A stretch of DNA of 64,000 nucleotides, from the NCBI GenBank assembly GCA_026636295.1, contig CP089452.1, positions 124,001-188,000 on the forward strand, written 5' to 3'. The position numbers and the translations under genes were made by a program. Positions 1 to 64,000 of this stretch are shown here, piece after piece. Below the pieces are notes generated by a model that ran no database searches, was not told the DNA's origin, and saw only the letters and a list, made by a program, of their open reading frames with translations. Within the stretch, counting starts at the first letter, position 1. Every line of letters begins with the position of its first letter. Source of the DNA: Medakamo hakoo (Eukaryota; Chlorophyta; Trebouxiophyceae; Coccomyxaceae).

Positions 1-1334
1 GAGAGCGGACCGGAGGAGGAGAGCGACGGCGAAGAAGACAGCGGCGACGAAGAGACGGAGGACGGCGCCCCTCCTCCCCCCGCGCCCGCTGCGTCCGCTC
101 CGTCGGCTGGCGCCGGCTCCGACTCCGACCTGGACGACGACGCCATGTTCGCGATGGACGGCGCGCTCGCGGCGGTTTTGGCGGCGGGCCGCGACGCGCG
201 CGCGGCCGCGGCCGCGGCGGCCGCGCAAACCGCGGCCTTCCGCTTGCGCGCGGCAGGCTTGGTGGACGGCGTGGCTGGGCGGGCGGGAGGAGCCGACCAC
301 GGCGGCGCGCCGCTCGTGGCGGCGTTGCCGGGCCTGCTGGCGGCTTACAAAAACGCGACACGGGCCGAAGGCGGGGGCGGAGGCGCTGCGACCGCCGCCC
401 CCGCCGCCGCGCCGCCGGCCCCGTCCGCCCTGTCCGACCGCTTGCATGGTCTGCTAGCCTCCCGCTTGGCCAAGCTCAAACCGGCTGGGCCGGCTGTGCT
501 GGAGGCCGTCCGTGCGGTGGGCGCGAAGGAGGCGGCGGACGACGAGGGGGGGCCTCCCCAGCCGGCGCAGAGGCCGCCGGCCGGGCGGCCTTCGCCGCCG
601 CCCTGACGACTGCCCGCAGCCTGACCATGCGCGGGCGTGGGCCCCGGGCGCCCGGCGCGGGAGCGGGCGCGCTCCTCTTCCTCGTCCGGGCGGGCCTGCG
701 GTCGGGCGACGGGCAGTTGGAGGCGGCGGCGGTCGACGCCGTCCGTGCCGTGGCCGCCGACTTCGTGGCCGCGCCCAAAAAAGCGCGGACGCGGCGCGCC
801 ACGCTCGCTGCCCTGGCGGGGGCGGGTGGGCCGGCCTCTGCTGCGGGCGCCGCGGCGGTGGCGGCGGGCCTGGCGGCGGGACTGGGCGGCGGCGGCGGTG
901 GGAAAGCGCCGGGCGACTGCGCGCTCGCGGAAGCGGCCGCGGCCGCGGCCGACGCCCTGGCCGCCGCGGCGGCCGCGTCGTCCGCCGACCCTGCCCGGTC
1001 AGCCACGACAGCAGCGGACGCCGGCGTCGTCCTGGCCACCGCCGCGCGCGGATCCTACTCCAAGGCCGGCCGGGCGGCGGCGGCCGCGGCGGGCGTGGAG
1101 GCCGGCGCGAGGGCGCTCTCCCGGCTGGGCCCGCCCGCCGACGCGCCGCGGTCGGCCCTTTTGTCCGCCGTGCAGGCGGCTCGGTCGGGCGGGGAAAACG
1201 GTGCAGCCCTGTTGGCGCCCAAAGCGGACCGGGCCCTGGCACGCGCGGAAGCGCTGCTGGACGGAGGCGGTCGCCAGAGGGAAGGCGGTGGGGGTGGCGG
1301 CGGTGGGCCGCCACCGAAAAAGGCGAAACAGTGA
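1..1334 (+). CDS. Pol5/MYBBP1A-like nucleolar protein, C-terminal part (5' end outside window)
   Basis: Coding is open from base 1 and ends at the TGA at 1332-1334, so only the C-terminal part is here. It opens with an acidic Glu/Asp tract, then DDDAMFAMDGALAAVLA (about 133-185). That arrangement, an acidic linker followed by an 'D-x-AM..LD..LA' helix, is typical of the DNA polymerase V/MYBBP1A family, whose members act in rRNA synthesis in the nucleolus. After it come Ala-rich helices of the kind expected in an armadillo-like scaffold and a basic tail (PPPKKAKQ) that looks like a nuclear localisation signal. The frame changes between about 512 and 560: frame 1 runs upstream and frame 3 downstream, with no long intron between. 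Either a 50-nt intron (512-561, GTGCGG to CCCCAG) or one missing G in the G7 run at 546-552 would explain it. Family assignment rests on a short motif and composition. Confidence 0.5.
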   Translation, partial: ERTGGGERRRRRQRRRRDGGRRPSSPRARCVRSVGWRRLRLRPGRRRHVRDGRRARGGFGGGPRRARGRGRGGRANRGLPLARGRLGGRRGWAGGRSRPRRRAARGGVAGPAGGLQKRDTGRRRGRRRCDRRPRRRAAGPVRPVRPLAWSASLPLGQAQTGWAGCAGGRPCGGREGGGGRRGGASPAGAEAAGRAAFAAALTTARSLTMRGRGPRAPGAGAGALLFLVRAGLRSGDGQLEAAAVDAVRAVAADFVAAPKKARTRRATLAALAGAGGPASAAGAAAVAAGLAAGLGGGGGGKAPGDCALAEAAAAAADALAAAAAASSADPARSATTAADAGVVLATAARGSYSKAGRAAAAAAGVEAGARALSRLGPPADAPRSALLSAVQAARSGGENGAALLAPKADRALARAEALLDGGGRQREGGGGGGGGPPPKKAKQ

Positions 1335-1506
1335 GTGTTGTGTTTGTGTTTTTAATCAATACCGGCGCATTACAATTGTTTAACAAGGCAGGCTCTCCGC
1401 ACGACGAGCACGGAACCGCGGCAACGGTGGGTGCGCGGCAGGTGCGCGGCAGGTGCCGTTTTCTCTAACTCAAAAGCAAAAAAAAAACTCTCGTTTCCAT
1501 TTTTTA

Positions 1507-1598
1507 TCACCGGCTCGACGCCGGGCCGGTCGCATTCGCCGGCGCCGGTTCTGGCGCAGGAGCGGCGGCCGGAGCTGCCGACACGGTTTCGTTGGTAG

Positions 1599-1631
<33 letters not shown>

Positions 1632-2477
1632 TCTCATTGCTGGTGGCGTTGTTGGTGGCAGGCGGCGGCGGCGCGGCCGCGGCCGCGGCCGCAGCCTGAG
1701 CCGCCAGCAGCGCCTGCCCGCTGACCAAATCCACGCACACGACCGCGCCGTCGGGGAGGGGCACGTCCGGCGACCCGGGCGCGTACGCATTCAACGCGCG
1801 CAGGGCGGCGAGCGTGCCGTTGTGGCCGGGGGACGTGGGCGGCGACCCGGGCGGCGCGCTCCCAAACACGGCGCCCGCCCCCCCGCACGGCGGCTCGCCC
1901 ACCAGCGCCGCCGGCGTCGTCCCGCCGTCCGCGTACCGGATGTCGGCCCTGGGGCAGCCGGGCGGGGGGCCGCGCACGCCCGGCACGCCGCCGTCGTCGG
2001 CCGGGCGGGCGCGCGGGGAGCGCGGGTCGGGCGACGCGCGCGCGACCGCGCCGGCCAGGCCCGCCGGCACGCACACCGGCTCGTTCGCGGCCAGCAGGGC
2101 GTTGGGGTTGCCGCCGAACTGGGGGTTGGCGGCCAGGAGGGCGCGCCCCGCGTCGGAGGCGGGGCCGCCGCAGGTCCGGCCTGCCAGCTCCCAGGCGAGC
2201 GTGGCGAGGGTCTGGGTGAGCGTGTGGGGTGGTGTGGGGTGGTGAGGGGGGGTGGTGAGAGAGAGAGAGAGGAGCGGGGCGCCACCTTCGCGCGTGCGCG
2301 CGCTCTGCTCGGCGCCGCCCCCTCAGTTTGCCGCCGCCAAAGAAACCTCCTCACCTGCTTGCCACCGCCTTCATTGGCGTACATGCCATTGTACACGGTC
2401 ACATTCTCGCCCGCGCAGCCGGGGGAGGGCGTGGCGAAGAGGATGGGGCCGGAAGGACGCGGGGGAGGCGTGGGCAT

Positions 2478-2512
<35 letters not shown>

Positions 2513-2810
2513 AGGACGCGTTGGCGTCGGCGGCAGGGGGCGCGGGCGCCGGCGCGGCTGCAGGTGCGGTGGCGTTGGCATCTTGTGCACCCGCCATGGA
2601 CAGCGTGGCGGCCTGGAGGGTGTGCGTGGATGGGGCACGACGGCGCGCGCGTGAGAAAAAAGTGGCTAGGCCCGTGCGCGCTCTGCACCACCGCCAGCGT
2701 TTGGTTTGTCGCGCCGCACGGCCGCGCCAAAACGGCCACTCCCGGTCCTCACGCACCAGGACCAGGCCACAGCAGAGGCGTCGCCTCCAGCCAGGGCGGT
2801 GGCGCGCCAT
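1507..2810 (-). CDS. Secreted Ala/Pro-rich protein, possibly LysM-like
   Basis: Three exons on the minus strand: 2810-2757, 2612-2355 and 2211-1507, all joined in phase 0, giving about 338 aa. Exon 1 plus the first codons of exon 2 form a signal peptide: basic MARHRPGWRRR, hydrophobic LCCGLVLAATLS, then a likely cleavage before GAQDA. The mature protein starts with a low-complexity Ala/Pro/Asn stretch, then a compact Cys-containing segment (about residues 70-140) with TLATLAWELAG, ALLAANPQFGG and NEPVCVPAGL, spaced roughly like a LysM (a glycan-binding fold: 'tLa.iA', '..L..aN', 'vCVP'). The C-terminus is Ala/Pro/Asn/Thr-rich with many N-x-T/S sites, as in cell-wall glycoproteins. LysM is a weak suggestion; secretion is the firmer part. 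The donors are GTGCGT and GTGAGG. Confidence 0.6.
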
Positions 2811-3036
2811 GGGAGGAATGGAGTGTGGCGAGCTTGCGAGGGGGGGGACGCGCACGCGCTCCAATCGGTGTCTCTCTCGCCCGGCGCCAAGCTGGCCGGC
2901 GATGGGAGGTGTGCAGAACCCTCGGCCCACCACTCCTTTTTTCACACGCGCCGCCGTCTCAGTCTCATCTCGGGGGGGTCGCGCACCACTCTCCCCCCCC
3001 CTTTCTCTCTCTCTCTCTCTCACACACACACGTTCT

Positions 3037-4532
3037 TCACTCCTTGGCCGGCGAGCCACCCCGCCGCCGCCCGCCGCCGCCGCCACCGGCATCTTGGCCG
3101 GCGCGCCCGCCCTCGCCCCCACTCCCCTCCCCGCCGCCGGCCGCGTCTTCGTACCGCGGCGTCCGCACGTCCGGCGTGGGTTTGGTGGGGCCCAGCGCGC
3201 CCAGCGCGCACCCGAACGCGTCCGCCTCCGCGCGCATGACGTCCGCCACGAAGGATTTCAGCCACTCCGCGTCGCCGATCAGCTGCGCCAGGTGTTGGGC
3301 CACGAGCTCTTCCTCCGCCAGGAAGCGGTTGAGGGCGGCCGTCTCCTTGCCCTCCTTGTGGCGCAGGCGCTTGGTCAGGTCGTCCAACCGGGCGGCGGCC
3401 CGCCCCGCGGAGGAGGAGGAGGGCGCCGGGCCGCCGTTGGCGTCGGCGGCCGCGCCGGTCGGGCCGGCGCCGCCGCCCCGGCGGCGCTCCAGGTCGGCGG
3501 CCAGCGCCGCGGACGTGTGCCGGCGCGAGTCCAGCTCCAGGCGCATGGATTCCAGGCGCGCCATCTGGCGGGCCACGGTCGCAAACCCGATGCGCCACCG
3601 CTCCATGGGCGCTAGCACGTTGTCCTGGAGCTTGTGCGACGCGTCGGCCATCGCGGCGGACAGGGCCTCGGGCGCGAAGTCGCCGCCGATGGGGCCGCCT
3701 TCGACGGCGGACGGGGGCCCGCCGCCCGCGCCCTTGGCGAAGATTCGGGGGAGGGGGGAGGAGAGGACGCCCCGCGTGGCGCGGAGCAGGCCTGGCGCGC
3801 GGGGGTGGTGGGGGGGGTGGTGGTGGCGGAGGTTGTGTGAGGAGGGGTGGATGGACGGTGCGGGCAAGGAGGAGAGAGGGAAGGCGCACGGCCCCCAATC
3901 AGACACCTCACCTTCCGTCGCGCCCTTGATGTGGATGATCTCCTTCTCCAGGGTGCGCAAGTGGGCGTCAAACTGGGCGGCCTGTCGCGTGGGGGAGGAG
4001 GAGTGGGGGGGAGGGGGTGGGATGGGCGCCGCCTCTCGTGGTGGAGCGCGCGCACGGCGGTGTGCACGCTCTTCTTTGTTTTCTTCACCGCGGCGGGGCG
4101 GTGCAGCACCCCTCGGAACACGGCCCAGACAGCCGGCACCACCCCTGCGCGCCCTGTCCGCTCGCCCGGCACGGAGGAAAGAAGGGAGGAGGCGGAGAGG
4201 CGGCGCCCAAAAAATGAGACGCGCCCCTCCATCGGCCGCGCGTTCCGCTTCTTCACCCACATCCACGCACCTCCTTCAGCATCAGCTCGTTGCGCTCGTT
4301 GCTCGTGGGCACAAACGTGGCGGGGAGCAGGCCCGTGGATTGGCGGACCTGTCAGGGTGTGAGGGAGGGGTGGGCGGTCAGGGAGAGAACAGAATGCGCG
4401 CTCGAGCGGGCCCCCATTGAAAATGCGAACAAAAAAACGGCCGTCCGCGAGGAAAACCGGCGCTGTCATGGCGCGCCCCGCTCGCACACAAGCACGCACC
4501 TGCTCCGTGATGCGACGCATGAGCACGCCCAT
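3037..4532 (-). CDS. BAR-domain-like coiled-coil protein
   Basis: Four exons: 4532-4500, 4348-4271, 3981-3912 and 3791-3037; phases 0, 0 and 1 match at every junction, giving about 311 aa. The N-terminus (MGVLMRRITEQ, then STGLLPATFVPTSNE) leads into long amphipathic helices: FDAHLRTLEKEIIHIKGA, then DNVLAPMERWRIGFATVA, MARLESMRLELDSRR and LRHKEGKETAALNRFLAEEE. A helix ending in 'D.vl.P...w...f' followed by more coiled coil is the usual look of a BAR domain, a banana-shaped dimer that senses or bends membranes in endocytosis and trafficking. The last 60 residues are Gly-rich and disordered. I see no SH3 or other partner domain. Another membrane-binding coiled coil is possible. The upstream neighbour (FNT) ends 370 bp away and is unrelated. 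Confidence 0.55.
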
Positions 4533-4902
4533 CGTGGCTGTGTGTTGGCGGTCGGACGCTGTTTTTTTCTTTGCTCTCAAACAGACACACTCCGGCGGCG
4601 ACTGCTTTTTCGGCGGGCGCGGAGTGCACGGCAGAGCCCTCGGAGAGGCAGGCGGATAGCTGGACGAGGCTCTCCTGCGGCCGGTGAGGGGTGGTGTGCT
4701 GAGGGTGCGGGGTGTGTGCGCTTCCTCCGGGGCGGGGGCGGGGAAAGCCGGGCGGGGACGCGCGAGTGGGCACGGGAGCGGACGGGCGTGCCCCCTCCCC
4801 GAGCCAGACCAACCCCCTCCGTCCCTGTGTCTTTACTCCGCCCTTCCCCCCTCCCTCCCCACGAGGCAAGGCGGCATGAGGCGGCGGCGCGGCAGGCCCT
4901 CC
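4533..4902. other. Intergenic, 370 bp
   Basis: Lies between the start of the BAR-like gene and the stop of the FNT gene, both on the minus strand, so it should hold the BAR-like promoter and the FNT 3' UTR. I see a T-rich patch near 4562-4610 but no TATA box, no TGTAA and no further gene. Confidence 0.5.
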
Positions 4903-6555
4903 TCATGCCGTCCCGCCCGCCAGTTCCTTGCCCCAGCGCCCGTGCCCCAGCGCCATCAGGCCCGCCAGGACGCCGGCGCCGCCCACCACATTCCCGGCCG
5001 TCACCACGGCCAGGTTCACGGCGGCGCCGCCCCAGTCGAAGGGCGCGCCCGTGAGCGCGGCCAGGCTGAAAATGAACATGTTGGCGATGCAGTGCTCCAG
5101 GCCCAGGGACGCGAACGCGGACAGGGGGAACCAAATACCGGCGGCCTTGCCGGCCAGGGAGCGGGCGCACGACGCGCCGAGGACGGCGGTGCAGACGAGG
5201 ACGTTGCACAGCACGGCGCGCACGAAGGCGGGGAGGGCGGGCAGCGCCGCCTTGGTCGCCGCCGCGGCGGCCGTGCCGGCCGCGGCGGGCAGCGGGGCGC
5301 CGCCGGCGGCCAGGGCGGCGGCGACGAGAGCGGTGCCCACAAAATTTGCGGCCCACACCGCGGCCAGGCGCGGGGCGGCCGCCCTCCAGGTCGCCCGGCG
5401 TTCCGCGACGCCGGCCGCAAACATGAACGCATTGCCAGTGAAGAGTTCGCCGCCGAGGAGGGCGATGGCCAGGAGGCCGGCCTGTGGGCGTGGTGTGTGC
5501 GCGTGGGGGTGAGGCAGCGCAGTGGGTGAGAGGTGGGTGGGTGGGTGGGGTGGGGTGGGGTGGGTGGGTGGGTGGGGGGGGTGGGGTGGGGGTGGGGGGG
5601 TGGGGGGGGGGGGGGGGGGGGACAGACAGACGGGACGGGATAAAAAGGGACCGGGACCGCGCCGCGCGTTCGTCCACGCGCTTTTCCCTCCAACAAAGTC
5701 GCCGGCCGTCTTGCGTCAAAGCGGACACCAAGGCGGGCGTGACGGACCTCTCCGCGCCTAAAAAAGCGTTGAAAACACGACACCAAAACACAAAAAAAGG
5801 GAAAAAACGCACGGGGAAGCCGTACGCGCCAAACACCAGGCGGGCCAGGCCAGGGCTGGGCCCGGACGCCAGGCCGCCGACCGCGCCGCCGATGGAAAAG
5901 GCGAGGGACGCCCCAAACCCGATGCAGACGCCGGCCAGGACGCCCAGGGCGAGCGTCTGCACGCCGAGCGGCGCGGCGGCCTTGGCCGCGCCGGTGTCGG
6001 CGGCCAGCGCCCACGCGGCCGGGCCGACGGCGACTTCGGCGACCGGTGTCAGGGGAGCGGGCGCCGGCGCGACGGGGCCTGGCTGCGACGGCGTGACGGC
6101 CGTGGCCGTCGCCGGCGCCGGCGTTGTCTGTGCGTGCGTGCGTGTGTGTGTTGATGGCGGCGGTGGTGGTGGTGGTGAGGTGGGGTGGACGCGCGCGGGG
6201 TGCGGGGGGCGAAAAACGATGAACACACGCCGACAGCCGACGGGTGGGGTCGCCGATTCGTCCCGCCCGCCTTGCACACGAGACATGCACATTCTCAGGC
6301 GCCGGCCCGAAGCGCGGCCGACTTGCGGAGGAGGGACAGGAAGGCGGGCGGGAGCCAAAAGCGGAACGCGCGAAGCTCCGACGATACGCGGCAACGGCCG
6401 CGCAGACCTAAACGCGTTTTCGCCAGCCGAAAACGCACCGTCACGTCCAGAGCGCGCGCTGGTGCGATAGGGCGGACAGACCGCAGGTGGCCCATGCCGC
6501 CGCGGAGCGGCCCAGACGGCCGGGCGAGGGCGCGGGAGGCGGCGGAGTACATCAT
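4903..6555 (-). CDS. Plastid FNT-family channel (NAR1/LCIA-like formate/nitrite/bicarbonate channel)
   Basis: Three exons: 6555-6439, 6127-5813 and 5481-4903, all phase 0, about 336 aa. Exon 1 encodes a basic, Ser/Ala-rich presequence (MMYSAASRALARPSGPLRGG), suited to a plastid. The rest is a six-helix FNT channel: a first helix GVLAGVCIGFGASLAFSIGG, the re-entrant-loop motif GGELFTGNAF (about 155-163), and FASLGLEHCIANMF with the conserved pore His (about His274) after GKAAGIWFPLSAF. Bacterial relatives (FocA, NirC) pass formate or nitrite; green-algal NAR1 proteins pass nitrite or, for LCIA, bicarbonate in the chloroplast envelope. Substrate cannot be read from sequence. The start is the first of two adjacent ATGs; the second is equally good. 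It shares a 161-bp divergent promoter region with NTF2. Confidence 0.85.
5532..5621. repeat. G-rich tract (C-rich on the gene strand) inside FNT intron 2
   Basis: About 90 bases made of GGTGGG-type units ending in an uninterrupted run of 19 G. On the gene strand it is a long C-rich polypyrimidine tract about 50 nt upstream of the exon 3 acceptor (exon 3 begins at 5481). The G strand could fold as a quadruplex. Length is likely variable and prone to sequencing error. Confidence 0.85.
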
Positions 6556-6716
6556 TGTTGCACTAGGCAAAGAGAAAAAAAAAACAGTGAGGGAGAGGCG
6601 TGCTCACTCTTTCCTTTTTCCTCTCCCCCCACGGCGAAAAAGGACGGGCGCGCACTCTGGCCGCCAGAGTTGTGCCCAATCTGTACAAGCCACACCCTCC
6701 CACACACACGCACACT

Positions 6717-7644
6717 ATGGCGCAGGACCCGGCCGCCGTGGCCAAGGTGCGCTTTGGCTGTGCTCGTCCGTGCTGCGCAACCATCGACGCGAGAACCGCT
6801 CGCGCTCACCTTAATTCTCTCCACGCACGCCACAGGCCTTCACCGACCACTACTACAACACGTTTGACACCAACCGGGCTGCTCTGGGCGCGCTGTACCA
6901 GGTGAGTGGGCAGGGGATGGGAGGATGGGCGGAGAGGGGCGAAAAACGCCTTCGCGTTCTGCGCGCATCAGAAAAAGAAACTCACGCTCCTTCCCTCTTT
7001 CTCCACCGCCCACGCATCCAGAACGAGTCCATCCTGACGTTTGAGGGCCAGCAGCTGGTCGGGTCGGCGGCCATCCTGCAGAAGCTGACCAGCCTGCCGT
7101 TCCAGGTGAGAGATGGGGTGGGGAGAGAGACGCGCGCTCGCGCCGGCGTTTTTTCGTCGCTTGCGACGACCCACCCGCTCTCACCACTCCTCTCCACACA
7201 CACACCTCAACAGTCGTGCAAGCACCACGTCTCGTCCATCGACGCCCAGCCGTCTGTGAGCGGCGGCATCATGGTCTTCGTGACGGGCCAGCTCCTGGTG
7301 AGTGCATTTTTGAGGGGTGGGTGTGGGGTGGTTTGAGGCTCCCTTGCCGTTCCGCGCTTCCAGCCGGCCTGGGGGACGGCCGCGGGGCACGCCACGCCCT
7401 GTGCGCGCGTGCGCAATGCCCGCGGGGCGCTGTGCAGGAGGGAGGGTGGCCATCCCCTCCCTCGCTCCCAGTCGCGCCGCCGCTCTCACCCCGCGCCCTG
7501 GGCCTCCCCCCACTCCATCCCATCCCACCCCAACAGCCGGAGGGCGAGTCCAACGCCCTCAAATTCTCGCAGGTCTTCCACCTGGCGCCGCTGGCCGGGT
7601 CGTTTGTCGTGACCAACGACCTGTTCCGGCTGAACTACGCGTGA
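6717..7644 (+). CDS. NTF2: Nuclear transport factor 2 (NTF2)
   Basis: Five exons: 6717-6746, 6836-6901, 7022-7105, 7214-7297 and 7537-7644, every junction phase 0, about 123 aa, the normal size for NTF2. NTF2 is a small homodimer that brings Ran-GDP into the nucleus by binding FxFG repeats of the nuclear pore. The diagnostic order is all present: FTDHYYNTFDTNRAALGALY, ESILTFEGQQLVGSAAI, then LQKLTSLPFQ, HHVSSIDAQPS, IMVFVTGQLL and a C-terminal FSQVFHLAPLAGSFVVTND ending in FRLNYA. The start ATG follows a purine-free leader and gives the family's usual short N-terminus (MAQDPAAVAK). Five exons in 370 coding bases make this one of the most intron-rich genes here. Confidence 0.97.
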
Positions 7645-8397
7645 AAGGGGATGAGTGGAAGGGGGGTGCGGGCGCCCACGGCCGGCGGGAGAGTAGAGAG
7701 AGGTGTGGTTGGGAGTTTGTTGCGAGAGTGTGTGTGTTTTTCATTTTGGGGGGGGCTGGCAAACGCGGTTTACAAAGGGGAAAAAAAGCGCGGGGGAACA
7801 GGACAGGCAGCACGCGCAGGCGGTGGCCAGCGTGCGCACAGCCGGCAAAGAAGGAGGCCGGGGCCTTGGGGAGAGGGCGAAAATGGGCGCTCTCGTCCGG
7901 GCCCCGGCCACCGCCCTCGCCAGTCCGCGCGCGCGCGCGGCCCACGCCCACACACACACAGTCACGGCTCTCTTCTCGTTCCGTGCTCCCTCCGGCTCTT
8001 CCGAGAGAAAGGGGGGCTCTTCCTCAGCGGGCGCGGCGGGCGTGATCTCCCTCTCCCCCTCTCTCTCTCACAACACCCTCTCTCTCTCTCTCTCTCGTCG
8101 GAACTCTCTCTGGGGAGAAGGGGGGAAAAAAAAGGCGCCGACTCTCAACACGCGGGGGCGGGGGCGCGGCGTGGTGGGTGGATGGAGGGGGGGGAGCGGT
8201 TTTTTTTCCGACCGCTCCCTCGCCATCCGCGCATCCACACACACACACACACGCCCCCGTCAATGAATCAAAAGGAAGACGAAGCGCACCAAGCGGGCAA
8301 ACACCCACCTCTCTCTCTCCAGGAGGTGTGTAGAAGAAGGTGAAAAAAAAAAACTTCCGTTGGCTTCCTCTCGTTTGGGGGGGGGGCGGTCCATCCT
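7645..8397. other. Intergenic between convergent genes, 753 bp
   Basis: 3' flanks of NTF2 and of the secreted protein gene. It holds several simple repeats (CA near 7954-7964 and 8239-8252, CT near 8045-8110, a G8 run near 7750) and A/T runs. Open frames here have no recognisable protein and no splice-supported structure. No gene assigned. Confidence 0.5.
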
Positions 8398-9551
8398 TCA
8401 AGGCGCCACGCCGGCCTGGGCGGCCACGTACCCCTCCGCCGCCGCGCCCGCGCCGTTGAAGGGCACGGACGAGGTTTTCAGCTCGGGCTGGGACGCGGGC
8501 CCGGCGTCGGCGGCCTCCGGGACGGGCGCCGGGACGGCGGGCGCCTCCTCCTCCTTGCGGGCCAGCGACGTGTCGACGGCCGACGCGGGCGTGGCCGGGC
8601 CGGGGCCGGCCATCGCCGTGGAGCCCACCATCGGCAGGGCAGTGCCTTCGGGCAGGCCCGCGCCGCCGTTGTTGTGGGTCTCGGACGTCGGGGCGGGCGC
8701 GCCCGTGCCACGGGCAGCGACGCCCGCGGTCGCAAAGCCGGGCAGGGCGGTGCCCTCGCCGCGCCCCTTCCCGCCCTTGCCGCCCTGTTCGGGCAGGTCG
8801 GACGCGCCGATGGCGACCGCAGAGGCGGCGCCGAGGGCGGCGGTGGTGTAGTACGGGGCGGTGGCGGCGGAGCTGGGGCCGCCAGCGCCGCGCAGGACGC
8901 GGGCGTCTGTTTTTGGTGGTCGGTGTGTGAGGTGTGTGAGGTGGACGGTTGCGCGTTGGGGGCGCGAGGGTGGCACGGGCGACGGACCCCGCGGACTCGG
9001 ACGCACGGGCAATGCGCGCGGATGGAAATCAGCGACCTCCCGACGCTCGTCAGACGCTGCCCGCCTTTTGCCCGGGTGCCCTGGCATCAGAGCAAGAGGG
9101 CAGTGGGTCGGGCGAGGTGGGGACGGAGCGCGCGCGCCCCGATGGTTTTCGGACAAGGTGACAGCCTGGCCGATAGCGCTTAGCAGCGCGGCTTGCTTCG
9201 GTCGTGCGTCTTGCCACGACGCGTCGGCCGCCGACAATGGTCATCCGCCCGCCAGCGGCCGCTGCCGCCACTCTGATCAATGAGGCCAGGGCCTTGGCCA
9301 TTCAGACATGGAAGATCTCGCGGAATGGCGGGCTTCAAGGGTGGCCGACCGGTGCCGGAGGCGAATGGGAGCGCCTGCGCGTTTCGGCCCCCTCGACGCG
9401 TCGAGAAGTCACTCCAACTTCGGCCCGGGTGCGCACGCGCCCGAACCGACCGTCCGACACTCCTCCAACCCCCACCGTGTGTAGAACGATCCCTAGATCA
9501 CGCACCAGTGGAGACGGCGAGCAGGGCAACGACGAGGACGAGGCAGCGCAT
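8398..9551 (-). CDS. Small secreted protein, unknown function
   Basis: Two exons are proposed: 9551-9506 and 8906-8398, about 184 aa, separated by an unusually long intron of 599 nt. Exon 1 is a textbook signal peptide, MRCLVLVVALLAVSTG, ending in phase 1 at a GTGCGT donor. The large exon begins after a CAG acceptor in phase 1 and restores a GAC (Asp), giving STGDARVLRG across the junction. The mature protein has one weakly hydrophobic stretch (YYTTAALGAASAVAIGAS) and then Gly/Ala/Pro-rich low complexity with no cysteines. I do not recognise a family; a cell-wall or extracellular role is only a guess. A second possible ATG at 9301, inside the intron, starts a presequence-like frame but has no phase-compatible donor to the main exon, so I prefer the signal-peptide model. 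Confidence 0.5.
8907..9505 (-). other. Long intron (599 nt) of the small secreted protein gene
   Basis: About five times longer than most introns here. It holds open frames in several phases but no phase-compatible internal exon that I can support. A small exon inside cannot be excluded. Confidence 0.4.
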
Positions 9552-9912
9552 GATTCCGAGAGTGCTGAGGGTACAACAAAAACTCAACGAACGCGACGCG
9601 CGTTTGCGATTGCTCTCAGGAAAAGGCGAGAGCGGGTGACCGGTTGAACGAGTCAACCAGTGGGGATCCGATAGGTACGGATCAAGCAAGAGAGGGTGAG
9701 GGTGGGGGCGGGCCCGGAGGGTTTGGGGGCGTGGCGGGTGGCGAAGAAAAGAGGCGGGAGAAAAACTGCAGAGTGAGCACGAAAAATTGTGGAGCACGTT
9801 CGCTGTCGCACTCAGAGAAGGGAACTGTAGGTTCGTGTCGACTCCGATACGGGTTGCGACACGGCCGGCGCCGTTTCAGACCTCGCCCTCGGCGTGTGGG
9901 CATTTCAAAACG
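9552..9912. other. Divergent intergenic region, 361 bp
   Basis: Between the starts of the secreted-protein gene (minus) and the duplicated-domain gene (plus); expected to contain both promoters. I see no TATA box and no small gene. Confidence 0.4.
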
Positions 9913-11891
9913 ATGCCTCATTCGTCCATGGTGGCCCGTCCCTCCCGTGGCGCCGCCTTCACCAGGCCCGCTCCAGGGCGGGGCCGGGCACGCACCCAAG
10001 CTAGCCACAACGCCCGTCCTGCCGCGGCCGCGTCGCTTCAATCCACGCCCAGCACATCCAGGGCAAGCTCGAAGCCGTGCGCGTCCTATGCTACCATCAA
10101 ACTGGCTTCTCAACCCCGCATCTCTGCAAACTTGCGCCGCCTCTCAAACGTTTGCACTCGCATCGCTCGCGCGACCACCGCGCGTGCTGCAAACGCCTCG
10201 CCGTCCGGTCCAGCCGACGTCGACACCGCCGCCCGCGACGCTTTGATGCTGTGCTGGTTTGCTGCCCAGGTCAGTCTGGTGGCTTGAAAACCCCATTGGA
10301 CGCCGGAGATCGCGCGCACCACCGCAAAACTCTCAATCCTCGCACGCGCACGACACAAACGCTGGGACCCTCCACCCCCCCCCCCCCCTCCCCATCACCT
10401 CACTCCCCCCCCCCACCCCCTCTCCCACCCACTCCCTCCCCACAGCGCCGCTCCCTCTTTGCCACCCGGTGCCTGGCCGACGTCGTCCTCGACCTGTACC
10501 GCCGCGGCATCGACCCGGCCGCCCCCATCACAGCCCTGGCCCTGGCCCGCCTGGCGTCGGGCGGCGCGGCCCTGGGCGGGCAGGCCGCCGCCGTCCTGTC
10601 CTCCTGGGTGACCCTCTCGTTCATGACGCTGGAAGAAGTGGGCGCGTCCCGGTACGACGGCGTGGACGGCGCCGCCGTCCCGCGGGCGGGCGACGGGTCC
10701 GCCACCGACGCGGGCATGCGGGCGTTCGCGCGGCAGACGGTGACCAAGTTTGCGGGCGGGTCGGGCGCGCGCCGGCTGCTGACGTCCCAAGTCCTCGCGG
10801 CCGCGGGCGGGGAGGGCCGCCTGCCCGGCTCCGACGCCGCCGACGCCGACGCTGGTGGCGGTGGACAGGGCGTCCCCCCGCGCGCCGTGGCGGGAGGCAT
10901 GGGCGGCCTTGCCGCCGTCATGCAAGCCAACGCGCGCGTGTGCGTGCTGACGCTGGACGCGGCGCGTGGGGCGGGCGTGGACCTGGCCGTCCCGCTGGAC
11001 CGCCTGGACGCGCTGGTCGGTGGCGGGGAGGGGGAGGAGGAGGGGGAGGAGGCCGAGGACGACCTCCCTGCGCCGTTTGGCCCGCCCGTCGGCTTTGCGG
11101 CCGGCGCCCTGCCGCCGCCCCCGGGCGCGCCGCGGCCGTCGGCTGAAACCCTGGCCCGCGCCACGGCCGCCCGCCTGCTGCTGTGCTTCATCGGCGCGGC
11201 CGGCCTGGCCGCGGCCGACCCGGCGACCGCCTTTGTCGAAGCCGCGGCGGACGCGTACCGTGCGGGAGCGACGGCCGCGGGCGCCCTGGCCCCCCTGCGC
11301 CCGGACGAGCTCGCGGCGGCGGGCCCAGACGCGGCGCTGCCCATAGTTGGCGGCGCCTCCCCGTCGTCCGCCGCCGCCGGCGACGCGGGCCCGGGCGCGG
11401 CGCTGCTGAAACAGTGGGTGAGCGTCGTGTTCATGGCCCTGGCCCTCAAGGGCGTGCCGCACCCGCGCGTGTCGGCCGCCGCCGCCGGCCCGGCGCCCGC
11501 GCCGCCGTCCCCGTCCCCGCTGGAAGTCGGGTGGGCCTACGCGGGCGACTCGGCGGCGGAGGCGTACGGCCTGGCGCGCGTGGTCGCAGGCGCCCTCGAG
11601 TCGGACGCCGAGGCTGGGCAAGGGAAGCCCGCCGTCGCGCCCGCTGTCATGCTGGCGTCCGCGGCGGCGGCCCGGGCGCGGGCCGGCCCCCGGCTGAAAG
11701 ACTTGAGCGGCGGCGGCGACCCGGACGCGGCGCCGCCGTCCGGCCTCGTCGTCCTCGAGGACGCGACCCTGTCCTCCACGTCCGCCGCCCTGTCCATCGT
11801 CCGCCAGCAGGTGGGCCTGGCTGTGGCGGCGGGCGCGCTGGTGGACGCCAAAGCGGGCGAGTGGGGGCTGGTGCCGGCGGAGGCGTGTTGA
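9913..11891 (+). CDS. Unknown plastid-type protein with an internal duplication
   Basis: Two exons, 9913-10269 and 10446-11891, phase 0 with GTCAGT donor, about 600 aa. The first 80 residues (MPHSSMVARPSRGAAFTRPA and onward) are Ser/Arg/Ala-rich without acids, like a transit peptide. The body has two similar units: one contains ALMLCWFAAQRRSL, DVVLDLYRRGIDPAAPI and SSWVTLSFMTLEEVG; the second contains [31 protein letters not shown] and KQWVSVVFMALALKGV. Each ends with the same 'W-V-[TS]-[LV]-x-FM-x-L' helix, so an ancient tandem duplication is likely. An acidic linker (GEGEEEGEEAEDD) separates them. I do not recognise the family and assign no function. Its 3' end lies only 71 bp from the convergent DedA gene. 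Confidence 0.65.
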
Positions 11892-11962
11892 AAGGGCGTC
11901 GTGGTGCCCCCCTGTTTTCTTTTTTTTTCCGCCTTTGCCCTCTCCCGTCCCCTTTTTTGTTT

Positions 11963-13396
11963 TCACGCGGCCGCGCTCCCGCCGCCCTTGCCTTGCGCCT
12001 CACGCTTGGCCATCCACACCTCCACGGCCAGGGGCAGCAAGGACACGGCGACGATGCCCAGGACGACGGCAGTGAAGTTGTCGCGGACGAAGGGCAGGTT
12101 GCTGTTTTGTGTGTGTTTGGGCGAGGGGGTGGCCGTCGGTCAACGCGGCCCCCCGGTCCCCCACGCGCTGCGCTCTTCGTCCCTTCAACCCCCCCCCCCC
12201 CTTCAACCAAGAAAAAAAGACCGCCACTCAAAAAAAACTCACCCAAACAGCGCGCCCGCCACCGTGAGCCCCACCCCCCACAGCACGGCTCCACCCGCAT
12301 TGTATGCGGAGAATTCCTTGTACGGCATGGCCGCGACGCCCGCGACAAAGGGCGCAAACGTGCGGACGATGGGCACGAAACGCGCCAGGACGACCGCCCG
12401 GCCGCCGTGCTTGGCGTAAAACGCCTCGGTCTTCGCGATGGCTTCTTTCTTGACGATGCCTTTTTCCACGGCGCGGGAGCCGAGGAAGGCGCCCGCGGCG
12501 TAGTTGACGGCGTCGCCCAGGAAAGCGGACGTGACAAACACGGCGAGGAGGGTGGGCAGGTGGAGGGAGCCCAGCGACGCAAAAGTCCCGGCGGCGAAGA
12601 GCAGGGAATCGCCCGGTAGGAACGGCGTGAGCACGAGGCCCGTCTCGCAGAAGACGATGGCGAACAGCAAGGCGTACGTGGCGGGGCCGTGCTTGGCGAT
12701 GATGGCGCCCAGGTGGGTGTCGAGGTGGAGGACAAAGGACAGGGCGGCTGTTGAGTGCGTGTGTGTTTGTGTTTTTTTAGGGGGGAAGTGAGCCTTTCCT
12801 TGGTCGCTCGAGGCCCTCGTGCCCTCGTCCGGCGGGAGAGAGGGAAGCGAGGGGGGGGGGGGGGGGGGGGGGGGTGCGGGCTGCGCGTGGCGTCCCTTTT
12901 TCCCTCACGCCTGGGAGAGACGCGCGGGATGGTTGAGCAGGGTCGGTTTTTTCGTCGATCGACGAAAAAAAAATCTAAACTCACTTTTCGCCGCGCCTAC
13001 AATGCTCTCCATCAGCCCAGGCGGCGGCGGCGGCGGCGGCGCGGGCTTGGCCCAGGGGAAGGACAGGGCGGACGCAGGCGGCGGGAGGATGAATTGGGTG
13101 GCGACGAGAACGAATGCGGCCAGGGCGAGCGTGCGCAACGGGAGGCCGGAAATGACGCGGCGCGCCCAGGTCTGCTTGTGCGCCGGTGAGTCAGGTGCAC
13201 GCACAGCTAGCGAGGCGGACTGGCCGGGCTGGTGAAACAGCGGGTGCGGGCCGTGTTTGGGCGCGGCCGCGCGAGCGACGCGGCCAGGCCGGCCCAGCAG
13301 CAGCGCCGGCCGGGCCGACTGCAGGCATGGCGGGCGGGGCGCCAGCGCCGCCGAGGGCGTTGCGGACGCGGGCCGGGTGGTCGATGCACGGAGCAT
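11963..13396 (-). CDS. DedA/TVP38-family membrane protein, plastid-targeted
   Basis: Three exons: 13396-12985, 12747-12243 and 12101-11963; phases 1 and 2 match, about 351 aa. The family motifs are clear: ETGLVLTPFLPGDSLLFAAG (the re-entrant 'E..l..PflPGd.lLf.aG'), FLGDAVNYAAGAFLGSRAVE, and RFVPIVRTFAPFVAGVAAMP with YNAGGAVLWG. DedA proteins are membrane transporters or scramblases linked to lipid carrier recycling and proton balance; plant members sit in the plastid or Golgi. Upstream of the domain is a long Arg/Ala/Pro-rich presequence and a hydrophobic stretch ending PPPASALS, resembling a two-step plastid (thylakoid) signal, though it may be the first membrane helix. Intron 1 contains a run of 24 G (C on the gene strand). 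Start is the first ATG of the presequence. Confidence 0.88.
12851..12874. repeat. Homopolymer run of 24 G in DedA intron 1
   Basis: On the gene strand it is C24, within the intron between exons 1 and 2 and about 100 nt upstream of the exon 2 acceptor. Such runs are usually length-variable between alleles. Confidence 0.9.
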
Positions 13397-13643
13397 TTGT
13401 GTGGGGTTGGGGTTGCCGGACGGGCGCGCGTGCTGCTGCCTCACAGGGCGCTGGGGAGGTTGGTGGGTGTGAAAGGCTTCTTTTTCTTGGGATGGACAAA
13501 CGATATGCGAGTTTCACACAAAAAAACCAATCTTCCCCCTGTCCTGCGGTGGCAAACAGTGTCCACAATGTGTGGTGTGTTGCTATACTTCATTGAAATG
13601 TGCGCGCACGCGGCCGGAAACGAAAGGAAAGAAAGAAACGCCC

Positions 13644-16600
13644 TCACCCCTCGTGCAGCACGGGCGCCGACTCGGCCCGCGCCAGGCGGGCGGTGGTGGT
13701 GGCCGTCCGAGACCGAGGCCGAGCCGCGCCGCCGCTGCCGGGCGTGCCGCCGCCTCTCCACGGGAGGGCGGGCGGCCGCCCGCTCCCTCCCCTCAGCGCG
13801 GCCAGCGCGCCTTCGCCGCCATGCACGGTCGACCGCGCCTGCGGCAGCCCCGCCCGTCCGTCGCCAAAGCTCAGGCGCGGGACGCGCCACCACCTGGCTT
13901 CGCCACCGTGCAGGCTGGCCGCGGGACTGCCGCCGGCGGACGAGCCCCGCCAGGACAGGCTGCCCCCCGCCCCGGAGGACCGGCGGCGCGAGGCCGGCAC
14001 ACCCAGGCCGTGCGGCAGGCCGCCCACCGCGCCGGGCGGCAGCCTCGGAGACGAGGTCGCGCTCGCCGTCGCCCAAGAAGCCACGGACGCGGCGCGGGAC
14101 AGGGCTCGAGGAGGGAGCGGCGGCGGGAGCGGCGGGAGGGGGCTGCCGGCCACGGCCGCCTCGGCGCCCCCGTCCACCGCGTCCCCCGCCTCACCGCCGG
14201 CCACGGACGGGCTCCAGTAGGCGTACCGCTTTGCCACGACGCACACGAACACGAGCGTGTTCAGGGCGGAGAAGGCCGTCATGGCCCCGAAGTACGCGTC
14301 CAGCCTCCACCCGCCGGCCGCCCACGCGTGCGCCGCGTCGTCCTCGGAGGGGCCGCCCTCGCCGGCGCCGGGCGCGGCGGCGGGCATCCAGCCACCCCAA
14401 CGCGACGCGGCGCTGACCAAGCCACCAGAGATGAGGTTGGCAAAGCCGAAGGCTGCCAAAAGGGCGGCAGCCGAAAGAGAACGCAAGCCGGGCGGAGACT
14501 GAGAGTAAAAGAATTCGACGGCCGCGACGTAAAAGCATTCGGCCACGCCGACCGCCGCGTACTGCGGGATGAGCCACAGGATGGACAGGGACGGGCTGCC
14601 CGCGGGCATGCGTTGGGCCCGGGCCCGGCGGGCGGCTTCCACGCCCGTCGCGGCGGCCATGGCCACGGTGATCGCCCCACACGCCGCGCCGATGCGTTGG
14701 AGTGGGGTGGGCGCCCGCCCGCGCGACCGGAGCAGGGGCAGGGCCAGGCGTTCGTAGGCCGGGATGGCGGCGAGCAGGGTGACGGTCGCGGCGAGGAAGA
14801 GGGAGGCGGGCGGGACGGTGAAACGGCCGCCGCGCCCGACGGAACAGTCCATCAGGCCGCCCTGCTGCACCATGACGGTGGACGCCGTCGCGTACGCCAC
14901 GTTCCAGCCCAGCAGCGACAGCCAGGTGGGGAGGAGGCGCAGGAGTTGGCGCGCGTCCGCGTCTTCATGGAGGGACGCCGGGTCGGGGGCGCGCAGCGGC
15001 GGCGCGCCCCCCTTCTCCTCATCAGCGGCGGGCGCAATGGCGGCCGGGCGGCGGCGCAGGCGGCGCAGGCGCCGCCCCGCCGCCCGCCCCAAGCGAGCCA
15101 GACCGGATGACCGGCCGCGGGCTGTTGCCTCGCCGCTGCTCGCCCCGTCCACGATCCAGCCTTTGGCGAACGCGCCGCCGTAGATGAGGGCGGCCAGCAG
15201 CGCCGCGCCGGCGGGCACTCCAAAGCCGGCGGGCCAGGAGACGGCCGTCTGGAGGTACACCAGGCCCGCGCTGGATGCGAGCGCCCCGACATTGATGGCA
15301 AAGTAGTACCAGTTGAAGAAGGAGGCCTTGGAGGCTTCCCGGGCGTCAAGGGCGTCGTCGTCGCCGTGGGAGGTGGTGGACGGAGAGGGTGGTGGCCGGT
15401 GGTGTGCAGGGTCGTCGTCGTCGTCGAACTGGTCCGCGCCGCACGGCGAGACGTTGGGCTTGATGCCGCCCTGTTTTGGGAGTGTGTTTGAAATCGGTGA
15501 AAAGCCTTTTGCGGCTGGTGGGGTGGGACGGGAGTGCGGCGGGTGGAGCGAGAGCAGGAAAAAAAACACCCGCCCCTGTTTTTTCCAGGAGGGTTTTTTT
15601 TTTCCGCACCCGCCCCGAAAAAACCCACAGATTTGGACGCCTCCATCCCTCTTTCCAGGCGCGCCGTACAAGAAAAGACTCACCGTCGCACAGGCCAGAG
15701 CCACCATGGCCGCACCAAACACGATGTCCGCGCCGCGCGGCGGTGGCCCGCCCGGCGTTGCCGGCGCCAGCAGCCCTGCCTGCAGCGTCAGCAGCCCCAA
15801 ACCCGCAGCTTGCACTGCAGCCGCCGCTAAAACCGTCAGCGGCCGGCCCGCCACGCCGTCGGCAAACGCGCCGCCCAGGAGGGGCGTGAGATAGGCCAGC
15901 CCGGTCCATGTGTGTGCTTGCGCGGCGGCCGCGCCCGGCGACCGACCCAGGCCGACGCTCAGGTAGACGACGAGGTTGACGGAAATGCTGTAGTACGCCA
16001 GGTTGGACGCAATCTCAGGGCCCAGGACGGCCGTGGCGGCGAGCCAGGGCGGGCGGGAAGCCCGGGCGCGCGTGCGTGGGGTTGGCGTGGTGGGTGCGGG
16101 GAGGGACGGCAGGCGTCCCAGCACGTCGTCCGCCTCCCACCCCGACCCGACAGACGAAAACCGGCGGCGGGAGAGGCCGCCGAACGCGGTGACCGCGCCC
16201 CCACCGTCTCCTGCAACGATGGGCGAGCCGGGCGGGCCCGCCGCCGCGAGGGCGGGCGCCCAGTGTTTGGACGGCGTGGTCGGAGCGCTGCGCCTCGGCG
16301 CAGCCTCGCCGCAGCTGGACAGGCGGAGGCGCGGGGTGCGGGCGCGCGGGCCGCCGCCCAGCAGGGGCGTGCGCTGCGGCGGCAGGGGCGTGCGCTGCGG
16401 CGGCAGGGCGGCCGGCGGGGAGTCCTCGCCGCCTTCTGCCACCACCGACGTGGGCGTGCCCGCCTCGTCGCCGTCGGGCGCTGGCTCCGCCGTCGCCCAT
16501 CGGGGCGTGGGCGCGCGGCGGGCCGGGTGCGGGCCGCCGTGGCGGGCGGCGGTGTGGATGGAGAGCGAGCGGCGGGGAGGTGGTGGTGGCGGCGGCGGTT

Positions 16601-16697
16601 CGCCCGCGCCGTCGGTCGTGGTGGGGCGGCGGGTCGGGGCGGGTGCCTCCTCAGCATCACTCCCGCCGCCGCCGTCCCGCGGGGACGCGGGCGACAT
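13644..16697 (-). CDS. POT/NPF (PTR2) family proton-coupled transporter
   Basis: Two exons, 16697-15684 and 15470-13644, phase 0, about 946 aa. Members move di/tripeptides, nitrate or other small solutes with protons across the plasma or vacuolar membrane. The signature GGIKPNVSPCGADQFD spans the start of exon 2, and FFNWYYFAINVGAL follows: both are standard POT motifs. Helix 1 reads LAYYSISVNLVVYLSVGLG. About 220 disordered Pro/Arg-rich residues precede it and about 150 Ser/Gly-rich residues follow the last helix, longer than usual. The proton-coupling motif ExxER of helix 1 is altered here to E228-I-A-S-N232. The intron (213 nt) has no stop in the reading frame, so unspliced RNA would insert 71 residues. 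Start is the ATG before SPASPRDGGG; the following disordered region makes the exact start uncertain. Confidence 0.9.
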   Translation of the reverse strand: MSPASPRDGGGGSDAEEAPAPTRRPTTTDGAGEPPPPPPPPRRSLSIHTAARHGGPHPARRAPTPRWATAEPAPDGDEAGTPTSVVAEGGEDSPPAALPPQRTPLPPQRTPLLGGGPRARTPRLRLSSCGEAAPRRSAPTTPSKHWAPALAAAGPPGSPIVAGDGGGAVTAFGGLSRRRFSSVGSGWEADDVLGRLPSLPAPTTPTPRTRARASRPPWLAATAVLGPEIASNLAYYSISVNLVVYLSVGLGRSPGAAAAQAHTWTGLAYLTPLLGGAFADGVAGRPLTVLAAAAVQAAGLGLLTLQAGLLAPATPGGPPPRGADIVFGAAMVALACATVSLFLYGAPGKRDGGVQICGFFRGGCGKKKPSWKKQGRVFFFLLSLHPPHSRPTPPAAKGFSPISNTLPKQGGIKPNVSPCGADQFDDDDDPAHHRPPPSPSTTSHGDDDALDAREASKASFFNWYYFAINVGALASSAGLVYLQTAVSWPAGFGVPAGAALLAALIYGGAFAKGWIVDGASSGEATARGRSSGLARLGRAAGRRLRRLRRRPAAIAPAADEEKGGAPPLRAPDPASLHEDADARQLLRLLPTWLSLLGWNVAYATASTVMVQQGGLMDCSVGRGGRFTVPPASLFLAATVTLLAAIPAYERLALPLLRSRGRAPTPLQRIGAACGAITVAMAAATGVEAARRARAQRMPAGSPSLSILWLIPQYAAVGVAECFYVAAVEFFYSQSPPGLRSLSAAALLAAFGFANLISGGLVSAASRWGGWMPAAAPGAGEGGPSEDDAAHAWAAGGWRLDAYFGAMTAFSALNTLVFVCVVAKRYAYWSPSVAGGEAGDAVDGGAEAAVAGSPLPPLPPPLPPRALSRAASVASWATASATSSPRLPPGAVGGLPHGLGVPASRRRSSGAGGSLSWRGSSAGGSPAASLHGGEARWWRVPRLSFGDGRAGLPQARSTVHGGEGALAALRGGSGRPPALPWRGGGTPGSGGAARPRSRTATTTARLARAESAPVLHEG

Positions 16698-17190
16698 GCA
16701 CGCGCGGCCGCTGCGTGTGCGTGTGTGAGACGGGGAGGGAAGAGGTTGGTGCCCCGCGCACGCCCGCTGCACGCAGCCCCCGGCACGCGCCTCCTTCAAT
16801 GCACAGTTGACGAAGCACAAGGTCTTGCTGCCCTGTCTGGTCCGGTTCAATTGAGCCAAGGCCCAGCTTCGAGGGTCCGTGCGCGGGGCCGAGGCGTGAG
16901 GCTTTGGCCAAGGCAAATTGGCGGCGCGTCTGCTGGCTTCGACGCGTGCGGGCGTGTCGTGGCTTTCAAGCGCTCAGCCGAGGTAGGACCTACCTCGGGT
17001 GAATGCAAGGAATGCGTGCGCCCTCAGGAGTGGAAGGCCGGCATGGCTGGTCGACGGGAGGCGTGGTCGCCACGGCGGGGCGCGCAGAAAGCAACGCGTT
17101 TCCACTAATAGCAACTGAGAAGTGCGTGTGCGCCCACCCGCCTCACTCCTCTGTTTTTTTTTCGGCGTCCTCAACAAAACTCTCGCAACC
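16698..17190. other. Divergent intergenic region, 493 bp
   Basis: Between the starts of the POT transporter (minus) and the PIN-like carrier (plus), so probably a shared promoter region for two transporters. An imperfect inverted repeat (GAGGTAGGACCTACCTC) lies near 16979-16996. No TATA box or gene seen. Confidence 0.45.
16979..16996. promoter_or_regulatory. Short palindrome in the POT/PIN-like divergent promoter region
   Basis: GAGGTAGGACCTACCTC reads almost the same on both strands (arms GAGGTAGG and CCTACCTC around AC or A). It lies midway between two divergent transporter starts and could bind a dimeric regulator. This is position and symmetry only; no known factor is implied. Confidence 0.3.
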
Positions 17191-20081
17191 ATGCCCCTCG
17201 CCATGATTGAGGGAGGTGGCCAGCGCAACGTGTGGGACGGGCCGACCATCTTGCAGGTGCGTCGCACGTGGCAGGGCGCTGCCGCGCGAGCCCCGCATGC
17301 GGTTCTTTTTTTTGCCTCCAACACCGCAAGCTCTCTCACGCCTCCCTCCCACACGCGCAGTCCTTCCTGACCATTGTCGAGGTCATCACGGTCTGCGCAT
17401 TTGGCGCCCTGCTGGCCCACCTGGTGAGTGTAGGATGGAGAGAGGGGAGGTCGGGCGTGCTGGCGGCGGCGACATGCGGCAAGAGTGTCACGGCCCAGCC
17501 ATAGCGCATGCGGGGAGGCACGCGCCGGGTCGCAGAGGCTTGCCTCCACGCTGTTTTGATTCCTACGTCAGCCCCGTGGCGTAACAGTTCGTGAAACAGA
17601 GGGAGAGCGTGGCGGAACGGCCGTCTGCACCCCAGGCGGGTCGGCGGCCGGCACTGGCCAGGAAGCCGCGCGAGCGGGCTCGCGCCAAGCCGTCGCAGCT
17701 TCACGCAGTCCAAGAAAGGGCGGGCGGGGGCCCACGCCAGCCCCTGACCGTCGCCCTCGGACCCCGCCGGTCGATGGCACAAGGCCTGAAGACCGCCTAG
17801 TAGGGGGTTGAGCTGTCAGCGGGTCGGCCGCCCCCCGCCAAAACGCGTTCCGGCGTCCTCTCAACTCATCCAACGCGCCGCACCGCGCGCGCGCGCAGGG
17901 CCCGCGCCACCATCCCCAACCCATCCCCGCCTCCTGCCCCCTCCCACCCCTCTCTGACACGCGGGCACACCCCGCCCCCGCCCCCCGCCCCCCACCCCCC
18001 CTGCAAAACACAAAACACAGGGCATCATCACCCAGCCCGTCCGCACCGCCATGTCCAAGGTGGGTTTCTACCTCCTCCTGCCCGCCATCACCTTTGTCAA
18101 GGTCGCGGAGGCCGTGGACGCGACGATCCTGGCCCGCTGGTGGCCGCTGGCCGCCAACCTGGCCTTTTCCATCGTCGTCGGCATCGTCGCCGGGTACATT
18201 CTGTCCCGCGCCCTGCGCGTGCCGCGCCCCCTGGAACGCACCGTCGTCGTCGCGTCGTCCATCGGCAACATCAACACGATCCCGCTGCTCGTCATCGCGT
18301 CGCTGTGCCAGTCCGACACGCTCATGTTCCGCCAGGTGCTGGGCGGCGGGTGTTCGACGCTCGGCATCGCGTACGTGGCCGTCGGCATGGCGGTCGGGTC
18401 CGTCTTCCACCACTCGCTCGCGTTCCACATGCTGAAGCCGCCCAAGTCGCACCGCCCGGACGGGGATGACGACCCGGCGGGGGAGGGCCTGCCCACGCTC
18501 ACGGCCGCCTGCCCGACGTGCGGGCGGGAGGGCGCCCGCGCGCCCACCACGGACGGCGGCGTCCTGGACACCTTGCGCCACTCCGAGCGGGGCGGGGGCG
18601 GGCGCGCCTCCTCCGCCGGCGGCGGCGGCGGCCTCCACTTGGAGCGGGCGTCCTCCATCCAGTCCTGGCAGAGCGACGACATGTTCTCCGGCCTCGAGAC
18701 GTTCACGGAAGCCGCCGCCTACTTGCACACGCCCGGGCACGCCGCCTGGGCGGGGCACCATTTCGGGACGCCGTGGGGCCGGGTGGTCGGGCCCTGGGCG
18801 GTCGGGTGGGGCGGGCGCGGCGCCGGGGACCGGCCGGGCACGCCCCGCCCGGGCTCAGCCGGCGGCGGCGTCCACCGCCGGCCGCGGTCGACGTCGGCGC
18901 CCGAAGTGGGCTCGCCCGTCATGGCGGCTCTGAAGGCGTCGCGCGGCGGCGTGGGCGGCCCCCTCGCCGCCATGGAAGGCGGCTGCCCGCCTCCGTGCGA
19001 CGAAGAGCTCGCGGCCCGCCCGCCGCCCCGCCCGTCCCTCGCCGGCTCGCTGGCCTCGCCCCGCTTCCCGACCATCCCCTCCGTCGGCGACGGCCTGGGC
19101 GACGACGCCGCGCGGGGGTCGGGTTTCGAGCGCGCCCCCTCCCTGGGCCGGTCCCTGCACGCCCGCCGGGCGAGCGGCGCGGGCGGCGGCGGCGGGTCCG
19201 TGATCTCGCTCGAAGCCTCGTCCGTGCTGGACGAGCCCGCCGACGGCGGCCCGAGCCCGCCGCCCGCCCGCATCGACGAAGGGGGCAGCCCGGAGAAAGG
19301 GCACGGCGGCGGCGGTGACGTCGAAGACGGCGGCAGCGAGGGCGGCGGCGCGCCGCCGGACGCCCCGCCCGCTGCCCGTGCGGGCTGCTGCGCGGGCTGC
19401 CTGGCCGCCCACCCCGTGGCCCGCGGCCGCGCTGCCGCCGCCGCACGGTCCGTGGCCCGCGCCGCGCTGACCGTCCTGTCCCCGATCATCTGGGTGCTCG
19501 TCACCCTGGAAAAGCTGCTGCCCGTCCCGGCCCTGATCTCCCTGGCCGGCATCGCCGTCGGCTGCTGCCCGCCCCTCAAGAAGCTCTTCTTCGGCCCGGC
19601 CGCGCCCCTGGAGTTTGCGGCGCATGCCCTCCACACCGTCGCCGGCGCCACCGTCCCCGTCATGTCCTTCATCCTGGGCGCCGTCCTGTACAAGGGCCCG
19701 GGCCGGGGCGCGACCGTGCGGTGGCACGTCATCGCGGGCGTGTGCCTCGTCCGCCTCCTGCTGCTCCCCCTGCTCGGCGCGGCCGTCGTCTTCGCGACCG
19801 AGGCCTGGGGCTGGTGGAAGCCGCTCGACCCGCTCTTTGTCTTCACCCTGCTCCTGCAGTGGATCGCGCCCACCGCCATCAACATGCAGGCCATCGCGAC
19901 GATGTTCCGGTACAAGGAGGCGGACATGGGCGCGCTCATCTTCTGGCAGCACGCCGTCTACCTGGTCTCCCTGCCCCTGTACATCTGCGGCGTCATGCAC
20001 TGGCTGGACCGGCTGCCGTTGAATTGGACGGCGAGCCCGCACGGGTTGGCGCCCACGAACGACCCGGGCGTGACGCCGTGA
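17191..20081 (+). CDS. PIN-like (PILS/auxin-efflux-carrier family) membrane transporter
   Basis: Three exons: 17191-17256, 17361-17423 and 18021-20081, all phase 0, about 729 aa. It belongs to the membrane transport family of PIN and PILS proteins (two inverted five-helix halves). N-terminal half: SFLTIVEVITVCAFGALLAH, KVGFYLLLPAITFVKVAEAV, and SSIGNINTIPLLVIASLCQ with the crossing-helix Asn/Pro motif. C-terminal half: PIIWVLVTLEKLLPVPALIS, FFGPAAPLEFAAHALHTVAG and LLLQWIAPTAINMQAIATMF. Between the halves is a hydrophilic loop of over 300 residues (Gly/Ser/Arg-rich, with one CPTCGRE pair), longer than in plant PILS proteins, which are usually about 400 aa in total. PILS proteins sit in the ER and affect intracellular auxin in land plants; the algal substrate is unknown. 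Intron 2 is long (597 nt). Confidence 0.85.
17424..18020 (+). other. Long intron (597 nt) of the PIN-like gene
   Basis: Donor GTGAGT after the 43rd codon, acceptor AACACAG. C-rich in its last 100 bases. No separate gene seen. Confidence 0.55.
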
Positions 20082-20422
20082 GTGGGAAGGGAGGGGGGGG
20101 GGAGCTGGGAGGGGAGGGGATGGAGGCCAGAGAGCGCGCGCGCGGTGTCTCACGCTCTCAACCTCCCCATCCAGCGGCGCTGTCGCGCTGGGTGGAAGAG
20201 GAAGAGAGAGAGAGAACGGCGGCCTCATGGCGCGCGCGCATTTGCGCGTGCACGAGAACAACACGAAGTATAACAAAACAAAACCGCGGTGAGGCCCAGA
20301 CGGGATTTTTGCTTTGCATGGTGTGTGTGTAGGGAGATGGCAGGTCGGGAAAAAAAAACACCGCTCGACGCATACCTGGGACTAAAAATTCCGCGGGCGG
20401 GAGGGCCGAACAAAATAAGACG
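20082..20422. other. Intergenic, 341 bp
   Basis: Tandem spacing between the PIN-like gene and the LSD1-type gene. Holds GA-rich and A-rich patches, no clear TATA or TGTAA. Confidence 0.4.
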
Positions 20423-23400
20423 ATGGCAGCACCCACCCCTCCGCGCGCCAACTACCCCTTACGCGGCCGCGACAGCGGCCGCGCGGGCACCGTGCGTGCG
20501 GCGCAAGGCGAAGCCGACGCGTCGGCGCTGGCTTCCATCGCGGCCGGCCTGTCCCCGGTCTCCCTGACCAAAGCGGAGATGGACCGGTTCCGCGGGCGCA
20601 AAGCCGACTACCTGGGCGTGCGGTGAGTTGTGTGTGTGCTGGGGGGAGTGCTGTTTTGTGGGCGGGCACACCACCAATTGGGGCGTGTTCCCCTCACACC
20701 TCCGCCATCCCGACCCATCCCATCCTCAGCGACCGCCTCCTCCGCGCCTGGCAGGCCGCGCCGGCCACCTACCTCACGCTGGACGCTGCCCTGACGACCT
20801 GCGGCGCCGCGGATGCTGCCCTCGTCGCCGAAACGCACCGTTTTCTAACCTTGGACGGCCGCATCAACGTGTTTCTCTCCCCGCCACCGCCGCCAGAGGG
20901 GGCGCGCGCGGCCGACCCACCACCGCCGGCCGACCCGTCCGCCCCACCCACCCACGCCGCCTTAGCCGCCGCCGTCCAGGCCGTCCTGTCCAGCGTGGAC
21001 ACGGACGCGGTCACCCTCAAACAAGTCCGGGCGGCCGTCTCAGAGCGCCTGGGCGGCGCCGACCTGTCGTCCAGCCCGGAGCTCAAGGCCGCGCTCACGG
21101 CCATGGTGGACGCCGTCCTCGCGGGGGCCGACCCGGCTTCCGCCATCGCCGACGGGTCGGCCCCGCCCAGAGCGCGGCCGGCCTTGCCACCGCTGTCAGC
21201 CCCGGGCGCCCGCGTCATCGTCATCGGCGCGGGCCCCGCCGGCATCGCCGCCGCGCTCCACCTGCAAGCGGCCGGCGTTGCCGTGACGGTGCTGGAGGCG
21301 CGCGACCGGCCCGGCGGCCGCGTCTTCACGGCCGACCCGGCGACGACCGGCCTGTCCATCCCCGCCGACTGCGGCGCGTCCATCCTGACGGGGACGCGGG
21401 CTGTGTTGGTGGACGAAGGCCCGACGCCCGGGCGCCGCCCCGACCCGGCAGTGTGGGCAGTCGCCCAGACGCCGGGCGCGGCCCTCCACACGCTCGACGC
21501 GGAGCGCGTGCCCCTGTGGGATGGGGTGAGCGGGCAAGCCGTGGACGCTGCCTCCGACGACCGCGTCACGGCCGTGTGGGCGGGCCTGCAAGACGACGTC
21601 GCGGCCGCCGTGGAAGCCTGGACGGACGCGCACCCGGGCGGCGGCGGCGGGGCCGACCCGCCGCCCGACCTGGCCTCCCTCGGCGCGGCGCTCGACGCGG
21701 CCCTGGCCGCCCGGCTGGCGGGAGGAGGAGGCAAGCAAGCAGCGTCTGGCGACGGAGGAGGCGGCGGCGACGACCCGTCCGCGCCGTCGTCCGCCACGGC
21801 CGCCGCGTTCGCGGCCTTCACCCCCGGCCCGGCCTCGGCCGACGCCCGCCTTCTCGACTGGCACGCCGCCAACGCCGAGTACGGCTTCGCCGCCCCCCTG
21901 GCCTCCGTGTCCGCGCTGCACTGGAACGATGAGGACGCGACGGGCGGCGGGTTTGGCGGGCCCCACGCCATGGTCGTCGGCGGGTACGGCCAGGTCCTGG
22001 GCGGCCTGGCGGCGCGGCTGTCCGACCTCCGCCTGTCCACGCCCGCCGCCTCCATCCGGGACGTCCCGCCCGCCGACACGGCGTCGTCGCAGGCGGGCGG
22101 CCGGGTGGAAGTCACGACGGCGGCAGGGGAAACGCTGACCGCCGACGCCGTCGTCGTCGCCGTCCCGCTGGGCGTGCTCCAAGCGCTGCCCGGTGAGCGC
22201 TGCGGCATTGCCTTTGACCCGCCGCTGCCGCCCTGGAAGGCCAAGGCAATCGCGGCCCTGGGCATGGGCGCGCTCAACAAAGTTTTCCTGCGCTTCTCCA
22301 CGCCCTTTTGGCGGGAAGGCACGGGCGGGGCCGACATCTTTGGCGTCGCCCGCGCCGGCGGCCCGCCCGAGCGCGGGTGGGCGTTTTGCTTCTGGGACGT
22401 CGGGCGGTTTGCGCCCGGCGCGCCGGCCGTCCTCGTCGCCCTGCTGGCCGGCGCCGCCGCGCGGGAAGCCGAAACGCAGGCCGGAAAAGCCAAGGCCGTG
22501 GCCGCGGCGGTCGAAGGGCTGAGCGCGGCTTTTGGCGAGGCCGCGACCGCCGCGGGACCGCCCCTCGCCACGCACACGACCGCCTGGTGCGCCGACCCGG
22601 CGTCCCGCGGCGCGTACTCCTTCGTCCCGCCCGGCGCGGACGGCTCCACCTTTGAAGCCCTCGCCCGCCCGACGTCCGCCCGCGTCCTGTGGGCGGGCGA
22701 GCACACGGAGCGCGCGCACCAAGACACCGTGGGCGGGGCCGCGCTGTCCGGCCTGCGTGAAGCGGCGCGCCTGCTGCTGGGCGGCGGGCGGGTCGCCCAC
22801 CCGGACGACGCGGCCCGAGCGTCCGCGGCGCTGGCGGCGGCGGCTGGCGGCGGAGATGGCTCACCGTCGGCGGGCGACGACTGGTCGTCGTCGTCGTCGG
22901 AAGAGGAAGGAGCGGCGGGGGTGGAGGGCGGCCGCGCGCCCGCCGGGCGTGGCCGCGGGCGCGGCCGCGGCCGCCCGCGCCGGGCCGCCGCCCTAGCCGC
23001 CGAAGCCGCCAACCGCCCTCGCGCGGCCGCCGCCCAACAGGCCCGGTCCGCCGTCCTCAAAGACGCCGAGCTGGAGGCCGCGTCCAAGGCGGCCGCGGAC
23101 GAGCGGGCGTCGACGCGCGCGCTGTGGAGCGCTTGCGCCGCGGCCTCCTCACGCGGGGACGGGCCGGGGCTGGTGGCGGAGTTGCGCAAGGCGGGCGCGG
23201 AGGGGCCCGGCGGCCAGGCGCGCGCGCTGCGCATCCTGCGCGGCGCGGACAGCCGGGCCATGGCGGCGTTGGTCAAGGCGCCCGGTGGGGCGGCGCTCGT
23301 GGCCGGGTGGTGCGAGGGTTTGGCCGGCCTGCCGCCGGCGGGCGCGCCGGCGGGCGCGGCGGCCAACGCGGCCCGCGTTGTGGGGGCCCTGCCGCTGCCC

Positions 23401-24183
23401 CCCGCCGAGCGTGGCCCGACGGGCGCGGAGCGTGCTTTGCGGGCCGCGGCAGCCCACGCGGACGAGGAGGTGGCGGGCGCCGCCAATGCCGCGCTCGACG
23501 CCTGGTTTGGGAAGGGCGGCGGGCGGGGGGCGACGCCGCCGAGCGCTGAGCCCGCCGCGCTTCCTGCCGCCGTCCCGTCGCCCGAGCCACAAGCCCTGCC
23601 GGAAGACCCAGCGGCGGCTGTCGCTGCTTTAGCTGCCCGTGTTGCTGCTGCTGGGGCGGGCGTGTCGGCGGCCCTCTCCGCTCAGCTGGCCGAAGCGCAG
23701 GCCGCGGCCGCCGCGGCCGCGGCGCACGCTGCCGCGGCCGAAGCGCTCGAACGCCGGGCGGCCGAAGTCAACGGCGGCGCAGCGGCTGAAGCTGTCGCGG
23801 CCCCTCCGCCGCCCGCCCTCGCGGACTTCGCGGCCTTTGCCAAAGCCGCGCGCCGGGCGGCGCGCGCTGCGGTCGGTGGTGGAGGTGGAGGTCAAGCGCC
23901 TGCAGCGCCGCCTCCCACCACCACCGCGCCCGCCGACCTGACGGCCGCTGTTCGCTCCGCAGTATCCGCTTGCTTGAAGCCCGCATTTAAAGCGGGGAAG
24001 CTGTCCCAGGCCGCGTACAACGACGTCGCCCGCCGGGCGGCGGCCAAGGTGTTGGGTGGGCTGACCCGGCCTGGCGCGCCGCCCGTGCCGCTGCCGTTGC
24101 CCGCCGGTCACGTGGCCAAGATTCGGGCGCTGGTGGACGCGTACGTCACGCAAGCGCGCAAAGCGGGTGGGGGTGGGGCGTAG
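20423..24183 (+). CDS. LSD1-type histone demethylase: SWIRM, amine oxidase, AT-hook, TFIIS-N-like and SRI-like domains
   Basis: Two exons, 20423-20622 and 20730-24183, phase 2 (CG+C), about 1217 aa. LSD1 proteins remove methyl groups from histone H3 lysine using FAD. Domains in order: SWIRM (about 40-125; AEMDRFRGRKADYLGVRDRL, ending FLTLDGRINVFL); amine oxidase from VIVIGAGPAGIAAALHL (FAD site, about 229) through GALNKVFLRF with Lys584, the equivalent of LSD1 Lys661, to VLWAGEHTERAHQDTVGGAA; an acidic Ser/Glu stretch; an AT-hook-like GRGRGRGRPRR (about 808); a helical unit (about 861-995) ending EEVAGAANAALDAWF that looks like a TFIIS N-terminal/LW domain; and a final unit (about 1137-1210; CLKPAFKAGKLSQAAYNDVA then KIRALVDAYV) like the SRI/SCAF-type domains that bind RNA polymerase II. 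The last two are not part of animal LSD1. Nuclear. A TGTAA lies 33 nt past the stop. Confidence 0.88.
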
Positions 24184-24215
24184 AAGAGGGGGGAGAGAGA
24201 GAGCCCGGGCGTGCA

Positions 24216-24220
24216 TGTAA
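24216..24220 (+). terminator. Candidate TGTAA polyadenylation signal of the LSD1-type gene
   Basis: TGTAA lies 33 nt after the TAG at 24181-24183. Green algae commonly use this pentamer instead of AATAAA. Inferred from position. Confidence 0.45.
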
Positions 24221-24465
24221 TGTTCGTTTGCTTGGAGAGAGAGAGAGCAGCGCACGATGGCTGGAAAAGAACGACGAAAAAGACGCCGATACAACGTACG
24301 GCCCGCTCCCCTAGAATACACACGCGCCTTCCGCGGGCGCCTCTTATACGAGAGAGGCTGGAACGACGAGCCATCTCTCCAGCCTAGTGATACACGGGAC
24401 GAACACAAAAGCTAGGGGTACGTAAAAAAGAATGGGTGGGGGGACACACGCCCAAAAACGCGCGC

Positions 24466-26872
24466 TCAGCCCTCTGCTTTGAGCGGCGGCGCCACATATG
24501 CGTCCCGCGACCAGGCGACCTGCTTCTTGGCCGGCGGCGACGAGCCCTTGGGCGCGCGCAGCACGCCGCCGCCTCCTTTGCTCCCACCAACTTTGCCGCC
24601 GCCGCCCAGCCGCCCGGCCTGCGCGCGGCCGAGCCGGGCGGCAGACGTGGCGGGCAACGGCGCGCCCGCCTCCGCCGCCCGCCGCGACGCACCCGCCCTC
24701 TGCAGGCGAGACTCCCAGGGCAGCGCGCCCGCAGGCGGCGGCGGTGGGCCGGCCGCGCACTCGCGGTCGGCCCTGCGGCGGGCGAGCCACCCCGACAGGC
24801 GCGACCCCGCCGGCGCGGCGTGCGCTTCGGCGAGGGCGGACAGCACGTCGCGCGTCGCCGCCAGCCAGGCGATGTCGGGCGAGTCGGCGGACCCCCGCAC
24901 AGACACGCGGGCGGCGGGGGTGGGGGGGGGCGGCGGGGGTGAGGCCGCCGGCGCAGGCTGCCCGCCCACCTCTCTGCCGCCCACACCACCCGCCGTCGCG
25001 TCCGACAGGCCCAGGGAGTCGCTCAGAATCGCCATGGTCATGTCCAGCCGCCCAGGCGCCGGAGCAGCGCATGGAGGCGGACGCGGCGGCGGGCTGCCGG
25101 CAGCGCCGCGCCGCCCCCACCCCGCCGCCACTTTCCAGCGGGCGCGCGCACGCGCAGCGCGGGACGCGGCGTCGGCCGCTTGCGGGGCCGCCAGGGAGAC
25201 GACGCCCCACATGGCCAGGTGGGCGGCGCCCGCCCCGCCGGCGAAGTTGCGGGACGCCAGCATGTCCAGGCGCCCCGACTCCACCCAGAAGTTGGCAAAG
25301 TGGACGCGGGCCGCAATGGGGCCCGTCCAGGCTTGCAGCGCGTCGGGTGGCAGCGCCGCCGCGGCCGGCTTGGAGCCGGACGCGCTCATGCCGCACAGCG
25401 CCACGTCTTCGCGCCGCCCGCTGGTGGCCGTCGGGCCCTTGGACGGCGGAGACACACCAGGCGGCGCCGGCGAGCCGGCTTTGGCGCGGGCGCCGCCGAC
25501 CATCCGCAGCGCACCCAGCACCAGGGGCGTCGGGCGGAGCGCCAGCCGCAGCGGGTCCACGCCCACGTCCAGCGCCGTGCACGGCAGGTGGCCCGGCGCG
25601 GACGGGTGGACGGGCTCGAGGCTCACACGCACGGAGTCGTCCTCCAGGAGCCGGACCGCGCCCGCGAGGAGGGGGTGGATGCGGCCGAGGACGCCGCGGA
25701 CGAGGGCGGGCGTCAGGTCCAGGGCCGCGCGCGCGGGCGAGGAGAGCGTGAACCCCGTGCTGGTCAGCCAGCCGTACGCGGAGACGGCACCCTTTTCCGC
25801 CTCGGCCCGGAGCGCGACGGGCAGGAGGGGGACGCCGCCCGCGGGCGAGGGCGGGGGCGCGCTCGCGGGCCGCGCCCAGCCCAGGGACGGCAGGCTGAGC
25901 TTGCGGCCCTCGCCCGGCCGGCGCAGCGTGGAGGCGCCACCCGTCACGAAGAGGGAGACGCGCGTGCCGATGACGTCGGTCAGGGCGGAGGGGAGGGTGA
26001 GGGCGCCGCCGGCGATGGTGACCTGAGGTTTTTTTGGCGGAGGTGGTGTTGTCAGGGAGAGGCGCGCATGGATGGGGCAGGGGGGCGGTCGGTTCGGCGA
26101 CGGAGCGCCGTGGGCCCTCACCTTGGCGCCCCACACCCGCAGGCGGGCGGTCAGTTCGCCCCTCACGGGCTCCAGGGACAGGCCGCGTGGCAAGGAGAGC
26201 GCGCCGCCCTCTCCAGCCGCGTCGGCCGCGGCCGCGACGGCGGCGGCCAAGGCCTCGCCCTCGGCCCCGAGCGGCGGCGGCGGTGGAGGTTCCTCCCCGT
26301 CCGGCGGCGGCGCGTCTGCGGACGCGTCGAACGTCGCTTTCCCCGCCGCCAGCTGGTCGTCCGCACAGCTTGGCATCCGCACCAGGCCCAGCCACGCTAA
26401 GAACGCCAAAATTGTTGGCTCGAGCGTGCCCGGCTGGAGGGAGACGGTGAGGGCCGCGCCCTCCACTACAAAGTGCAGCGGGCGGCCCGGGTGGCGGACC
26501 AGGGAGGTCAGAGGAGCCGTGGCGGCGACGGACGACGCGGAGAAAAGCACCCCTCCCCCCAGCTCGGCCGGCAAGCGTAACGTGACGCGACGGGTGCGGG
26601 GAGTGGGGAGGAGGCGGGGGTGGTCGACGGAGAGGAGGCCTGGTGTGGAGGGAGGGAGGAGGAGGGGTGAGAAAAAAAAGGAACCTCGCGGGTTGGCGGC
26701 GACGAAGGAAAACGTCCGCACGGCTCCCCGCACACTCACCATGACGGATGATTTTCAACGCTGCGGGCAGGAGGTGGTCCACAGCTCGGACGAAAGCTCG
26801 GACCAGGGCCCAGTTGGCAGCGACGAGGGCGGCCGCCACGGCCGCCAGCAGCAGGCCGGCCGCGGCGAGCAT
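24466..26872 (-). CDS. Membrane-anchored protein of unknown family (beta-rich, possibly lipid-transfer type)
   Basis: Three exons: 26872-26740, 26639-26122 and 26022-24466; phases 1 and 0 match, about 735 aa. The N-terminus is one strong membrane helix, MLAAAGLLLAAVAAALVAAN, followed by a short amphipathic segment (RAFVRAVDHLLPAALKIIR). The rest is predicted mostly beta with repeated short strands: RVTLRLPAELGGGVLFSA, HFVVEGAALTVSLQPG, LSLEPVRGELTARLRVWGAK, VTIAGGALTLPSALTDVIG, CTALDVGVDPLRLALRPTP and ARVHFANFWVESGRLDM. One N-terminal anchor followed by repetitive beta strands is the plan of AsmA/TamB and chorein-like lipid-transfer proteins, but I see no decisive motif. The last 150 residues are Ala/Gly/Pro-rich. 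Intron 2 (99 nt) keeps the frame open, so its retention would not truncate the protein. Confidence 0.6.
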
Positions 26873-27162
26873 GCGGCCAGTCTGTTCGCGCGCAGGCGAG
26901 CAAAAAAAAGCCAGACGTCAGCTGCCTGGGGCTCGCGCGCCCGTGATCCAGCCGCGCCTGGTGGGCGGCACGGACGTCCCGCCACGCCCTGGGCAAGGAG
27001 CGGCGGGCGTGCGAGGCGTGGCAGTGTGCGGCTCCACACGGAGGCGAAATGCGGGAAAGCAGAGGTCTGCGCTCGTGTTTTTTTTCGTCTGTCTCACACT
27101 CCCAAAAACGCCGACGCGGCGGCGCGCCGCTCACGCTCTCGCTCGCGGCCCTCGGGTTAATT

Positions 27163-28549
27163 ATGGCCACCTGGCTCCCGCCTCCTGCGGAAGCCGGCCT
27201 TCAAGCTTCTCCGGCTTCTCCGGCTCGGCCGGCCTTCAAGCCTGGGCGCTTGGCGCTCAAACGGTGCGTGCGTGTGCGCGAAGTAGAGAGCGCATGCGGC
27301 CCGCGCTTTGCGCGCTCGTTTCGCACTCGTGTGCGCTCTCTCAACCTTCGCCCCTCCCTCCGCTCCTAAAAACAGGCCGCAACAACAACAACGACCGCCG
27401 CCCGACCCCGGCCCGCCCACCTCGGACGCTCCTCCCGACGACGACGACGACCTGGACGCCCTGCCACCCCGGGCGCACGCCATCGCCGCGCACGAGCGGG
27501 CGCAGGCGGTGGAGGTGGAGGCGGGCCCGCCCCCGCCCCAGCCCCCCGCCCTCGACGAGCTCCCTCCGCTCCCGCCGGCCGTCGCGGAAGCCGCCCGCGC
27601 GGCCGCGGCGGCCGCGCCCTCTACAGACGGTGCCCTGGCCGCCGCCGCCGCCGCCGTCGCCGCCGTCGCCGCGCCGGCCGCCGTCGCTCGGCGTGGCTTC
27701 AGACCGCCGCGCCGGGTGGAGCCTCCACCGCCGCCACGTGCGGCCACGCCTGCCCCTCTGTCCCAGCAGGCCGCCCTGCGGGATGCGGGCCTGCTGACGC
27801 CGGCGGGTGATGGCGAGGATGGCGACGGAGCTGCGGCGGCGGCGCCGGCCAACCCTTTCATGCGCGGGCGGGTCGGTGGTGGCCCGGCCGCGGCCGCACC
27901 TCCAGCCGAGCCTCCGCAGTCTTCGCCCTCGGCCGCGGCCCCGCCGTCGCCTCTGCAAGCCCTGCTCAAGCCGCCGGTGGCTGTGCCCCGCCCGCCCGCC
28001 GCGACGGGCGTCTTTGCCCGGCCGCGCGCGGTGGTGGCGCCCAAAGTGGAGGAGGGACGACGGGCGGAGGGGGAGGCACCGCCGCCCGCCGCGCCCGCTC
28101 CCGCACCCGCGCCACCCCCGCCACCGCCTGTCGCCCGCCCGCCCTTGCCGCCCGGCGCGCCCTGGTGGGCCCTCCTCCCCGATTTCGTGCCCCTGGACGC
28201 CCTGGACGCGGCGGGCGGCCGGGACCCGCGGGACGGCAGCGTCATCTTCATCCAGTTCCGGTCGCAGTTTGCGGACGGCGCCCTCCTCGGCGGCGGCGGC
28301 GGGGGTGGCGGCGGCGGCCCCTCGGGCCGGGTCGGTGGTGGTGGTGGTGAGGCGTCCGGTCCGCCGGGCGGTGGCCCGACCGGCTTCTGGACGACGGAGA
28401 CGGGCCCGCGCGGCGGCCAGAAGAAAGTCTACACGACCGCGGGCGGCGAGCGCAGGACGGGCGGGGCCGCGTACCGGGCCGCAAAGGCGGAGGCGGGCGG
28501 GCGGCGTGGGGGGGGTGGGGGGCGCAAGGCCAAACGGGGGCGGCGGTGA
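27163..28549 (+). CDS. Disordered Pro/Ala-rich protein, unknown function
   Basis: Two exons, 27163-27263 and 27376-28549, phase 2 (CG+G), about 424 aa. The N-terminus (PAFKPGRLALKRPQQQQ) is basic and Gln-rich, then comes PPDDDDDLDALPPRAHAI and long Pro/Ala stretches. Two parts look folded or conserved: APWWALLPDFVPLDALD followed by SVIFIQFRSQFADG, and near the end GFWTTETGPRGGQKKVYTTA with GGAAYRAAKAEAG, a 'W..E.gprG.kkVYt..G....G..AYr' pattern that could be a small protein or nucleic-acid interaction motif. The tail is GGRKAKRGRR, a likely nuclear signal. I do not recognise the family. It shares a 290-bp divergent spacer with the membrane-anchored gene upstream. Confidence 0.6.
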
Positions 28550-28692
28550 GGTGCGTCGTGTGTGTGTCATGCATGTCGCAGCAGCAGCAGCAGCTTTGTT
28601 TTTTTTTTTTTGCTTCCAGGCGGGGAGGCCGGTCGCTTGGTCGGGCTGTCTTTGCCGCGCACTGCGAATTTTTGTCGGAACAAAAAAACGGC

Positions 28693-29965
28693 ATGAGAGA
28701 GTCGTCCGACACGTTCACGCCACACGCACCGCTGGTGTCTGGCCCCGGCTCACTCGGCTCGGCGGCCAGCCCACGCAGCTTTGATGGTGTGTCGCCGTCG
28801 GCGCCCACGGCGGCCGCGCAGGCCGTGCGCCGTGCGCAGCGCCGCGCCGCAGCTGCGCGCTGCCTGCGTGTGAGTGCCCTCGCTGCCACGCACCTGGCTG
28901 CGTCCGCCCTGTGCTGTGCGGCGGTGGGAGCTGGCATGGCATCTTCCTTTGCGACCCTCAAGGCTGGAGGCGGAGGGAAGACCAGGTGAGGGGCGGGGCG
29001 CACACACACAGAGGCGGCGCGCATGCGGCCGTTTTTTTTGTTCGCCCCGACCTCTCAACCTCCGCGCCCCTTCTCTCTCACACGACGACGACCCAAACCA
29101 CAGCGCTGGCTGGCTCTTGGCCGCCACCCCAGCCGGCAAGACCACCTCGCTCGCCTCTGCCGCCGGCCCGGCCGCGGGCAAGGCCGGGATCGCGTCAGCC
29201 GTCGTGCTCGGTGTCGCGGCCGCGGGCGGGCTGGGCGCGGCCGCGGCCGACGGCTGCTGCGACGGCGGGCGGGTCGTTGCTTTAATCGCCGCGCTGCCTC
29301 TAGGCTTGGCGGTCATGGCCGCGCAGGCCGTTTTTTACGCGTGCGTGACCCTGGGCGCGCCAGACTCTCTGGCTGTGGGTGCTGCTGCTGGAAAGAAAGG
29401 CGGCCCGCCTCCCGCGCCCATCCGCACCACCGCCCCAACCCCTGTCCCGGGCCCGGCCTGGTGGTTGGGCATTGCCGCCGGCCTTGTCTGGACGGGTTTA
29501 GGTGTCGTCCTCTGGTCGGCGGAAGCCTGGCGCGTGCGCGGGCGGGCGGTGGCCGAGGCGGGGGCCTTGAGCGCGGCCGCCGCGGCCGCGGCCGCCGCCG
29601 ACTGCGAGGACGGCGTGGGCGGTGGCTGGCCCAGTCCGCGGGTGGGGTCGGCCAGCGGCGGGTCGGCGGCGTCGCTGGGCGTGGCGGGCGCGGGTGGGGC
29701 GGCGGCGTCCCCCCCTCCAGCAGCGGCCGTCGCTACTCACCTGAGCGCGCCCACTCCGACGGCCAAGCCGGCGAGCGCGTGGGGGGGCGCGCCCGCGCGC
29801 GTGACTGCCACCACGACTGCCGCGCCCGCTGCCGCGCCCGGCATTGACGCCTGGATCCAGGGCCTCCAAGCCAAAGTGGCGGCCGCCGCGGGCGGAGGAG
29901 GAGGAGGAGGCGTGGAGGCGGCGGCGCCTGCGCCCCCTGCCCGGCCGGCCTGGCCGTTTGCTTGA
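28693..29965 (+). CDS. Tetraspan membrane protein A, unknown function
   Basis: Two exons, 28693-28985 and 29104-29965, phase 2 (AG+C), about 384 aa. About four hydrophobic segments: CLRVSALAATHLAASALCCA, ASAVVLGVAAAGGLGAAAA, VVALIAALPLGLAVMAAQAV continuing into FYACVTLGAPDS, and PGPAWWLGIAAGLVWTGLGV. The N-terminal 50 residues and the C-terminal 130 (Ala/Ser/Gly/Pro-rich) are cytosolic-type. The third and fourth helices resemble those of the protein encoded at 31610-33001 (AVYAAVTLCGVGGP and PGPAWGAGMGAAAAWAA), so the two are probably paralogues. Plan is like MARVEL or plant DUF1218 tetraspans, without a motif that decides. Confidence 0.6.
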
Positions 29966-30146
29966 GAGCGAAAGAGAGGGAGGGCGGGGGGAGGGGCGTG
30001 GAGGGGGGTGTGCGCGTGTCATTAGGACCGTCCAACTGCCTATGCTTAAAAGGATGGAGCGGGAACAGCAAGGCGGAGGGAGCGGGGGGACGGGGCGGGA
30101 ACAGAACAGAGGGAACAGAGGGCGCTGGGTTGGGGCGTGGGCACGT

Positions 30147-30940
30147 TCACACTTTCCTCGCCGCCGCCGCCACCCCGCCCGCCGCCCCGGGGGCCTTGGC
30201 CGCGCTCCCCGCCTCCTCCGTGGCGATGAGCCCGAACTTCCTGGAGAGCTGGTACAGCCCCGTCATGGCCATGAAGGCGTTGACGGTCAGCAGGTTGTAG
30301 TTCACCTGCACAGTGCGTGTGGGTTGGGGGGCAAAGGAGAGCGGAGCGTGAGCGTTTGCTCAAGGTGCGCGGGGGTTGGGGCTCCCTCAGTTTTTTCCGC
30401 CCGCCACTGAAAAAAGGAGGCGGGCCGGATGCCCCCCCCCCCCCCCCAAAAAAATACCACAAAACCAACTCACCGGCGTGATCTGCGTGGAAAAGCGGGA
30501 CCAAATCAGGCCCGTCGCCGCCACCGCGCACTGCTGCGGTGTGGAAATTTGTTCGGCCGGCCGCCTGGAGGGGGGCGCACGGTGGATGGAAAAAAAAATG
30601 AGGCGGTGTAAAGGGCGACGTGTGCGCTTTCCCTTCACCGCTCCCCCCTCCTCTCGGCTCCTACACCTACTTGAAGTCCGCGATGTTGGCGGCCGTGATG
30701 CCCCACTTGAACGTGGGCGCCTGGGGTGTTTTTTTTTTTTGGTTTTCGTCAGGCAGTGAGAGACGCGCCTTTCCTCTCTAGGCAGGTAGCGGCGCTGCGC
30801 CCTCTCCCTCTTCGCGCCCCGTCCGTCCCGCCTCTCAAACTCCTCACCCAGAAGTGAATGGTCTTCGGCCCGGCCGGGTGGTTCCAGAACGCACGCAGGC
30901 GGCCGGCCAGGCCGCCGGCCGCGGGCGTGGGAGTCGTCAT
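30147..30940 (-). CDS. MPC2: Mitochondrial pyruvate carrier subunit 2 (MPC2)
   Basis: Four exons: 30940-30848, 30720-30671, 30564-30474 and 30305-30147; phases 0, 2, 0, about 130 aa, the family's usual length. MPC1 and MPC2 form the heterodimer that brings pyruvate across the inner mitochondrial membrane. Signatures: HPAGPKTIHFWAPTFKWGI, then ADFKRPAEQIS, VAATGLIWSRFSTQITPVNY, and a last helix LTVNAFMAMTGLYQLSRKFG. 'KRP.E.iS...' and 'tG.iW.R' point to MPC2 rather than MPC1. Exon 2 ends with a GTAGGT donor, unusual here. Intron 3 carries a run of 15 C on the plus strand (30433-30447), so it is G-rich on the gene strand, the opposite of most introns in this window. Confidence 0.93.
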
Positions 30941-31609
30941 TTCTGCGTCGGGCGGATGGATGGGAGGCAGAAGAGTTTTCCTAGCCTAGCCCCTTCCCGC
31001 TCCTGCCGGCCTTTCCTAGATCAGGAGAACGGCGAGAAGGCCGCGAGTGCGGTGCGCCGAGGCGGGGACGGGCCGTGCGTGGGAGCGCGCCTGGAGAGAG
31101 GGCAGCTCTCTCTGGTCGAGGCGCGACGGCCGAGTGAGCAGGGCTGTTGGGGGTGGCGAGCGCGCGCGTGCGCGTGTGAGTTTGGAGAGGAGAGGGCGGC
31201 CAGCGCTCCTGAGTTTCGCGCCGCGTGCAAGGCTGAGGCTGTGTGCTCGGCCTTTGAATCGACGGAGGCGCGTTGCGGAAGCCCGCTGCACCCGCCGCGG
31301 GCGTGCAACAGACAGAGCGCCCCATCGGCCGCGCGCCCGCCGCCCTCGACCCTAAGCTGCGCGAGCAACACGTCGCCTCGCGTCGCCAGAGCCCGCGTCC
31401 ACAAACTGACCTAGTCCACGCGCGTGTGCGCCACACACCAGGCACCACGGAAAGGCGGGCTGGAACGTGTCGCGACGCAGGAAACGTGCCGGGGCGGGGC
31501 CGAGAAAGGGGCGCGTCCGGACGCGAGTGTGTGTGAAAACAACGTTGTCAGCCCTGCCCCGCCTCGACTCTTTTCTTTTTTTTTTCACGCCAGCCCAAAC
31601 ACACACACG
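30941..31609. other. Intergenic, 669 bp
   Basis: Upstream of MPC2 and downstream of tetraspan B, both minus strand. GC-rich with open frames on both strands but no splice-supported or recognisable protein, and no TATA. Probably the MPC2 promoter plus a 3' UTR. Confidence 0.45.
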
Positions 31610-33001
31610 TCACGCCCCTCCACTCTCCGCATCGCCACGGTCACGCCTCACCACGCCAGCAGCCGGCGGCGGCGCCCCGCCCCCTCCCTCCTCGCCGCCC
31701 TCCTCCCCACTCCTCGCCCGGCTGAGCCTGCGGGCCAGCGCGCCGAGCGGGCCTGGGGCCCGTTGGGGCGGCGGCGGCGGGTCGCGGGGCGGGAGGTCAC
31801 CCCCCACGCGCGAGGGCCCGTGAAACGTCGGCACCCTGGACGCCAGGACAGGAGGCTCGGGAGCTGGCGGCGGCGTCCCGGCGGGGCGGGCACCCAGCGC
31901 GGCCGCGTCGGCCGGGTCCATCCCCGCGGTGAAGGGCGCGGCGGTGGACGGCCCGGACAGCCGGGGCGGGCCCAGGCCGCCTGCGCCCGCGCCCGGCGTG
32001 CCGCCGCCGGACCGGGTGCGGTGCAGGCCGATACCGGCTGTCAGCATGGGCGCGGCCAGGGCGCCGCCCGCGACTGTGTGCGTTGAGAGAGAGAGAGAGA
32101 GAGTGCGGGCGGTGAGAGCGTGCAGTGGGCAGGAAAACACGCACGCGCCCACCCCCCACAGCGCGCGCGCGCCACCCCCCCCCCCACCCCCACCCCACCC
32201 CACCCCACCCCACCCTTTCCCCCCTGCCTCACCTCCGGCCGTGTGGTGCGGGCCGCCGACGCCCATGCCACTGCTGGGCCGCCGCGACAGGCCCAGGTCG
32301 CCCGCCTTGTCACCGTCCAGCCCTCCGCGCCGCTTGGCCGGGACGCAGCAGGCAAGGAGGGCGACGGCCGCCCACGCGGCCGCCGCGCCCATGCCCGCGC
32401 CCCACGCCGGGCCGGGCCAGGGGACGAAGCGGCCGCCGGCGCCGCTGCGCTTCATGTACGAGGAGCCGGTGATGGCCAGCGCGGCCCAGTACGCGGCTTG
32501 CAGGGCGGCGAGGATGAGGCTGGTGGTCGGTGTATGTGTCGGGTAGGGGGTGGGGGTGGGGGTGGGGGTGGAGATCAAATGAGTGAGGACGACTGCTGGG
32601 GATGGACGGCTACGCCGCCCCCCCCCCTCGCCCGGAGCCACGTGTTGTTTCCCTTACCTGGCCGGCGTGGCCGCGGCGGCGATGTGGGGCCCGCCGACGC
32701 CGCACAGCGTGACGGCCGCGTACACAGCGGCCAGGAGCGCGGACGCGGCCTGGGCGGCGCCCGCCGCCAGGCCCAGGGCGCCGGCCGCGGGCGAGATGTC
32801 CTTCAGTGACCCCGACCCGCCGGCGCTGGTTTTGAAGCCCAGCCAGCCAGCGTCAAAACGGTAGCCGTCGCGGCGGGTGTGCACCGCCCACCGGCCGTCG
32901 CCCCGGCCCGTGGCCAGCGCCGCGGTCGACAGGCAGAGCGCGGCGAGCAGGGCGGACAGGATCAAAGACAGCGCGGCCGCCCGGCGCCCGGAGAGGGGCA
33001 T
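31610..33001 (-). CDS. Tetraspan membrane protein B, unknown function
   Basis: Three exons: 33001-32658, 32519-32233 and 32073-31610; phases 2 and 1 match, about 364 aa. Helices: LSLILSALLAALCLSTAALA, then an outside loop (RWAVHTRRDGYRFDAGWLGF), AASALLAAVYAAVTLCGVGG, SLILAALQAAYWAALAITGS and GAGMGAAAAWAAVALLACCV. The C-terminal 200 residues are Pro/Gly/Arg-rich and presumably cytosolic. It resembles tetraspan A in helices 2-4. A GA repeat sits in intron 2 close to its 3' end. No known function. Confidence 0.6.
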
Positions 33002-33285
33002 GGTGTCGGGCCCGTGTGCGTGTGGGCGGGTGCCAGGCGCGCAACTGCGGGTGCGCAGTTGGTGGGGAGGGGCCAGGCGCGCCCGGTGCAGGGCGACGCC
33101 GGCGCGCTTGGAATGTGTGGAGATGGGCAGTGTGTGCGTGCGTTGAGGCGCCCTCTCACACGCCAGACGGGAGGCAGAGCGAAACACACAGTCCGACACC
33201 GTTTTTTTCCTGTCGGACGCGCGCCTCGCGGGAACGCCCGGCCTTCCGCCCGCCGTCCTTCCCTTCCGCCGAGGACGCCGAGACC

Positions 33286-33909
33286 ATGGTGTGCATCCGC
33301 ATCACCAAGGGCCTGCTGTCCCTGGCCACGGTGCGTCGGCGGGTTTTGTGTTCGCTTGTGCGCACCTCACGCATGGAGCGCGCGCGCTCCGTGGCTCGCT
33401 CCCACCTTCCTCCCCTTTCCATGCCACACGCCCACTCCCCCCCTCTCACTCCCGCCTTGCTGCTGCAGGTCGTCGGCGCCGCCGCCGTCGCCGCCATCAC
33501 CGCCGTCCGCCTCCAATCCCTCTCCCTCTCCAACATCACGTCCCTCAAAACCCTGCCGTGCGCGCTGTGGAGCGGGGCGGGCGCCGGCGCGTGCGTGTAC
33601 GCCTACACAGTCGCGGGCGTGTCCCTGGCCGCCACGGCCGCCATCGCCCTGCTCCAGTGCTGCACCTGCGACCTGTGCGGCCTCGGTCCCATCCTCGACT
33701 TCATCTTCGAAATCGCCGCCGCGGCCTGGTGGGGCATTGCGTCGGGCGTGTTCTGGAAGTACACGACTGCAGCCGACGCGGCGGGCCTGCCCTCGCCCGA
33801 GTGGCGGCAGCGCGTGAATTGGAGCGCCTGGGGCACGGCGGCGGCCTTTGGGCTCATGGCACTGCTGTCCGTGACGCGCATGATCACCAAGTGCTGCGGG
33901 AACGGGTGA
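33286..33909 (+). CDS. Tetraspan membrane protein C, unknown function
   Basis: Two exons, 33286-33330 and 33469-33909, phase 0, about 161 aa. The 15-codon first exon ends inside the first helix (ITKGLLSLATVVGAAAVAAI). Other helices: YAYTVAGVSLAATAAIALLQ, ILDFIFEIAAAAWWGIASGV and WGTAAAFGLMALLSVTRMIT; a CCTCDLCG cluster follows helix 2 and the protein ends KCCGNG, with Cys possibly lipidated. MARVEL/CASP-like plan. The exon structure matches tetraspan D (44132-44916). It starts 284 bp from the divergent tetraspan B gene. Confidence 0.65.
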   Translation: MVCIRITKGLLSLATVRRRVLCSLVRTSRMERARSVARSHLPPLSMPHAHSPPLTPALLLQVVGAAAVAAITAVRLQSLSLSNITSLKTLPCALWSGAGAGACVYAYTVAGVSLAATAAIALLQCCTCDLCGLGPILDFIFEIAAAAWWGIASGVFWKYTTAADAAGLPSPEWRQRVNWSAWGTAAAFGLMALLSVTRMITKCCGNG

Positions 33910-34218
33910 ACGCGGGAGAGAGAGAGAGAGGGGTGGGAGAGAGAGGGGTGGGTGAGAGAGAGGTGGGAGGGCGCGCTCCCCTCTCTGCCTCCTCCCTCTG
34001 TTTCTCTCCTTTTGGGGGGCGCGGGTGTTTCGAGTCGCGTGTGTTTCGTGAGCCGCGTGTCCCCGTGTGCGTGCAGCGTGCAAGGAGCGTGAAGTAAAAC
34101 ACCCCTGGAAAAGGCGGCGCCGAATGAGAGAGAGGGTGGTCGGCCGAGGGGTTGCTCGTGCGCAGTCGCGTCTTTTTTTTCACACGCCTCAACACACACC
34201 ACACAAAACCAAAACAAA
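33910..34218. other. Intergenic, 309 bp
   Basis: Between tetraspan C and FabG, same strand. Contains GA-rich repeats (33914-33970) and no clear TATA box. Confidence 0.4.
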
Positions 34219-35912
<1,694 letters not shown>

Positions 35913-36232
35913 GACCGTGAGGGCGGTCCTGCGGCTTTCAGCGCAGGCGGAAAAACGCGGCGGGGGCGGGAAGCGGAGACAGGGACCCTCCCCCTTCCTT
36001 TTCCATGTCGCGCGCGTCGTCGGGCGGGGGCTTGAGACAAAAACAAACAAAACTTCGATTCTTTGAGTGTGTGTGCGCGTTGAGAGAGAGAGCGAGAGAG
36101 AGAGAGAGAGAGACGGCGCGCGTGCGCGTCTCTGTGTGTGTGCGCGGGGGTGAGGAGAGGGGGTGCGTTGTTGAGATGGAGAGGAGACGGAAGGAGACCT
36201 CACCTAGTGCTCGCGCTACAACCCTTGTTCAT
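35913..36232. other. Intergenic between convergent genes, 320 bp
   Basis: 3' flanks of FabG and the NRAMP gene. Contains a GA microsatellite at about 36082-36113 and no gene. Confidence 0.45.
36082..36113. repeat. GA microsatellite
   Basis: About 15 GA units with one interruption, in the spacer between the FabG and NRAMP 3' ends. Confidence 0.85.
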
Positions 36233-38074
36233 TCACTCGCCGCCCAGCAAGGGCGCGTCCGCCCGCCCACCGCCCTCCTCGTCCCCGCCGGCCGCCGGGC
36301 GAGTGGTGCCCAGGGCCGCCTCCACCGCCGCACGCGCTTCCGCCGCCGCCGCCTCCCGCGCCGCGCCGATGGCGGCCTCGTCCAACTTGGCGAGCGCCAG
36401 CCAGGCGAGGGGGGCGGCGTACAGGCCGGCGGCCGCGGCCGCGGCCAGGCCGCCGGCCGGTCCACCACCCGCGGCGGCGGAGATGGACCGGCCCAGCCCG
36501 GCCGCCACGCCCGCGTTGCAGGCCAGCACAGCGGCAGCGATCGCGGCCGCGCAGCACACCACGCCGCGCCCGGCCGCCAGCCCGCCCGCGGCGGCGGGGG
36601 ACGCCGCCAGGCGAATGAGCGGCACGAGCGCAAAGGGCAGCTGCAGGGCCTGGACGACGTTCAACGCCTGCGTCGCAGCGTCCAGGGCCGCCGCGCCGCC
36701 GCCGCCGCCGCGGCTGCCTGACAGGGCGATGGCGAGCGCGGGCGCGACCGCAGCCGCGCGCGCCAGCCCAGCCACCGCCGCCGGGTGAGCCGCCACCCAC
36801 CCACCACCCCCGCTCACCGCCCGGCCAAAGCCGGACGCAACGTGTTGGGCTGCGTACGCGCCGGCCATGGCGGCGGACTGGCCGGCGGCGAGGACGCCCA
36901 CACCCCAGACGGCGGCCAGGGCGGGGGAGTAGCGGCGGGACAGGAAGGCGCCGGCGCCGGCCAGGCCGACGCCCGCCGCCCCACCGCCGCCACCTGGAGG
37001 AGCGGTGGAAAACACCGCTATCACAGCCGCGCAAATGAGGCCGGCGACCGTCAGCGCCGCCCCGGATTCCAGGGCAAAATAGGTCAGGGCCGCGCGCTGG
37101 GCGAGCGTCGGGCGGCCGGGCCGCGAGCGCCGCTCCCTCCTCCCCCTCCTCCCCGCCTGGACAGGCTGGCGGGACTGCACGCACGCCGAGTGCAGGAACA
37201 GGTTGTGGCCCATCAACACCGAGCCGACGATGGCGGCGGCGGCGGGCAGCTGGCCGGGCGGCAGGGACGGGACGGCCAGGCCGCGGGCGGCCGCGCGCCA
37301 GTCCACCGGCGCGACGGCCGTGAGGGTGAGGGCGGCGCCGCCCAGCGCGCCCACCAAGACCGCAAAGACGCCCTCCAGGGCGCGGACGCTGCCCGCCCGG
37401 GCGTGCGTGGTGGCCGCCAACACCGCCAGCGACGCGGCGGCGGACGCGCCCACGCCCGCGGCGGGCGGGATGGCGCCGGCGCTGAGCAGGCCCAGCGCGA
37501 CGGCGCACCCGGCGAGGGCTTGGACGTCCGCGCCCGTGATCGCGGCCTGGGTGGCCGCCCACAAAAACAGCGACGCGCGCCGGCCGTACGCGGCGCCCGC
37601 CAGGCGGGCCAGGTCGGCGCCCGCGCCGACGCCAAGCCTGACGGCCAGGACCTGGACGGCGCCGCCTGCGGCCGTTGCGGACGCAAGCACCCAAAGAAGC
37701 GAGTAGCCGGACGTCGACGCAGCCTGGATGCACGCCTCTAGATTTCCGGGATCGAGGTATGCCGTGGCGACGAGGAGGCCGGGGCCCGCGTGCGCGGCCA
37801 GGGCGCGCCAGGAAAAGGGGAGCGCGCCCCGGCCCCGCCTTGGCCCGCGGCCGCCCCCGGACGCGGAGGCGCGCCGTCTTGGCCCGTGGCCTCCCCTGGA
37901 GAAGGATTCACGGGGCGGGGGTGATGCGTCGCCGCGCTCGCGCTCGGCCTCGCTGTCCGTCGTCGACGACGAGTCGGAGACGTAGCGGACCAGGACCAGG
38001 GGCGTCGTCGGCACGGCTGACGAGGACGGCCTGCTCAGCTCGCCCACGGGCGCGGACGCCGGGCGGTCGTCCAT
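36233..38074 (-). CDS. NRAMP-family divalent metal transporter
   Basis: Intronless, about 613 aa. NRAMPs carry Mn, Fe or related metal ions with protons. About 80 disordered residues precede helix 1, which carries the metal-site motif ATAYLDPGNLEA (Asp108, Asn111). Helix 6 reads VGSVLMGHNLFLHSACVQSR: the family's MPHN is MGHN here (Met288-Gly289-His290-Asn291), keeping Met and His but replacing the Pro that breaks the helix, and the usual Ala three residues before Met is Ser285. Between helices 6 and 7 is a basic loop (RRGRRERRSRPGRP). About 11-12 hydrophobic segments in all. The changed helix 6 leaves metal choice open; Mg- or Al-type NRAMP relatives also vary there. It shares a 325-bp divergent spacer with DIS3. 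Confidence 0.9.
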   Translation of the reverse strand: MDDRPASAPVGELSRPSSSAVPTTPLVLVRYVSDSSSTTDSEAERERGDASPPPRESFSRGGHGPRRRASASGGGRGPRRGRGALPFSWRALAAHAGPGLLVATAYLDPGNLEACIQAASTSGYSLLWVLASATAAGGAVQVLAVRLGVGAGADLARLAGAAYGRRASLFLWAATQAAITGADVQALAGCAVALGLLSAGAIPPAAGVGASAAASLAVLAATTHARAGSVRALEGVFAVLVGALGGAALTLTAVAPVDWRAAARGLAVPSLPPGQLPAAAAIVGSVLMGHNLFLHSACVQSRQPVQAGRRGRRERRSRPGRPTLAQRAALTYFALESGAALTVAGLICAAVIAVFSTAPPGGGGGAAGVGLAGAGAFLSRRYSPALAAVWGVGVLAAGQSAAMAGAYAAQHVASGFGRAVSGGGGWVAAHPAAVAGLARAAAVAPALAIALSGSRGGGGGAAALDAATQALNVVQALQLPFALVPLIRLAASPAAAGGLAAGRGVVCCAAAIAAAVLACNAGVAAGLGRSISAAAGGGPAGGLAAAAAAGLYAAPLAWLALAKLDEAAIGAAREAAAAEARAAVEAALGTTRPAAGGDEEGGGRADAPLLGGE

Positions 38075-38399
38075 GGCGCGGAGGCGCTAAGGCGCAAAGA
38101 AAAAGGTGTAAGAGCGATGCCTGTGTCGCTGCTCATTTCTCTCTCAAACCGAGGGGCCGCCGCCCGCCGTCGGCGCGCCTAGCCGCCGCTGCCACGCAGT
38201 GAAACACCCTGCCTCCGCACCAAACACACCCCGCACTGGTAGCACTGTGCCTTGCTCTACCCAGGCAGCTGCGCCATTCCTGCGGCGGCGCACTCATCCT
38301 GCTTCCTGCCGCGGTGCACGTTCCACGCTCGCATTCGGGGCTCCTCGCCCCCCCTCCCCACGTCGTACAGAGACAGCCTCTCCGACACCCGCCAACTCC
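38075..38399. other. Divergent intergenic region, 325 bp
   Basis: Between NRAMP and DIS3 starts. An in-frame ATG at 38199 opens upstream of the DIS3 start without a stop, but the family's N-terminus begins at 38400. No TATA seen. Confidence 0.4.
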
Positions 38400-41300
38400 A
38401 TGCTGCACAACAAGGCCTTTGTGAAGAAGACCAAGAAAGGCGGCGTGGTCAAGGTGAGGTGGAATGGGGGGTGGGCGGCGGCGTATTCGTGTGCAGGGGT
38501 CTGCTCGCACCTGGGCGTCAACCTCTCCATCCCGCCCTCCTCATCAAAAAAAAAAAAAAAACGCTGCCAGGTCGTCCGCGAACACTACCTCCGCGACGAC
38601 GTCCCCTCCGGCTCGCCCCTCGACCCCACGCCCTTGCCTCCTGGCGCCCAACCGCCCATCCTGGCGCCCGATGCGGCCGCGTACGCCGTCATCGACGCCA
38701 ACGTCGGGCTGCGGCAGGGCGACCTGCTGGCGCACCCGGCGGTCAATGACGTCATCGTCCCGGCCACGGCCCTGGAAGAGGTGCGCCACCGCGACGCGGG
38801 CGCCGCGGCCCGCCTGCGTGCCCTGGCGTCCCTGCCTGGCAAGCGCCTCGTTTTCTTCGCAAACGAACACCACAAGGACACTTTCGTGGGACCGCCGCGG
38901 GCGGGGGAGTCGCCAAACGACCGCAACGACCGCGCGGTGCGCGCCGTGGCCGGCTGGTACGCCCGCGTCGCCGCGCCCGGCATGGCCGTCTTGCTCGTCA
39001 CGGATGATGCGGGGTGCCGGGCCGCTGCCGCTGCTGACCCCGCCCTCAGCGGCGTGACGGCGCTGTCGTCCCGGGCATTTGCCGCGCGGGTGGCGGACGC
39101 GGCGCGCGCGCCGGAGCTCGCCGACCTCGTCGCGTCGCCGGGCGAGGAGGTGGGCGGCGACGGCGACGACGGCGGCGACGCCGGCGGTCCTCCCTCCTCC
39201 AAACGCCCGGCCCGGCCACGCCTGTTCCCGGACCACTTGCCGCTCGCCACCATCACGGCCGGCCTGGCGTCGGGGCGCCTGCACCAGGGCGTGTTTCGGG
39301 CGGTCCGTGGCGGCGGGGGCGCCGCGCGCGCGGCGCCCGACGCCTGGGTCTCCTCTTCGTCCGCGGGCGCCGACATTTTAATCCCTGGCGGCGGTGACGT
39401 CGGCGTCGCCGCCAACCGGGCCATGGACGGCGACACGGTTGCGGTGGAGCTGCTGCCGGAGGGAGAGTGGGTGCGGCCGTCGGCGCGGCTGAGAGGCGAG
39501 CGCAGTGGCGGCGGGCGCGGGGGCGGCGACGACGACCCCGACGCCGCCGACGACGACGCTGACGACGACGACGCCGCCACCGTCCCGCTGTTTGGCGAGG
39601 GCGATGAAGACGCGGCGCTGGAAGCCGCGCTCGACGCGGGCGCGGCCGGGGACGCCCCGCCGCCTCCCACGGGGCGGGTGGTCGGCATCCTGCGGCGCGG
39701 GTGGCGGCCGCGCGGCTACCCTGGCTCGCTCCTCCCCCCGCAGCCCGCCCGCCGCCCGTCCCGCCCTGGCGCCCCGGCCCGCGTCCTGTTCGTCCCCACG
39801 GACCGGCGGCTGCCGCTCATCCGCATCGAGACACGCCAGCTGGAAGCGCTGTCCGGCGCGCGCATCGTCGTCGCCCTGGACGGCTGGGCGCCCGACTCCA
39901 AGCACCCGCACGGCCACTACCTGCGTTCGCTGGGGCGCGCAGGGGACAAGGCCGCGGAGACGGCCGCCCTGCTCCTGGACGCCGACATCCGGGACGAGCC
40001 GTTCACGCCCGTCGTCCTGGCCTGCCTGCCCCGCCTGCCCTGGAGCGTGGGCCCGGAGGACGAGGCCGACCCGAAGCGGGCGGACTTGCGGGGCGTCTGC
40101 ACGTTTTCGGTCGACCCGCCGGGCTGCACCGACATCGACGACGCCCTGCACTGGCGCGCCGCGCCCGGCGTGCACTCGGACGACGCCTTCCCCTACGAGC
40201 TGGGTGTCCACATCGCGGACGTCGGGCACTTTGTCAAGCCGGGCACGCCGCTGGACGACGAGGCGGCCGCGCGCGCGACGTCCACTTACCTGGTCGACCG
40301 CCGGCTGGACATGCTGCCCAAGCCGCTGACCGAAGACATTTGTTCGCTGCGGGCGGGCGTCGACCGCCTGGCGTTCTCCTGCGTCTGGCCTCGGATGAGC
40401 GCGGACGGCGTCCCGAAGCCTGGCGTGGCCCCCGTGTTTACAAAGGCCATCATCCGGTCGCGGGCGGCGCTGACGTACGAAGAAGCCCAGGCCCGGCTGG
40501 ACGACGGCCGGCTGGGCGACGAGGTGTCGGTGGCGCTGCGCGGCCTCGCCGCCGCCGCCCGGGCCATGCGGGCCCGGCGCACGGCCGCGGGCGCCCTGCA
40601 GCTCGCCTCACCCGAGATTAAATTCAAGATGCAGTCCGAGACGCAGATGGGCGACGCCGAGGTCGGCCAGTACCAAATCCGGGAGGCGAACAGGATGGTC
40701 GAGGAAGCCATGCTCGCGGCCAACTGCGCGGCCGCGGACGCGACGCTGGCCGCCTTCCCGTCCTCGGCCATGCTGCGGCGCCACCCAGCGCCCTCTCCCG
40801 CGCAATTCGGCCCCCTGGTATCGGCCGTGGAGGCCGCGGGCTTCCCAATGGCGACGGCCACGAGCGCCGCGCTGGCGGCCTCCCTGGACGGCGCGTCCCG
40901 GCCGGGTGACCCATACTTCAACACGCTCGTCCGCATCCTAGCGACCCGCTGCCTGTCGCCCGCGTCGTACTTCGCCGCGGGCGAGCGCGCCCCGCCCGAG
41001 CGGGCCCACTACGGCCTGGCTGCCCCGCTGTACACGCATTTCACGTCGCCCATTCGCCGGTACGCGGACGTCGTCGTCCACCGCCTGCTCGCCGCGGCGG
41101 TCGGCGCGGCGCCGCCGCCGCCCGGGGCGGCCGACCGCAGGGCGTCTGCCGCTCAGGCTGAAGTGTGCAATGCCAAACACCGCGGCGCTCAACTGGCGGG
41201 GCGGGCGTCCGTGGAACTGCACACGCTGCTGTACTTGGCGGCCCGCACGGGCGTGGTCCTGGGAGGGGGCGACGGTGGCGGACGCGCCGGTCCGGCTGAG

Positions 41301-41696
41301 GGCGGCGGCGGGGACGGCGCCCGCCCGCCGTTGCCCCTCTTCGAAGAGGGCCGGGTCGTCCGTGTCCGGGCCGACGGGGTCGTCGCCTTCGTCCCGCGCT
41401 TCGGGCTGGAAGGCCCCGCCTTTTACGGCGACGCGGACCCGGCGCTGTTGGCGGCGTGGGGCGTGGCGGGCGGACGCGGCGGCGGCGGCGGCGGGGACTG
41501 GCGCCTGTCCGCGTGCGGCACGGCCGCCTCCCCTCCGGGCGCGCCCGCCGACGCGCCGCCGGTCATCAAAGTCTTTGACCGGGTGGGCATCGCCATTTCC
41601 GTGGACGCGGGCGGGGCGGCGCGGCGGGCGCGGGTGGTCCTCAAGCTGGCGCCGCTGGCTGCCGTGCAGGGGACGACGGGCGAGGAGGACGGATGA
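38400..41696 (+). CDS. DIS3: Exosome exoribonuclease DIS3/RRP44
   Basis: Two exons, 38400-38453 and 38571-41696, phase 0, about 1059 aa. DIS3 is the catalytic subunit of the RNA exosome, a 3'-5' exoribonuclease with an endonuclease PIN domain, acting in nucleus and cytosol. Order: N-terminal MLHNKAFVKKTKKGGVVKVV then REHYLRDD, as in human DIS3; PIN domain with VIDANVGLRQGDLL and NDRNDRAVRAVAGWY; two cold-shock domains; RNB domain with SVDPPGCTDIDDAL, where Asp533, 539, 541 and 542 match the four catalytic Asp of RNase II in spacing, and HFTSPIRRYADVVVHRLL; then an S1 domain. The start was set by the human-like N-terminus. An acidic insert (DPDAADDDADDDDAA) lies in the first cold-shock region. 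Confidence 0.97.
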   Translation: MLHNKAFVKKTKKGGVVKVRWNGGWAAAYSCAGVCSHLGVNLSIPPSSSKKKKKRCQVVREHYLRDDVPSGSPLDPTPLPPGAQPPILAPDAAAYAVIDANVGLRQGDLLAHPAVNDVIVPATALEEVRHRDAGAAARLRALASLPGKRLVFFANEHHKDTFVGPPRAGESPNDRNDRAVRAVAGWYARVAAPGMAVLLVTDDAGCRAAAAADPALSGVTALSSRAFAARVADAARAPELADLVASPGEEVGGDGDDGGDAGGPPSSKRPARPRLFPDHLPLATITAGLASGRLHQGVFRAVRGGGGAARAAPDAWVSSSSAGADILIPGGGDVGVAANRAMDGDTVAVELLPEGEWVRPSARLRGERSGGGRGGGDDDPDAADDDADDDDAATVPLFGEGDEDAALEAALDAGAAGDAPPPPTGRVVGILRRGWRPRGYPGSLLPPQPARRPSRPGAPARVLFVPTDRRLPLIRIETRQLEALSGARIVVALDGWAPDSKHPHGHYLRSLGRAGDKAAETAALLLDADIRDEPFTPVVLACLPRLPWSVGPEDEADPKRADLRGVCTFSVDPPGCTDIDDALHWRAAPGVHSDDAFPYELGVHIADVGHFVKPGTPLDDEAAARATSTYLVDRRLDMLPKPLTEDICSLRAGVDRLAFSCVWPRMSADGVPKPGVAPVFTKAIIRSRAALTYEEAQARLDDGRLGDEVSVALRGLAAAARAMRARRTAAGALQLASPEIKFKMQSETQMGDAEVGQYQIREANRMVEEAMLAANCAAADATLAAFPSSAMLRRHPAPSPAQFGPLVSAVEAAGFPMATATSAALAASLDGASRPGDPYFNTLVRILATRCLSPASYFAAGERAPPERAHYGLAAPLYTHFTSPIRRYADVVVHRLLAAAVGAAPPPPGAADRRASAAQAEVCNAKHRGAQLAGRASVELHTLLYLAARTGVVLGGGDGGGRAGPAEGGGGDGARPPLPLFEEGRVVRVRADGVVAFVPRFGLEGPAFYGDADPALLAAWGVAGGRGGGGGGDWRLSACGTAASPPGAPADAPPVIKVFDRVGIAISVDAGGAARRARVVLKLAPLAAVQGTTGEEDG

Positions 41697-42012
41697 AAAA
41701 AAAAAAAAATGAACCAAAAGCTGCGGCCTTGTGTGTGTGCCTCCCCTCCCTTTTCGTCCCGGGGCACGAGGCCCACGGCTGGAAGACGCAGAGAGAGCGG
41801 GGTGAGGGGAAAACAAAAGGGCCTCTGAACAACATGAAACAGTTTTTTTCGCTCTCTCGTCTCTCCCAGGCGCGTTTCCTTTCTCTCGCGCCGACCCACC
41901 CACCCACCCCCGACTCACAAATACGACCCCACACGCCGCGCGCGCCCGCGCACAGCACACACCTATAAACAAACCCTCTCAAAAAATCGTGGCCGCAAAA
42001 GAAGCACCCCTC
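41697..42012. other. Intergenic between convergent genes, 316 bp
   Basis: 3' flanks of DIS3 and the Tubby-like gene. An A13 run follows the DIS3 stop directly. No gene seen. Confidence 0.45.
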
Positions 42013-43944
42013 TCAAGTCAAGCTCCGCCCAAACATGGAGACGGCCGCCGCGAACGCCGCCGCCGCGCACACCCGGCCCGGGTCGAAGTCCAGGATGTAC
42101 GCGTCGCCGTCGACCTTGCCAAACTGGACGACGACGGGGCCGCGCGGGGGTGGGGGTGGAGGGGGTGGAGGAGGAGGGGCGTCGTCGGCGTCTTCTCCTT
42201 CTTGCTCAGCCTGCCGCTGACGCCATGGCAGGCGCGGCCGCGCCCGCCGCCGCGCGCGGGGTGGGGGTGGATGCGTCTCCACGACAGCCGGCGGCGGCGC
42301 CGGCACCAGCTGGAAGTTTTTCACCGACGCCAGCTTGACCCGCCCGCGAAAGTTGAGGCACCAGCAGCGCAGGGCGCCGTTCCAGTGCGGGGCTTTGTTG
42401 ATGAGGCGCAGGGGCGGCGGCGGGGCGGCAAGGGGGGGCGGGAGCGGCGCGGGCGGCGCAGGCGGGGCGGTCGCCCCTGTGCCTCCGCCCGCTTCCGCCG
42501 CCGCCCAGGGCGGCGGGCAGAGCGAGACCGCCATGCAGCGTGGGCGCATGAACCCGCGCAGGCGGGCCTGGTACGCGACGCCGGCCAAGGGCGCCCAGGC
42601 GGCGGGCGCGGGTCCTGCCCCGCGTGGGGTGGCGGCACGCCCGTGCCCCGCCCCCCCGCCGACGCGCGGCACGCGGCCGCGGAGCGAAAAGCGGGTGCCC
42701 AGCCCGCCCCGCGCCAGGACGGCGACCGGCGGCGTCGCGCACGCCGCGTCCAGGTGCAGGGTCACCTCCCGGTGTGGGGCCAGGCGGGCGGCGAGGAGGA
42801 GCTTGCCCGGCGTGGGGGAGGACGGCGACCAGGCGCCGGCCGCGGGCGGGGGGAGGGGCGGGCGCGGCGCGCCGGCGGCGGTGGTCGTCGCCGTCGTGGC
42901 CGGTGGAGGCGGCGGCGGGACGCCCGTCAGCCGCAGCGTCAGCACGGTCGGCCCGCGCTTTCCGGCCGGGCGTGACCGGGTCACCGCGCACTGGACCAGG
43001 CCGGCGTGGCCGCCTGTGGCCAGGGGCGGGCCTGGCTGCGGCTGCAGCGGCGGCGGCGTGGCGCGGTGCGGCCGCCGGGCGGGCGGTGGCGGCAGCCGTG
43101 AAGCACTGGCCGCGGCCGCCACCGCCACCGCCGGCGGACGGGGCGCCAGGAGTTGGGCCGGGTGGGCCGCGCCCGCTGGCGACACGGTCCACGGGGACGT
43201 GTGGGTGGGTGACACGCGCTCAACGGCGGCCCGCCAGGACCGGCAGACGGCGGCGGCGGTGAAGAGAGGCTAGCAGGTGGAGAGTGGATGGGTGGAGGGA
43301 GAGGGGGGGAGAGTCAGCGAGCAGGGTTTAGTCGAAAGCGTGCCGGGCGGGGTCGACGCGCCCGTCACACAGAAGGCACACAGACGGCCATCCCGCGCGA
43401 CCGCGATCGCATTGCAAGACATCTGCGCGTAGTTTGCGCAGGCGGACAGGCGGCACAAGCCCGGGTGGGCGGGCCGGGCGCGCCGCAAAGCCTGTTTGTT
43501 TTCGCATCCCCATTCGGCTCCATCTCCCTCGCCCGAAAATAAAAAACGCACCGCGTAGTCTCCTCCGTCCTGCCGGCCGCATCGCTCGGCGAGCAGGCGG
43601 ACGATGTCTTCCATCAAGTGCTCAGGGAGACCTTCGCCCCAGTCGGAGGTCGAGGGCGTCGACGCCGGGAGCGACAGCGCCGGCGGCGGAACGGCTGCCG
43701 CCGCCGCTGGCCGCAGACTCGTCGGGCTCGAGAAGCGAGAAGACCCGCCGGCTTCACTGCATCCGCCGTGCTGTGGGGAGGCCGGCATCGTCCGCCCGCT
43801 GGACCGGGTGAACCATGACGTCCGGCGGCGGGGTGGGGCGGGCGTCGACGGCGGAACTTTGATGGCCGGCAGGCATGCGTCTGGTGAAGACGGCGCGCTT
43901 TCGACGGGGATCCGCAGCCAGGGCGGGGTGTCCAGGCCGTCCAT
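42013..43944 (-). CDS. Tubby-like F-box protein (TLP)
   Basis: Two exons, 43944-43552 and 43269-42013, phase 0 with a CTAG acceptor, about 549 aa. An F-box is split by the intron: [20 protein letters not shown] in exon 1 and [18 protein letters not shown] in exon 2. The Tubby domain follows: [43 protein letters not shown], then the end signature [19 protein letters not shown] with [12 protein letters not shown] and [18 protein letters not shown]. Plant and algal TLPs join an SCF ubiquitin ligase (F-box) and a lipid-binding Tubby barrel that tethers to PIP2 at the plasma membrane. The family's last Cys/Glu residues are absent; the protein stops at SMFGRSLT. Pro/Gly-rich inserts sit in loops of the barrel. 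The divergent promoter region with tetraspan D is only 187 bp. Confidence 0.9.
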
Positions 43945-44035
43945 GGCTGCTGAGTGTCAAGGCAGTCGCCTGGGGCGGGCGGGTCGGTGCGAGGTGTTCG
44001 AGTGTGTGTGGTGGTGCTCGCGGCGTTTTGTGGTC

Positions 44036-44042
44036 TATAAAA
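44036..44042 (+). promoter_or_regulatory. TATA box of tetraspan D
   Basis: TATAAAA lies 90 nt upstream of the ATG at 44132, in the only AT-rich patch of the short spacer between the divergent Tubby-like gene and tetraspan D. It is the clearest core-promoter motif in the window. Confidence 0.55.
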
Positions 44043-44131
44043 AGTGCGGTTTGTTTGCATCAAGCCGTGGCGGCCCCCGAAGACACACAAACATCCGAGC
44101 CAACGCGCGAGTAGAAAAAAAAATCGCCGCC

Positions 44132-44853
44132 ATGGCCCACCCTAAGAACGTGATTTGGGGCGTGTGGCTTTTCACACAGGTGAGCTTGAGATGTCTTGAT
44201 CTCAGCCGCGGCGGGTGGTGCGGGAGGCGGGCGGCCGGCTGGGCGTGGGGACGACGGGGCGGGGAGAGAGTGCAATGGTTGGCGGGGCCCGCTCGCCAAC
44301 CCCCCGCTTGCCACCACCACCCCCTTCCACACACACACACACAAAACGCACCGCCGCCGCCGCCCACCGCCCACACACCCAGGTCTTCGCCCTCACGTTC
44401 TGCCTCTTGGCCGTCGTCACCTGCAAAAACGTCGACTGGCTGCGTTCCACGCCCCTGCCGCCCAGCGCGTCGTCCGCGCCCGCCCGCGCGTGGAACGCGG
44501 CCCTGGCCGCGCTCGTCCTCACGATCCTTGCCCTCGCCCTGTCCGCCGCCTGGAGCTGTGCCGTCCTCATCCGGACGACGCTGAAAAAGGAGAAGATGGG
44601 CGGCTTCTCGTACGGCACGATGCTGGCGTCCTCGTTCGGCCTGCCCTTCCTCCTCATCACGACGGGCGTGCTGCTGAACGCGCTGGGCGTCGCGGTGCGC
44701 CCGTACGAGGCCGCGGCCGTGGGGTGGGGCAAGAACGATTCGGCCGTCTTCAACGCGACCATGGCCTTCGCCTTCATCCTGGCGGGGCTGTACATCATTT
44801 ACAGCGCGCTGCTGGCCGTGTTCCGCGGCGCGTTTGTGCCGTCGCTGGGCGGG

Positions 44854-44884
<31 letters not shown>

Positions 44885-44916
44885 GTGGCGCGCCGGGGAC
44901 GCCGGCCGCGGCGTGA
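44132..44916 (+). CDS. Tetraspan membrane protein D, unknown function
   Basis: Two exons, 44132-44179 and 44383-44916, phase 0, about 193 aa. The 16-codon first exon ends inside the first helix (VIWGVWLFTQVFALTFCLLA). Further helices: LAALVLTILALALSAAWSCA, MLASSFGLPFLLITTGVLLN and MAFAFILAGLYIIYSALLAV. Between helices 3 and 4 is a loop with NDSAVFNAT (possible N-glycosylation sites), so that loop is outside or lumenal and the termini face the cytosol. Same plan and exon structure as tetraspan C. Ends in a Gly-rich tail. MARVEL-like; no function assigned. Confidence 0.65.
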
Positions 44917-45240
44917 TGGAGGGGGAGGGGGGAGGGGGAGGGAGGGAGGGAGTGCCTGTGACGAGGAGGAGTGACGCAAAGAAAAGGCCGGCTGCGTTCC
45001 ACGTGATGGCGGGCCGGGCGGGGCGCGGGACGTTTTTTGCAGCGGCGGCGGCACGAGAACAAGAGGGAGGGGGGAGCGGGGTGGGTGTCCTCTCCCGCCC
45101 ACCTCTCCCGCCCCCACCCACCCCCCACCCCCAACCCCACCTCAACAAAACACACACTTCATGTTCTATGTAAGTTACACACGCGCGCGCGCGCGCGCCC
45201 TGACGGCGGTCAGGGTGGGGCAGGCGCAGCCCCCCCGCCT
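44917..45240. other. Intergenic between convergent genes, 324 bp
   Basis: Contains C-rich patches, a CG microsatellite (45180-45198) and the near-palindrome TGTAAGTTACA at 45169-45179, reported separately. No gene seen. Confidence 0.5.
45169..45179. terminator. Two-way TGTAA polyadenylation signal between convergent genes
   Basis: TGTAAGTTACA reads TGTAA on both strands. It lies 62 nt past the stop of the minus-strand gene at 45241 and 253 nt past the stop of tetraspan D (44916). One element could end both transcripts. Inferred from sequence and position. Confidence 0.4.
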
Positions 45241-46002
45241 TCACCCGCCCGGCGGCGCGGCCGCGCCCCCGCCGCCACCCCCGCCCCCGCCCCCGCCCTC
45301 CTCGTCCGACCCGTGGCCGTGCGCAATGGGGGGAAGGAGCATGGACGATAGCCCCGTCGCGCTCGCCCGGCGGCGGGCCGCCCCGCCCGACGCCGCCGCC
45401 CGGAAGTGGTGGCCACCGCCGCCCGACGGGCCCGGCGGCTGGTGCCACGCGCCACCGCCACCGCCGCGGGGGCTGCCGCCGACGGCCGCCAGTGCCACGC
45501 CGCCGCCGCCGCCGCCGGCGGGCGCACTCCACCCGCCCACCCCCGCCAGACGCACGGCCGCGTACGCGCCGGCGAACGCGGTCAGGACGGACAGCGCCGC
45601 CTCGCCGGCCCTGTCCGCCGCCGCCGCCGCCCAGCCCGCGACGCGCCCGCCCGGGCGCGCCCCTGGCGACGACGGCGCAGCGTGGCACAGGCACTCGAAC
45701 GTGGACGCGTCAAAGGCCGTCCCGCCGGCTGCGACCTCGCACTCCGGCGGGCCCGCCCCCGCCTTGAGGTTGAAGCCGGGGCGCCAGCCCTCCCCGCCCG
45801 CGCCGCGCGCCCGGCAGATGAAGTGCGGGGCGGACCCGGCGGACGTGCCGGCCAGGGCGTCGCCTCCGTCGGTGGGCGACCGCTGCGGGCCCGGCGACCG
45901 CGCGCACGCGCCCGCACAGTCGCGTGCCCGCCCCAGGGGCACCCAGCAAAAGGGCGTCCCGTCCAGGCAGAGCTCGCCCTTGAACTCCTGGGCGGACGCG
46001 GC

Positions 46003-46080
<78 letters not shown>

Positions 46081-46338
46081 TGTGTGTGTGTGTGTTGGGG
46101 GGCGTGAGGGCGTGTGTGGCAGGCCCGCCCGCGACCTGTGGCGCCCGCTTCGGCCGCCAGGGACGGCGCGGCGCGGCGGCCCGGGGCCAGGTCCGCGACG
46201 CCGGGAAAGGTTTTGATGGACGGAGGGCCGCGCGGGTTGAAGGCCGAGCGCGGCCGCGCGGGTTTTGGTGGTGTGCGTTTGCGCACCTCCGGAGCTCGCC
46301 AGCAGCGCGACGCCCAGCAGGGCGTGTCGCCGACGCAT
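45241..46338 (-). CDS. Secreted or membrane Cys-rich protein, unknown function
   Basis: Two exons, 46338-46287 and 46001-45241, phase 1 (G+CC), about 270 aa. Exon 1 is most of a signal peptide, MRRRHALLGVALLASSG, completed by ASAQ across the junction. The outside part is Cys-rich (GELCLDGTPFCW, RDCAGACARS, PHFICRARG, PPECEV, FECLCHAA: nine Cys). A hydrophobic helix follows (EAALSVLTAFAGAYAAVRLA), and the tail is Gly/Pro/Ala-rich. The helix end AGVGGW resembles AVTLCGVGGP of tetraspan B, so it may be a distant relative with a changed first half. Its only intron carries a 44-unit CA repeat that abuts the acceptor. Confidence 0.6.
46006..46094. repeat. GT/CA microsatellite adjoining a splice acceptor
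   Basis: About 44 GT units (one TA interruption near 46073). On the gene strand of the Cys-rich protein this is CA repeat ending two or three bases before the CGCAG acceptor at 46002-46004, replacing the normal C/T-rich tract. Confidence 0.95.
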
Positions 46339-46539
46339 CAGGCGACCTGTCGTGAGAACTGGACGATGGAATAGAAGCCGGGAAGGCCGTCCCGTGTCGC
46401 GCCCCAATCCGGGCCTCTGCACGGTTTTCGCTGTGAGGAAAAAGCCGCGCCGTCCGACTTCATTCAGTCTCCCGTTCGCCCGTGCAACGGGCAAAGAAAG
46501 CAGGCCGGCGGCCAGGCAACCCTTCTCCAACTCGTCACC

Positions 46540-47884
46540 ATGGTGCGTCCGACCCCAGGCCTCCCTGCCGCCGTGAGCTGCGGCCAGTGCTCGCCCCCGC
46601 AAGCTCGCGCCTTCCACGACAACAAACGCTCATGCACCCACCCACCCTCTCTGCCACCAAAAAACAACGTCAGGGCGACAGGAAAGTGCTGAATCAATAC
46701 TACCCGCCCGACTTCGACCCCTCGCGGCTCCCGCGGGTGAAGCGCGCGGAAGGGAACATGTTGAAGGTCCGTCCGTCCGTCCATTTTTGTTTTTTTTGGC
46801 CAGCCGCGAAGAAAACGCATGCGCTCTCACGCCTCCGCCGCACCTACACACCCCTCAACAGGTCCGCATGATGCTGCCCATGTCCATCCAGTGCGGCACG
46901 TGTGGCACGTACATGAGCAAAGTGCGTGATTGGGGCGTGTGGGTGGTGGGGCGGCCACGTTTTTTTTTCCTGCTCGCGCTCGCGTCCCCCACCATCCCAA
47001 CCTGTGCCTTCCATCCATCCACCCCCATCACGCACGCCCCCCCCCCCCTCACCCTCCCTCCCGCCCGCCCACCCACCACCCACCACACCCGCCACACACC
47101 CCAGGGCACAAAGTTCAACACGCGCAAAGAAGACGTCCCCGGCGAGACCTACCTGGGCATCCAGGTCTTCCGGTTCACGTTTCGGTGTTCGACCTGCTCG
47201 GCGGAGATCGCGTTCAAGACGGACCCGGCCAACACGGACTACGCCGTCGAATCGGGGGCGACGCGCAATTTCGAGCCGTGGCGCGCGCGTGAAGAAGCGG
47301 CGGCCGCGGCCGCGGCGGCCAAAGCGGCGGTCGAAGGGGGCGGCGACGCGATGGCGGCGCTCGAGGCGCGCGTCGCGGCGTCCCGCGCGGAAGTGGAGCA
47401 GCTGGCCGCCCTGGACGAGATGCGGGCGCTGGCGGCGGTGCACGAGCGCGTGGGCGCGGACGCGGCCCTGGCGGCTTTGAAGAGGGCGGCGGCGGAGGAC
47501 GGCGACGACGGCGGCGGCGGCGACGGAGGGGAGGACGACGACGACGACGCGGCGGTGGCCGCAATGCTGGCCGCCCGGGCGGAGCGCGTGCGCCGCTTGG
47601 AGGAAGACGGGGCCGAGGAGGACGGGGGAGGAGGGGGTGCGGGCCCTGGGCCCAGTACGGTGACGGCGGCTGTGACGGCGGCGCCGCCGCCCCGCCGCCC
47701 CGCGGCGGCCGTGGTCGTGCGCAAGCGCCCGGCCGGTGGAGGTGGTGGTGACGGCGGCGGTCCGCCGCCCGCCAAAAAGGCCGCAGCGGACGCTCCACCA
47801 CTCTCCCCGCCCCCTGGCGACGGTGAAGGCGGCGGCCTGGCCGGCCTGCTGGGCGGGTACGGGTCCGGGTCCAGCAGCGGATGA
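46540..47884 (+). CDS. YJU2: Splicing factor YJU2/CWC16 (CCDC94 family)
   Basis: Four exons: 46540-46542 (just the ATG), 46674-46766, 46862-46921 and 47105-47884; phase 0 throughout, about 311 aa. YJU2 enters the spliceosome with the Prp19 complex and promotes the first step of splicing. The joined protein starts M-GDRKVLNQYYPPDFDPSRL, the family's usual N-terminus, which supports the one-codon exon (CACCATG followed at once by GTGCGT). Next come IQCGTCGTYMSKGTKFN and RCSTCSAEIAFKTDP (a C4 zinc site), then TDYAVESGATRNFEPW. The rest is Ala/Glu/Asp-rich coiled coil and a disordered tail with VVVRKRPAGG. A TGTAA lies 44 nt past the stop. Confidence 0.95.
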
Positions 47885-47927
47885 GATGAGAGATTCTGGT
47901 GGCGTAGATTTCTCTGTAGCGACCTAG

Positions 47928-47932
47928 TGTAA
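47928..47932 (+). terminator. Candidate TGTAA polyadenylation signal of YJU2
   Basis: TGTAA 44 nt after the TGA at 47882-47884. Inferred from position. Confidence 0.45.
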
Positions 47933-48019
47933 GTGCTTTTCTCCATCCTCATGCATTTCTAGAGTTCTTGCTTGCGTTTCTGATCCGCCCACGGACGCGC
48001 ACCCCCTCCCGCTGACAAT

Positions 48020-49270
48020 CTAAAACCAGGGCGCCACCGGGTCCCCCTCCGCCTCCTCGCCCAGCCCTTCCACCCTCCAATCAAACCCGGGCACGGCCTC
48101 GAATGCCGCCGCAATCGTGGCCCGCTCCGCCCTCGCCCTGTCTCTCGCCGCATCCAAAGCCGCCGAGGCGGGGTGCGCCCGGCCCAGCGACGCATCCCAC
48201 GCGTCGCCCAGCCTCAACCGGGCCAGCATCCGTCGGCAGTCCGGCTCGCGCAAAATGGCGGCCCGGGCGGCGGCGCCAGTCACGCCCGCCTCCTTCAACG
48301 CGCGCAGCACAGCACCGGCCGGCGTGGGCGGGCGCGGGGGGGCCACGCCCCGCGCCCGCACGCCCATCCAGATGGAGACGCAATGCCGGCGGACGCCGGG
48401 CGCAGTCACGGGCGCGACGGCGTGCGGCATGCGGCACGCGGAAAACAGGACACACCGCCCGGGCGACGGCGGGATGGCCAGCGGTGGCGCGCGCGGGTCG
48501 AGGCTGGGAAACAGCAGCAGTTCGCCGCCCGCGCCGGCGGGCAGGCGCTCGCCGTAGATGGTCAGGGTCAGGCGCCGGCCGTCTACAGCCTCGTCCGAGT
48601 CGACGTGGATGGGGAAGCCGCCCCGTGGTCCGACCACGTGGTCGCCGCCGGCGCCTCCATGCCCGCCCCCACCACCCTCCTCACGCCCGGGTGGTGGCCG
48701 CTGCGCCAGCTGGGCCTTGACCGCGCCCGCCCCACCCAGGGCGGTCAGGGAGCCTGCGCCCGGGCCGGCCTCGCCCGCCAAGACGGCGATGAGGGACGCC
48801 AAGCGCGCGGCGTCGTCGCTTATGGCGGCGAGGGCGGGCGCCGCCGCGTCGAGCGCGCCGGCATGGGTCGGCGCGCCCGGGCGGCCCGCCAGGCCCGGCT
48901 CCGCCTCCAACACGCCCGCTTTGATCAGGCGTTCGCGACTCGCCCCCCCTCCTGCATCAAAGACGGTCGCGTTGGCCGCCATCCACGGCACGGCCGCCTC
49001 CACGCCGGCGACCAGCGCCGCGGGCCCGTGTGGCAGGGGCAGCGCGTCGTCGACGACGGCGAAGCCGGACCGGACCAGGGAGCGGATGACGCCTTCGTGC
49101 AAGGCGCCGCCTTCCGTGAGCGCGGAGAGGAGGGGCGGGGCAGGAGGCGTGGTGGCGGCGGCCAAGGTTGACAACGCGGCCGGCGTTGTCCAACGCCCTA
49201 ACGCCGCCGCCGCCTCGCCCAGCCGTCCTTGCCACAGGGCTTGTGCTGATCGTTGCGCTGCCGCCCGCAT
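48020..49270 (-). CDS. 2OG-Fe(II) oxygenase, prolyl-4-hydroxylase (EGLN) type
   Basis: Intronless, about 416 aa. The double-stranded beta-helix core is at about 240-330: GGFPIHVDSDEAVDGRRLTL supplies the H-x-D iron ligands, GELLLFPSLDPRAPPLAIPP and GRCVLFSACRMPHAVAPVTA supply the far His, and RRHCVSIWM the 2OG-binding Arg. The DGR-LT and 'FP...P' spacing is that of HIF-type prolyl hydroxylases, which use O2 and 2-oxoglutarate to hydroxylate proline. The N-terminal 110 residues are Ala-rich; VRSGFAVVDDALP is the family's entry helix ('l...G..vvDdfl'). Substrate unknown; SKP1, ribosomal protein or cell-wall proline are possible targets in algae. The ATG follows no in-frame upstream Met with support. 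Confidence 0.82.
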   Translation of the reverse strand: MRAAAQRSAQALWQGRLGEAAAALGRWTTPAALSTLAAATTPPAPPLLSALTEGGALHEGVIRSLVRSGFAVVDDALPLPHGPAALVAGVEAAVPWMAANATVFDAGGGASRERLIKAGVLEAEPGLAGRPGAPTHAGALDAAAPALAAISDDAARLASLIAVLAGEAGPGAGSLTALGGAGAVKAQLAQRPPPGREEGGGGGHGGAGGDHVVGPRGGFPIHVDSDEAVDGRRLTLTIYGERLPAGAGGELLLFPSLDPRAPPLAIPPSPGRCVLFSACRMPHAVAPVTAPGVRRHCVSIWMGVRARGVAPPRPPTPAGAVLRALKEAGVTGAAARAAILREPDCRRMLARLRLGDAWDASLGRAHPASAALDAARDRARAERATIAAAFEAVPGFDWRVEGLGEEAEGDPVAPWF

Positions 49271-49688
49271 CGGCAATGCGGGCGGGCGGGCGCGTGTGTG
49301 GTGTTGCGGCTCTTCAGAAGAAAAAAATTGAGCAATGGCCTCTCGACCTGGCCGCGCGACCTGCGGTGCAAGCAACGGGGTGGAGAGAAAACCTTTCGGC
49401 GGAGAGGCTTCCTTACAGGGGGGTTGAATTCGAAAAAAAGGCGCCGTTTTGCGTACAGGGGACTCAGTATTCATACTTCGCTGCTCTTGCGGTCGACCGT
49501 TGGTGTGTGGGCGGAGGGGGTGGCGCGTCGTCGTTGTCCTGCGCGCGCCGACCCGCTCCAACCCCTCCCACCTCTCTCTCTCTCCAGGCGACCGGGACAC
49601 ACACACAAACACACACACCACCCCACCCGAAACACACACAAACACACACACTCCAAAGACAGGGCGCACAAGCCCTGTCCCCCTCCAT
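49271..49688. other. Intergenic, 418 bp
   Basis: Between the 2OG oxygenase start and the EgtD stop, minus strand. Contains a CA-rich stretch (49600-49650). No gene seen. Confidence 0.4.
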
Positions 49689-50798
49689 TCAAGCCAGCAA
49701 CTGCATGGCGTAGTCTGCCGACGCCCAGCAGCCGGCGACGGCCGCGCCCGCGGCCGCGGCCAGCTCGCCCACGGCCTCCCGCGTGAACTTGCGGGACACC
49801 TCCATGAGGATGCGCTCCCCCGCCGCGAAGCCGACGCCGGGCGCGATGGCGCCCGCCGGGATGGCCGCGGGCGCACGCAGGTACATCTCCACCTGCGTGG
49901 CGCCGCGGTTGACGTCCACCTCGTACGCCCAGGCCTGCGCCGGCGCGCCCGCGGCCGCCGCCGCCTCGGTCCCGCCGGGCAGGCACGCCAGGGCGTGGGC
50001 CAGGCCATTGCGGATGAAGGCCGCCGTCACCCCCGCCGCGTCGTCGTACGCGGCCCGCAGCCGGCCCTCCTCCTTCCACAGGTCCGTGCACAGCAGCAGG
50101 CAGCACCGCCCGGGCCCGCCCCCGATCTCGAACAGTTCGGTCACAAAGGCGCGGGCGGCGGCGGGGGCCAGGTTGCCGATGGACGACCCCAGCCAGAGGA
50201 AGGCCAGGCGGGACGACGGGTGGGCCGCGCGCGCCGCGCGCGCGCCGTCCAGGTAGCGCGCGCAGATCGTGTGCACGTTGCCCGGCGGCAGCCCGCCGGT
50301 CGCGGTGACGTTGGCCCGCGCGTTGGCCAGGAAGTCGGCGGAGCAGTCGATGCCGACGAAGGTGGTGGCCGCCGGCCCGCCGACGCGGGTGGACGCGATG
50401 GCCGCCAGCAGGCCGGCGGTCTTGGTCGCCGACCCGCAGCCGAGCTCGACGAGCACCGCGTCGGCCGGCAGCGCGGCGCCAATTGCGCGCCCGTGCTCCC
50501 GCAGCAGGGCGTCCTCCGCCCGGTACGGATAGTACTCGTCCAGGTCCGTGATGGCGTCGTACAGGCGGGACCCGGCCGCGTCGTACAGGAAGGAGCAGGG
50601 GACCGTCTTGGTCGGGGACGCCCGCAGGCCGGCCAGGAGTTCGGCGACGGCGCCGGCATCGGTCGCCGCCTCGCCCGTGGGCGGCGGGCGGGACGGTGTG
50701 GGGGGGACGGCGGCGGGTTTCAGGGGGATGGCGGCGGCCGCGGCCGAAGCGGCGTCGGGCGGGGAGGCGGCGGGTGCGAGGGCGGTGGGTGGAGACAT
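49689..50798 (-). CDS. egtD: L-histidine N-alpha-methyltransferase (EgtD-like)
   Basis: Intronless, about 369 aa. EgtD adds three methyl groups to histidine with SAM, making hercynine, the first step to ergothioneine. Signatures: YDAAGSRLYDAITDLDEYYP (the 'YDe.GS.LF..I..lpEYYptR' motif), SAM site VELGCGSATKTAGLL, FLWLGSSIGNL with the Asn that contacts histidine, and ILMEVSRKFTREAV, where Glu and Ser fit the residues that hold the imidazole ring. About 65 Ala/Pro-rich residues precede the domain, perhaps a presequence; the frame is open upstream but the next in-frame start is not ATG. It is a stand-alone enzyme, whereas fungi and many eukaryotes have EgtD fused to EgtB. No EgtB is in the window. 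Confidence 0.88.
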   Translation of the reverse strand: MSPPTALAPAASPPDAASAAAAAIPLKPAAVPPTPSRPPPTGEAATDAGAVAELLAGLRASPTKTVPCSFLYDAAGSRLYDAITDLDEYYPYRAEDALLREHGRAIGAALPADAVLVELGCGSATKTAGLLAAIASTRVGGPAATTFVGIDCSADFLANARANVTATGGLPPGNVHTICARYLDGARAARAAHPSSRLAFLWLGSSIGNLAPAAARAFVTELFEIGGGPGRCCLLLCTDLWKEEGRLRAAYDDAAGVTAAFIRNGLAHALACLPGGTEAAAAAGAPAQAWAYEVDVNRGATQVEMYLRAPAAIPAGAIAPGVGFAAGERILMEVSRKFTREAVGELAAAAGAAVAGCWASADYAMQLLA

Positions 50799-51517
50799 GG
50801 CGGTTGCGGCTGTCGGGTGTGGGGAAGGGGGTGAGGGTCGTGCGCCCGCCGAGAAGGTGCTGCAGGGCGAGGCCCGACGTGTGCGTGGAGTACGCTGCGA
50901 ATTGAAGGCCGACACGACTAGCCCACCGGCGGGTCGCACCCCGCGCCTTGCCCCAATGCCGCGCTTTCATTGGACACACAGGCCCTCGTGGCCTCCGTTG
51001 CCGGCGAAAAAAAGGGCCGCGGGCCCGGGGCCCCCACCCCGGTCCCCCAAAGGAGCACGCGCGGGCGCTGCCAGCTTGCCGCCGGCGTCTGGGCCGCGCC
51101 GCACGGCCGCGGGACACGCCCAATTGCACCCCGCCCTCGCCGCACGCGCGCACACACCTGGACTGGACTCGGTGGGGCAAGCGGGTCGGGTACAAAGCGG
51201 GGCACACAGCGCCAGGCGCGAGGACAAAAAGAGGGGTGCCCGCCGCGCGTCTCTAACCTCTCGGGTGTGTCGCGGCAGCAGAGGCTCGACACAACCTCAA
51301 ACCTGCGCTCTCCATCTTCCCGAGGCGCGACAAAAAAAGGCAACGGCGCCGCCCGCCCAACGACCTTTCGCCGCGCTCGCCCGCGGACCCAAAACAACGC
51401 GCTCAAATCTTCATTCTCGTACGACACAAAAACCTCTCTCTCCTTACCTTCCCCCGCCCACCTGCCCCGGCCCTCCCCGCGCCTCGCACCAGCCACCCCC
51501 CTCCTCCCTCGCCTCCG
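50799..51517. other. Intergenic, 719 bp
   Basis: Between EgtD start and RPB5 stop, both minus. GC-rich with open frames on both strands, none with recognisable protein or splice sites. Expected to hold the EgtD promoter and RPB5 3' UTR. Confidence 0.45.
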
Positions 51518-52409
51518 TCACACGCACAGCCGGTACGTCACGTACCGCCCCGCCGTCTCCGACGGCCGCACGATGCGCACCACCTGTCCCCGCGCCATGC
51601 CGAAGTACCGGGCCACGGGGTCCGCCGCCTGGATGCGCGGCAGCTGGGCGTCGCGCACGCGGTACCGCGCCAGGAGCGCGCGCTTGTCCGCTTCGGAGAG
51701 GACGGTGTGCGAGGGCACGAGGACGTGGTGCGTGATGTTGATCAGCAGCTCCGTCTCCTGGAACTGTGTGTGGGGTGGGGTGGGCGTGGACAAAAAAGGG
51801 GGGAGAGGTGAGAGGGCCACCCGTCCCATCCACCTCCATTCCATCCATCCTCCATCCACCTCCATCCCCATTCCATCCACCACATACAAAAAAACAGGCC
51901 CGCCCCCCTCCACGACGACTCACCACCTCGATCGTGTACTTGGGCGCCATCTCCGTCAGGCACTGCCGCGCAAAGGGCGTCATGGGGGCCTGGGCCACGA
52001 CGATGGCCCGGTACACCGCCTCGGACCGCATGCGCTCGGCGAATTCTTTGATGCCCTTGACGCCGACTTTAGCCTCGGCCGGGAAAAAGACAAAGACCTG
52101 GTCGGTGGGGTCGTCCTGCTTGGGCGCCAGGATGGTCAGGTCGTCGCGTTTGGGCGCGTCCCCGTACTTTTCGCGGAACGTGTCCAGGGAGGTGGACAGG
52201 TCGTCCTGTGTCGTTGGGTGGCGCGTGGGGGGGGTGGCGGCGGGGGGAGCGTTGAGTGCGTGCAGGGGAGGCACAGGGCGGGAGGCGCGGCGCGAGTTTT
52301 TTTCTGTCCCCCTCCGCCCAGCTCTCACCTCGGACACCAGGTACCCCCGGTCGTTGAGCATCTGCAGGCAGGTGCGCCGCACCCGGAACAGGCGGGTGGC
52401 CAGGTCCAT
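51518..52409 (-). CDS. RPB5: RNA polymerase I/II/III subunit RPB5 (RPABC1)
   Basis: Three exons: 52409-52329, 52205-51924 and 51763-51518, all phase 0, about 202 aa (human 210). RPB5 is shared by the three nuclear RNA polymerases. The N-terminal jaw part reads [20 protein letters not shown], then [20 protein letters not shown] and [20 protein letters not shown]. The C-terminal assembly domain, shared with archaeal RpoH, is complete: [59 protein letters not shown]. Confidence 0.97.
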
Positions 52410-52771
52410 CGTCGAGGGTGTGGATGGGCGGCTAGGGACAGGAAACGGCGGCGGCGGCCAGCGCCCGGCCGCGGTGCAAAGGGAAAAAGAACGGCGGCCT
52501 GCGGTCGCAGACTGCTTCCACGCGCCCCGGGGAGGGTGTGCGCAAGCTCGGAGTGACTTGCGCGAGAAGGGTGTGTGTGTGTGTGAGAAAAGGCCGGGGT
52601 GTGGCCGCTGGGGGGTGAAGAGAGCGGAGCGCTCGCCCCTCGCGAAAGAATTTGTGAAGAAGCGATGGCACAAGTTTCGCGCCCTCTCACACACAGCCAA
52701 AAACAAACGGCGCATCCGCGCCCGCGGGTGGCACGCTGCAGCCAGAGCCGTCTCGCGCGGCCCAGTGTACT
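52410..52771. other. Divergent intergenic region, 362 bp
   Basis: Between RPB5 (minus) and FO synthase (plus) starts. One TG microsatellite (52573-52585), no TATA. Confidence 0.4.
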
Positions 52772-55750
52772 ATGCGCGCCAGGACAGGCCCGGTCGCGGC
52801 GGGAGGCCGCGGCGGCGGCCGGCCGTGCGACCGCGCTCGCACCACCTCCCCCGCCCGGTCCAGCCCGCCCGGCGCGGCGCCGGCCCGCATCCAGGCAGCG
52901 CTGGCAGCGGGCCGGCCCGCCCGCCCCGTCGCGGTGGCCGCCGCCGCGCCGGCCGCCCACACCAGCACGCTCGACCTCCTGCTGGCCGCCCGCCCGTCCA
53001 CGCCGCTCACCCTCGCCGACGTCCTCCCGCTCGCGCACGCCGCCCCCGCCGACCTGGCGGCCGCCGCGTGCGCCGCGCGCGGGTCCGACCCGGCCTTCCG
53101 CGCCCGCGGCCCGGGCGGCGTCGCCACGTTCTCGCCCAAAGCCTTCCTCCCGCTGACGCGCCTGTGCGGCGACGCGTGCGGGTACTGCGCCTTCGTGAAA
53201 GACCCCGCCCCGGGGCGGCGCGCGTTCATGACGGCCGACGAGTGCGTCGACATCGCGGCGGCCGCCGCGGCCGCGGGCTGCACCGAAGCGCTGCTGACGT
53301 GCGGCGACGCGCCCGAGCGGGTCCACCCCTCCGCCGCGGCCGAGCTGGCACGCCTGGGCTACGCCGACACGCCGTCGTACGCGGCGGCCGTCGCGGGCGC
53401 CGTGGCGGCGTCCACGGGCCTCCTCGTCCACTCCAACGTCGGCCTGGTGTCGCCGCGCCAGGCGGCACAATTGAAAAAGACGACGGCCTCGCAGGGCCTG
53501 ATGCTGGAGACGGTGTCGGCCTCCGCCCGGTCACCCGGCGGGCCGCACGACGCGGCGACGTGCCCCGACAAAGAACCCGGCGTCCGGCTGGCGGCACTGG
53601 CGTCCTTGGCGGCGGCGCGCGTCCCCACCACGTCCGGCCTGCTGCTGGGGATTGGGGAGACGCGGGCGGAGACGCTGGCCGCCCTGCTCGCGCTGCGCCG
53701 GCTCAACCAGGCGTCCGCTGCGTCCGCGGGCGGGCGCGGCAGCCCCGGCTTCTTGCAGGAGGTCATCCTCCAGCCCCTGCTGCCCAAGGCCGGCACGCGC
53801 ATGGGCGGGGCGGCGCCGCCGTCCCTGGAAGACCTGGCCTGGGCCGTGAGCGCCGCCCGGCTGGTCATGGGGCACGGCGTGGCCGTCCAAGCCCCGCCCA
53901 ACCTGGCCGCGCTGTTGGAGGGCGACAGGGACGCGGCCGCGGCCGCGGCGGCGCTGCTCCGCGCGGGCGCCTGCGACTTTGGCGGCATCTCGCCCGTGAC
54001 GGCCGACCACATCTCCCCGGAAGCGCCCTGGCCGCCGCTGGCTGCCCTGGCGGACGGCGCCGCTGCTGCAGGCCTCACCCTCGCCCCGCGCCTGCCCGTC
54101 TACCCCCCCTTCTTCCTGCGCGATGGCGGGGGGGAGGACGGCGGCGGCTGGCTGGACGGCTCCGCGGGCCCGGCCAGCCCGCGCGCGGCCGTGCTGCGCG
54201 CGGCGGACGGGGTGGGCCTGGCCCGCGGCGGGGCCTGGCGGCCGGGCGGCCGGGGCGGGGCGTGGACCGGTGGTGGCGGCCCGGACGCGGTCGTCCTGCC
54301 GGCCGCGCCGGCACGCCCACCGCCGCCCGCGCCCGCCCTGCCCGCGCCCGCGCCGTACGCGCGCACCCCCCGCTGGCGCGTCGCGCTGACCGCGGCTGGC
54401 GAGCTGGCCGGGTGCGAGAAGAAGGACAGGGCGGCGCTCTCGCCGGGCGTGGCCCGCATCCTGGGGCGGCTGGCCGACGCGGACTGGCCGGCCGTCGCTC
54501 GGCCGGACCCGGCGACGGGCGCGCCGCCGCCCTGGGGCCCGCGCGGGCCGCCCCACCGCGCAGCGTTGACGACGGCCGAGGCCGCCGCCCTGCTCGCCGC
54601 GCGCGGCCCGGACTTGGACGCCGTCCTGGCGTCGGCCGACGCCCTGCGGGCCCGCGTCTTTGGACCCGACGCACACACCGCCACGTTTGTCGTCAACCGC
54701 AACATCAATTACACAAACGTGTGCGGGAAGTTTTGCGATTTTTGCGCGTTTTCTGCTGCCGCACCCGAGGGCGGGCGTGGCGGTTCGCTCCCCTCTGCGT
54801 CCGGCGGTGCGCCGGTGACGTCCCGCGCCGCGGAAGCGCCCTACTTCTGGTCCGAGGACGCGGTCGCGGCCGCGGCGGCCGAAGCCTGGGACGCGGGCGC
54901 GACCGAGGTGTGCATGCAAGGCGGCATCGCGCCGGCGCTGGAGCGCGAGGGCGTGGCCGCGTACGCCCGCCTGGTCGCCGCGGCCAAGGCGGGCGCGCCG
55001 GCCATCCACGTCCACGCCCTGTCGCCCCTGGAAGTATGGACGGCCGCGCGTGGGGCGGAGGCCGCCCTGCCCTCCGTCCTGGCGCGCCTGCGCGACGCGG
55101 GCCTGGGCTCGCTGCCCGGCACGGCGGCCGAGGTGTTGGTGCCGGCCGTCCGCGCCTCGCTCTGCCCGGGCAAAATCTCGGCGCGCCAGTGGCTGCGCGT
55201 CATGCGCGCTGCGCACGGCGCGGGCCTGCGCTCCACGGCCACGCTCATGTTTGGGGCGGGGCCGGACAGCCCGGCCGAGTGGGCGCGGCACTTTGCCGCG
55301 CTGCGGTCCCTCCAGTCCCGCACATGGGGGTTCACTGAGTTTGTGGCCCTGCCCTTTGTCCCGGACCTGGCGCCCGGCTACGCGGCCGGGCGGCGGCGGT
55401 CCGGCCCGACCCGCCGGGACGTGCTGGCCGTCACGGCCGTGGCCCGCCTGTTTTTCTTGGGGTCGATAGACCACATCCAAGCCTCCTGGCCCAAGTGCGG
55501 GCTGGACGCGCTGCCCGACCTGTTGCGCGCGGGCGCGGACGACCTGGGCGGCGTGTTGATGCGCGAGTCCATTTCGCGCGCGGCGGGCGCGGCGCACGGG
55601 GCGGGCGTCCCGCCGTCTGCCCTGGCTGCGGCGGCGCGGGCGGCCGGGCGAGTCCCGGTCGTGCGGACGACGCTGTACGGGCGCGCGTCGCCGGACAGGG
55701 TGGCGGCCGCGTTTGGGGCGGAGGAGGCGGCGGTGGAGCGCGTGTGTTAG
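52772..55750 (+). CDS. FO synthase, fused CofG-CofH (7,8-didemethyl-8-hydroxy-5-deazariboflavin synthase)
   Basis: Intronless, about 992 aa. Two radical-SAM modules join tyrosine and a flavin precursor into FO, the deazaflavin chromophore. The CofG half has RLCGDACGYCAF (Cys132, 136, 139, the 4Fe-4S CxxxCxxC), TSGLLLGIGETRAETL, and FLQEVILQPLLPKAGTRM. After a Gly/Pro-rich linker (about 440-540) the CofH half has NRNINYTNVCGKFCDFCAF (Cys651, 655, 658), VCMQGGIAPALEREG, HVHALSPLEVW and RSTATLMFGAGPDSPAEW. Actinobacteria have the same fusion (FbiC). In algae FO serves as a light-gathering cofactor of DNA photolyase rather than as a step to F420. The first 60 residues are Arg/Ala/Pro-rich and may be a targeting sequence. 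Confidence 0.95.
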   Translation: MRARTGPVAAGGRGGGRPCDRARTTSPARSSPPGAAPARIQAALAAGRPARPVAVAAAAPAAHTSTLDLLLAARPSTPLTLADVLPLAHAAPADLAAAACAARGSDPAFRARGPGGVATFSPKAFLPLTRLCGDACGYCAFVKDPAPGRRAFMTADECVDIAAAAAAAGCTEALLTCGDAPERVHPSAAAELARLGYADTPSYAAAVAGAVAASTGLLVHSNVGLVSPRQAAQLKKTTASQGLMLETVSASARSPGGPHDAATCPDKEPGVRLAALASLAAARVPTTSGLLLGIGETRAETLAALLALRRLNQASAASAGGRGSPGFLQEVILQPLLPKAGTRMGGAAPPSLEDLAWAVSAARLVMGHGVAVQAPPNLAALLEGDRDAAAAAAALLRAGACDFGGISPVTADHISPEAPWPPLAALADGAAAAGLTLAPRLPVYPPFFLRDGGGEDGGGWLDGSAGPASPRAAVLRAADGVGLARGGAWRPGGRGGAWTGGGGPDAVVLPAAPARPPPPAPALPAPAPYARTPRWRVALTAAGELAGCEKKDRAALSPGVARILGRLADADWPAVARPDPATGAPPPWGPRGPPHRAALTTAEAAALLAARGPDLDAVLASADALRARVFGPDAHTATFVVNRNINYTNVCGKFCDFCAFSAAAPEGGRGGSLPSASGGAPVTSRAAEAPYFWSEDAVAAAAAEAWDAGATEVCMQGGIAPALEREGVAAYARLVAAAKAGAPAIHVHALSPLEVWTAARGAEAALPSVLARLRDAGLGSLPGTAAEVLVPAVRASLCPGKISARQWLRVMRAAHGAGLRSTATLMFGAGPDSPAEWARHFAALRSLQSRTWGFTEFVALPFVPDLAPGYAAGRRRSGPTRRDVLAVTAVARLFFLGSIDHIQASWPKCGLDALPDLLRAGADDLGGVLMRESISRAAGAAHGAGVPPSALAAAARAAGRVPVVRTTLYGRASPDRVAAAFGAEEAAVERVC

Positions 55751-55889
55751 GAGGGGAGTCAACAGAGGCGAGCAGGGTGTGTGTTTCTTCCATTCCACCC
55801 ACACACACCGATCCATCCCCATTCCCCCCCGCTTCTCTCTCCCCTCTCTCTCGTCTCCCAAATAATGACAGCGAATCATCACAACCCTC

Positions 55890-57378
55890 TCACACCAGCT
55901 GGGACAGGACGCGCGTCACGGCCCCACGAATCTCCTCCGGGCCCATGGCCGTCGTGACGTGGATTTCCTGCACCAACCTCCCCGCCCGGGCGACGAGGGT
56001 GTAGCCATCCGCCACGACGTCGCGGGAGATCCACAGTTCCAGGTCCTGGGAGACGGCCCGTTTTTCTTCGACCTGGCGGCCGACGCGGATGGCGGAGACG
56101 CCCGGCTCGGCGCGGAGCGCGGCGCACACGCCTTCGATGGGGGCGGGGATGTGGGCGGGGACGTGGGCGGCCTTGTCCAGCGCCGGTTCAGCGTCGGAAG
56201 ACGAGGAAGAGGACGACGGACCGTCGCCGTTGATGGGGAGCAGGGCGTCGAGCGTCTGCGTGAGCGGGTCGGCCTCCAGCCGTTTCAGGGACAACTCGAT
56301 CCGGCCGCGGCCCGCGTCAGCCGCCAGGACGACCGCCCGGACGACCGTGCCCGGCTGCACGACCGCCTCCGGCGTCAGCACCGCATCCCACGACAGCTCA
56401 GAGATGTGGATCAGGCCTTCGGCGCCGTGCAGGCCGCCGTCGGGCGACTGCAGCGAGACGAACGCGCCGTAGTCAGCCAGGCGCGTCACGACGCCGGCCA
56501 GGACGTCGCCCGGCTGCACCGCCGCCGCCAGGTCCGCCACGCTCGCGGCCCGCTCGGACACGATGAGCTGCTTGCCCGCCGCATTGACTTGCAAGACTTT
56601 GACCTTGATGGGCGCGCCCACCATGGCGGCCGGCAGGCGGCCGGACCCGTCGGACGGCAGGCGCGCCGGGTCGAGCCTGGACAGCGGCGCAAAGCCGCGC
56701 AGGCCCGCCACGGCGACGGTGGCGCCGCCCTTGTTGACGCCCGTGATGGTGGTTTCGACGACCTCGCCGGACGCTTGCAACCGGCGGGCTTCGGCCCAGG
56801 CGGCTTCAGGGGACGAGGGCTGGGGAGGAGGACGGAGGGGTGTGGGTTTGCGTGTGTGAGGGGGGCACCGGCTAGGCCACGCGCGCGCGTGGGCCGGGCG
56901 GGGGAGGCGCTGCTTTGGAATTGGCCGCCGTCTGCCGCCCGGGAAAACTCCTTTCTCTCCTCTTACCTCTTCCCCGGCTGGACGGGGTTTGGGCGGCGCC
57001 GGCTTGGCTGGGGTCGCGTCCTTGGCGACGGCGGCGGTGGCAGGGGCGGGGCGGCGAGGCTGTGGGAGGAGCGTTGGTGGCGAGAGAAGAACGAAAGCGT
57101 GAGGAAAGAGGAGGGGCGGACAGGCTTGCAGACGGGTGACGACCGACGAACGTGTGCACGCGCGTCCATAGTATCTGGTCAAAGGCGTGGGAGGCGTGTG
57201 CGAGGCGCGGACGGCCCGTGGAAGGGCGGGCGAAGACAATTGCTGGGGCAGCGTGAACGCGGGACACAGAAAAAAGAGACCACCGGCCATCATCACGACT
57301 CACCAACGCGGCGCCGGCCAGGCGGGCGGGCCGGGCCAGGCCGGCCGCGCCTGCCGCGTGAGGGGCGCGGAGGAGCAT
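55890..57378 (-). CDS. Plastid S1-domain RNA-binding protein (SRRP1/RLSB-like)
   Basis: Three exons: 57378-57304, 57059-56967 and 56819-55890, all phase 0, about 365 aa. Transit peptide MLLRAPHAAGAAGLARPARL. Two S1 domains follow: the first GEVVETTITGVNKGGATVAV with GLRGFAPLSRLD and KVKVLQVNAAGKQLIVSERA; the second QPGDVLAGVVTRLADYGAFV with AEGLIHISELSWD and GRIELSLKRLEADP. The second is the more typical. After them is a conserved region GVSAIRVGRQVEEKRAVSQD and a C-terminal TAMGPEEIRGAVTRVLSQLV. Plant plastid proteins of this plan (SRRP1, RLSB/PDE338) bind chloroplast transcripts and aid maturation or translation; which is the orthologue I cannot tell. Confidence 0.85.
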
Positions 57379-57561
57379 GGTTGACTGAGTGGTGCAGTCG
57401 AGCTCTTGCGGAGCGAAACGCAGAAGTGAGGGAAGGCTGCGGCTCTGTGAGAGAGGCAGCGGCGTTGGGCCGCGTCGAAAACAGGCGCGCGCGCACACTG
57501 ACAACGTACGCGTGCACAGCACAGGCCGCCGCCCCACGTCCCACACAGCCCAGCGTCCCGG

Positions 57562-58161
57562 ATGCAGGGCGCGCTCAAGGCCGGGCCTGGCGCGATCAGG
57601 GCCCAGTGCCCTCGCCCTGCGGCGCGGCAGCCGGCGCGGCGTCCGGCCCATGCACGCGCCGACCTCCGCCCACACCCTCACCGACGCGCCTCGCTCGCCC
57701 CGCCCGCCGGCATCCTGGACTCTTACCGCGCCGCGACCGCTTCCTCAGAACCCGAAGACGAAGGCGATGGCGACGACGCGGACGTCTGCCCAGTAGACTG
57801 CGTCGCAGAAATCTCCACGCCCGAAGACCTGGACGCGGCGTTGGCTTCGGCCGGACCCAACAGTTTGGTCGTCGTCGATTTTTACAAGACGTCTTGCGGC
57901 GCGTGCCGCTACATCGCGCCAGGCTTCGTGAAACTGTGCAAGAGTGCGGGAAAAACGGGCGGCGCGCCGGACGTCCTCTTTTACAAACACAACGTCCTGG
58001 ACGACGACGGCAAAACCGACCTGGCCGTGCGAGAGGCGGTCAAGTCCGTCCCGACTTTTTATTTCTACCGGGCGGGCGAACGCTTGGAAGCGTTTCCCAC
58101 CCGGGACCGGGCGGTCATTGCGGCGGCGGTCAACCGGTTGGTGGGGCGGGAAGTCTTGTAG
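57562..58161 (+). CDS. Plastid atypical thioredoxin (ACHT-like)
   Basis: Intronless, about 199 aa. The first 60 residues (MQGALKAGPGAIRAQCPRPA and onward) are Arg/Pro/Ala/His-rich with no acids, a likely transit peptide, then an acidic linker EPEDEGDGDDAD. The thioredoxin fold reads NSLVVVDFYKTSCGACRYIA with redox Cys112 and Cys115 (CGAC rather than WCGPC), LFYKHNVLDDD and KSVPTFYFYRAGERLEAFPT, including the cis-Pro after VP. A Cys in place of the usual Trp-adjacent pattern and a CxxC of type CG[AG]C is typical of ACHT proteins, which oxidise plastid enzymes in response to peroxide via 2-Cys peroxiredoxin. Start: first ATG with no in-frame upstream one. Confidence 0.85.
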   Translation: MQGALKAGPGAIRAQCPRPAARQPARRPAHARADLRPHPHRRASLAPPAGILDSYRAATASSEPEDEGDGDDADVCPVDCVAEISTPEDLDAALASAGPNSLVVVDFYKTSCGACRYIAPGFVKLCKSAGKTGGAPDVLFYKHNVLDDDGKTDLAVREAVKSVPTFYFYRAGERLEAFPTRDRAVIAAAVNRLVGREVL

Positions 58162-58661
58162 AGGTGCCGGTGGAAAGGGGTTTACTTTTTTTTCTTTTGT
58201 TGACACAGGGAAGGCCTCGGCTCCCTTCCTCTGCTCTCTCTCTCTCATAGAAAAAAAGACGCCCGCACGATTAAAACACACACAAAAAAACACAAGAGCG
58301 GCAGAGGGGGACACACACGCGCACGCACACACCAGCAGCAGTAGTCAAGCGGAGGGAGGGGGACGAGGGCATGTCACGGGCCCTTTCATTGTTAAGGCTC
58401 TCTCCCGCGTGCGCCACCACCCCACGCGGCCGGCCCCAGGTCCTTTTTCGTTTTTTCTTTTCATTTTTTCGTTCGCGATCGAAACAAAGGCCTACACTCC
58501 CCCGGCCAGAGGAAGGGCCCGGCCACGGCCCGCGCCTGGCGCGGGACGACCGACGGGAGCGTCCAGCAGCCTGGGAAAACACACGCACACACACGAAGCA
58601 CACACCCACACCGATCAGATCACACAGCGCGCGTCGCGCACATCATTTTTTTTCTCGTTGC
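58162..58661. other. Intergenic between convergent genes, 500 bp
   Basis: 3' flanks of the ACHT-like gene and CURT1. Contains CA-rich and T-rich simple sequence. Open frames here show no recognisable protein. Confidence 0.45.
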
Positions 58662-60044
58662 TCACTTGCCCAGGATCTTGGCGATGTACGAGTCGATGTT
58701 GCGCAGCAGCTCCTCGCGGTCGGGCTTGAACGCGAGGTAGCGGTACGTGAACCAGCCCTGTTTCGGAAGGTGTTTTTTGGGGGGAAGGCGCGTCAGAGGA
58801 GGCGGGCGGATGGATGCATTTTTTTTCTTCTTCCGGTGGATGGGAACGGCGCTTTCGCGGCCACGACCGACAAAGACACTGCCGCCACCGCGGGCGGCAC
58901 GCGCAGTCCACCCACAGCACGCCACACCACACGCCACACACGCACCGTGACGATCAGGCCGACCAGGCGCATGAGGCCGGAGATGATGGGGACGCGGTCG
59001 ACCGCGTCGGCGATGGAGCCGGCGGCCAGCAGGGCGACGAAGGCGGCCGTGCCCAGGACGATGACGGCCGGTTTGTCCTCCGTTTTGTCCCATGCGGCCT
59101 GGTTTGAGTGGTTGTGAGGGGTGGCGGTGAGGGCGGGCGCGCGAGAGACTGCGGTGAGGTTCAGTGCAAAGGTTGGGATGGCGGGGGGAAAAACGCCGAC
59201 ACAAAAACGCGCGGGAGTCGCGCGCTCCCTTCCGTCCATCCGACCCACCTTCAGGTCCTCGCCAAACGCGGCGATCTTCTCCTGGACGTCGTCGGAGTTC
59301 ACCTTGGAGACGGACGCGATGGTCGACTGAGCCTGTGGATGGAGTCGAGTGGTTGAGGGTTGAGACAGAGAGCGGAGTGCGTGCGTCAGCCCGATCTCGG
59401 CCTTTCTTTTTCTCATTTTGAAACGATGCAAGCCTCGCATCCGACACGCTGGGCGCGCGGCGGGCGAAAGACCAGTCTAGCAAAGCCGTCGCCTGCGATG
59501 GAAAAACAAACTCCGCCGCGCGTTGGGCCGAGACAAAAAATATCACCCTTTTTTTTCCTCCCCTCATCCCGCCCCGCCCGCCCTACCAAGCCCAATCTCA
59601 CCTTGGAGGCCGCACCCTTGACGGCGTCCTGGCCCTTGTACGCGCGCGGGACGACGGCGACGCGGCCGGCGCGGCGGGCTATTTTGTTTTTGATGGGAGG
59701 AGAGGCATGAGGCGCGCGAGGCAAGGAAAAACGCATGCGCCTTCGCTCCCGACGCAGCGACCGCCCCAACCACTGGTCCCTCACCCACTCCCACTCACAA
59801 CGCACCAGACACCGGGCGGGACAGGACGCTGCGAAAGGGAAAGGGAAGGGAGAGGGGTGGAGTGGGAGGATGAGATGGGGATGGGAGGAGGGCGTTTATT
59901 TTTTCGAACTCCCGCTTTGCATTCGACGGTCGCGCCGCGGCGGCGACCCAGGCACGGCACCAGCCCGCTACCCCTCCGGATGAGGGCACCAGGCGCTCGG
60001 GCCTCTCCAAATAGCAAAACTTACGGGGCGCGGATGGACAGCAT
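58662..60044 (-). CDS. CURT1: Thylakoid curvature protein CURT1 (CAAD domain)
   Basis: Six exons: 60044-60025 (20 nt), 59828-59806 (23 nt), 59678-59602, 59332-59249, 59098-58946 and 58757-58662, about 150 aa. The 23-nt microexon is needed: without it exon 1 and exon 3 are out of frame; with it the presequence reads MLSIRAPVLSRPVSARRAGR, a good transit peptide. The mature part has an amphipathic helix region (AQSTIASVSKVNSDDVQEKI), AVIVLGTAAFVALLAAGSIA, VPIISGLMRLVGLIVTGWFT and YRYLAFKPDREELLRNIDSY. CURT1 proteins are small thylakoid proteins with two membrane helices and flanking amphipathic helices that curve grana margins; the CAAD domain is shared with cyanobacteria and some tRNA synthetases. 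Confidence 0.93.
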
Positions 60045-60247
60045 GGTTGGTTTTTGTGGTTTGGCAGGGGAAGGGAGCGTGGAGCGCGCGGGCGAGGAAG
60101 GAAGCAGTGAGGGGCTTGAGTCCCCAGCCTCACTGCCTCATTGCCTCACCCAGGCCTTGAAGACAGGGGACACAGCACGCACGCCACGCAGACAGCACGC
60201 CAAGCTCACACACACACACGCACGCACACACACGCACCCTCCTCCCC

Positions 60248-62608
60248 TCACTCCATCCCCGCCTCCGCCACCCCGCACGCCCGCGCCACGGCGTCCACGA
60301 CCGCCCGCACGTCCGCCATGCCGCCCAGCCCCTCCTCGCCGCACGCCAGGCCTTTGACGACGGGCCCCACGACCGACGCGCCCCAGCCCCGCACCGTCCC
60401 GACCTGGCCGCCCGTCGCCGGGTGCTCCCACATGGCCGTGTTCATGGCGGGCGCGAGCAGGACGGGCTTGGTCCCCCACTCCCACGCGCGGGCGACGCAC
60501 GCGACCAGGCCATCGGCAAAGCCGCCCGCAATCTTGGCCAGGGAATTCGCCGACAGGGGCGCGACCACCAGCACGTCCGCCCACCGCCGCAGCTCGATGT
60601 GGAGGACGGGGTCGCCGCGGGCTGACCAGGTGGACCACTCGTCGGCGTCGCGGAGGAGCGGTTGGGTGGGCGGCGGCAGGGCGGCCGGGTCGAAAAAGTG
60701 GGTGGCCGCGTCGGTCGCGACGACGCGCACGTCCGCCCAGGCGCTCAAGGCGGCGGCCAGGTCGGGCGCTTTCATGGACGCCACCGACCCGGTCAGGGCC
60801 AGCAGGACGCGCGGGCGGCGGGCCGTGGGCGGCGGGCCGGGCGGGCCGGCCGCGGTCGCGGGTGGGGGCTGGGCAGCGACAGCACCGCCGCCACCGCCAT
60901 TCTCCACCGCCGCCGTGCCGTGCGGCGCCGTCTCCGCGCCACAGGAGTGCGTGTCGGACAGGGTGGGGCCGACGGGCGCGGGTGGGTGGGCGCCTGGTGG
61001 TGGGGCCCGGCGCCGGGACTGGCGAGGGCGGAGGGTGCCGCCGCCCCCGCCGCCGCCGCCGCCGCCCCCCTCTTCTCCGTCGTCATCGTCGTCGCCGCCC
61101 ACGACGCCGCCAGGGCCCGCCGCGTCCGCCGGCCAGCCCGTCGACCCACCGCCCGCGCCTCCCCCACCCACACCCCCTGCGCGGGCGTGGTGGGGCAAGG
61201 CTTCGCCCGGCGCGGCCGCGTCGACGCCAGTTGAATAGGAGCCGCCGCCACCGCCGCCGCCGGCCACGGCCGCCCCGCCGCGACCGCCGCCTGCAATCGC
61301 GACGGCCGGGCCCATGGACGCTTCCATTCGCTGGGCCGGGTCGACTGATCCGCCTGCGACGGCGGCGCCGCCGCCGCCCCCGCCCTCGCCCCCCAGCCGG
61401 GCTACCTTGCGCGGCCGCGGGTCGCCCGCCGACGCGCCATCGTGGTGGCCGCCACGCCCGGCCGCCGCGGACGCGGCGCCGCCGCCGCCGCCGGGAACAA
61501 AGGACGCAGCACCGCCTCCACCCAGCGTGGAGTTGCCGCCGCGTGGGCCCGCGGGCGTGGGCGCGGGCGGCCGGCCGCCAGTGCGCGGGTGGGGCGGAGG
61601 CCCGCCACCCGACGCCACTTGGCCCGCGCCCGGCCCGCCCGCCGACCCGCACGCGGCCGTGAGTTGCTGGCCGGAAGCGGGCGCAGCAGTGGATGGTGGG
61701 GGTGGGGCAGCGGCCGCAGCGGCCGCAGCGGCGGCAGCGGCCGCGGCGGCCGTGCCTCCAACACCGCCGTGGCCGGACGGGGGGAAAGGCGGCGGCGGCG
61801 GCGGCCGGGACGCCGCACCACCACCACCACCGCCCTGCGCCCGCGAACCGAGGCCACCCGCAGCCGTCGACGCCACGCCCGGCACACGGCGGCCGCCGCC
61901 GCCCGCGCCGCCCGCGCCGCCGCCGACGTCGTCTTCCCAGGCGAGGCCGTGCGCGGCCGACGCCCACGTCGGCGCAGCCGTGGGTCCGGGAGAGCCGCCG
62001 CCGCCCGCCGTGATGGTGGCGGCAGCAGGCGCCGCGGGCGGGCGGTCGTCGAACGACCCGGCGCGGGAGGGCGGCTGGTTGGCGGCGGGCCCTCCGGCGC
62101 CCGGCTGCTGCTGCTGCCCACCGCCCGCGGCGGGCGGAGGCGCGGCCGCGTCGTCCGCCGCCGCGTCGTCGTCGTCATCGTCGTCGTCCATGCCCACAAC
62201 AGCGGCCATGGCCCCACCCGAGTCTTCCCCACCAATAGCCGCCGCGACCGCCGGCAAAGCCGGCGCCGGGTGGCGGTGGTGGGGGCGGTGGTGGCGGCCG
62301 TGAGGGTCGGCGTCGCCACCACCACCCGCCGCGCCGCCTTCCCCACCGTCCGCGGGCGAGGCCGCCATCGCGTTCTCGCCGCCCGCCGACGCGGCCTGGG
62401 CGTGGCTGGCCGCGCCGGCGGCCGGGCCGGCGGGCGGGGACGGGCCGGTGGTGGGCGTCGGCGCGCCTGGAAGGCGGGGGCGGCCGTCCGCGCCACCGCC
62501 GCCTCCACCCCGGCCCGGCGTGGTTCCCGTCCCACCCGCCGTCGCCGTGGCGTGCCGGCCGCCGGGCGCGGATAGGCCGGCTAGCAGGGCCGTGTCTTCG
62601 GCGGACAT
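60248..62608 (-). CDS. HAL3: Phosphopantothenoylcysteine decarboxylase (HAL3/CoaC) with a 600-residue N-terminal extension
   Basis: Intronless, about 786 aa. The last 187 residues are a complete FMN-dependent decarboxylase, which makes 4'-phosphopantetheine for coenzyme A: VLLALTGSVASMKAPDLAAA, VLHIELRRWADVLVVAPLSA (catalytic His670), LLAPAMNTAMWEHP (Asn723) and KGLACGEEGLGGMAD (Cys756). Plant HAL3a has His90, Asn142 and Cys175 with the same spacing. Plant enzymes are about 200 aa; here the domain follows about 600 residues of Gly/Ala/Pro-rich sequence with poly-Ala, poly-Gln and poly-Asp patches and no recognisable fold. Yeast Hal3/Vhs3 also have long tails that control PP1 phosphatase. The start was taken at the first ATG; the low-complexity part may be shorter in the real protein if translation starts later (several internal Met). 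Confidence 0.88.
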   Translation of the reverse strand: MSAEDTALLAGLSAPGGRHATATAGGTGTTPGRGGGGGGADGRPRLPGAPTPTTGPSPPAGPAAGAASHAQAASAGGENAMAASPADGGEGGAAGGGGDADPHGRHHRPHHRHPAPALPAVAAAIGGEDSGGAMAAVVGMDDDDDDDDAAADDAAAPPPAAGGGQQQQPGAGGPAANQPPSRAGSFDDRPPAAPAAATITAGGGGSPGPTAAPTWASAAHGLAWEDDVGGGAGGAGGGGRRVPGVASTAAGGLGSRAQGGGGGGAASRPPPPPPFPPSGHGGVGGTAAAAAAAAAAAAAAAPPPPSTAAPASGQQLTAACGSAGGPGAGQVASGGGPPPHPRTGGRPPAPTPAGPRGGNSTLGGGGAASFVPGGGGGAASAAAGRGGHHDGASAGDPRPRKVARLGGEGGGGGGAAVAGGSVDPAQRMEASMGPAVAIAGGGRGGAAVAGGGGGGGSYSTGVDAAAPGEALPHHARAGGVGGGGAGGGSTGWPADAAGPGGVVGGDDDDDGEEGGGGGGGGGGGTLRPRQSRRRAPPPGAHPPAPVGPTLSDTHSCGAETAPHGTAAVENGGGGGAVAAQPPPATAAGPPGPPPTARRPRVLLALTGSVASMKAPDLAAALSAWADVRVVATDAATHFFDPAALPPPTQPLLRDADEWSTWSARGDPVLHIELRRWADVLVVAPLSANSLAKIAGGFADGLVACVARAWEWGTKPVLLAPAMNTAMWEHPATGGQVGTVRGWGASVVGPVVKGLACGEEGLGGMADVRAVVDAVARACGVAEAGME

Positions 62609-62654
62609 GAGAAGAGGAGGTGGACGGGGGGAGAGGTTGCCGTCAAGGACTCAA

Positions 62655-63166
62655 TCACTCGGCGGCCGCCGCACGCGCTGCAGCGCGCCGAGCTTCCAGC
62701 CGTGCCTTTTCCCGGGCGGCCCGCTCCTTGTTGGCCGCGCTGTGGTGTGGCGTGGTGTGGGTGGTGGGCGGGTGGGCGCGTGTATGTGTGAGCGGAAGGC
62801 CCGACTTTCCGCCGACAGTATTCGCGCCGCGCCCATCGCAAAAAAAAGACTCACATGCGCAGCCGCTTCTCCGCCCGGAAACACGCGTCCAGCGCGTGCT
62901 TGGCGTCGTTGCACACGCCCCAGAACTTGGCAACCGGGTGGTTGGCGTGGCAGGAGCGCAGGGCGGCGATTTGCTGTTGTGTTTTTTGGGGGGAGGCGAG
63001 CACGCGCATGAGAGCTGGCCGCGCGGTCGTGGTGTGTGTGTGTCGGCCGCGCGGGAGGGTGGGAGGCCGGCGCCGGCCGGCGGCCGGCGTCAAAGCGCGG
63101 CGAGCTCTGAGGAGAATCGCTCACCTTCTCGCACAGCGGGTGGTCGCCCGTCAGGTGCGGGTGCAT
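62655..63166 (-). CDS. CMC2: COX assembly mitochondrial protein 2 (CMC2)
   Basis: Three exons: 63166-63125, 62973-62855 and 62739-62655; phases 0 and 2, about 81 aa. CMC2 is a small intermembrane-space protein imported by the Mia40 pathway that helps assemble cytochrome c oxidase. It begins MHPHLTGDHPLCEKQIAALR, like human CMC2 (MHPxL..H.HPMC), and has the twin Cx9C pattern CEKQIAALRSC and CNDAKHALDAC with VAKFWG between. A charged Ala/Arg tail follows. Its stop is 46 bp from the HAL3 start, so its 3' UTR overlaps the HAL3 promoter. Confidence 0.93.
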
Positions 63167-63295
63167 GGGACAATGGAAAAAGCAGGAGTCAGGGCCGGCG
63201 TGTCCCCAGACCGTCGCCCCCTCTCTCTCTCTCTTCGCCTGGATGGGCGGGCGAACAAGACAACACAGCGCCACACACACATACACAGCTCGGCT

Positions 63296-64000
63296 TCACT
63301 CCAGCCCCCGCCCCTCCACACTGACGCGCGACCCCCGCGCCGGGCCCGCCCGGCCCCGCTTGGCTAGGGCATCCAGTGCTTTCTCCACTTTTGTTTTGGC
63401 GTTCCCGCCGCCGCCGCCGCCGCCGCCGAACAGCGCGCCCGCCGCGACCGTGGTCGCGCCCAGCCCGGCGTCCGGCTGGCGCACGAAATCCAGGCGCGCC
63501 TGCGTGGGAGGCAGCGCACGGCGCCTGAAGCCGCGGTCGCCAGGGTTCAGGCCCGCCGCCGCGTCTGCGGCCGCCTGCTTGGCGGCCGCGTCGGCCGCGA
63601 CCCGCGCCGCGCGCGCGGCGAGCGCGGCCTCCGCGCGCGCCGCCCGCGCCGCGTCCTCCCCCTCCACGTCCCGGTGCTTCTCCCACACAGGCCGGGCCCA
63701 GGCCGTGACCAGGGCCCGCGCCAGCCGCGTTTCCGTGGGCGACGCCCCCGGCACGCGGGACAGGAGCATGACGGCCTTGCCGACGCCCGACTGGACGAGC
63801 TGCACGCGCCGGTCCGGGTCGGCCGCGTCGACGTTGAGGGTCGTCAGCGCGCGCAGGACGGCTTCGCGGACGCGGGCGGGCGGGAGGACCAGGGGGCCAC
63901 CGCCGTCGCCGTCGCCGCCGTCGCCGCCGCGCCGCCCGCCCTCCTTGGGCGCCGCCTTGGCCGGCTCCAGCCAGGTTTTCAGCAGGCCCAGCACGCCGTT
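63296..64000 (-). CDS. IWS1: Transcription elongation factor IWS1/SPN1, C-terminal part (5' end outside window)
   Basis: Reading frame open to the window edge; about 234 codons are visible. IWS1 binds Spt6 and RNA polymerase II during elongation. The TFIIS N-terminal (LW) domain: NGVLGLLKTWLEPAKAA, LPPARVREAVLRALTTLNVD, LVQSGVGKAVMLLSRVPGAS and RALVTAWARPVWEK, equivalent to 'hSGiGraVmyLyKhP.E...n' and 'LinEWsRPIf' in human. The conserved tail is present too: LNPGDRGFRRRALPPTQARL, DFVRQPDA and RGSRVSVEGRGLE, equivalent to human 'lrPGDpGf.~RArVP', 'yvvRP' and 'kiSiEG'. The acidic N-terminal part lies outside. Confidence 0.93.
   Translation of the reverse strand, partial: NGVLGLLKTWLEPAKAAPKEGGRRGGDGGDGDGGGPLVLPPARVREAVLRALTTLNVDAADPDRRVQLVQSGVGKAVMLLSRVPGASPTETRLARALVTAWARPVWEKHRDVEGEDAARAARAEAALAARAARVAADAAAKQAAADAAAGLNPGDRGFRRRALPPTQARLDFVRQPDAGLGATTVAAGALFGGGGGGGGNAKTKVEKALDALAKRGRAGPARGSRVSVEGRGLE

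Follow-up and report, generated by a model that had tools for sequence, protein, structure and literature searches.

Animal LSD1 combines a SWIRM domain with an FAD amine oxidase that carries an active lysine. In Arabidopsis, LDL3 is reported to be a cotranscriptional H3K4me2 demethylase that binds phosphorylated RNAPII through an SRI domain and requires Paf1C and CTD phosphorylation for demethylation; SRI-deleted LDL3 failed to interact as the full-length protein did, and LDL2 and FLD, which are without an SRI, are described there as lacking comparable binding to phosphorylated RNAPII (PMC10690457, EMBO J 2023). The same report describes the LDL3 SRI from rice, poplar, Selaginella and Physcomitrella. 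A study of 2019 had noted a putative TFIIS-like domain in the LDL3 tail; it treats LDL3 as a separate lineage whose clade takes in green algae, and states that plants do not encode CoREST homologues (PMC6558185). FLD, in turn, works with LD, a TFIIS-domain protein likened to PNUTS, on transcribed chromatin in Arabidopsis (PMC7616277).

The window analyzed here is a stretch of 64,000 nucleotides from Medakamo hakoo, an ultrasmall freshwater green alga with a genome of 15.8 Mb in 18 contigs, two of them organellar, and a GC content of 72.7% (PMC9871001). It corresponds to C15:124001-188000 of the assembly that was searched (15,638,232 bases in 16 contigs), and holds a gene that is very probably the M. 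hakoo orthologue of LDL3, encoding an FAD-dependent demethylase of the LSD1 type, with H3K4me2 as its expected substrate. An earlier note on this DNA knew of no described LSD1 with such a tail, a claim contradicted by the SRI (PMC10690457) and the TFIIS-like domain (PMC6558185) already published for plant LDL3. The lack of a CoREST-like partner, which the note also envisaged, would not set the alga apart, as plants are said to have no CoREST homologues (PMC6558185).

Gene structure and catalytic core

The gene and the features of its product are as follows.

20423-24183, +: gene of two exons with a 1217-aa product (spliced reading of the sequence)
20423-20622, +: exon 1, with the ATG at 20423 and the first half of the SWIRM; the GT-AG join gives one open frame of 1217 aa
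20623-20729, +: intron of 107 bases, GT-AG, inferred from sequence and homology
20730-24183, +: exon 2, running through the stop codon (last base 24183), from the open frame and splice join
20597-20868, +: SWIRM, aa 59-113, split by the intron (PF04433, E 7.4e-7, 29.8 bits against a cut-off of 28.6; Pfam, spliced protein)
20947-21120, +: DEK_C, aa 140-197, between SWIRM and oxidase (PF08766, E 4.2e-10, 39.8 bits against a cut-off of 24.8)
21238-22776, +: FAD amine oxidase, aa 237-749 (PF01593, E 1.3e-64, profile positions 2-443 of 443)
22279-22281, +: Lys584 in an LNK motif, placed by residue count and invariant across four aligned sequences (window protein and homologues P0001-P0003)
22936-22989, +: basic, AT-hook-like Gly-Arg stretch GRGRGRGRPRR, read off the translation
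23116-23505, +: TND-type helical domain, aa 863-992, from relatives' profiles and predicted fold; weak by its own sequence
23824-23844, +: DFAAFAK motif, counterpart of the plant LDL3 SF.KFA motif in the tail alignment
23935-24156, +: C-terminal SRI, aa 1136-1209

With a SWIRM above the cut-off and a complete oxidase bearing the LNK lysine, the protein is by sequence of the LSD1/KDM1 type, and Pfam and residue count thus bear out what the earlier note had read from the letters. Lys584 stands at the position of the lysine that is catalytic in LSD1. The genome search placed the Amino_oxidase match at identical bases and also located the DEK_C at the coordinates above; the SWIRM was not picked up by this exon-by-exon search, and the end of exon 1 before the junction resembles, by eye, the SWIRM part of Myrmecia P0027. 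The basic stretch GRGRGRGRPRR and the tail sequences quoted in the earlier note (EEVAGAANAALDAWF, CLKPAFKAGKLSQAAYNDVA and KIRALVDAYV) are all present in a single frame of the spliced protein.

The upstream neighbor (17958-20081, +) encodes a protein of the membrane transport family PF03547 (E 1.5e-36), to which the PIN/PILS auxin carriers belong, and downstream lies a 762-aa open frame (24469-26754, -) that may be spliced and for which Pfam gives nothing at E<=0.001. Elsewhere in the genome, a second SWIRM-oxidase gene (C3:273513-275498, 1099-aa frame) groups with Chlamydomonas P0022 (99/97), and no tail was detected in it; a further SWIRM stands in frame at C4:405972-406223 with what by eye is a SANT-like domain, suggesting a SWI3-like protein.

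Family membership and the DEK_C domain

A search with exon 2 residues 710-1150, in which 7983 candidates were scored, returned three proteins at E<=1 (E 1.8e-72, 6.0e-69 and 2.3e-13), all three with DEK_C and Amino_oxidase by Pfam. The window protein and P0001-P0003 align from DEK_C through the oxidase to the final helix, the SWIRM start being missing or unrecognized in P0002 and P0003. A profile built from these four sequences and run on 7989 candidates (E<=1e-10) matched 25 proteins. Besides P0001-P0003 these are SWIRM-oxidases of green algae and land plants, plus a small number of other oxidases; three carry the name LDL3 or "homolog 3", most others being unnamed or hypothetical. With Elliptochloris P0004 (residues 230-1318) as query there were 182 matches at E<=1e-20, and at least 30 of the 120 listed, counted by eye, are named "homolog 3", "1-like protein 3" or "LSD1-like 3"; an Arabidopsis suecica protein among those listed bears the name "TFIIS/LEDGF domain superfamily". 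Myrmecia bisecta P0027 unites SWIRM, DEK_C, Amino_oxidase, Med26 (TFIIS-type) and SRI in one protein according to precomputed Pfam assignments. In our own Pfam scan of 12 homologues, of which P0022 is probably not an LDL3, SRI was above cut-off in five (P0004, P0005, P0013, P0018 and P0020) and Med26 in one (P0005, E 2.7e-4), with neither in P0001-P0003.

When the tail of the window protein was aligned with 16 homologous tails, the order of TND-type region, SF.KFA-like motif and SRI proved to be kept. Because P0001-P0003 and the distant LDL3 proteins carry this tail collinearly behind the oxidase, it belongs to the oxidase; other green algal proteins, in which the earlier note had proposed to look for the tail, do share it, as do land-plant LDL3 proteins. 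By homology, then, this is the LDL3 family tail, which keeps its collinear order in green algae and land plants alike and is not private to M. hakoo.

A tree of 27 oxidase-domain rows (P0023 and P0024 dropped; no land-plant LDL1, LDL2 or FLD row) joins the window protein with P0001-P0002 (100/100) and then P0003 (99/97), and unites the seven land-plant LDL3 in one group (100/100), to which Cymbomonas P0051 is attached (95/93). The tree leaves the branching between the algal groups open; its outgroup, P0025, has a very long branch, and residue make-up is flagged for the window protein and ten other rows.

The DEK_C was absent from the domain list of the earlier note. A profile from six algal pieces, run on the window protein and 137 fetched sequences, found it in 31 of these 138 (E<=0.005, the six seeds counted): 14 proteins from named green algae, the window protein and 16 entries without a name. 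The E of the window protein is 0.0041 with this profile and 4.2e-10 with the Pfam profile. Among the land plants of this survey DEK_C was not significant, the best values being 0.041 (Selaginella P0038), 0.083 (Anisodus P0098) and 0.83 (Solanum P0010), and by eye the seven land-plant linkers inspected look unrelated to it. Cymbomonas P0051, from a prasinophyte, carries the domain. The occurrence in green algae including Cymbomonas indicates by sequence that DEK_C is an old feature of the algal LDL3 form, either gained in algae or lost in land plants. A second DEK_C match in the genome comprises two pieces (C7:346348-346768), the latter under the cut-off.

The tail and its alternatives

The TFIIS-N-like and SRI-like readings of the tail in the earlier note agree with LDL3-tail profiles that match, in the PDB, the TFIIS-N-type domains of PNUTS and IWS1 and the SRI of Set2/SETD2. 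The SRI of the window protein was found by an independent LDL3 profile (E 9.4e-8), and its predicted fold has the Set2 SRI among the top matches, although tail fold matches include near-ties with unrelated helical folds; we regard it as a divergent domain that is still an SRI by profile and compatible with one in predicted fold. Caution applies also to the TND-type domain, whose assignment draws on relatives and predicted fold and not on its own score. Alone, the sequence of the window protein reaches 5.5 bits with the LDL3 profile, which is not significant; two other open frames of the window score close to it, an unrelated one at 10050-10202 (5.1 bits) and one at 63695-63868 (-; 6.4 bits) that belongs to an IWS1-like gene and is itself a TFIIS-type domain. 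In the same profile search P0003 gives E 1.3e-5, and hhalign for the TFIIS-like tail domain a probability of 77.6 (E 1.9e-5). The model of the region has a pLDDT of 95.4 and the PNUTS TND at Foldseek ranks 1-2, yet with E of about 0.1. The IWS1/Spn1-like gene at the window's end (63686-63868, -; PF08711, E 2.6e-5) is about 39 kb away.

It could be argued that the oxidase and the tail belong to separate genes, or that the high GC content of the genome has left the tail open by chance. A 970-aa open frame runs antisense to the gene, so that long open frames come cheaply in such DNA and the openness of the tail proves little; Pfam finds no family anywhere in the tail of the spliced protein; and GC3, computed in blocks of roughly 300 bases, lies at 0.84-0.94 as far as about 23430 and at 0.71-0.75 in the final three blocks, the last of which extends beyond the stop. 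Codon usage alone is thus no proof of the tail and homology must carry it, which it does through the collinear tails of P0001-P0003 and of green algal and land-plant LDL3 and through the SRI profile match, leaving this explanation highly improbable. A less remote but still unlikely alternative is that the protein is an LDL3 by descent that has lost polymerase binding, its SRI having diverged and its tail now serving some other contact or a purely structural role. Neither the window protein nor P0001-P0003 match PF08236 (SRI) by Pfam, and a lysine that is a CTD contact in the human SETD2 SRI is replaced by Asn in the window protein and by Asp in P0001-P0003. Furthermore, the M. hakoo RPB1 CTD (C3:1079272-1079667) is degenerate and non-tandem, with 11 SPxSPA and four YSPSSPAWSP units within Gly/Ala-rich linkers and zero YSPTSPS. 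Against lost binding stand the SRI profile and compatible fold, and the paired Ser-Pro sites retained in the four YSPSSPAWSP units, given which co-divergence of SRI and CTD is just as likely as lost binding. The genome also encodes CDC73 of Paf1C (E 2.4e-40). Somewhat less probable again is that TND and SRI act as in SETD2, the TND-like domain being autoinhibitory and relieved by the SRI once on the polymerase: the SETD2 AID is predicted to be similar to the TFIIS N-domain (PMC9167812); in profile the helical domain of the LDL3 tail resembles PNUTS and IWS1, not SETD2.

Proposed mechanism and comparison with known systems

For the favored reading as an LDL3 orthologue, the Arabidopsis work suggests that the SRI would dock on elongating polymerase, at the phosphorylated tail of RPB1, and that the docked oxidase would erase H3K4me2 over transcribed genes. 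From domain type, the TND might add a second contact by binding a peptide of an elongation factor, and DEK_C might bind DNA or the nucleosome near the active site, replacing an external partner. A demethylase tied to elongating polymerase, as the earlier note envisaged, is consistent with Arabidopsis LDL3, but the idea that this alga devised the wiring is not supported, such an arrangement being in print for plants (PMC10690457). The mechanism is sound by homology, and in outline established for plants. What our sequence comparisons appear to add is modest: the tail with its SRI is followed through the chlorophytes, and DEK_C is present in algal members and absent from the land-plant linkers examined.

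With chlorophytes sharing the tail, the arrangement would date back to the base of the green plants, and the DEK_C insertion suggests a way for the enzyme to hold nucleosomes without CoREST. We tentatively propose, as a conjecture whose parts may well not all hold, a green algal LDL3 form in which DEK_C is a built-in nucleosome or DNA arm for the CoREST role and TND and SRI keep the enzyme attached to the elongating polymerase, with cotranscriptional H3K4me2 erasure older than the chlorophyte/land-plant split and the M. hakoo SRI co-diverged with its non-tandem CTD. M. hakoo, a small alga in which two SWIRM-oxidase genes were found (the LDL3-type gene and that on C3), offers a simple test system.

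The SWIRM and FAD amine oxidase with active lysine are common to the window protein, LDL1, LDL2, FLD and animal LSD1. With plant LDL3 it further shares, in the same order, a long tail with a (here putative) TFIIS-like domain, an SF.KFA-type motif and a C-terminal SRI, while differing in its added DEK_C, a far shorter stretch before the oxidase, and a more divergent SRI and TND. The FLD-LD pair also links an LSD1-type demethylase with a TFIIS-type domain, there in a separate protein and here in the same chain. SETD2/Set2 likewise has an SRI and a helical domain of TND-like type behind a histone-modifying enzyme, which is an H3K36 methyltransferase in that case and of the demethylase type in the window protein.
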